Of a DNA stretch of 27,956 nt, positions 1-27,956 are shown piece by piece. Below the pieces are notes generated by a model that saw only the letters and a list, made by a program, of their open reading frames with translations, searched no databases and was not told the origin of the DNA. The position numbers were made by a program, and so were the translations under genes. Source of the DNA: a bacterium (GTDB lineage Bacteria > UBA9089 > CG2-30-40-21 > SBAY01); NCBI GenBank assembly GCA_040757115.1, contig JBFLYA010000027.1:1-27956 (forward strand), read 5' to 3'. How positions within the stretch are numbered: the first letter of the stretch is position 1; each line of letters begins with the position of its first letter.

Positions 1-1
1 A

Positions 2-268
2 AAGGAGGCATTTGAAATAGCCAATACAGCGGGGATGAGTGAAAAGGAGTTAGAAATTCAATATAAGCGGCACGATTTTATCCGAATGCAAAGAGGTGCG
101 ATAGAGTTTGCCTTAAAACAAGGGTTACAACAAGGAATACAACAGGGAATACAACAAGGTAAAATAGAAGTAGCGAAAAGTCTTTTGAAATTAGGGGAGA
201 AAGTTGAAAAAATATCCCAGGCAACGGGATTAACAATCGAGGAAATTAAGGGTATTAATTTATACTGA
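2..268 (+). CDS. Rpn-family (PD-(D/E)XK) recombination-promoting nuclease, C-terminal part
   Basis: The reading frame is open from base 2, so the gene starts upstream of the window and only about 88 C-terminal residues are seen. The tail reads KEAFEIANTAGMSEKELE, then a Gln/Gly repeat (QGLQQGIQQGIQQG), then a helix-turn-helix-like end (KLGEKVEKISQATGLTIEEI). This EAFEIA..MS.EE / EGxxEGxxEG / VAKxLL..G.....IS..TGLS.EEI layout is typical of the C-terminus of Rpn/YhgA-type PD-(D/E)XK proteins, which are often called transposases but act as DNA endonucleases. The catalytic domain lies outside the window. The ATG at 35 would give only a 77-residue fragment and is internal. These genes are often multicopy and horizontally moved. 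Confidence 0.7.
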   Translation, partial: KEAFEIANTAGMSEKELEIQYKRHDFIRMQRGAIEFALKQGLQQGIQQGIQQGKIEVAKSLLKLGEKVEKISQATGLTIEEIKGINLY

Positions 269-312
269 AAGACATTAAAGTGTCCCACGATTTGCGATGA
301 TTACCTGAATAT

Positions 313-1362
313 TTACACCTGTGAACGGTTACCATTTACGGTTACTTGAATTGGAAGGAGGAAATTTTTTGCCTCTTCCTTAAAAAATAATAGTCGAGGT
401 CTTGTTGTTCCAAAATTATACTCGGCAAAAGGTTTTTTTGTAAGAAATTCTTGAGTTTTATCGGGAGAGATGATAATTACGGGCCTGAATATTGCCTCAA
501 AACCTGTTCTGAGTGCTTTATACATTTTTTCTAATGAAACGATTCTGGTTTCATCACCAAATTGCTCTGCAAATGAATGAGTTCCCGTTCTTATTCCTAA
601 ATATACGGTTAAATGAGTCGTATATTTTTCTGGATAATGAGTAGCATAATACTTGCCGGTAAGTATATCTCCTGGTAAGACTAAATTAATTGCATTTTCA
701 TCTAAGGGTAGATAATCTTTTTTCTCCTTCCAGAAGTCTATTGCCTTTTTTCCAGTAGGGTCTTGTTTTTGATATAAGGCATAGCCGTTATTTAACATCA
801 ATTCAACTACTTCCCAGGTGGATGATTTCCAATCACTATCATCAATTAACCCAATCTCTATTAGAAATTTATCTATGGCATCATACTCACCCAATTTGCC
901 ATACCAACTTGAATTTAATATCTGATAAATTTCAGGGGAAACTTCAGGGAAAATGTCTGGAGTCTGATTCCATGATTGAATCGTAGTATCCATTATTTCT
1001 TTAACCCTGGTAACCCGTAATGAATAATCCAGCATCTCATTTACACTTGTATAACCTAATTCTGTAGATAGTTTTTTAAACCAGACTGCATAAAGCATCT
1101 GGATAGTGGCCGTGCAATTATATTTTTCGCCATTATTTGGTATTTCATCTACTGTTAGTTTTTTCCAGAATTTACTTATGTATATAGGAATGGTATTTTC
1201 TTCATTCTTAAGGATATGATTTGAGATATTCTCTCCTGTGGTTCGAAGTGCACCTATTTCCTGAGAATAAGAATTTAATATTATCAACACAAATGCAAGA
1301 GAAATGACATAAATGACCTTTTTGAATAAGTTGTTATCCTCTATATTTTTTACTTTACCCAT
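313..1362 (-). CDS. Exported papain-like (NlpC/P60-like) protein of unknown function
   Basis: About 349 residues. The chosen ATG (1362) is preceded by AAAAGGG and gives a short charged N-region followed by one hydrophobic segment (VIYVISLAFVLIILNSYS), a signal peptide or membrane anchor. An upstream in-frame ATG (1425) has a better AAGGTG site but would place about 20 unlikely residues before it. Visible motifs are NCTATIQMLYAVW (Cys ~83), LPGDIL (~229-234) and TTHLTVYLG (His ~250) followed by HSFAEQFG. The Cys / PGD / HxxxYLG order matches the papain-like NlpC/P60 and related amidase folds, but the Cys-His distance (~167 residues) is much larger than in plain NlpC/P60, so there is a large helical insertion. 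Peptidoglycan amidase is possible. The gene is divergent from hisI and stands alone. Function not established. Confidence 0.5.
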   Translation of the reverse strand: MGKVKNIEDNNLFKKVIYVISLAFVLIILNSYSQEIGALRTTGENISNHILKNEENTIPIYISKFWKKLTVDEIPNNGEKYNCTATIQMLYAVWFKKLSTELGYTSVNEMLDYSLRVTRVKEIMDTTIQSWNQTPDIFPEVSPEIYQILNSSWYGKLGEYDAIDKFLIEIGLIDDSDWKSSTWEVVELMLNNGYALYQKQDPTGKKAIDFWKEKKDYLPLDENAINLVLPGDILTGKYYATHYPEKYTTHLTVYLGIRTGTHSFAEQFGDETRIVSLEKMYKALRTGFEAIFRPVIIISPDKTQEFLTKKPFAEYNFGTTRPRLLFFKEEAKNFLLPIQVTVNGNRSQV

Positions 1363-1526
1363 TTTTAGATTTCCCTTTTCAAGAAGGTTAAGATTGAGGG
1401 AGCAAAAGAAGTTGAGATTTCTCATCCTCTCACCTTCTAATCCTCCCAACTTCTTCTCTTTCTTAACCGTAACCTTTCCTTAACTATATATATCGACAAA
1501 TTTATTGATTTTCTTAATAATTTTTG

Positions 1527-1555
1527 TTGACAATAGGTGAAAATAGATGTAAAAT
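1527..1555 (+). promoter_or_regulatory. Sigma70-type promoter of hisI
   Basis: TTGACA (1527-1532), a 17-bp spacer and TAAAAT (1550-1555). Transcription would start near 1562, giving a ~15-nt leader that holds the GGAGGT ribosome site of hisI. Confidence 0.75.
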
Positions 1556-1576
1556 CTAACTAATGGAGGTAAATAA

Positions 1577-1900
1577 ATGGAATTAAAATTTGATGACCGT
1601 GGATTAATCCCGACAATAATTCAGGATGAGGCGACAAAGGACATTTTAATGCTTGCTTATATGAATAAAGAATCATTACAGAAGACCATAGAAACAGGTA
1701 AAACACATTTCTGGAGCAGGTCAAGACAATCACTCTGGTTAAAAGGAGAAACCTCCGGCCATTTTCAATTAGTTAAAGAAATCTGGTATGATTGTGATGA
1801 GGATACCTTATTGGTTAAAGTAGAACAAATAGGTAATGTGGCTTGCCATACTGGCGAGCGAAGTTGCTTTTATCGAAAGTTGTATTCTGCAGATGAATAG
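1577..1900 (+). CDS. hisI: Phosphoribosyl-AMP cyclohydrolase
   Basis: 107 residues, the normal length for the single-domain cyclohydrolase; no HisE domain is fused. It opens the adenine ring of phosphoribosyl-AMP, the third step of histidine synthesis, in the cytoplasm. Family motifs are all present: [20 protein letters not shown], the metal-binding DCDEDTLL, and [10 protein letters not shown], which supplies the zinc-ligand cysteines together with the Cys of YDCDED. GGAGGT lies 8 nt before the ATG and a strong promoter lies just upstream. hisF, hisA and hisE are not adjacent, so the his pathway is scattered here. trpE follows after an 85-bp spacer. Confidence 0.96.
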
Positions 1901-1985
1901 AACGCAGATGACGCAGATTTAACAGATAGATGCTGATTTTATTGGTCTTTGGTCTATGGTCTGTGGTCTATTTCGGGGAGAATTT

Positions 1986-3464
1986 ATGTATTATCCAACT
2001 AAAGAAGAATTTAGACAAAAATCTAAGCAAGGTAATTTAATACCTGTTTATAAAGAGATTCTGGGGGATCTGGAAACCCCTCTTTCTGCTTTCTACAAGA
2101 TTAGTCAATCAAAATACGCCTATCTTTTAGAAAGTGTAGAGAAGGGAGAAAAGTTGGGCAGATACTCATTTTTAGGTGCAAATCCTTCAATAATTTTTAA
2201 ATCCAAAGGCAAGAACGGAGTGATTATTAGAGATGGTCAAGAGGAAACTTTTGATGTTGGTGAAGACCCATTAATTCAACTCAAAAAACTAATGAGTCAG
2301 TTTAAACCAGTCAAGGTTGATGGGCTACCAAGATTTTATGGAGGAGCAGTGGGTTATTTAAGTTATGATTATGTTAGATTTATTGAGAATCTGCCGGATA
2401 AAAATCCAGATGACCTTAATCTACCCCATACATTTTTTGCTATCACCGATACGATTATTATCTTTGACCACCTCCTTCAAACAATAAAAGTAGTCTCAAA
2501 TGCTCACATAGATAATGACCCGGCTTTATCTTATGAGAAGGCAATAGAACAAATTGAAGGGATAATCACTAAATTACGCCAATCTTTACCAAATCCGAAA
2601 TCCGAAATCCGAAATCCGAAATCCGAAATCCGATTAGAATCTAACTTTACTAAAGATGGATATGAGAAAATAGTGCGGCAGGCAAAGGAATACATCAAGG
2701 CAGGAGATATATTTCAAGTTGTCCCTTCTCAAAGGTTTAGTGGTAAGATTTATTGTGACCCTTTAACTATCTATCGTGCACTAAGAAAGATAAATCCTTC
2801 GCCTTATATGTATTATCTAAAATATGATGAGGTTGCAATTGTGGGTTCATCGCCAGAGATTTTGGTGAGATTAGAGGATGGGGAGGTAGAGACAAGACCT
2901 ATTGCTGGGACCCGACCTCGAGGCAGTAATAAAGAGGCAGATAATGAATATGCTAAAGAGCTATTGGCAGACCCAAAGGAAAATGCAGAACACATTATGT
3001 TAGTTGACCTCGGTCGCAATGATATTGGACGGGTTTGTAAATATACAACAATTCACTTGCCTGAATTTAAAGTCATAGAAAAATATTCACATGTTATGCA
3101 CATTGTTACTTCCGTAAAAGGAAATCTTTTACCTCAGTTCGATGCCTTTAGTTTAATCAGGGCTTGTTTTCCTGCAGGGACAGTTACAGGTGCTCCTAAA
3201 GTCAGGGCAATGGAAATAATTGATGAGTTAGAACCTACAAGAAGAGGACCTTATGCTGGTTGTGTTGGATACTTCAGTTTCTCGGGCAATTTAGATACCT
3301 GTATTACGATTAGAACTATTGTCATTAAAGATGGTAAAGCATACCTGCAAGCTGGAGGAGGAGTTGTAGCCGATTCAAATCCAGAAACCGAATATTATGA
3401 GACAAAAAATAAACTTAAATGCTTAATTGATGCGATTGAATTGGCAGAGAAAGGATTGGAATAA
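1986..3464 (+). CDS. trpE: Anthranilate synthase component I
   Basis: 492 residues from the ATG at 1986, which has GGGGAG just upstream; an in-frame start at 1956 lies in a repeat-derived spacer (tctatggtctgtggtcta) and is rejected. The enzyme makes anthranilate from chorismate, using ammonia from the TrpG glutaminase. The N-terminal domain carries [19 protein letters not shown] (LLES is the tryptophan feedback site). The chorismate-binding domain carries [65 protein letters not shown] and [13 protein letters not shown]. These fit TrpE rather than PabB, mainly by the N-domain LLES and overall length. No trpG follows. Six tandem heptamers interrupt the linker near residues 202-216. Flanking spacers contain short repetitive words. 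Confidence 0.95.
2591..2632 (+). repeat. In-frame heptanucleotide tandem repeat inside trpE
   Basis: Six perfect copies of AAATCCG, encoding [12 protein letters not shown] in the linker between the two TrpE domains. Seven is not a multiple of three, so gain or loss of one unit would shift the frame. The same word type is common as spacer repeat in candidate-phylum genomes. Confidence 0.95.
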
Positions 3465-3520
3465 ATTTTAAATCTAAAATCTGCAATCTAAAATCAAAAA
3501 TAATTAGAGGAGGATAAATT

Positions 3521-3886
3521 ATGAGTGTATTGAAGGTTGCTATTAGTAAAAAATATAAGGATATTTTGGAACCTTTCGGAGACTTTCAAGGAGTGGTCAA
3601 TAACGCTTTAAGAAGATATGTATTAGATATAAGTAGCGAGCGAGTTGAAAAATGTGAGACAGAAATTAAAAAATTAGAGGGAAAGTATCATTGCTCATTT
3701 AAAACATTTCTTTCTAAGGTAGGTACAGATAAAGATATTACATTCCTACAACAAATAGAAGAAAAATATCCTATGTGGGAAAGCGATTTTAACCTATGGG
3801 AATCCTATATCACGGAGTTGAATAAATGGAAGGAAAAGATGAGTATTATTTTGAAAGGTTATAGGTATAAGAAAGGACTACAATGA
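3521..3886 (+). CDS. Small protein of unknown function, possible antitoxin-like
   Basis: 121 residues, with a very strong AGAGGAGG site before the ATG. No catalytic motif is visible. The N-terminus (MSVLKVAISKKYKDILEPF) could be a ribbon-helix-helix-like strand followed by helices. The middle is charged and helical (SSERVEKCETEIKKLEGKY), and the end has regularly spaced Trp residues (YPMWESDFNLWESYITELNKW). The pattern KY..SF.TFL..V / D..W..D...WE recalls small antitoxin-like proteins that pair with DUF6516/TumE-type toxins, but no toxin gene follows. Instead its stop overlaps the histidine kinase start by 4 nt, so the two are translationally coupled. Function unknown. Confidence 0.6.
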   Translation: MSVLKVAISKKYKDILEPFGDFQGVVNNALRRYVLDISSERVEKCETEIKKLEGKYHCSFKTFLSKVGTDKDITFLQQIEEKYPMWESDFNLWESYITELNKWKEKMSIILKGYRYKKGLQ

Positions 3887-5559
3887 TGAAAACAAAAAAC
3901 AACCAACTTATCAAAAAAATAGAAGAATTGAAACTCCTCACTAAAATTAGCCAGATTATCAATTCTACCTTAGATCTGGAAAAATTACTTAAAATAGTTA
4001 TGGAATTAGTCACACAGATGTTACCTGTGGAATCTTCCTCTTTGATGCTTTTAGATAAAGAAAAGAACGAACTTGTTTTTGAAGTAGCAATTGGTGAGAA
4101 GAGTAAGGAGGTAAAAAGGATTACATTCCCTGCAGATAAAGGAATTGCCGGGTGGGTAGTTACAAATCGCAAACCTCTCATAGTTAATAATGTTAGTCAG
4201 GATTCACGATTTTATTCAGAAATTGATACTGTTACCCATTATAAAAGTAAATCTATATTATGCGTGCCATTGAAGATAAAACAAAGGATAATTGGTGTTC
4301 TGGAGGCAATTAATAAGATTGATGGCGATTTTACAAAGGAGGATGTCCAATTACTCAACACCATTGTTAATCAAATCGCGGTGGCGGTTGAAAATGCACA
4401 ATTGTATAAAAAACTTGAAAAAAAGGTAGAATTAGCCAATCAGGAATTAATCCATGCTAATAGATTATTACTCCTTGAAAAGGATAAAGTTAAAGCCGTT
4501 ATTGAAGGGATGGATGACGGTGTTTTTGCTACGGATAACAGTGGTAAGGTAATTTTGTTAAATCATAAATCTGAAAAACTATTAGGAAAAAAGATAGGTT
4601 GTTCCCTTAAAGATTTAATCAGAGACGAAGGATTTATTCAAGCATATCAAGAGGCGGGAAGAAAAGGGAGAGTGATAGAAAAAGAACTTAGTTTTAACTT
4701 ACAACAAATATATAGCGTGATTATTACGCCGATGAAAGAAAAAGGTAAAACAGTTGGTCAGATAGCGGTCATGCGAGACATTACCAAACAAAAAGAAATG
4801 GAACGACTAAAGACTAATTTTATTTCCGTTGCCTCACATGAATTAAAAACACCATTAACCTCGATTAAATCTTTAGCCGAGATGCTATTAGATGAAGAAT
4901 TGGAGCCACAGACACAAAAGGAGTTCACCCAGATTATTAATGATGAGGCAGATAGACTTGCTCGCCTATTAGGAGATTTGATGAATATTTCAAAGATTGA
5001 TTCAGGGAAAAGAAAAATTAATAAACAACCTCTAATCATAACGGATATATTAGAATCAGTTCGCATAAGATTTAAAGAATTAGCCCGGCGCAATGGGGTG
5101 ATAATGAATTTTGAGATAGAGGATGATTGTCAAGAAATAGTCGCGGATAAAGATATTATTGATGAAATTTTTATAAATTTAGTCTCAAATGCCATTAAAT
5201 TTTCTCCAAAAGGTGGAGAGGTAAAAATAGAGGTGAAGAAAATCGAATATGAAAAGTTACCTGAGACGATAAAACACCAATTAGCACTACTTCCATATAT
5301 CTTGATATCTATAGCGGATACAGGGATTGGTATTGCCAAACAGGAAATGAAACATCTTTTTGTCGATGAGTTCTTCCGGTCAGAAAGAAAAGAGGTTCGT
5401 GAAGTAAGTGGAACAGGACTTGGACTAACTATTGTTAAAAGATTAATTACTCGACTTGGCGGAGATATTTTTGTTGAAAGTAAAATTGGTAAAGGAAGTA
5501 AATTTTCCTTTGTTCTGCCAGTTATTGGTGGTAAAGGGGTAACACCCTCGGATGGTTGA
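3883..5559 (+). CDS. Sensor histidine kinase with GAF and PAS domains
   Basis: 558 residues, no transmembrane segment, so probably a cytoplasmic sensor. Order: a short coiled N-terminus; a GAF domain (~27-170, with ADKGIAGWVV and SILCVPLKIKQRIIGVLEAIN); a coiled linker; a PAS domain (~205-305, with GMDDGVFATDNSGKVILLN, ending MRDITKQKEMERLK); HisKA with the phospho-acceptor in SHELKTPLTSIKSLAEML (His319); and HATPase_c with FINLVSNAIKFSPKGG (N box), ADTGIGIA (G1), EFFRS (F) and GTGLGLTIVKRL (G2). All catalytic boxes look intact. Its start overlaps the end of the preceding 121-residue gene. No response regulator is in the window, so it is an orphan kinase whose partner is elsewhere. The ligand of the GAF domain cannot be told. 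Confidence 0.93.
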   Translation: MMKTKNNQLIKKIEELKLLTKISQIINSTLDLEKLLKIVMELVTQMLPVESSSLMLLDKEKNELVFEVAIGEKSKEVKRITFPADKGIAGWVVTNRKPLIVNNVSQDSRFYSEIDTVTHYKSKSILCVPLKIKQRIIGVLEAINKIDGDFTKEDVQLLNTIVNQIAVAVENAQLYKKLEKKVELANQELIHANRLLLLEKDKVKAVIEGMDDGVFATDNSGKVILLNHKSEKLLGKKIGCSLKDLIRDEGFIQAYQEAGRKGRVIEKELSFNLQQIYSVIITPMKEKGKTVGQIAVMRDITKQKEMERLKTNFISVASHELKTPLTSIKSLAEMLLDEELEPQTQKEFTQIINDEADRLARLLGDLMNISKIDSGKRKINKQPLIITDILESVRIRFKELARRNGVIMNFEIEDDCQEIVADKDIIDEIFINLVSNAIKFSPKGGEVKIEVKKIEYEKLPETIKHQLALLPYILISIADTGIGIAKQEMKHLFVDEFFRSERKEVREVSGTGLGLTIVKRLITRLGGDIFVESKIGKGSKFSFVLPVIGGKGVTPSDG

Positions 5560-5585
5560 CAAATTAAGATAACATATAGTATACT
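5556..5585 (+). promoter_or_regulatory. Promoter of the HEAT-repeat gene, overlapping the kinase stop codon
   Basis: TTGACA (5556-5561) overlaps the TGA of the kinase gene. An 18-bp spacer leads to TATACT (5580-5585). Transcription would start near 5592, at the AGGAGG ribosome site, so the leader is only about 14 nt. Confidence 0.7.
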
Positions 5586-5605
5586 ATTTTCAGGAGGTGA
5601 ACAAA

Positions 5606-7948
5606 ATGAGGTTAATATGGTTCATTATAATAAGTATTGGCTTAATTGGGCAGGCTTTTTCTGAAGAGATAACCGAAGATTATAAAGCAGAGGCACAATG
5701 GCATTATGAAATGGCTTGTGATTGCCTGAAAAAAGAAGACAAAAATCTTACCGAGGCAATCAGAATACTTCACGAGATTGTTGATTACTATGACCCTGAC
5801 CACTTGCAGGCTTATGAATTACTTATTAAATGTTATGAAGAACTTAAGAATGAGGATAATTTAAAAAGTATCCAGCAAAGATACACCCAAAGGTTACAAA
5901 TTCAAAAAGAACAGAAACCAAAGAAAGACCAAATCACTGAATATTACACTGGAGGGACGGAAACAAACCAGATTAATGAATTAATCCAAAATCTTAAATT
6001 AGCGGATGCAGAAAAACGATATAATGCGGCTGAAAAATTAATCAATAAAGGGGATTTAGTCGTTTCAGCTTTAATTAAGGCACTTGAAAGTAATGATTTG
6101 GTTTTGCAAGGTATGGCGTGCTATATCTTAGGGAAAATAGGAAATAACCAGGCAGTAGAGCCACTTATTAATTTATTAAAGCAAGGTGTGCCAGCCAGCA
6201 AAATTACCTCAGCAAAGGCATTAGGAGATATTCAGGATAAAAAGGCTATTGTGGAGCTTATCAATGCCTTATCAGAGCCTTATTTTAATCATTACGAAGG
6301 GAAATATAAGATAAGGGAGGCGGCGGCAGATGCCCTGTCTAAATATGGTGAAAAGGCACTACCAAAACTTATCCACTCAGCCAGAAGTGATAATGAGGCA
6401 ACACGCTGGTTCTCCTTAGAGGCATTGCAACGGATGGAATCTATCCCACAAACAGCTACATTGACCTTTATAAATGCCCTGATAGATAAAAATGACCAGG
6501 TCAAATTGACCGCAGTTAAGGCACTTGGAAAAATAAGAGATGAAAACTCTATCCCTTCGCTTGCCCGCACACTAAAAAGTAACAATGCAACTATCCGATA
6601 TTTTGCTGTTCAATCTCTTGGTGAAATTAATTCAAAAGAGTGCATAATGCCTCTTCTGGGAGCATTAAATGATGAGGATACTCAAGTAGTCAATGAGGCA
6701 ATCAAGGTTTTGGTAAAACTTGGGGCAAAAGACGCTATTAATTCCATTCTGGTGATTGCTCAGGATGAAAAACGACCTGTGACCTCAAGATGGTATGCTA
6801 TTCGGGCTATTGGGCAGTTGTATGCTCTTGAAGGAATGCCAATTTTAATCAAGGCATTATCAGATGAAAATGAGTGGATAAGAAGTGCGGCCGCAACGGC
6901 TTTAAACATTCCAAAAACAATCGAGGATAAAGAATTATTAGAAAAGAAAAAAAAGGCACTGACTTCACTTGGACTTAAATTCGCCCTCACCTCTTCTGCG
7001 ACCTACGAAGAGGCACGAAAGGCAAGTATTTCAAAGGCACTAAAATTCCTTGTTGCCAATCAACACGAAGATGGCCATTTCCAGAGTGATATTTTCCCAT
7101 TAGGCGTAACTCAATTAGCACTTTTATGCCTTTTAAAAGAAAGAATAAATGAAGAAGACCCGGTAGTTAAAAAAGGTATTGAATATATGCTCAAACATGC
7201 AAACCCAGATGGTAGTTATCTCTCAATAAGTGAGCCGGAAAAGATAAAATGCTCGTATAATACCTCGTTAGCGATAATGGTTTTATCGGCAACTGAAAAC
7301 CCAATGTATAAAAATCTGGTTGAAAAAAGTATATCCTGGCTTTTGAGTATTCAAGATAAAGATGGCGGTTTTGGGTATGTTGCAGGTGGCAGGTCAGATT
7401 TAAGTTCAACAGAGTTTGCCTTAATGGCATTAGATTCTGGATATAAATTCTTAGGACGAGCCAAAACCGATGATGTCTGGATACGGGCATTGGATTACTT
7501 AACTCAGCAACAAAATTCAGATGGTGGGTTTGGATATATCAAAGAAAAAGGCACTGTATCTTATGGAAGTATGGGTGCGGCGGGTTTAATTGGGTTTTTA
7601 CTTTGTAATTTAGACACCGCGGACATTCGAGCAAAAAATGCCCTGCACTGGATTAGCCAGAATTATACCTTAAATGAAAATCCATACGGACCGGCTAAAT
7701 GGTACGAATATTATATTCATAGCCTGGCTTTTGCACTTGAATTGACTAAAAAAGAAATCATAATTGATAGATATGGTAAGGTGCATTATTGGTATCCAGA
7801 GATAGTCAATAAATTGATAAGAATGCAGGATAAAGAAGGTTTTTGGGTAATCTCGCAAGACTGCCTTTTTACAACATATTTTACCCAGGTATTACAAATA
7901 AAACCTATGCCAGAAAGCATTGAGTTAAAATTAGAAAATGAAAATTAA
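5606..7948 (+). CDS. Exported HEAT-repeat protein with C-terminal terpenoid-cyclase-like alpha/alpha barrel
   Basis: 780 residues from the ATG at 5606 (AGGAGG 8 nt upstream; an in-frame GTG nine bases earlier overlaps that site). A Sec signal peptide is clear (MRLIWFIIISIGLIGQAFS). Then come a short TPR-like helical region (~15-85), about nine HEAT/PBS-lyase-like repeats (~125-440, with VSALIKALESNDLVLQGMAC, VEPLINLLKQG and IPSLARTLKSNNATIRYFAV) and a prenyltransferase/squalene-cyclase-like region (~470-765) with QDKDGGFGYVAGG and QQNSDGGFGYIKE repeats. The DxDD-type acid motif of true terpene cyclases is not seen, so an enzymatic cyclase is unlikely. A periplasmic or surface binding/scaffold role is inferred. 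The nuclease gene behind it overlaps it by 11 nt. Confidence 0.8.
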   Translation: MRLIWFIIISIGLIGQAFSEEITEDYKAEAQWHYEMACDCLKKEDKNLTEAIRILHEIVDYYDPDHLQAYELLIKCYEELKNEDNLKSIQQRYTQRLQIQKEQKPKKDQITEYYTGGTETNQINELIQNLKLADAEKRYNAAEKLINKGDLVVSALIKALESNDLVLQGMACYILGKIGNNQAVEPLINLLKQGVPASKITSAKALGDIQDKKAIVELINALSEPYFNHYEGKYKIREAAADALSKYGEKALPKLIHSARSDNEATRWFSLEALQRMESIPQTATLTFINALIDKNDQVKLTAVKALGKIRDENSIPSLARTLKSNNATIRYFAVQSLGEINSKECIMPLLGALNDEDTQVVNEAIKVLVKLGAKDAINSILVIAQDEKRPVTSRWYAIRAIGQLYALEGMPILIKALSDENEWIRSAAATALNIPKTIEDKELLEKKKKALTSLGLKFALTSSATYEEARKASISKALKFLVANQHEDGHFQSDIFPLGVTQLALLCLLKERINEEDPVVKKGIEYMLKHANPDGSYLSISEPEKIKCSYNTSLAIMVLSATENPMYKNLVEKSISWLLSIQDKDGGFGYVAGGRSDLSSTEFALMALDSGYKFLGRAKTDDVWIRALDYLTQQQNSDGGFGYIKEKGTVSYGSMGAAGLIGFLLCNLDTADIRAKNALHWISQNYTLNENPYGPAKWYEYYIHSLAFALELTKKEIIIDRYGKVHYWYPEIVNKLIRMQDKEGFWVISQDCLFTTYFTQVLQIKPMPESIELKLENEN

Positions 7949-9104
7949 AGCAGTTTTAACTTCGGATAATCATTTAAATAATTATTATGCAAAGATGTCG
8001 CCGGTGCGGTTAGAAGAGCGTCGGGCGATAATTCGTCAGGCATTTCAACAAACGATTGAATTTAGCCTCGAAAAGCAAGTGAATTTATTTTTACATGCCG
8101 GTGACCTGTTTGATATGCCTGACCCTAAAAATACTGAATTAATCTTCATTGCTCGCCAATTCCAGAGGCTAATCAAGAATAATATTCAGGTGTTTTTAAT
8201 TGGTGGCACACACGATGTCCCTAAAACACGCACCGTGACCACAGAAGGTATTCCACAGCGTATCTTCCATGAAACAGAACAGGCGCATCTTTTATATGAT
8301 GCCACACAAATCCAGACAGTCAAAACTAAAATTAAGGATTTAGAAATAGTCGTAGGAGGATTGTCATATAATCCTAAACTCATCAAAGGAGATGACCCAT
8401 TAAGTAATCTCACCTTTCCAGCAATTGGTGATATAAATATTCTTCTCCTTCATTATGGCATTGAAAATCATATACCAGCGGATGTTAATGAACCATTACT
8501 AAGATATTCGAGTATTTCCAAATTAGATGGGGTAAATTATGTCTTCGTCGGACATCAACATCGAACAGAGGTGTTTAAAATAGAAGATAAACAGGTTATT
8601 ATCCCGGGTGCTACGGAACGAATGAGTTTTGGAGAATTATCTAATCCAACGGGATTTTATTATTTAGAGTTAGAAAAAAGTGGTCTATCAAGCCTGGAAT
8701 ATATTAAAATAGAACCTCAGCCAATGATTGAATTTAAGATTTCTTTAGCTACCTTTTCATCATCAGGCGACCCAACCCCATATCTCATCGAAAGATTTTT
8801 ACCCGTATGTACTCCAGAAGGTATTTTAAAATGTAAAATTATTGGGAGTATCTCTCGGGAGCTTTTTCATAAACTTAGACTTAATGAAATCTGGCAGTTT
8901 GGAATGTCACACAACTTCCATTTTGACCTGGATACAAAGGACCTGTTTATTGAAGATGAAATGATAAAGCTAAATTCTTCTAACAGTATAAGTCAGCGAG
9001 ATGAAATCACTAATGTGGTTGCGGCACTAATTGATGAGGTTCAAGAAGAGGATGAAAAAAGGATAATTCACGAGGCAAAAAATCTTATCTTTTCAAGCAT
9101 TTGA
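7938..9104 (+). CDS. SbcD/Mre11-like metallophosphoesterase, probable DNA repair nuclease
   Basis: 388 residues. Calcineurin-type metal motifs occur in order: SDNHLN, HAGDLFDMP, GGTHD, LLLHYG and VGHQHRTE, followed by a capping region and a helical tail. This is the layout of the SbcD/Mre11 DNA exonuclease family. Motif III reads GTHD, where most relatives have GNHD, so one metal-ligand Asn is replaced by Thr. The start lies inside the end of the HEAT-repeat gene (11-nt overlap, different frame), so expression is likely coupled. No SbcC/Rad50 ATPase gene follows, which is unusual because sbcD is normally paired with sbcC. It could therefore be a stand-alone member of the family. Substrate unknown. 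Confidence 0.8.
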   Translation: MKIKAVLTSDNHLNNYYAKMSPVRLEERRAIIRQAFQQTIEFSLEKQVNLFLHAGDLFDMPDPKNTELIFIARQFQRLIKNNIQVFLIGGTHDVPKTRTVTTEGIPQRIFHETEQAHLLYDATQIQTVKTKIKDLEIVVGGLSYNPKLIKGDDPLSNLTFPAIGDINILLLHYGIENHIPADVNEPLLRYSSISKLDGVNYVFVGHQHRTEVFKIEDKQVIIPGATERMSFGELSNPTGFYYLELEKSGLSSLEYIKIEPQPMIEFKISLATFSSSGDPTPYLIERFLPVCTPEGILKCKIIGSISRELFHKLRLNEIWQFGMSHNFHFDLDTKDLFIEDEMIKLNSSNSISQRDEITNVVAALIDEVQEEDEKRIIHEAKNLIFSSI

Positions 9105-9154
9105 GGAAAACGCTCATTCGAAAGCAGAATTAAACAAGTTAATTCTGCTTTCGA
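9105..9154 (+). repeat. Perfect 16-bp hairpin after the SbcD-like gene, related to the covarying element family
   Basis: GGAAAACGCTCAT is followed by TCGAAAGCAGAATTAA (9118-9133), the loop ACAAG, and its exact complement (9139-9154). The leader resembles the 5' flank of the ~50-nt element family found later (GGAGAACGCTCAT at 13564). There is no T-run, so it is not a standard terminator. Confidence 0.75.
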
Positions 9155-9220
9155 GGTCTAACCCCACCATCTTTTCCATTTTCCCTTCATTACATCCTGA
9201 ACACTTACCATTATTTTTAG

Positions 9221-9249
9221 TTGACAAAAATAAGGATGTAGGATAGAAT
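9221..9249 (+). promoter_or_regulatory. Promoter of the glycosyltransferase gene, leaderless
   Basis: TTGACA (9221-9226), a 17-bp spacer and TAGAAT (9244-9249). The predicted start of transcription (~9256) abuts the ATG at 9257, leaving no room for a ribosome site. Confidence 0.75.
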
Positions 9250-9256
9250 AAATTTG

Positions 9257-10291
9257 ATGAAAATCAATCCTGATAAAATATTACTCATTCAATTAAGGAG
9301 AATAGGTGATGTTTTGATGACTACGCCGGCGGTTAAATCACTTAAAAAACGATTTCAAGAGACAAAAATTACATTCTTGACCGAACCGCCATCTGATGAA
9401 ATCTTTCGTCACAATCCTTATGTAGATGAAATCTTACTCCATAATCGCCATTTTAAAGCAAAGGATTATCTGAAATTCATCCAAGAATTACGCAAAAGGC
9501 GATTTGATTTAGCCATAGATTTTTTTAGTAATCCTCGCAGTGCACAGATAGCCTTTTTTAGTGGGGCAACACATCGAATTGGATTTAACTTTCGTGGTCG
9601 AGCCTGGTTATATACCTCAAATGTAAATTTACCTCAGGATAAAAATCTTTATTCCGCCATTCATAAATTACATCTGTTAAAACCACTGGGAATAGATGTA
9701 GAAGATTGTCAAATTGAGTTTTTTTGTTCATCACAAGATTATGAATATGCCAGGGAACTAACAAGAAAGTTAGGAATTACGGCTAATGATTTCGTTATCG
9801 CCCTTTGTCCAGTTTCAAGGCGAGAATATAGAGTTTTGCCAGCAGAAAAATTTGCCTGGATTTCAGATAGTTTAATTAAAAAATACAACGCTAAAATTCT
9901 ATTTATGTGGGGTTATGATGAAAAGGGTTTTATTGATAAGGTAAAGTCCCGGATGAAGTATGCCGAGAGGACATTCGATGATTATGAAATCCCAACGATT
10001 AGTCAGGTTAGGGCTCTTTTTGAAAAAGTCAATCTTTACATCGGAAATGATAATGGCATCAGACATATTGCGATTGCCGCTGGAACTCCAACGGTAACTG
10101 CTTTTGGACAATCAAACCCTTTTAACTGGACACCACCTGAGAGTAAATTCCACCAGTTTGTAGATTATGACCCCGGTTGTAAAGAAAAGTGTAATGCTGC
10201 CAGATGTAAAGTCTATCGCTGTATCACTGAGATAAGTGAGATAGAGTATCTTAAAAAGATTGAAGAGTTGATACAACGCATTGGTCATTAG
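9257..10291 (+). CDS. Glycosyltransferase family 9 (heptosyltransferase-like)
   Basis: 344 residues from the ATG at 9257. N-terminal motif ILLIQLRRIGDVLMTTPAVK, then FDLAIDFFSNPRSAQIAFFS and THRIGFNFRGR, and the nucleotide-sugar site YIGNDNGIRHIAIAAGTPTV followed by AFGQSNPFNWTPP. This is the GT-B fold of the ADP-heptose:LPS heptosyltransferases (GT9), which act at the inner face of the cytoplasmic membrane on lipid A-core or similar acceptors. A Cys-rich tail (GCKEKCNAARCKVYRC) near the end is shared by some members. The DUF4254 gene downstream is a common partner of GT9 genes. The exact sugar and acceptor cannot be read from the sequence. The mRNA is predicted leaderless. Confidence 0.88.
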   Translation: MKINPDKILLIQLRRIGDVLMTTPAVKSLKKRFQETKITFLTEPPSDEIFRHNPYVDEILLHNRHFKAKDYLKFIQELRKRRFDLAIDFFSNPRSAQIAFFSGATHRIGFNFRGRAWLYTSNVNLPQDKNLYSAIHKLHLLKPLGIDVEDCQIEFFCSSQDYEYARELTRKLGITANDFVIALCPVSRREYRVLPAEKFAWISDSLIKKYNAKILFMWGYDEKGFIDKVKSRMKYAERTFDDYEIPTISQVRALFEKVNLYIGNDNGIRHIAIAAGTPTVTAFGQSNPFNWTPPESKFHQFVDYDPGCKEKCNAARCKVYRCITEISEIEYLKKIEELIQRIGH

Positions 10292-10316
10292 TTATTTGGC
10301 TAAACACTTACGATTT

Positions 10317-10363
10317 GAGGAAAAACGGGCATGAGTCTGCGACTCACAAAGGGGGATGAAAAT
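10317..10363 (+). repeat. Covarying hairpin element, copy 1
   Basis: Flanks GAGGAAAAACGGGCA and CACAAAGGGGGATGAAAAT. Stem TGAGTC/GACTCA with loop TGC (10332-10346). Confidence 0.85.
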
Positions 10364-10366
10364 TAA

Positions 10367-10622
10367 GGGACTCGGGACTCGGGGCTCGGGATTCGGGAAT
10401 AAAAGAATCCCCTAACCTCTTAATCTCCCGCCAGCGGGGAGATAAAAAAATAAAAATCTGTGTCCTCTGCGAAATCTGCGGATTATTTTCAGGGGAAACG
10501 GACATGAGCTAGGGCTCACAAAGGGCAATGAAAATGGGAGAAGGACAACCCCCTAACCCCCTTTATTAAGGGGGAATTGCTGAGAGTTTCTTTCTTCCCG
10601 AATCCCGAGTCCCGAGTCCCGA
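10367..10622. repeat. Inverted repeat with (A)CTCGGG arms enclosing element copy 2
   Basis: The left arm (10367-10399) is built of GGGACTC-type units ending GGGATTCGGGAA. The right arm (10595-10622) begins TTCCCGAATCCCGAG and is its complement apart from one extra unit on the left. The arms enclose about 195 bp. The left arm recurs without a partner at 17746-17778. Confidence 0.85.
10485..10535 (+). repeat. Covarying hairpin element, copy 2
   Basis: Outer pair ATTTTCA (10485-10491) / TGAAAAT (10529-10535). Inner stem TGAGC/GCTCA with loop TAGG (10505-10518). Flanks GGGGAAACGGACA and CACAAAGGGCA. Confidence 0.88.
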
Positions 10623-10641
10623 TTTTCAGGAGGAAGTAAAA

Positions 10642-11229
10642 ATGTTTGATGTAATGTTAATAAAGGAATTTTATACTGATTATCTGGTTAAATGGCATCA
10701 GGATGAGTATCTTGAGATTGAGAATTACGAAGAAATTTATCAGATTATTTATAACTTGCATTTGACTAATTATCGTTTGTGGCATCAAGAAGATATTGCT
10801 CGGAGAACAGATGTGGCTGATAGGGTTATTGCAGATGTAAAGCAGAAGATTGATAAGTTAAATCAGAATAGAAATGATACTATTGAAAAGATTGATGAAT
10901 ATCTATGCCAGATATTACACCCACAAAACCTTTCTTTGCCAATGAATTCAGAAACCCCGGGAAGTATTCTGGACAGAATGTCGATACTTTCGCTTAAGAT
11001 ATACCATATGACTGAGGAGACAAAAAGGATAGATGTAGATTCTGAACATATAAAAACCTGCCAGGAAAAAGTCCATATCTTGAAAGAACAATTCGATGAT
11101 TTAAAAAATTGCCTTGAGGTTTTGCTTGAGGAAATTTTTACTGGTAAGAAAAGACTTAAAGTCTATCGCCAATTTAAGATGTATAATGACCCACGGCTAA
11201 ATCCACAACTTCGAGAAATTACCCACTAA
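10642..11229 (+). CDS. DUF4254 family protein
   Basis: 195 residues, all helical, no signal peptide or membrane segment. Signature text LTNYRLWHQEDIARRTDVAD, KQKIDKLNQNRNDTIEKIDE and PGSILDRMSILSLKIYHM matches DUF4254, a family of unknown biochemical role that is usually encoded beside GT9 or other glycosyltransferase genes. That fits the gene upstream and suggests a role in envelope glycan assembly. AGGAGG lies 8 nt before the ATG and comes from the end of a spacer repeat (TTTTCAGGAGG). The 350-bp repeat-filled gap suggests it may not be strictly co-transcribed with the glycosyltransferase gene. Confidence 0.85.
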   Translation: MFDVMLIKEFYTDYLVKWHQDEYLEIENYEEIYQIIYNLHLTNYRLWHQEDIARRTDVADRVIADVKQKIDKLNQNRNDTIEKIDEYLCQILHPQNLSLPMNSETPGSILDRMSILSLKIYHMTEETKRIDVDSEHIKTCQEKVHILKEQFDDLKNCLEVLLEEIFTGKKRLKVYRQFKMYNDPRLNPQLREITH

Positions 11230-11256
11230 TCTTCTCCTTTCGGCTAATCAAAAAGT

Positions 11257-11465
11257 GTAACCGTTCAGGTAATCCTTTACCGCAGAGACGCAGAGAAACA
11301 GAGAAGACATAGAAATAAAGTAACTATTCAGCCACTGATTAACACGGATTAGCACGGATAAAAAAATAAAATCAGTGTTTCATCTGTGTCCATCTGTGGC
11401 TGAATAGTTATCAATAAATTTTAATTTTTTCTCTGCGTCTCTGTGTCTCTGCGGTGAACGGTTAC
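11257..11465. repeat. Three-level nested palindrome
   Basis: Outer arms GTAACCGTTCA (11257-11267) / TGAACGGTTAC (11455-11465), exact. Middle arms from CCGCAGAGACGCAGAGA (11280) / ending CTCTGTGTCTCTGCGG (11454), imperfect. Inner arms TAACTATTCAGCCAC (11321-11335) / GTGGCTGAATAGTTA (11396-11410), exact. Right halves recur alone at 12068, 18576 and 25490. Confidence 0.9.
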
Positions 11466-11721
11466 GAGGAAAATATCTTTTTTTCGTGTTTTTCGCGTTT
11501 TTCGGTGTTTATAGCAGTTATTATTCAAAACTTTACTTAGAATTAAATACTCGTAACTACTCGTAGTGAATTAACAAGTTATGCGTGAACCATTACTACA
11601 CTATGTCAAATTAGTGCTATAACTCTCTATATTTTTAGACAATTATGTCCATTTGGCTTGCCTTCCCCTATTTCTTATGATAAAATGGGAAAAAACAGAA
11701 TGTGAAAATTCTACCTCATCC

Positions 11722-11963
11722 TTCATTTAATGTCCCATAGGGACAATATATCGGTAGAAATAAATATCATACAAATAATGTCCCATAGGGACAATATATC
11801 GGTAAATGGTTTTCCATAAATTTTCTACCAATATATCGTTCCTACGGAACTGATTGATTTATCTATCTATTCCTACCGATATTATGATCCTAACGGAACG
11901 ATTATTCTCATGCCTTATTTATGGGTATTATCTTATGTAAACTTCCAGTTAATAACCGCTATA
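11722..11963 (+). repeat. ~242-bp multi-palindrome element, copy L
   Basis: Contains two TGTCCCATAGGGACA palindromes each followed by ATATATCGGTA, then two reverse-oriented modules (CCAATATATCGTTCC TACGGAAC and TACCGATATTATGATCC TAACGGAAC), ending in AATAACCGCTATA. The reverse complement is at 24958-25200 with only a few differences. No open reading frame, so it is non-coding and possibly a miniature mobile element. Confidence 0.9.
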
Positions 11964-12067
11964 AAAAGGCTTAAAAACAGTTAGTCGAAAGTAAGTATTA
12001 AAAGATTAATAAACAACGAAAGACCCGAAATGCACAAAAAAAGGAAATTTCTGTCTCTGGTGAATAG

Positions 12068-12115
12068 ATTTTAATTTTTTCTCTGCGTCTCTGTGTCTCT
12101 GCGGTGAACAGTTAC
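12068..12115 (+). repeat. Half copy of the CTCTGCGTCTCTG / GTGAACGGTTAC repeat
   Basis: Nearly the same as the right arm region 11418-11465 (ttaattttttctctgcgtct then gcggtgaacagttac), with one change in the terminal motif and no left arm. Confidence 0.85.
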
Positions 12116-12513
12116 CAAAAAGTCCAATAATTGAACAAAAATTTATCAGTAGTTTAAAATTTAATCATAGTTGTTTAAAAGTTAGAAAAAAGGTTTGAAG
12201 TGAGTTTTTAATTTACCGAAAGAGCATCTTTCTATAACTTTAGTTGTATCAATATGTTAGATATGAAGTAGTGGTCAGGGGCTTTAGTTAGCATAAGATT
12301 TGCTCCTCTATATTATTGTAAAATCCCTTTCAATCGTCAACCCTATCGTAAAAGGGAAATGGGGCAAAATAAAGATGTTAAATACCCTAAATAAGGTGGT
12401 CAAATAGAAAAATTGACACAGATTTTTGCCCCAGGACTAATTAAAATTGGTAACTGGTTAAATGGTAAGTAATTACCATTCACCAGTTATCATTACCAAA
12501 TTAAAGGAGGTGA

Positions 12514-12527
12514 AAAAGGAGGTCCTT
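12514..12527 (+). repeat. Left half of an inverted repeat flanking the 227-residue gene
   Basis: AAAAGGAGGTCCTT here is the exact complement of AAGGACCTCCTTTT at 13266-13279, after the stop codon. The pair brackets the gene at 12557-13240. The left half also resembles a ribosome site, but the proximal AAAGGAGG (~12540) is the likely one. Confidence 0.8.
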
Positions 12528-12556
12528 CTTAAAAAAATTAAAGGAGGAAAGAAAAA

Positions 12557-13240
12557 ATGAAAAGATTAATTATTGGGTTAGTAAGTATTTTAGGACTGCT
12601 ATGGGCAACCAGTGCCATAGCCGATGTGGAAGACAAAACAGTTCAGGTGAAATTAGTGGTTCTCCAGATTATCGACTTAGAGGTAACAGCACCAGATACG
12701 GTTGTCCCCACAGCAGAAGATTATGCAGTGGATGCGGCACATGATCAGAAATATAGCTGGGTGGCAGATTGTGACCCATCACCAGATTCGATGGGATTTG
12801 CAGACAGAGCAGATGCGCTACAAGTAACGATATTCACAAATGCGAAAAGTGGAGCGACAGTTTATTTCTACGGTAATCCCAATCCTGTTCATAACGAATC
12901 TCTACAGAATAAAGATGTTTATTTATCCGTGAACCGCGAGAAAACCTATGTGTTAATGAACGCGCCAGACGGAACACCAGCCGCAGAGGATGATTTAGAT
13001 GTAACTGAGGGTATAGATGGTGCATGGGCAAATGCTAATACAGCAATTGATGGGACTCACAAGTGCAAGTGGATACAAACCCACAATGAAGCTAAAGAGT
13101 TTTTTGGAGTTACAGAAGCTACGGAAGCAGCAAGACTTTGGTCCCTCCAATTAGGAATTGCCTGTTTATCCGAATATACGGAAAGTACAGACGCTGGCTA
13201 CACGATGGACCTAACATTTATCTTGATGCCTCGTGTTTAA
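12557..13240 (+). CDS. Exported protein of unknown function
   Basis: 227 residues with a strong signal peptide (MKRLIIGLVSILGLLWATSAIA, cleavage after SAIA). The mature part looks rich in beta strands (VQVKLVVLQIIDLEVTAPDT, ALQVTIFTNAKSGATVYFYG, TMDLTFILMPRV) with three Cys, and begins and ends with strand-like sequence, as in small surface beta-sandwich or coat proteins. I do not recognise the family. Codon use is a little richer in G and C than in neighbouring genes. AAAGGAGG precedes the ATG. The gene is bracketed by an inverted repeat and followed by an intrinsic terminator, so it is a single-gene unit. A structural or surface-layer-associated role is a guess. Confidence 0.75.
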   Translation: MKRLIIGLVSILGLLWATSAIADVEDKTVQVKLVVLQIIDLEVTAPDTVVPTAEDYAVDAAHDQKYSWVADCDPSPDSMGFADRADALQVTIFTNAKSGATVYFYGNPNPVHNESLQNKDVYLSVNREKTYVLMNAPDGTPAAEDDLDVTEGIDGAWANANTAIDGTHKCKWIQTHNEAKEFFGVTEATEAARLWSLQLGIACLSEYTESTDAGYTMDLTFILMPRV

Positions 13241-13288
13241 TTTAACTCAACTTCTCAACATAAAAAAGGACCTCCTTTTCATAAAAAT

Positions 13289-13328
13289 AAAGAGGGAGAA
13301 AAAATATTCTCCCTCTTTTTATTTTTTT
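13289..13328 (+). terminator. Intrinsic terminator of the exported-protein gene
   Basis: Stem AAAGAGGGAGAA (13289-13300) / TTCTCCCTCTTT (13307-13318), a 6-nt loop, then a run of T (TTATTTTTTT). Confidence 0.92.
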
Positions 13329-13396
13329 CCCCATATAATCTCCATATTTCCTTCAGACACACGGAAAAAGGTTACCTGCTTTTATTACCCCCCAGT

Positions 13397-13445
13397 CAGG
13401 AAAAACGGTCATCTCCACGACGTGGACACAAAGAACAATGAAAAT
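13397..13445 (+). repeat. Covarying hairpin element, copy 3
   Basis: Flanks CAGGAAAAACGGTCAT and CACAAAGAACAATGAAAAT. The stem is fully different from the other copies, TCCAC/GTGGA (13414-13426), but still paired. The outer ATTTTCA is lost (CAGTCA). Confidence 0.82.
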
Positions 13446-13555
13446 AGCACGCTGATGACGCGGAGGTCGCGGATATTTCGCGGATAAAAAATATATTATA
13501 GAAAAATCCGCTAAAATCCGTTAAATCCGCGTTATCCGTGTGCTATTTTAACATT

Positions 13556-13608
13556 ATTTTTCAGGAGAACGCTCATGAACCGTAGGTTCACAACAGGAGA
13601 ATGAAAAT
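13556..13608 (+). repeat. Covarying hairpin element, copy 4
   Basis: Outer pair ATTTTTCA / TGAAAAT (13602-13608). Inner stem TGAACC/GGTTCA with loop GTA (13576-13590). 5' flank GGAGAACGCTCA. Confidence 0.85.
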
Positions 13609-13735
13609 AGGGGAAAAACAGGGTGGAGGAAAGATTTTCTCTCTACTCTCTACTCTCTACTTTCTACTCTCTACTTCCTATTTTCATGAGAATTCCCTAT
13701 TTCACTAACGCATTACCTTCACCCTATTTTTATTA

Positions 13736-13764
13736 TTGACAAACTGTAAAGTAAATGGTATAGT
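13736..13764 (+). promoter_or_regulatory. Promoter of the DHS-like gene, leaderless
   Basis: TTGACA (13736-13741), a 17-bp spacer and TATAGT (13759-13764). Only six bases (TTAATT) separate the -10 box from the ATG at 13771, so transcription should start at the start codon itself. Confidence 0.8.
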
Positions 13765-13770
13765 TTAATT

Positions 13771-14730
13771 ATGCCAAATAATTATGAACAGATTGATTTA
13801 AGTAAAATAAAGACATATCCAATAAAAAACCGTAAAAATCTGGTCAAACTAAAAGATTTTGTTAGACTTCTACCCAGAGATGCTGCTCTTAAAGAGTTTA
13901 TTGATTCCCTGCCCGATATTTTAAAAGGGGCTGATTTGAAGGAATTAATAAAGTCTATCTGCCAGGCATATCACCAAAAGAGACCTATTTTATGGGCTTG
14001 TGGAGCCCATGTAATAAAATGTGGGTTGTCACCCCTGATTATTGAACTAATGAAAAAAGGTTTAGTAAATTGTCTTTCGCTAAATGGTGCCGGGATTATT
14101 CATGATTTTGAGATTGCCTTGATAGGTGAAACATCAGAGGATGTCTCAAAAAGTCTTTTAGATGGTTCCTTTGGTATGGCAAAGGAAACCGGTGAACTAA
14201 TTAATGAGGCAATTATTGATGGGGCAAGACATAATCTTGGGATTGGCAGGGCAGTTGGTAAGATGATTTCAGAACAAAAACTTAAATATCGAGAATATAG
14301 TATTTTATATCAGGGGTTTGAATTAAATATCCCTATTACAGTCCATGTGGCTATTGGCACGGATATTATTCATCAACATCCAAATGCCTCAGGTGAGGCA
14401 ATTGGTAAAGGCAGTATGATTGATTTTCACATTTTTACTAACCAGGTGGCTAATTTAGAGGGTGGGGTGTTTATAAATATAGGTTCGGCGGTAATCATCC
14501 CGGAGGTATTTTTAAAGGCATTAACGATTGTTCGAAATTTAAACTACACGGTGGAAGATTTTGTCACTGCTAACTTTGATATGATGATACAATATCGACC
14601 AATGTCCAATATCGTTAAAAGACCAACGCTAAAAGCCGGAAAAGGATATTCATTTATTGGTCATCATGAAATAATGATGCCACTTTTGGCTTATGGGATA
14701 TTGGCGGAAATTCAGAGCAACGAAGGTTGA
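13771..14730 (+). CDS. Deoxyhypusine-synthase-like protein
   Basis: 319 residues, Rossmann-like, no signal peptide. Text such as LNGAGIIHDFEIALIGETSEDV, DGSFGMAKETGELINEA, AIGTDIIHQHPNASGEAIGK, LEGGVFINIGSAVIIPEVFL and TANFDMMIQYRPMSNIVKRP matches my recollection of bacterial proteins assigned to the deoxyhypusine synthase (DS) fold. The catalytic SWGK-type lysine segment of eukaryotic enzymes is not seen, so the hypusine reaction cannot be assumed; these bacterial homologues may use another amine or another substrate. The gene sits 79 bp before aroQ and about 2.3 kb before efp. A modification role on EF-P is only a hypothesis. Leaderless start. Confidence 0.55.
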   Translation: MPNNYEQIDLSKIKTYPIKNRKNLVKLKDFVRLLPRDAALKEFIDSLPDILKGADLKELIKSICQAYHQKRPILWACGAHVIKCGLSPLIIELMKKGLVNCLSLNGAGIIHDFEIALIGETSEDVSKSLLDGSFGMAKETGELINEAIIDGARHNLGIGRAVGKMISEQKLKYREYSILYQGFELNIPITVHVAIGTDIIHQHPNASGEAIGKGSMIDFHIFTNQVANLEGGVFINIGSAVIIPEVFLKALTIVRNLNYTVEDFVTANFDMMIQYRPMSNIVKRPTLKAGKGYSFIGHHEIMMPLLAYGILAEIQSNEG

Positions 14731-14770
14731 TATTAACTGCGTTTACCCTGTGTCTATGCATAAAAATTAA

Positions 14771-14799
14771 TTGCATTTTATTTAGTAATATGTTATAAT
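14771..14799 (+). promoter_or_regulatory. Promoter of aroQ, near-leaderless
   Basis: TTGCAT (14771-14776), a 17-bp spacer and an extended -10 TGTTATAAT (box 14794-14799). Start of transcription ~14806, three bases before the ATG. A GAGGT at 14802-14806 would be mostly outside the transcript. Confidence 0.75.
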
Positions 14800-14808
14800 G
14801 TGAGGTAA

Positions 14809-15246
14809 ATGAATAAAATATTGGTTATCCACGGTCCTAATCTAAATTTATTAGGGAAAAGAGAACCCGAAGTCTATGGGAATATAACCCTTGCGGAGAT
14901 TAATCAAAGATTAAAAGAATTAGCCAATGAAAAGCAAATAGACCTGAAAATCATTCAGAGTAATCATGAAGGTGAGATTGTAGATGAGATTGGCAAGGCA
15001 GACGCTAAATTTATTATAATTAATCCCGGGGCATTTACGCATACAAGTATTGCTATTCGTGATGCCATCGCCGCCACAGGTATTCCAACGATAGAGGTGC
15101 ATCTATCTAATATTTATAAAAGAGAGGAATTCAGGCATAAATCCCTGATTGCACCTGTTTGTATTGGACAAATTAGTGGTTTTGGAGTGACTGGTTATCT
15201 GTTAGCCTTCCAGTCTGCTATTGAATTGATGAAAAGTGGAGGGTAG
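14809..15246 (+). CDS. aroQ: Type II 3-dehydroquinate dehydratase
   Basis: 145 residues, normal for the dodecameric type II enzyme of the shikimate pathway, which removes water from 3-dehydroquinate. Motifs: [17 protein letters not shown] (catalytic Tyr in EVYG and loop Arg), [28 protein letters not shown], and [17 protein letters not shown] (catalytic His), then [13 protein letters not shown]. It leads the cluster aroQ, DUF5618, pepP-like, efp, all on the plus strand. aroQ next to an Xaa-Pro peptidase and efp is a known conserved arrangement (for example yqhS-yqhT-efp in Bacillus). Confidence 0.97.
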
Positions 15247-15248
15247 AT

Positions 15249-15680
15249 GTGAAGAAAGAAAAAGAATATGATAAGAAATCTTTAGCCTCAGATTATTTTA
15301 ATGAGGCAGTTAGATTCTATAAGAATGGAAAAGAGATATTAAAAAATGTCCCGATTGTATATAAAAGTTACGAGGATTCAAAACCCGTAGCAGAGGCAGC
15401 CGGAATATGTTATCTTAGTATGCTGAAAGCTTTAGATGGGTATCTTATTCTAAAAGGGATAGATAAGGCTAATTTACCTACTTCTTATCAGGGCTATTGG
15501 CAAACATTATCTAAAGATATGGTTCATAATGGTAAGGTAAAATCTGCCATAAAAATTGCTTACGAGAACCTTCATATCTTTGGTTATTATCGAGGTGGAA
15601 CTGGAGTTTCAATGATAAAAGAAGGTTTTCAGTGTGCTAAATTTGTGATTGAACATCTATCTCATAAAAAAATTACCTAA
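15249..15680 (+). CDS. DUF5618 / HEPN-like helical protein
   Basis: 143 residues from a GTG start; GGAGG (15239-15243) is well placed and an ATG two bases earlier is followed at once by a stop. It begins 2 nt after the aroQ stop, so it is coupled to it. All helical: YFNEAVRFYKNGKEILKN, AAGICYLSMLKALDGYLILK and ENLHIFGYYRGGTGVSMIKEG. The ALDGYL / LH..GYYRGG.......GF pattern matches DUF5618 proteins, which look like HEPN-type four-helix bundles. No RxxxxH HEPN nuclease motif is seen. Function unknown. It is an insertion in the usual aroQ-pepP-efp order. Confidence 0.72.
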   Translation: MKKEKEYDKKSLASDYFNEAVRFYKNGKEILKNVPIVYKSYEDSKPVAEAAGICYLSMLKALDGYLILKGIDKANLPTSYQGYWQTLSKDMVHNGKVKSAIKIAYENLHIFGYYRGGTGVSMIKEGFQCAKFVIEHLSHKKIT

Positions 15681-15681
15681 C

Positions 15682-16749
15682 ATGGATAGAATCAACAAAT
15701 TACAAACGATATTATCAAAAAAGAAATTAGATGGATTATTGGTATCTAATATCACCAATGTTCAGTATCTAACAGGATTTACAGGCTCTTCGGCTGATTT
15801 GTTGGTTACTTCCCAAAAGATATACTTTATTACGGATTCAAGATACCTTGAACAGGCACAAAAAGAAGTCCATCAGGGTGTTGAGTTCATTAAAGAAGAA
15901 AAAGGGTTAGTTAAGACCTTAAAAAAACTCCTGCCAAAACAAAAACTTAAAAATTTAGGTTTAGAAACTGATTACCTGACTTATACTCAATATCAAAAAC
16001 TCGTTAAAGAATTAACATTTGTAGAATTAGTTCCAACCGAAGGATTGGTTTATAAGTTAAGATTAATCAAAGAGAAAGATGAAATACAGAAGATAAAATA
16101 TGCCTGTCAAATAGCAGAAGATGCCTTTAAAGTCCTATTACCGTTTATCAATGAGGGTATGAGTGAGCATGATGTTGCCATTGAGTTAGAGTATTTAATC
16201 AAGAAAAAAGGCGGCGAGATTGCCTTTGAGACAATTGTTGCTTCAGGCTGGCGTTCAAGTCTGCCGCATGGAAAACCATCTCATAAAAAATTAAAGATGG
16301 GTGATTTTGTTATATTTGATTTTGGGGCGAGATTTAAAGGTTATAATTGCGATTTAACTCGCACTTTAATCCTTGGTAAGCCATCGCCAAGACAAAAATT
16401 AGTTTATCAATCTGTCAAAAACGCACAAGAAAAGGTATTAGAGAATTTAAGAGCCGGGGTAGAATTTGCTGAGGTAGATAAAATTGCCCGTGAAAAAATT
16501 GCCGAAAACGGTTTAAAACGATTCTTTGGACATAACTTAGGACATGGTATAGGCATTGAGGTTCACGAAATACCTCATATATCTTCTTCAAATAAAACCT
16601 TAATGAAATCAGGTATGGTTGTAACCATTGAACCGGGTATCTACATTCCAAACTTCGGTGGAGTAAGAATCGAAGATACAGTGCTGATAACTGAGAATGG
16701 GCATAAGGTATTAAGCGATAATGTGTCTAAAGAATTGATTGCATTATGA
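15682..16749 (+). CDS. Xaa-Pro aminopeptidase (M24B family)
   Basis: 355 residues from the ATG at 15682, one base after the DUF5618 stop; an in-frame TTG at 15649 is not needed. There is no clear Shine-Dalgarno, so translation is probably coupled. N-terminal creatinase-like domain (~1-120), then the pita-bread peptidase domain. The five metal ligands of M24 are visible: Asp in FVIFDFGARF, Asp in YNCDLTRTL, His in LGHGIGIEVHE, Glu in VTIEPGIYI and Glu in GVRIEDTVLI. It cleaves N-terminal residues before proline. Its place between aroQ and efp is conserved in many bacteria; EF-P helps ribosomes through proline runs, which gives a loose proline theme. Confidence 0.92.
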   Translation: MDRINKLQTILSKKKLDGLLVSNITNVQYLTGFTGSSADLLVTSQKIYFITDSRYLEQAQKEVHQGVEFIKEEKGLVKTLKKLLPKQKLKNLGLETDYLTYTQYQKLVKELTFVELVPTEGLVYKLRLIKEKDEIQKIKYACQIAEDAFKVLLPFINEGMSEHDVAIELEYLIKKKGGEIAFETIVASGWRSSLPHGKPSHKKLKMGDFVIFDFGARFKGYNCDLTRTLILGKPSPRQKLVYQSVKNAQEKVLENLRAGVEFAEVDKIAREKIAENGLKRFFGHNLGHGIGIEVHEIPHISSSNKTLMKSGMVVTIEPGIYIPNFGGVRIEDTVLITENGHKVLSDNVSKELIAL

Positions 16750-17071
16750 ACTGATAACTAATTACCATTCACCAGTTACCAATAGGGTTCTGCAAAATAG
16801 GATTTGGGGGAGACAATAAATAAATATTAAATATTAAATATCAAAATGCAAAATTACAAATCAAATTTCAAGTTGATAGTTGATAGTTTATAGTTGATAA
16901 GTTGAAGGACTATAGACTATAAACTATAAACCATAAACTATAAACGAGTTTTGCATTTTGCTCTTTGGAGGAAATTGATAAAAATAGAGGTTTTAAATAC
17001 CCGCTTAAAAACTACAGTTTCTTAGTTTTGCAGGACTCTACAGTTACCAATTTTAAGGAGGGTTAAAATAA
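16750..17071. other. Spacer between peptidase gene and efp
   Basis: Holds CATTCACCAGTTACC (also near 12478), an imperfect pair GGTTCTGCAAAAT (~16786) / TTTTGCAGGACTCTACAGTTAC (~17025), an AGTTTATAGT-type palindrome (16872-16946), the phrase gcattttgctctttggagg (also ~25400), and the AAGGAGGG site of efp. No promoter is obvious. Confidence 0.7.
16872..16946. repeat. Palindromic array of (GA/AC)TATAAACTA words
   Basis: Left arm of GTTGATAGT/TTTATAGTTGATA words, centre TTGAAGGACTATAGACTAT, right arm of ACTATAAACCATAAACTA words. The same design and centre occur between pheS and pheT at 21894-22058. Confidence 0.88.
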
Positions 17072-17635
17072 ATGATTGGTGCAAATGATTTAAGACCAGG
17101 AATGACGATTGAATTGAATGGAGAGATTTTCTCCTGCACAGAATTCCAGCATATCAAGCCGGGTAAAGGAGGGGCATTTGTCCGATTAAAATTAAAAAAT
17201 TTTAGTACCGGCGCGGTTATAGATAAAACCGTTAGACCAGAGGAAAAATTCCCATTAGTCAGAATATCCCGCAAACCTATGCAATATCTTTATCAGGAGG
17301 GAGGTAATTACTACTTTATGGATACCGAATCTTATGAACAATTCGGGCTCTCAAAAGATATACTAAGTAGTAATGTCAATTACCTGAAAGAGAATATGGA
17401 GGTAACGGTTTTATTCCATGATGAGACGATAATCGGCATAGAATTACCAGTAACGATAGAACTAAAGGTTATCACCACTGAACCAGGTTTTAAAGGAAAT
17501 ACCGTTTCAGGTGCAACTAAACAGGCAGAATTGGAAACAGGATTAAAGGTCCAGGTGCCTTTATTTGTAGAGGAAGGTGAAATCCTTAAAATCGATACTC
17601 GCACTGGAGAATATATAGAGAGGGTAAGAGGTTAG
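17072..17635 (+). CDS. efp: Translation elongation factor P
   Basis: 187 residues, the normal length, with three OB/KOW-like domains. EF-P binds ribosomes stalled on consecutive prolines and restores peptide-bond formation. The tip loop reads QHIKPGKGGAFVRLKL; the lysine that is modified in other bacteria is Lys32 (PGKG). The end GFKGNTVSGATKQAELETGL and QVPLFVEEGEILKIDTRTGEYIERV is typical. AAGGAGGG lies 9 nt before the ATG. No epmA, epmB or ymfI-type modification gene is in the window, so the state of Lys32 is open. It ends the aroQ cluster and is followed by a long repeat field. Confidence 0.97.
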   Translation: MIGANDLRPGMTIELNGEIFSCTEFQHIKPGKGGAFVRLKLKNFSTGAVIDKTVRPEEKFPLVRISRKPMQYLYQEGGNYYFMDTESYEQFGLSKDILSSNVNYLKENMEVTVLFHDETIIGIELPVTIELKVITTEPGFKGNTVSGATKQAELETGLKVQVPLFVEEGEILKIDTRTGEYIERVRG

Positions 17636-17690
17636 AAGTAAAGTAAGTATTTAGCCATCTAAAGTGAAACAACAGGCAGTGGTTGTTAGG

Positions 17691-17740
17691 TTTCAGGAGA
17701 AACGGTCATGAGCCTGCGGCACACAAAGGGGGATGAAAAT
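17691..17740 (+). repeat. Covarying hairpin element, copy 5
   Basis: 5' flank TTTCAGGAGAAACGGTCA, 3' flank CACAAAGGGGGATGAAAAT. Stem TGAGCC/GGCACA (17709-17723) with one A-A mismatch. The only copy with an imperfect stem. Continues into a near copy of 10364-10480. Confidence 0.82.
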
Positions 17741-17860
17741 TAAGGGACTCGGGACTCGGGGCTCGGGATTCGGGAATAAAAGAATCCCCTAACCTTTTAA
17801 TCTCCCGCCAGTGGGGAGATAAAAAAATAAAAATCTGTGTAATCTGCGAAATCTGCGGAT

Positions 17861-17913
17861 ATTTTTAGGAGAAACCAGGTATGAACCTGCGGTTCACAAA
17901 CGAGGATGAAAAT
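17861..17913 (+). repeat. Covarying hairpin element, copy 6
   Basis: 5' end ATTTTTAGGAGAAACCAGG, 3' flank CACAAACGAGGATGAAAAT. Stem TGAACC/GGTTCA with loop TGC (17882-17896). Confidence 0.83.
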
Positions 17914-17981
17914 TGAGCATAGAGATTAGAGATTAGCAAGAGTGCAGGTTCTAATTCACTAATTCTCTAATCTCTAATTAA

Positions 17982-18165
17982 CTATTTTCAGGAGAAACGG
18001 ACATGAGCCAAGGCTCACAAAGGGCAATGAAAATGGGAGAAGGACAACCCCCTAACCCCCTTTATTAAGGGGGAATATGTGTTCTAAACCAGAGGATACG
18101 AGTCTGTGGATACTATACTAATTCGCTAATCTCTAATTCACTAATTCGCTATTTTCAGGGGAAAT
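17982..18165 (+). repeat. Direct duplication, first copy
   Basis: 184 bp that by eye is identical to 18259-18442. Contains element copy 7, a CCCCCTAACCCCC / TTAAGGGGG partial palindrome, and a tail of ctaattcgctaat words ending ATTTTCAGGGGAAAT. The first ~90 bp also match 10482-10575. Confidence 0.9.
17984..18034 (+). repeat. Covarying hairpin element, copy 7
   Basis: Outer pair ATTTTCA (17984-17990) / TGAAAAT (18028-18034). Stem TGAGC/GCTCA (or TGAGCC/GGCTCA) at 18004-18017, loop CAAG. Confidence 0.88.
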
Positions 18166-18258
18166 AGTGGTAGGAGATAGAAGGTGGGAGGTAAGGAGAT
18201 AAGCGGGAGGAGTGATGTTTTCTTTACTTTCTACTTTCTACTCTCTACTTTCTACTTC

Positions 18259-18442
18259 CTATTTTCAGGAGAAACGGACATGAGCCAAGGCTCACAAAGG
18301 GCAATGAAAATGGGAGAAGGACAACCCCCTAACCCCCTTTATTAAGGGGGAATATGTGTTCTAAACCAGAGGATACGAGTCTGTGGATACTATACTAATT
18401 CGCTAATCTCTAATTCACTAATTCGCTATTTTCAGGGGAAAT
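18259..18442 (+). repeat. Direct duplication, second copy
   Basis: Second copy of 17982-18165, 277 bp downstream of the first; the 93-bp gap carries ctctactttctac words. Confidence 0.9.
18261..18311 (+). repeat. Covarying hairpin element, copy 8
   Basis: Same sequence as copy 7, as part of the 184-bp duplication. Outer pair 18261-18267 / 18305-18311. Confidence 0.88.
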
Positions 18443-18575
18443 GTATAACTGAAAGGTAATGAGTCTTGCGAAGGACTAAAATTTCCCATTTTTCATTTCC
18501 TATTTTACATTTTACATTTATTTTTCCTTTGCGTCTCTGCGATGAATTAGTCTAATCGCACAGGTGGGGATTTTT

Positions 18576-18614
18576 CCGTGTTTCATCCGTGTCCATCTGT
18601 GGCTGAATAGTTAC
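18576..18614 (+). repeat. Half copy of the GTGGCTGAATAGTTA repeat
   Basis: Starts CCGTGTTTCATCCGTGTCCA and ends GTGGCTGAATAGTTAC, like 11376-11410, but has no left arm nearby. Confidence 0.8.
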
Positions 18615-18751
18615 GATTTAGTTTATAATTCTTCGTGCCCTTCGTGTTCTTCGTGGTTTTAAAAGATGTGAGAAAGGTTAATCTAACCGCACAGGTGGAA
18701 AAAATTACCTTTGCATCCTTTGCGTCCCCAAAAATTTATAAAAATTTTCTA

Positions 18752-18781
18752 TTGACTTTTGGGAGAAAAGTATGATATACT
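18752..18781 (+). promoter_or_regulatory. Promoter of the structured RNA candidate
   Basis: TTGACT (18752-18757), an 18-bp spacer and TATACT (18776-18781). Expected start ~18788. No ribosome site or open frame follows. Confidence 0.7.
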
Positions 18782-18787
18782 ATAATT

Positions 18788-19009
18788 AGAATGAAACACA
18801 GGTGTGAGTCCCTACCGTGTTTGTGATGAAATGGTTTTTTTTTGAGCTAGCACCTTTTTATAGGGAGCTTTACAACTCTGAGTGTGGCATGCAGACTGCC
18901 TTTTAAAAAGGTGTAAGTAGAAGCATCAAAGCACTTAGGTGAGCACCCACTTACACAAAAGGGTTCAAAAATTCCATTTCACACGGCATTATGGTGGGGA
19001 CTTTTTTTG
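18788..19009 (+). ncRNA. Structured non-coding RNA candidate, possibly 6S RNA (ssrS)
   Basis: About 220 nt from a good promoter to a T-run (19002-19008). The ends pair: AGTCCC (18807-18812) with GGGACT (18997-19002), then CCGTGT (18815-18820) with ACACGG (18981-18986), then TGAAATGG (18827-18834) with CCATTTCA (18974-18981), then TTTTTGA with TCAAAAA. Inside are two branches: CACCTTTTTA (18851-18860) with TAAAAAGGTG (18904-18913), and GTGTAAGT (18911-18918) with ACTTACAC (18949-18956), which overlap by three bases and may be alternatives. No open frame. A long closing stem broken by an open centre, the length and the promoter/terminator recall 6S RNA, and GGTGAGCA also occurs in E. coli 6S, but I cannot confirm the family. 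It is unlike the surrounding repeats and appears once. Confidence 0.55.
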
Positions 19010-19060
19010 TGGGGACAAATAGGGTCAAACCAATACTGTTTGGAATGATTTTTGGCAGGA

Positions 19061-19119
19061 TTCAAATCAGGACAGGTGAAACTTCCATGCCCCTGTAGGG
19101 CACAAATGACGATGAAAAT
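19061..19119 (+). repeat. Covarying hairpin element, copy 9
   Basis: A divergent copy: AATCAGGACAGGTGAAAC leader, stem TGCCC/GGGCA with loop CTGTA (19088-19102), then CACAAATGACGATGAAAAT. Confidence 0.75.
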
Positions 19120-19203
19120 GTAGTTTTGTAACTCAAATAATTACAATAACTTACGAACATTTTCAAGGGAAATCGAACTGGATTCGTGGTTCGGGAAAGT
19201 ATA

Positions 19204-19273
19204 GGACGCAGATAAACGCAGATTTTCAGGATTTTTAAATATACATCCTGATAATCTGCGAAAATCTGCGTCC
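19204..19273. repeat. Imperfect inverted repeat after the MvhD-like gene
   Basis: GGACGCAGATAAACGCAGAT...CAGGAT pairs with ATCCTG...AATCTGCG...ATCTGCGTCC around an AT-rich loop. It is followed by ATTTTCAGGAGAA (19282). There is no clear T-run on the minus strand, so its terminator role is doubtful. Confidence 0.8.
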
Positions 19274-19294
19274 CATAACCTATTTTCAGGAGAA

Positions 19295-19723
19295 TTACTT
19301 TGTCACCTTATTCCTGAGTGGACTTGGTCCCAGTTCTTGTATTTTATTTGTCATTTCTCGGGCGACTTCAGCGAATTTTGGTCCCATTGAGGCACTCATA
19401 TTGAACATTTCAAGGCGATTACCACCAATACCGGTTTCATCCAGTAGTTTTTTTGCTCTGGCAACACGGCGTTTTGCCTTGATATTGCCATCAATGAAAT
19501 GGCAGTTTCCTTCCAGGCAACCCGCCACATAGACACCATCTGCCCCATCTTCAAATGCCTTCAACAGATACAAAATATCTACCTTGCCAGTGCAGGGCAA
19601 TTTGATAATTTTAACATTAGCTGGGTAATTAAGTCTCATTGACCCAGCCAGGTCTGCCGCCCCGTAAGCACAATAATGACAGCAAAAAGCTACAATCTCG
19701 GGCTCAAAATTGTTATTAGTCAT
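19295..19723 (-). CDS. MvhD-like hydrogenase iron-sulfur subunit, orphan
   Basis: 142 residues. Cysteines at 14, 15, 18 (FCCHYCAYGAADLAG), 44 (LPCTGK), 69 and 74 (VAGCLEGNCHF) give the pattern of the delta subunit of methyl-viologen-reducing hydrogenase (MvhD/FlpD), which holds a [2Fe-2S] cluster and passes electrons to heterodisulfide-reductase-like HdrA. All expected Cys are present, so it should bind its cluster. AAGGAG is well placed before the ATG. It follows pheT by 31 bp on the same strand, but no hdrA, hdrBC, mvhA or mvhG is nearby, so its partners must be elsewhere. In anaerobes such proteins serve electron bifurcation; here that is inference. Confidence 0.88.
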   Translation of the reverse strand: MTNNNFEPEIVAFCCHYCAYGAADLAGSMRLNYPANVKIIKLPCTGKVDILYLLKAFEDGADGVYVAGCLEGNCHFIDGNIKAKRRVARAKKLLDETGIGGNRLEMFNMSASMGPKFAEVAREMTNKIQELGPSPLRNKVTK

Positions 19724-19754
19724 CTTTACGGACTCTCCTTATCACATCATTCCA

Positions 19755-21809
19755 TCACTCCAATCTCAACTCTACTCCCAGCCTATTTTTAAGTTCTATG
19801 ATAATCTTATTATGTCGTTCATTAACCTCTTCATCGGTAAGTGTTATTTCTTGCTTACGATAAGTAATGGAATACGCTAAACTTTTATATCCTGTGGGTA
19901 TTTTATCCCCTTGATATAAATCAAATAATTTAATCCTTTCGATTAAGCCTTCGCCAACTTCTTCAATTATCTTTGTTATCTGAGATGAATCAATCTCGTC
20001 TTTGACCAAAATAGCCATATCACGAACTACAGCCGGGAATCTATGTAATGGTTTAAATCTCTTTTCAAGATTAATTAAAGAAAGGAGTTTATCCCAATTA
20101 AGTTCAAATAAGTAAATGTCTTCGGGTAGTTTTAGTTCCGCTGCAATTTGTGGATGTAGTTCGCCCATTATTCCAATGGGAGTGTCTTGATAGACTAATT
20201 TTGTTTGTCTTGTGGGATGAAGGCTGGCGTGGTCTCCAGTAAGGAATTCATATCCACTTATGCATAGTTCTTGAAGCAATTTTTCAATCACCCCTTTTAA
20301 ATCATAAAAGTTAGCCAAAATAGTTGTTTTATGTCGCCAGTTAGCTTCATGGTAATTCCCGGCAATCGCCCCAATTAAAACATTTTGTTCTTTTGGAAGG
20401 GGTTTGTCAGTGGAAAAAACCTTTCCTAATTCAAATACCTTTAAATCATAGTTATCCCGATTGATATTCCATTGCAACACTTTCAAAATATTAGGGATTA
20501 AAGAAGGACACATTAAATTCTCATCCCCTCTCAATGGGTTACTAATAATCACTTCGTTGGTTAGGGGTATTTTAGTTTTTGCCAGAAAATTTGGTGAGGT
20601 AAATGAGTAGGTAATGACTTCGTAAAAGCCACAGCTAACCAGAATTTGTTTTGCCTTATTGGATAGTTCATACTCATAATCCATTGCTACTTTAAAAGAG
20701 CCTGCCGGCAGTGTAATCGGGATTTTTTCATAACCATATATTTGGGCTATTTCTTCGATTATATCAATTTCACGGGTAATATCTAAATGTTTAAACGAAG
20801 GGACTTCAATAAGGAAAATCCCTTTTTCTTCCTCTTTAATCCCATAACCGAGTGATTGTAAAATATCTTTCACCTCATTTCCCTTAATGCTTGTGCCCAG
20901 AATCCGATTAATTCTATCAATTCTTAAATTGATAATTGTCTTTTTAAATTTCTTTGGATAAACATCTATTATTGGCGAGATAGATTTTCCACCGCATATT
21001 TCTGTAATCAGTTGAGTCGCACGGTTTTGAACTAAAATTAAATCCTCCGGGTCAACACCGCGTTCAAATCTATAAGAAGATTCTGTTTGAATTTGTAGTT
21101 GTTTTGTGGTTTGTCGGATATTTTGAGGGTTAAAGTAAGCACATTCTAATAAAATAGTCGTTGTTTCTTCTTTAACGCGGCTATCTTCTCCGCCAATTAT
21201 CCCGGCTAAGGCAATAGGTCTTTCTGCATCAGCAATGATAAGCATTTCTTGAGAAAGTTCATAAATTACTCCATCTAAAGTCAGGATTTTCTCATGCGGC
21301 GCGGCACGACAAATAATAACTTTCTTACCCATCAATGTCTGGTAATCAAAGGCATGAAGTGGATGTCCTAACTCCATCATCACAAAATTGGTAATATCAA
21401 CAATATTATTAATCGAGCGAATGCCTACCTTCTCAAGCCGTTCTCGGAGCCAGACAGGAGAGGGAGCAACCTTGACCCCTTCAATTATCCTGCCAGTATA
21501 ACGCGGGCATAATTTAGGGTCAACTATTAAGATATTAACCATCTGGGTTAGTTTTTTAGATAAATTAAATGCAGGTGGGGAAGGAATTTTTAGTTTAGTC
21601 TTATTCAAAGCAGATATTTCCCTGGCTATCCCAATCATACTCAAGCAATCTCCACGATTAACCGTTATCTCCAAATCTATCATCGTATCATCCCCAACTC
21701 TTTCCACATTAGCTGTTTCAAACCCAAGATTAGTTAATTTATCTGCTAATTCTGTGGGAGAAAAGTCAAAATCAACATATTCTTTTAGCCAGTTATACGA
21801 AATTAACAT
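19755..21809 (-). CDS. pheT: Phenylalanyl-tRNA synthetase beta subunit, short form without the tRNA-binding OB domain
   Basis: 684 residues from the ATG at 21809 (AGGAG upstream); an extension to 21869 encodes unlikely repeat-derived text. Normal bacterial PheT is about 800 residues. MLISYNWLKEYVDFDF at the start runs within ~40 residues into DLEITVNRGDCLSMIGIARE, which in the standard protein comes after the EMAPII/tRNA-binding OB domain. That ~100-residue domain is therefore absent, with no sign of a frameshift. The B3/B4 editing region (RYTGRIIEGV, INNIVDITNFVMMELGHPLHAFD), B5 (SYRFERGVDPE and beyond), the catalytic-like core and the C-terminal FDX-ACB domain (HRFPAVVRDMAILV to TLTDEEVNE) are present. 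It pairs with PheS to charge tRNA-Phe. Confidence 0.95.
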   Translation of the reverse strand: MLISYNWLKEYVDFDFSPTELADKLTNLGFETANVERVGDDTMIDLEITVNRGDCLSMIGIAREISALNKTKLKIPSPPAFNLSKKLTQMVNILIVDPKLCPRYTGRIIEGVKVAPSPVWLRERLEKVGIRSINNIVDITNFVMMELGHPLHAFDYQTLMGKKVIICRAAPHEKILTLDGVIYELSQEMLIIADAERPIALAGIIGGEDSRVKEETTTILLECAYFNPQNIRQTTKQLQIQTESSYRFERGVDPEDLILVQNRATQLITEICGGKSISPIIDVYPKKFKKTIINLRIDRINRILGTSIKGNEVKDILQSLGYGIKEEEKGIFLIEVPSFKHLDITREIDIIEEIAQIYGYEKIPITLPAGSFKVAMDYEYELSNKAKQILVSCGFYEVITYSFTSPNFLAKTKIPLTNEVIISNPLRGDENLMCPSLIPNILKVLQWNINRDNYDLKVFELGKVFSTDKPLPKEQNVLIGAIAGNYHEANWRHKTTILANFYDLKGVIEKLLQELCISGYEFLTGDHASLHPTRQTKLVYQDTPIGIMGELHPQIAAELKLPEDIYLFELNWDKLLSLINLEKRFKPLHRFPAVVRDMAILVKDEIDSSQITKIIEEVGEGLIERIKLFDLYQGDKIPTGYKSLAYSITYRKQEITLTDEEVNERHNKIIIELKNRLGVELRLE

Positions 21810-21893
21810 TCTGGTTATCTCCTGTTTAAACCACTGAGAACACAAAGATGATGTACTAAACTCTGGCAAATTTGCAAACTTCTTTGAAAAACT

Positions 21894-22058
21894 TATGATA
21901 GTAGATAGTTTATAGTAGATAGTAGATAGTTGATAGTTGATAGTTGAAGGACTATAGACTATAGACTATAGACTATAAACCATAAACCATAAACCATAAA
22001 CTATAAACCATAAACTATAAACCATAAACTATAAACTATAAACCATAAACTATAAACG
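21894..22058. repeat. Palindromic TATAGTTGATAG / ACTATAAACCAT array between pheS and pheT
   Basis: Left half of GATAGT/TTTATAGTAGATAGT words, centre GTTGAAGGACTATAGACTAT, right half of about ten (AC)CATAAACTATAAA words. It could fold into a long imperfect hairpin in the pheST message. Same design as 16872-16946, expanded. Confidence 0.9.
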
Positions 22059-22063
22059 AGATT

Positions 22064-23092
22064 TTAAAATTGCTCTAAAAACCGAATATCGTTTTCAAAA
22101 AATAATCTAATGTTATTGATGCCGTATTTTAGCATAGCAATTCTTTCTACGCCGACGCCGAAGGCAAAACCGGTGTATTTTGTTGAATCATAATTAACTA
22201 TTTTAAATATCTCCGGGTCAACCATCCCGGCGCCTAAAATCTCTATCCAACCGGTATATTTACAAAGCCCACATCCTTTTCCTTCACATATTACGCAAGA
22301 AATGTCTATTTCTGCCGAAGGCTCAGTAAAAGGGAAGAAACTCGGTCTAAACCGAAGATTAGTTTGTTCCCCAAAGATAAGATGGATAAATGATGAAAGC
22401 ACTCCCTTTAAATCACTAAATGTCGTCCATTCATCAACTAATAAACCTTCTACCTGATGAAACATAGGTGAATGAGAAATATCAGCATCTTTACGATAGA
22501 CCCTGCCAGGAACAATTATTCGCAAAGGCGGTTGTTGTTTTTCCATAACACGAATTTGAACCGGGGAGGTATGTGTGCGTAAAATCACATCTTCAGAATC
22601 GCTTTTGACATAAAAGGTATCATGCATATCCCGTGCCGGATGATGAAGTGGGATATTCAAGGCATCGAAATTATAATAACTTAATTCTACCTCAGGCCCT
22701 TCGGCTATTTGAAAACCTAATCTAACAAAAATATCTACTATTTGGTTTAATATAATCGTTATGGGATGAAATTTACCTATTTGAGGTCCAATACCAGGCA
22801 AGGTTATATCAATCTTTTCTAAAAGTAATTTCTCTTGCTGGGTTTTAGATTTTAATAGTTCTGTTTTTTCGGTAAGTAATTGGGTAATTTTATTCTTTAT
22901 CTCATTAATTAATTTCCCGATTTTAGGTTTTTCTTCGGCAGAAAGACTTCCCATCCGGGTTAGAAGTTGGGTAATCAACCCTTCTTTTCGTCCTAAATAT
23001 TTTACCCGCAGTTTTTCTAATACCTCAAAAGAAATGGCTTTTTTAATCTCATTTTCTGCCTCTATCATTAGAGACTTAATTTTTTCTTCCAT
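22064..23092 (-). CDS. pheS: Phenylalanyl-tRNA synthetase alpha subunit
   Basis: 342 residues, normal length. N-terminal coiled coil (~1-90), then the class II catalytic core: GPEVELSYYNFDALNIPLHH, HDTFYV, LRTHTSPVQIR, GRVYRKDADISHSPMFHQVE (motif 2), the FPFTEPSAEIDISC stretch with a CxxC..GCxxC insert, GWIEILGAGMV, and GFAFGVGVERIAMLKYG (motif 3). It activates phenylalanine and, with PheT, charges tRNA-Phe. It begins 20 bp after the PAP2-like gene stop with GGAAA before the ATG. No T-box or attenuator leader fits in that gap. pheT follows after ~250 bp of repeat, where most bacteria have a few bases. Confidence 0.97.
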   Translation of the reverse strand: MEEKIKSLMIEAENEIKKAISFEVLEKLRVKYLGRKEGLITQLLTRMGSLSAEEKPKIGKLINEIKNKITQLLTEKTELLKSKTQQEKLLLEKIDITLPGIGPQIGKFHPITIILNQIVDIFVRLGFQIAEGPEVELSYYNFDALNIPLHHPARDMHDTFYVKSDSEDVILRTHTSPVQIRVMEKQQPPLRIIVPGRVYRKDADISHSPMFHQVEGLLVDEWTTFSDLKGVLSSFIHLIFGEQTNLRFRPSFFPFTEPSAEIDISCVICEGKGCGLCKYTGWIEILGAGMVDPEIFKIVNYDSTKYTGFAFGVGVERIAMLKYGINNIRLFFENDIRFLEQF

Positions 23093-23112
23093 TGTTTCCA
23101 GACTCCAAATTT

Positions 23113-23565
23113 TTACAATGCGGTAATTCCTAAGGCAACTAATATCCCCAGTCCGGCGCCGACAAAGACTTCTACCGGCGTATGACCTAATAATTCCTTT
23201 AATCTCCGCTCACTTATTGTTCCTTTTTCATAAAGTTCATCAACCATAATATTCAAAATCCGTGCTTGTTGACCAACTGCCCGCCGGACACCAACCGCAT
23301 CGGTCATAATAATAAATGCAAATATCAGAGTGACAATAAAAAGTGGTGTATCCCAGCCGTGTATTTTACCAACAGCAGTAGATAAAGCCATCACGGTTGC
23401 TGAATGAGAGCTTGGCATCCCACCTGAACCTAACAGCAGTCTAAAATTTATTCGTCTATTCTTGCGGGCATAGATAATAATCTTTAAAACCTGGGCAATT
23501 AACCAGGCTAAAACCGACGCTAAAAATATCTTGTTTTGTAATATTGTGATAATCGCAGTTACCAT
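23113..23565 (-). CDS. Divergent PAP2 / DUF212 membrane protein (YuiD-like)
   Basis: 150 residues with about four hydrophobic segments. Motifs LLGSGGMPSSHSATVMALST and IMTDAVGVRRAVGQQARILN, then LKELLGHTPVEVFVGAGLGI, are those of the divergent PAP2 family (acid phosphatase / haloperoxidase-related, YuiD). The two conserved His (SSHS, GHTP) and the R-R motif are present, which fits a membrane lipid phosphatase, but no member's substrate is assumed here. GAGGTG lies 8 nt before the ATG. An extended -10-like TGTTATACT lies just upstream, so it probably leads the minus-strand unit PAP2-pheS-pheT-mvhD. Confidence 0.9.
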   Translation of the reverse strand: MVTAIITILQNKIFLASVLAWLIAQVLKIIIYARKNRRINFRLLLGSGGMPSSHSATVMALSTAVGKIHGWDTPLFIVTLIFAFIIMTDAVGVRRAVGQQARILNIMVDELYEKGTISERRLKELLGHTPVEVFVGAGLGILVALGITAL

Positions 23566-23860
23566 TATTCTTGCACCTCAGTCTGAAATCACTGAACAGT
23601 ATAACACTTATTAATCGAAATTTGACCCAGATATGGCTATGAAATTCCAAATTCCATTTAGTGAATTAGTGAATTAAGCGAATTAGCGAATTAGTAAAAT
23701 CTAATCTCTAATTCACTAATCTCTAATTCGCTTTTTGGTATGTGGAATTTGGTGCTTGGGATTTGGGATTTTTTACTTATCCACCCTGAGTAAAATTTTG
23801 ACTAATAACTGCTATAGGCTACTGATTAGTCTTCACGGTTCACTCTTCACTGCTAAATGC

Positions 23861-24862
23861 TTACTTTTTGCCAAATATCTCTTCGCTCTCCGGACATTCG
23901 ATAAATCTCGTGGCATCTTTGGTCAAATCTATATCTTTAACCTTTGAAAATGGTATTAGTTCGCCTTTAGCATCAATCAATACTCTAATCACTGGTCTGA
24001 CAATTGCCCGCTCATTTACTTTAACGACTAATCCTATTTCTCCGGTATTAAGCTTAACCAGGCTTCCAAGAGGGTAGATAGACAAAGTCCTCAAAAAAGC
24101 ACGGACAACATCTATGGCAAAATCACTATAAGTTTGACTAATAATAATTCTCATTGCGTCATGAGGGAGTAACCCTTTTCGATATGGTCTATCCGTTGTC
24201 AGGGCATCATAGACATCGGCAATTGAGGTCATTACGGCAAATTGTGGAATTTCAACACCGACTAATTTCCGTGGATACCCTCGCCCATCATATCTTTCAT
24301 GATGGGCATAAGCAACCATTCTGGGAACTTCACTTATATCTTTTTCTCTCGAAAGGATATTATAGCTATAAATAGGATGTTTTTTCATTTCCTCAAATTC
24401 TTCTGGGGTTAATCTTCCGGGTTTATCTAATATCTCATGCCTGATCAGTATTTTACCTACATCATGAAGCAACGAACCAATAGCTAAATCTTCTAAATCT
24501 TTCCTTTTTAATTTCTGTTTTAGACCGATGAGTGTGGATAAGGTGCAAACATTGATTGAATGTGAGAAGGTATATTTATCATAGGTTCTAATATCCATAA
24601 GATTTATCAAAGAATCTTCATAGTTTGAGATAACTTCTTCAATTAATTTAGTAACCACCTCCCGCACGGTCATTTTATCAATCATCCTCCCTGCTCTTGC
24701 CTCTTGAAGACTGGTATAGACGACTTTTATTGCCTCTTCTTTTGTCTGGTTAGAAAGCAAAACAGGGATGTCTTGAATCAATTTTTTGGCTTCTGCATTT
24801 TTTAGTATTTTATCATCAAAAACTTCTATTTTTGGAGGTTCTGCTACAAAATATCCTGGCAT
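23861..24862 (-). CDS. HD-GYP domain protein, putative cyclic-di-GMP phosphodiesterase
   Basis: 333 residues from the ATG at 24862, chosen because a perfect promoter ends six bases before it. The longer frame to 25063 reads through the 242-bp repeat and is rejected. A helical N-terminal region (~1-90) is followed by the HD-GYP domain: FSHSINVCTLS, GSLLHDVGKILI (His133, Asp134), HHERYDGRGYPRKL (GYP at 195-197) and DVYDALTTDRPYRKG. All catalytic residues of c-di-GMP phosphodiesterases are present. A C-terminal ~70-residue extension (YPLGSLVKLNTGEIGLVVKV) is common in the family. No receiver domain is fused, and the protein is cytoplasmic. It may act on signals shared with the orphan kinase, but the sequence does not show this. 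Confidence 0.93.
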   Translation of the reverse strand: MPGYFVAEPPKIEVFDDKILKNAEAKKLIQDIPVLLSNQTKEEAIKVVYTSLQEARAGRMIDKMTVREVVTKLIEEVISNYEDSLINLMDIRTYDKYTFSHSINVCTLSTLIGLKQKLKRKDLEDLAIGSLLHDVGKILIRHEILDKPGRLTPEEFEEMKKHPIYSYNILSREKDISEVPRMVAYAHHERYDGRGYPRKLVGVEIPQFAVMTSIADVYDALTTDRPYRKGLLPHDAMRIIISQTYSDFAIDVVRAFLRTLSIYPLGSLVKLNTGEIGLVVKVNERAIVRPVIRVLIDAKGELIPFSKVKDIDLTKDATRFIECPESEEIFGKK

Positions 24863-24868
24863 ATCTTT

Positions 24869-24897
24869 ATTATACTTACCTATTGTTAAAAAGTCAA
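24869..24897 (-). promoter_or_regulatory. Promoter of the HD-GYP gene, leaderless
   Basis: On the minus strand: TTGACT (24897-24892), a 17-bp spacer and TATAAT (24874-24869), then six bases (AAAGAT) and the ATG. Transcription should start at the start codon. Confidence 0.8.
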
Positions 24898-24957
24898 TTA
24901 AAAAATAAGGGTAACTGTGATTCAGACACTGGACATCAGACACAAGACTATAGACTC

Positions 24958-25200
24958 TATAGCGGTTATTAACTGGAAGTTTACATAGGATAATACCCCA
25001 TAAATAAGGCATGAGAATAATCGTTCCGTTAGGAACATAATATCGGTAGGAATAGATAGACAAATCAATCAGTTCCGTAGGAACGATATATTGGTAGAAA
25101 ATTTATGGAAAGCCATTTACCGATATATTGTCCCTATGGGACATTATTTGTATGATATTTATTTCTACCGATATATTGTCCCTATGGGACATTAAATGAA
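24958..25200 (-). repeat. ~242-bp multi-palindrome element, copy R (inverted)
   Basis: Reverse complement of 11722-11963 with a handful of differences. One difference restores symmetry: GTTCCTAACGGAAC here against GATCCTAACGGAAC in copy L. Confidence 0.9.
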
Positions 25201-25489
25201 GCAAAACTCAAAACTACAACTAAAAACTTCTCCATCAGTCGCAATAAATCTCAATGAATCTATTAGTTTTAAGGTTTTGAGATGAGGTTTTGAGTTTTGA
25301 CATTTGAGTTTTGAGTTGATATTGTCCCATCTGATGGACACGGCTGAACGCTTACGAGATAATTTTACATTTTGATATGTAATTTTTATATTTGCTTTTT
25401 GCATTTTGCTCTTTGGAGGAAATCCCTTTTGGACACCAAATCTGCATAGATTTCATTATTTAGAGTTATTTTCAGACACCACCGATTTT

Positions 25490-25562
25490 CCGTGTTTTAT
25501 CCGTGTCCATCTGTGGCTGAATAGTTACTATTTTTCTTTGTGACTCTGTGGTGAACGATTAC
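25490..25562 (+). repeat. Half copy of the nested palindrome
   Basis: CCGTGTTTTATCCGTGTCCA, GTGGCTGAATAGTTAC, then CTTTGTGACTCTGTGGTGAA and CGATTAC: the right half of 11257-11465 without the left half. Confidence 0.8.
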
Positions 25563-25573
25563 ATATTCAGAGG

Positions 25574-27250
25574 CTACGCTGTAGTTTCTTTTATGTTCCT
25601 GGATAATGTTTTAATCGCTTCAATGATAAGCATTATACTTAGAAGCAAAAGGACAACCCCACAAATACCCGAAATCAAAACATCCGGGACAACACTGCTA
25701 CCCTGAAGTATTTCTGGTAAAGAAGTGATGAAAGGTAAGGTTAAAGTTACCAATGACCATAAAGTCATCAGTAACATAAATATCATTGGTAGGATGGTAT
25801 AAATGGCATTTTTACCAGTCTTTATCAACCAGACAGAAATTCCAAGTAAGGTTAAAGAAGCAAGTAATTGATTGCTTGTGCCAAAGATTGGCCAGGCAAC
25901 TAAATATCCCTTTTCTTTGGTCAACATTAAAAATAATAAAGGAACAAATAAGCTGATTAAGGCACATATTATTCCGCCAATTTTTGATTTCCACCCAATT
26001 AGTTCCTGGAGGATATAGCGGGCAAGCCTTGTTGAGACATCAAGGGTATCATAGACAAAGGTTGAAAAAGCAAGTAAGGCAAATGGGAAGGCAAAACTAA
26101 ACGCTATTCCAATTAACCCCATGTATTGAGCAATACCATTAGCATAGATAAGATTTGGGTCGGATTTAAGCATCTCTGCCCCTTTTGGTAGCATTATGAC
26201 GGTTATCATTGCCAGCACTGCGATTAAACCTTCAAGTAACATTGCCCCGTAACCAACTGACACCGCATCTTTTTCGCGGGAAAGTTGTTTTGAAGTCGTT
26301 CCCGAACTGACAATTCCGTGAAATCCTGAACACGCACCACAAGCAACCGTAATAAATAAAACAGGGAAGAGTAATTTTCCATTAGCCAGACTTTTTAATC
26401 CTTCAAGATTAAATGCCGGGTATTGTATGGTAAATCCTCCAAATATTGCGCCAATCAACCCAATGATAATTATAAGATATAAAAACCAACCACCAAGATA
26501 GCCACGAGGTTGAAGCAATAACCACATTGGGATGACTGCGGCAATAAAGCAATATATCAACAAGATTATATCCCATTGTTTTACAGATAATGAACCAAGT
26601 ATTTCTATGGGTAATCGTGGTCCAACCCAGATTATTAATAATACTATTGGCAAAAATATCACGGTTGCTAACCACAGTTTAATCTTAAATTTGTATAAAA
26701 GGATTCCCATAAGCACTGCCGCAAGAAGATAAAGGAAGGATGACGCCGCCACGCCAGGACCAAATGCCTCTTCTTTAACGACTGTCTTAAAGGTATGAGC
26801 TGTAATATCTGTAAAGGCAATAATGACATAAATCAAGGCAAGCCAGACAAAAATCAGGAACAGGATATGAGAGGTCGGGGACATATATTGTTTAACAATC
26901 TCACCAATAGATGCGGCTTTATGTCTAATTGAAGCAACTAAACTTGAGAAATCATGGACACCACCAATGAATATTGCCCCCAGAACTATCCAGAGAAGTG
27001 CCGGTGCCCAACCAAACCATAAACATCCAAGAATGGGCCCGACAATCGGTCCGGCGGCCGCAATTGCCGAAAAATGCTGTCCCAATAATAACATAGGTTT
27101 TGCCGGAACAAAATCTCTTCCATCATTCATCTCCTGTGCCGGCGTAAGAACTGAATCATCTAATTTCATCTGTTTTTGCAAAAACCGACCATAAACACAA
27201 TAACCCGCTAAAAAAATGAGCATAACTATTAAAATTAATAAACTAATCAT
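25574..27250 (-). CDS. cstA: Carbon starvation protein CstA family transporter
   Basis: 558 residues with about 14 to 16 membrane segments. Hallmarks of CstA: NDGRDFVPAKPMLLLGQHFS, AAAGPIVGPILGCLWFGWAP, GGVHDFSSLVASIRHKAASI and SGFHGIVSSGTTSKQL, then FVYDTLDVSTRLARYILQEL and WPIFGTSNQLLASLTL. Family members import pyruvate or peptides at the cytoplasmic membrane. The protein is shorter than the E. coli form (about 700) but within the range of the short CstA group. AGGAGG lies 10 nt before the ATG. Another ATG between them opens a 4-codon frame (MKND) whose stop overlaps this start, which could modulate initiation. Single-gene unit, flanked by repeats. Confidence 0.95.
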   Translation of the reverse strand: MISLLILIVMLIFLAGYCVYGRFLQKQMKLDDSVLTPAQEMNDGRDFVPAKPMLLLGQHFSAIAAAGPIVGPILGCLWFGWAPALLWIVLGAIFIGGVHDFSSLVASIRHKAASIGEIVKQYMSPTSHILFLIFVWLALIYVIIAFTDITAHTFKTVVKEEAFGPGVAASSFLYLLAAVLMGILLYKFKIKLWLATVIFLPIVLLIIWVGPRLPIEILGSLSVKQWDIILLIYCFIAAVIPMWLLLQPRGYLGGWFLYLIIIIGLIGAIFGGFTIQYPAFNLEGLKSLANGKLLFPVLFITVACGACSGFHGIVSSGTTSKQLSREKDAVSVGYGAMLLEGLIAVLAMITVIMLPKGAEMLKSDPNLIYANGIAQYMGLIGIAFSFAFPFALLAFSTFVYDTLDVSTRLARYILQELIGWKSKIGGIICALISLFVPLLFLMLTKEKGYLVAWPIFGTSNQLLASLTLLGISVWLIKTGKNAIYTILPMIFMLLMTLWSLVTLTLPFITSLPEILQGSSVVPDVLISGICGVVLLLLSIMLIIEAIKTLSRNIKETTA

Positions 27251-27479
27251 TTTTCATTTCCCTCCTTAATTTTGGTAAACGCTCTCGGATAAAACCTGTT
27301 CCTGTCCCTGATTAAATCAGGGATTCAGGAATTGAGCGTTGATTCTTGACCTGTCGTCAGGACAGGTTTATTAGTCTTCACACACCTTGAATTTTTCCTT
27401 CACCCACAGTATTCCCCTCTTGAGAGCTTATCCTTACCCACATCTTTTACTGGACAATGTTATTAACTATGCATTCATT

Positions 27480-27549
27480 CACAATTCACCATTCACAATT
27501 CACAATTTTTTCCCTAAATTTCCTTAATAATGGTGAATGGTGAATTGTG
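27480..27549. repeat. 17-bp perfect inverted repeat
   Basis: CACAATTCACCATTCAC (27480-27496) / GTGAATGGTGAATTGTG (27533-27549), abutting the GTAACCGTTCAGGT motif. Confidence 0.92.
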
Positions 27550-27728
27550 TAACCGTTCAGGTCTTGAGTTACTAATATTGATTGAGATTTCAGAACACTT
27601 ACAAAATATTGAATGTAGAATGTTCAAAGTATAAAAACGGCCAAACAGAAAAATCCAGAAACTTCATCATTCTACATTCAGTATTCTACATTCGATATTC
27701 AATATTATTCCTGTTACCTGAACGATTA
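27549..27728. repeat. Palindromic unit bounded by TAACCGTTCAGGT motifs
   Basis: Ends 27550-27562 and 27716-27728 pair with one mismatch. Inside, AATATTGAATGTAGAATG (27605-27622) pairs with CATTCTACATTC (27668) and GATATTCAATATT (27694). Confidence 0.85.
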
Positions 27729-27801
27729 TGAAATCTGAAATAGAAGAATCCACCTCCTACCCCCGCCAGCGGGGGACAACGGCCAATCAATCACTTGAAT
27801 G

Positions 27802-27827
27802 GCGACAGAGCACTAGTGCTCTGTCGC
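27802..27827. repeat. Perfect 26-bp palindrome
   Basis: Half-site GCGACAGAGCACT and its exact complement with no loop, inside weaker arms ATCAAT / ATTGAT and GGGGGACA / TGTCCCCCC. Confidence 0.92.
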
Positions 27828-27956
27828 TACTCAATTGATGTCCCCCCTTGGCCTAATCATTACCCACATCTTTTAGTGGACAGATTAGATAGAAATTCCA
27901 AATTCCAAGCACCAAATTCCAAATAAATTCCAAATTCCAAGCACCAAATCCCAAAC

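Follow-up and report, generated by a model that had tools for sequence, protein, structure and literature searches.

The window, a 27,956-nt stretch of bacterial DNA, contains nine copies of a short hairpin-bearing repeat, all on the + strand. This count, first made in an earlier note, was confirmed by a covariance model with E-values of 2e-6 to 9e-20, the model being built partly from these same nine copies. The copies are parts of longer units (Table 1). The first bases of the unit 2 core, ATTTTCAG, are at the same time the right end of unit 1, and unit 3 terminates on its right side in ATTTTTCAG, upstream of the unit 4 core. The cargo block of unit 1 recurs directly after the core at 17691, AGGAGG at the right end of unit 2 is the Shine-Dalgarno (SD) of a gene with its ATG at 10642, and the last right end of the third array adjoins the 3' end of a minus-strand gene (19295-19723). 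Judging from its sequence, the coreless unit that precedes unit 8 is one whose core was deleted between GAAA repeats.

Table 1. Units and unit parts in the window
Feature	Position	Strand	Details	Basis
Unit 1 core	10312-10363	+	stem TGAGTC/GACTCA; left end GAGGAAAAAC	covariance model and sequence
Unit 1 cargo	10364-10484	+	TTAAGGGACTCGGGACTCGGG... block	sequence
Unit 2 core	10485-10535	+	A type	covariance model and exact pattern
Unit 2 right end	10622-10633	+	ATTTTCAG + GAGG	sequence
Unit 3 core	13392-13445	+	stem TCCAC/GTGGA, one mismatch extends stem	covariance model
Unit 4 core	13557-13608	+	B-like; stem TGAACC/GGTTCA	covariance model
Unit 4 right end	13680-13691	+	ATTTTCATGAGA	sequence
Unit 5 core	17689-17740	+	stem TGAGCC/GGCACA, one A.A mismatch	covariance model
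Unit 6 core	17861-17913	+	stem TGAACC/GGTTCA	covariance model
Unit 7 core	17984-18034	+	A type	covariance model and exact pattern
Unit 7 cargo	18035-18158	+	GGGAGAAGGACAACCCCCTAACCCCCTTTATTAAGGGGG..., including right end ATTTTCAG at 18151-18158	
Coreless unit	18159-18260	+	GGGGAAATAGTGGTAGGAG...; B-type cargo abuts left end	sequence, compared with intact B units
Unit 8 core	18261-18311	+	A type; same sequence as unit 7 core	covariance model
Unit 8 right end	18428-18435	+	followed by a second, putatively deleted core, GGGGAAATGTATAAC	sequence
Unit 9 core	19068-19119	+	stem TGCCC/GGGCA	covariance model
Unit 9 right end	19159-19171	+	ATTTTCAAGGGAA	sequence
Third array, last right end	19282-19293	+	ATTTTCAGGAGA	sequence

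The repeat as originally described is real, but the unit continues beyond the ~52 nt at its start that had been recognized. The full unit consists of RTGAAAC-nnn-CA, the P2 hairpin, CAAA-nnnnn-ATGAAAAT, a variable cargo, and then ATTTTCAG joined to (A/G)TGAAA. Its left end can also be given more loosely as RNGAAAC-nnn-CA, followed by P2 (4-7 bp) and CAAA-nnnnn-ATGAAAAT, and the foot of the hairpin is GAAAC-nnn-CA in every exact copy. The cargo is often palindromic, with ATGAAAAT and ATTTTCA on its two sides, and units are about 58-220 bp long. In distant genomes, a right end was found downstream of the core in 75/99 copies vs 2.7% of random windows, lying within 58-220 nt with one outlier. The cassettes are almost devoid of ORFs, and no long autonomous version with a transposase was seen in distant genomes. 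We rejected the idea that the core encodes a conserved peptide (ATG AGY CTG CGA CTC ACA AAG...) since the subtypes, with 46 and 47 nt, do not keep a common reading frame, and translation from the left ATG would end after just four codons in 29/51 distant copies. The earlier note had thus missed the cargo and the gene-start right end, as well as the arrays, sense-strand bias, and presence/absence variation described below.

That the flanks are conserved and the hairpin is under selection, as had been proposed, is borne out by covariation that holds in many phyla. The stem changes are real, with four of the six inner pairs changing on both sides among 17 distinct sequences, where covariation is 0.216 vs 0.094 in shuffles. 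In other phyla, from which 114 distinct cores were taken, Watson-Crick pairing at the four variable P2 positions was seen in 91/114, 103/114, 90/112, and 60/79 cases (shuffled means of 41, 37, 31, and 23, respectively), and all four Watson-Crick pairs occur at each position across phyla. Both shuffles and slid controls were used in these analyses. The single mismatched copy reported for the window is that at 17691 (A.A). In contrast, the suggested outer ATTTTCA/TGAAAAT stem is misassigned: it shows no double change, and the upstream ATTTTCA, present in 14/99 distant copies, belongs to the neighbouring unit on that side as its right end. Selection on structure stands, but the choice between RNA and single-stranded DNA (ssDNA), previously left open, is informed by mismatches. 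On the sense strand of 95 distinct P2 sequences, A.C is as common as G.T (19 vs 16), and this speaks against a stem formed by RNA of that strand. The Bacteroidota copies contain an internal guide that shows covariation with the right end, the guide/right-end pairs being ATCCG/CGGAT, ATCTG/CAGAT, ACACG/CGTGT, ATCAG/CTGAT, and ATACG/CGTAT.

The right end often supplies the start codon of the next gene (ATGAAA/GTGAAA) or its SD, the SD form of this junction in the host's genus being AGGAGAAA. Right-end RTG opens an ORF of at least 200 codons in 32/83 cases vs 11% of all RTGAAA, and for 33/71 right ends in the host and its sister species there is a gene start 4-24 nt downstream, vs 13% for other GGRGAA. 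About half of the terminal right ends have no recognisable gene start. An SD-like sequence is found upstream of 17/24 right ends vs 17/51 left ATGAAAC, and the latter is not clearly an old start codon. Copy orientation is strongly biased (same/same 80 vs opp/opp 8), as is that of the downstream gene, which is in sense in 66 cases vs 13 elsewhere. We found no gene family common to the neighbourhoods of the copies.

Units are arranged head to tail on one strand, in sense with genes, in arrays holding up to five units, and identical units occur in tandem. When matching sites were compared between the host and its sister species, whose genes are ~97% identical, array contents differed. At one site, the difference is exactly one unit, flanked by an 11-bp direct repeat, TTTCAGGAGAA. 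Since the empty site itself is a right end, recombination between the 11-bp repeats could have deleted a unit here. No SD or start-codon site in a pre-insertion (virgin) state was seen.

How widespread are these units? In the host and sister species, of which about 2.5 Mb were analysed as stretches, the loose core pattern gave 115 and 93 exact matches, respectively, while the reversed pattern used as a control gave 0 in both. With the covariance model, the host count rises to 150 copies or more, dispersed over many contigs. Overall, cores were found in more than 100 stretches from at least eight phyla, with about 0.05 chance matches estimated. Presence is nevertheless patchy: 5/19 genomes carry cores in the host's own phylum, and of 395 genomes drawn from another phylum, only the centre genome does. 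Among cultured bacteria, Sunxiuqinia dokdonensis and Anaerosolibacter carboniphilus each have several copies. Array DNA had no match in phages, and a core was present in only two viral contigs. The family, unfamiliar to the author of the earlier note, has no counterpart in Rfam, where the cores matched nothing, be it at gathering score or, permissively, at E up to 3-5. Our full-text literature search found no paper containing the unit sequences. This is apparently an undescribed small mobile DNA unit, patchily distributed in at least eight phyla.

Several known systems could account for parts of this picture. As in the IS200/IS605 or REP world, a Y1 (HUH) transposase might act in trans and move the hairpins in the form of ssDNA. 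The target-hairpin-cargo-hairpin-target layout, with hairpins near both ends such as P2, a short target motif, and no long inverted repeats, recalls IS608/ISDra2, as does internal pairing of a guide with an end, seen here as guide/right-end covariation in Bacteroidota copies (PMC6006769). Similarly, REP/REPIN sequences, which are associated with RAYT, are short high-copy intergenic hairpins without a transposase of their own, presumed to be recognized as ssDNA (PMC3733652, PMC6006769). Y1 genes are present in 15/20 core-bearing genomes, but cores lie near just 0-1 of the 36 Y1 genes/loci in such genomes. Moreover, no Y1 match was found in several core-rich drafts (G068, G077, and G069, with 51, 30, and 16 copies), which led us to reject a Y1 transposase as the mover. 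Unlike IS200/IS605, the cassettes have no tnpA/tnpB inside and carry RNGAAA at both ends. Unlike REP/REPIN, they have no GTAG/GTGG or CGTC at the hairpin foot, cluster head to tail on one strand rather than as inverted pairs, and possess a gene-start junction, a cargo, and a second end. We consider this origin unlikely. A retroelement moved by a reverse transcriptase was rejected on similar grounds since 6/13 core-rich genomes, e.g., drafts G072 and G073, have no RVT_1. Folded hairpin sites might instead be recombined as in integrons, by a tyrosine recombinase that could be one of the host's Xer proteins. This would fit the same-strand head-to-tail arrays, whose contents vary at fixed sites and differ unit-wise between species, and P2 resembles attC hairpins in that it is a folded, recombination-like site whose ends are conserved while its stem varies (PMC2727003). 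A.C mismatches at least as common as G.T would also fit a folded bottom strand. All 13 core-rich genomes have tyrosine recombinases, only two in the case of G072 (69 copies), but so do all 14 control genomes; their presence is thus uninformative and does not single them out as the mover. The scarcity of ORFs in the non-coding cargo, arrays at many loci rather than on one platform, and ends (RNGAAAC and ATTTTCAG) without the R'/R'' boxes of attC (RYYYAAC/GTTRRRY) make an integron-like system quite unlikely.

The units could also be cis-acting RNAs in 5' leaders, spread by duplication, in which the hairpin and start-region pairing would control downstream translation. The sense-strand bias, the coincidence of right ends with start codons or SDs, the Bacteroidota guide pairing with the start-codon region, and tandem G.A pairs in P1 that suit a sense-strand fold are all consistent with this. 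It is made improbable by the P2 mismatches, the lack of a shared neighbouring gene family, arrays of up to five units, a copy number of more than 100 in one genome when most relatives have no copy at all, and the lack of an Rfam family. Similarly long odds apply to a fossil repeat for which homologous recombination and replication slippage were the sole causes of reshuffling. While this would explain why unit borders have direct repeats, why deleted cores look like scars (18151 and 18428), and why identical units occur in tandem, it is at odds with structure and ends conserved across phyla where presence is patchy, with the guide covarying with the right end, and with the dispersal of host copies.

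Our preferred explanation, with a probability of about 0.62, is that the units are non-autonomous hairpin cassettes which insert at gene starts and form one family with a patchy distribution over multiple phyla. Mobility is well supported, and for the enzyme and chemistry involved we infer the following. The units probably move through ssDNA, on which a trans-acting enzyme would recognize the P2 hairpin; no adjacent transposase was found. ATGAAAAT and ATTTTCA beside the cargo can pair (P3), which would bring both ends together, and insertion would take place at RNGAAA-like sites. Gain and loss of whole units would generate head-to-tail arrays, and insertions at gene starts may persist because translation signals get rebuilt. 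More tentatively, and we would not bet on it, this could be an unrecognised multi-phylum mobile system in which 1) cassettes insert precisely between translation signals and rebuild them, 2) an internal guide pairs with the cassette's own right end, and 3) movement depends on an enzyme, or on a process of the host, for which this kind of DNA mobilisation is not known. Should the cassette explanation be right, many environmental bacteria would carry an element that inserts exactly where the ribosome starts and leaves the gene unbroken, any gene with a start similar to RTGAAA or AGGAGAAA could have its leader replaced, and fast turnover and mosaicism of intergenic DNA in carrier genomes would have a possible cause. 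The unit anatomy offers a defined search pattern, and it raises the question of what enzyme is responsible for moving a 60-bp hairpin in this many phyla.

Two further classes of small repeats were considered. A DDE-type MITE, which would have terminal inverted repeats and a target-site duplication, does not fit, the ends sharing only TGAAA/TTTCA and the flanking repeat being RNGAAA (11 bp in one array). The BOX, RUP, and SPRITE repeats of pneumococcus are largely limited to a few streptococci, and have no reported start-codon fusion. Like our cassettes, they are modular interspersed structured repeats, judged to be parasitic, some of which are co-transcribed (PMC3049150).

All nine copies of the ~52-nt repeat (the core) claimed in the earlier note are present, within a few bases of where it placed them and all on the + strand: two between the end of a glycosyltransferase gene (10291) and the gene start at 10642, two in the interval 13240-13771, and five in the interval 17635-19295. 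Using a model of the repeat made from 17 distinct copies, we found at least 150 copies in the host genome (4.3 Mb) and at least 96 in the second species of the genus, while a looser exact pattern gave 115 and 93 matches, respectively, and 0 when read backwards. Since contig ends fall 70-160 bp from many of the cores in host and sister assemblies, these assemblies break at arrays, and the copy numbers are underestimates.

Comparison of the sequences that follow the core shows that the unit extends beyond the repeat first noticed. Downstream of the core, a cargo that varies and is often palindromic leads to a right end consisting of ATTTTCAG joined to RTGAAA. When we scanned the GTDB genome collection with GAAACnnnCATG-(8..14)-CACAAAnnnnnATGAAAAT, at least 119 stretches matched, with ~0.05 expected by chance (our own estimate from base counts). 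Labels among the listed matches include Bacteroidota, Nitrospirota, Nitrospinota, Deltaproteobacteria/Syntrophaceae, Campylobacterales, Chlamydiae, Planctomycetota, Cloacimonadota, Neomarinimicrobiota, and one cultured firmicute. A strict right end lies ≤220 nt from the core in 75 of 99 cases, versus 2.7% of random windows. Units in these distant genomes are mostly 58-220 nt long, with near-cargoless minimal units of ~60 nt (L078 and L187), and no autonomous version was seen among those sized. The outer ATTTTCA/TGAAAAT stem proposed earlier did not survive as such: its upstream arm is the preceding unit's right end, with which the core pairs, and ATTTTCA occurs upstream of the core in only 14 of 99 distant copies. 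The cargo palindromes CCCCTAACCCCTCTTTGCC, GTCATTCCCGC, and CACCCTGAGC recur directly 3' of ATGAAAAT in unrelated phyla (many loci, e.g., L075, L105, and L168).

About 18 distinct Bacteroidota-type units contain an internal guide segment, CATGnnnGTTCC-ATnnG, that is complementary to the left end (GAAACnnnCATG), mainly at a shared ATG, and, in its second half, to the right end. Changes at its variable positions are matched by changes in the right end (ATCCG/CGGAT, ATCTG/CAGAT, ACACG/CGTGT, ATCAG/CTGAT, and ATACG/CGTAT), so the right end is part of the element; since the guide pairs with both ends, one segment can align them.

The two species of the genus carry different units at the same sites despite ~97% gene identity, as seen in drafts whose contigs are broken by units. 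At two pairs of matching loci (L221/L254 and L237/L348), both species have two units, but the kinds differ, and one unit at L315 corresponds to five at L241. One A-type unit accounts for the whole difference between L242 and L301; TTTCAGGAGAA is single in the empty site and double in the filled one. Since the empty site already constitutes a right end, the comparison proves that whole units are gained or lost, but not that one first inserted there. Two deleted cores in the window look like scars. Units are also nested within another element, bounded by terminal inverted repeats of the type TAATGGGTCAGT...ACTGACCCATTA, that one species has and the other lacks or carries in a different form (L289:19290-19523 versus window 23601-23830, also L242/L301). 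In the sister species, an array interval (L249:10600-11720, minus strand) holds a small aspartic protease-like ORF (DTGAT motif) between right ends; the ORF is absent from the host's matching site, and this is possibly a gene-bearing cassette.

Right ends often coincide with gene starts. With ORF starts assigned by simple rules, 32 of 83 terminal right ends in distant genomes have an RTG that begins an ORF of ≥200 codons (e.g., L086, L138, L154, and L106, where the start codon is GTG), versus 11% of all RTGAAA. In the host genus, right ends read AGGAGAAA or variants of it, and a gene starts 4-24 nt 3' of them in 33 of 71 cases, versus 13%. Cores there are in sense with both neighboring genes in 80 cases and opposed to both in 8; outside the genus, cores share the strand of the downstream gene in 66 cases and oppose it in 13.

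Selection acts on the inner stem of the core (P2). As the earlier note had read it, pairing is kept while sequence changes, with double-sided change at four of six pairs in the host genus. Among 114 distinct cores from other phyla, all four Watson-Crick pairs occur at every variable position, far more than with shuffled partners, these figures being counts of sequences rather than of independent events. A sense-strand RNA stem is expected to favor G.U strongly. On that strand, 95 distinct hairpins show 19 A.C and 16 G.T mismatches, and the host genus 46 and 15 (many copies being related). That A.C is as frequent as G.T points to a hairpin acting as DNA, or on the opposite strand, but not conclusively: Bacteroidota copies have an additional stem whose tandem G.A pairs fit the sense strand.

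We favor a mechanism in which P2 on single-stranded DNA would be recognized by an enzyme in trans. Y1 transposase genes do not adjoin cores in core-bearing genomes, and three core-rich drafts gave no Y1 match. Reverse transcriptase was not found in 6 of 13 core-rich genomes (drafts). Tyrosine recombinases are present in 13 of 13, and also in 14 of 14 controls.

The defining features of REP repeats, a GTAG or CGTC foot and linkage to RAYT (PMC3733652, PMC6006769), are both absent from the hairpin units. Integron cassettes (PMC2727003) share the array logic and a folded site, but the units have neither their boxes nor their platform. The modular BOX/RUP/SPRITE repeats, considered parasitic, differ in being limited to a few streptococci (PMC3049150). 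We found no publication carrying these sequences in the literature searched, which mostly excluded subscription papers.

Features located in the window
Feature	Position	Strand	Remark
Right end without core (ATTTTCAGGAGGTGAACAAAATG)	5580-5600		At start of gene at 5597; probably a remnant unit
ATTTTCAGGAGG	10622-10633	+	Shine-Dalgarno of gene at 10642
Large hairpin	11265-11470		Ends GTAACCGTTCAGG / GAACGGTTAC; encloses CTCTGCGTCTCTGTG-type arms
205-nt sequence (TTACCGATATATTGTCCCTATGGGACATTA...)	11721-11925		Inverted relative to 24997-25201
205-nt sequence	24997-25201		Inverted relative to 11721-11925
Deleted core	18151-18165		Between GAAA repeats
Deleted core	18428-18442		Between GAAA repeats
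6S RNA gene (RF00013, 79 bits)	18806-19004	+	Third array region, between units 8 and 9

The inverted 205-nt copies, which are 99% complementary, are a separate dispersed palindrome family. Much of the intergenic DNA is occupied by nested palindromes, the large hairpin among them.

Follow-up and report, generated by a model that had tools for sequence, protein, structure and literature searches.

Pneumococcal BOX elements are modular and intergenic, with a variable internal part and a fixed set of A-B-C modules. The GC clusters of yeast mitochondria were the subject of a 1989 paper by Weiller, in the title of which the words 'single elements and tandem arrays' reportedly occur. Palindromes of GC clusters have been described as merging and shuffling (PMC4478555), and REPs are described by their GTAG or CGTC tags (PMC3733652, PMC8266576). 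The repeats reported here were analysed in the window, a stretch of 27,956 nucleotides of bacterial DNA (contig JBFLYA010000027.1), and in stretches fetched from the rest of its draft genome (G000) and from a congener (G001), the one same-genus genome found. Literature searches returned no description of this module family. The explanation to which we give somewhat better than even chances is that each array is built of mobile modules, palindrome-based and non-autonomous, which use GGRGAA as their docking site, stack there and are shuffled by recombination.

Between 13.4 and 18.4 kb of the window, successive units meet at a fixed joint in which ATTTTCA is followed by GGRGAA. The units are ordered as GGRGAAACGNNCATG, the covarying hairpin HP1, CAAANGRNGATGAAAAT, a cargo and ATTTTCA, so that the module spans from GGRGAA to ATTTTCA and is two-part, with a length of roughly 75-400 nt. 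The HP1 head consists of GGRGAAACGNNCATG, stem, loop, stem, CACAAA and NGRNGATGAAAAT, and the stem has the form TGNNNN/NNNNCA. An initial sequence-only reading had proposed that the system is modular and its junction fixed, and this is strongly supported. Across the draft genome to which the window belongs, a degenerate pattern of the unit core matched 63+62 = 125 times, against 0+0 times when read backwards as a control, and a stricter pattern found 71 copies in the congener. Inserts come after TGAAAAT and close with ATTTTCA, as that reading had described, the GGRGAA of the next copy standing directly after; the junction is fixed as ATTTTCA/GGRGAA in both genomes and its position does not vary freely between copies. 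The HP1 stems comprise 35 distinct sequences, in which the fraction of Watson-Crick cells was 0.74, compared to 0.43 (maximum 0.59) with shuffled partners, and HP1 is therefore a real, covarying hairpin. Parsing of the stretches fetched from the two genomes gave 156 units with HP1 and 29 candidates without it, a few of which are spurious, giving about 25 headless units, that is, cargo lacking HP1. The cargo is 31-362 nt long (median 96) and falls into 30 classes. Particular types of HP1 tend to go with particular cargo classes without being locked to them, the heads of class 0 being 27 AACC, 7 TCCA and 4 CCC[CT]. All modules within each array point one way, and most modules are without a gene.

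Four arrays were found in the window, all on the forward strand. Array A (10317-10634) has two HP1 units and terminates on the right in GGAGGA, which is also the Shine-Dalgarno for an ORF at 10642-11229 (DUF4254). Array B (13399-13687) also has two HP1 units, the first with an ATCCGTG-type hairpin as cargo (13446-13563) and the second with a ctctact-type cargo (13609-13686); it precedes an ORF at 13771, yet its end is not at the Shine-Dalgarno of that ORF, and its position is occupied by different DNA in the congener. Array C (17696-18441) lies downstream of EF-P and is composed of four HP1 units and one headless unit, the latter at 18158-18267 and consisting of GGGGAAA, a ctctact-type cargo and ATTTTCA without HP1. 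A block within array C is duplicated as a perfect tandem copy (17982-18165 = 18259-18442), and a non-palindromic, chimeric-looking cargo with the ATTTTCA tail at 18035-18157 is present a second time at 18312-18434. Array D (19075-19294) has one HP1 unit and one headless unit. Directly 3' of array C is a 6S RNA gene (18806-19004, Rfam RF00013, 79 bits), which is kept in the congener, where array C is absent; it was the sole match to curated Rfam families in the window, and the modules matched none.

Palindromy beyond the shared 7-nt ends, with the threshold set above the 95th percentile of controls in which left and right arms came from different classes, was displayed by 11 of the 30 cargo classes, corresponding to 74 of the 156 units. 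The claim that the cargo is palindromic thus holds for these units but not for the rest, and the three examples first put forward for it differ accordingly. That at 13441-13549 is a true inverted repeat, with arms of 37 nt (13441-13477 and 13513-13549) that are 78% complementary; it closes ahead of the next copy, with AACATT in between, and its class occurs across the phylum. The example at 13601-13687 has 11-nt ends, ATGAAAATAGG/CCTATTTTCAT, and its class folds with a z of -4.0, but its arms reach only the 83rd percentile of the mismatched-arm controls. At 18028-18151 there is no palindrome beyond the constant 7 nt, the class being at the 2nd percentile of the controls. Arms also paired across classes. 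In class 2, the left cargo arm (GGGACTCGGGACTCGGGG) scored 12.5 with its own right arm, as against 53.5 and 47.0 with the foreign right arms of class 12 and class 3, respectively, and the best partner of the class 7 left arm was the class 2 right arm. A single left arm, GGGAGAAGGACAACCCCC, occurs joined to three different right arms. Several of the non-palindromic cargoes look like chimeras of two palindromes, a pattern expected from arm exchange. An internal periodicity of 7-10 nt was seen in most of the larger cargo classes and would fit an origin of the palindromes by template switching.

The initial reading further held that palindromic cargo was put into a pre-existing element, or that template switching made hairpins grow where the junction is fixed. 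The fixed ends agree with this, as do the many cargoes that form long hairpins and contain internal repeats of 7-10 nt. However, half of the units are non-palindromic, and no cargo-free element was found in the 397 kb scanned. As headless cargoes do exist, it is the tail ATTTTCA, and not the head, that forms the obligatory edge; insertion of cargo into the element is not supported, and we consider this model very improbable as a whole.

Pieces of the cargo occur in most of the phylum genomes sampled, among which HP1 together with the junction was found in this genus only, and the nearest family and order relatives had no copies of the core pattern. Public genomes and viral contigs searched for the combined junction and HP1 motif gave only scattered single matches, which were read as chance. 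Elsewhere in the phylum the ATCCGTG hairpin (class 7) is nested inside other palindromes, including those of a family ended by GTAACYRTTCAG/CTGAAYRGTTAC. That one and the same cargo arose several times independently is unlikely because cargo homology is phylum-wide. The GTAACYRTTCAG/CTGAAYRGTTAC family is itself a second palindrome family of the window (11257-11454, 18603 and 25344-25517) and of L128 and L133-L135, nested with other hairpins and present in other families of the phylum as well. In G001 it lies inside or beside arrays, sometimes enclosing a small ORF which, going by its motif, we take to be GxxExxY-like. A repeated TTARTCTAAYCGCACAGGTGG motif at 18547-18567 and 18678-18698 belongs to a third family of inverted repeats (CTAACCGCACAGGT/ACCTGTGCGGTTAG), which is found in L128 as well.

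An outer boundary which had at first been missed was revealed at the right end of the arrays, which is usually the Shine-Dalgarno of a gene. Counting ORFs of at least 60 codons that start 6-20 nt past the array right end, 40 of 63 arrays ended in this way (29/48 in the window's own genome and 11/15 in the congener). Of positions drawn at random from these stretches, about 12% lay at such a distance from an ORF start, and of the internal junctions, 1/48 and 2/26 in the two genomes, respectively. Several arrays had no ORF at their right end. The left-most copies are preceded by unrelated host DNA, most often immediately ahead of GGAGAAAC. The position and orientation just ahead of ORF starts, together with HP1 covariation, would also suit functional leader RNAs, in which the arrays serve as 5'-UTR regulators and a Shine-Dalgarno/ATG mimic in HP1 (GGAGAAACGCTCATG) competes with the real start. 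Against such a role, cargo folding is as strong on one strand as on the other (mean z -3.3 in each case), G-U pairs are not clearly enriched on the transcript strand, and there are the arrays that lack an ORF at the right end. Close relatives differ in the number and type of modules that a given gene has, and it is this changing array content that makes the leader role less likely; we hold it to be very improbable.

Orthologous stretches of the two genomes had flanks that were about 97% identical (about 93-99%), and between such flanks the docking points were usually retained and nearly all units replaced. Both outer boundaries were common and the modules almost wholly different at L018/L142, L021/L131, L051/L141, L165/L197 and L174/L188, while arrays were partly common to both genomes at L047/L124, L027/L139 and 10.3 kb of the window/L140. 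At L143, L144, L193 and L196 the relative was array-free, with a native Shine-Dalgarno at the equivalent place, and the spacer from Shine-Dalgarno to start codon was not equal in filled and array-free alleles. When examined for target-site duplication, the array-free alleles retained the native Shine-Dalgarno and the flanks carried other repeats; none was a clean empty site complete on both sides, which leaves insertion itself a presumed event. The two assemblies are drafts in many pieces, and these repeats often stand at contig ends, but since the synteny of both flanks is preserved, misassembly is an unlikely cause of the array differences, although it may contribute in places. Modules of the same class were as divergent within genomes as between them (in the largest class, by about 11%). 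Where modules of the two genomes matched most closely (97-100%), the loci were mostly not identified as orthologous.

The main rival explanation is pure recombination of old repeats, by which the families spread long ago and present turnover would be homologous or microhomology recombination between similar arrays, through gene conversion, unequal crossing-over or single-strand annealing and without transposition. That divergence is the same within a genome as between the two, and shows no young burst, is in line with this, as are the perfect tandem duplicates and ABAB blocks, the arm swaps, and a first or last module, or half-module, common to both genomes at some orthologous loci. Pure recombination leaves unexplained how the repeats spread to dozens of separate gene starts and why arrays are present in one ortholog and absent in the other at the four loci above, and we regard it as possible but rather unlikely.

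In the favoured explanation, the GGRGAA motif at which a module docks would in most cases be the Shine-Dalgarno belonging to the downstream gene, and the module would leave ATTTTCA/GGRGAA at its right edge, by which the ribosome-binding site is kept and a new dock is made. Because the right edge is always ATTTTCA/GGRGAA, the gene retains a ribosome-binding site and modules can stack in one orientation. Entry to new sites may be an active ssDNA-hairpin event or a microhomology-guided one at GGRGAA, and most turnover would come from recombination in which repeated junctions or cargo arms serve as partners. The GGRGAA at the junction could be either a target duplication made on insertion or module-borne. 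A bolder proposal, which we make tentatively and consider doubtful, is a dedicated mobility system with the Shine-Dalgarno (GGRGAA) as its dock, in which hairpin modules insert with the ribosome-binding site left intact, restore the dock, stack, trade arms and remodel the gene starts of the genus faster than point mutation. If true, it would be a bacterial counterpart of the mitochondrial palindromic clusters, in which insertions beside genes are tolerated as the dock is a restored ribosome-binding site. With two close genomes that have the same docks and different modules, one can measure directly how fast, where and by what mechanism palindromes move, and the swapped arms give a view onto the origin of mosaic hairpins.

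The candidate enzymes examined, Y1 transposase and integron integrase, are both encoded, yet neither they nor any autonomous element could be tied to the modules. Y1 transposase genes occur throughout the phylum with no clear module array beside them, and the six Y1 loci in G000 displayed, apart from some loose matches to HP1, a single stray junction-like match in L011 and another in L013. As no module array brackets Y1 (Y1_Tnp) genes, neither membership of REP/RAYT nor RAYT-driven spread is supported. The genome encodes a full-length integron integrase (G000 contig C39, L230 5644-6573; 368.6 bits vs a cut-off of 265), with broken or degraded copies in L231, L232, L233 and L235. A simple, crude scan detected no attC-like sites at ten intI loci, and the modules are not adjacent to intI; membership of integrons is thus not supported, although the integrase is present. 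Two RVT_1 hits were obtained for reverse transcriptase. In the congener, an extra retropepsin-like (clan AA) gene stands between the array and the next gene (L125, 1715-2077, reverse strand), where the orthologous site of G000 has none; it was rejected as a simple moved cassette because its best match in G000 is only 68% identical.

Among known systems, integron arrays resemble these loci in their tandem cassettes with hairpins, in cassette-like exchange and in the integron-type integrase encoded by the genome. BOX elements are set apart, by their description rather than by sequence comparison, in that their A-B-C set is fixed whereas the cargo here is highly diverse. The modules share with REP/BIME/REPIN the mosaic arrays, the hairpin heads and an extragenic palindromic copy number above 100 (the 125 matches), which is in the range required of REP/BIME. 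They have no recognisable GTAG or CGTC tag before the palindrome, HP1 being flanked by GGRGAAACGNNCATG and CACAAA in the copies examined; they all point one way in each array, unlike the alternating orientation in REP/BIME; and they lie upstream, at ribosome-binding sites, whereas REP/BIME/REPIN are mainly found downstream of genes. The closest analogue is the GC clusters of yeast mitochondria, which are likewise short palindromic intergenic elements in tandem arrays with a short target motif, whose palindromes merge and shuffle, whose presence varies between strains and for which no enzyme of their own is known. Unlike the GC clusters, the present modules reside in a bacterial chromosome, are two-part, have cargo classes that are phylum-wide and are usually bounded on the right by a Shine-Dalgarno. 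Docking at the Shine-Dalgarno is the unusual feature of this family among palindromic, non-autonomous intergenic elements.
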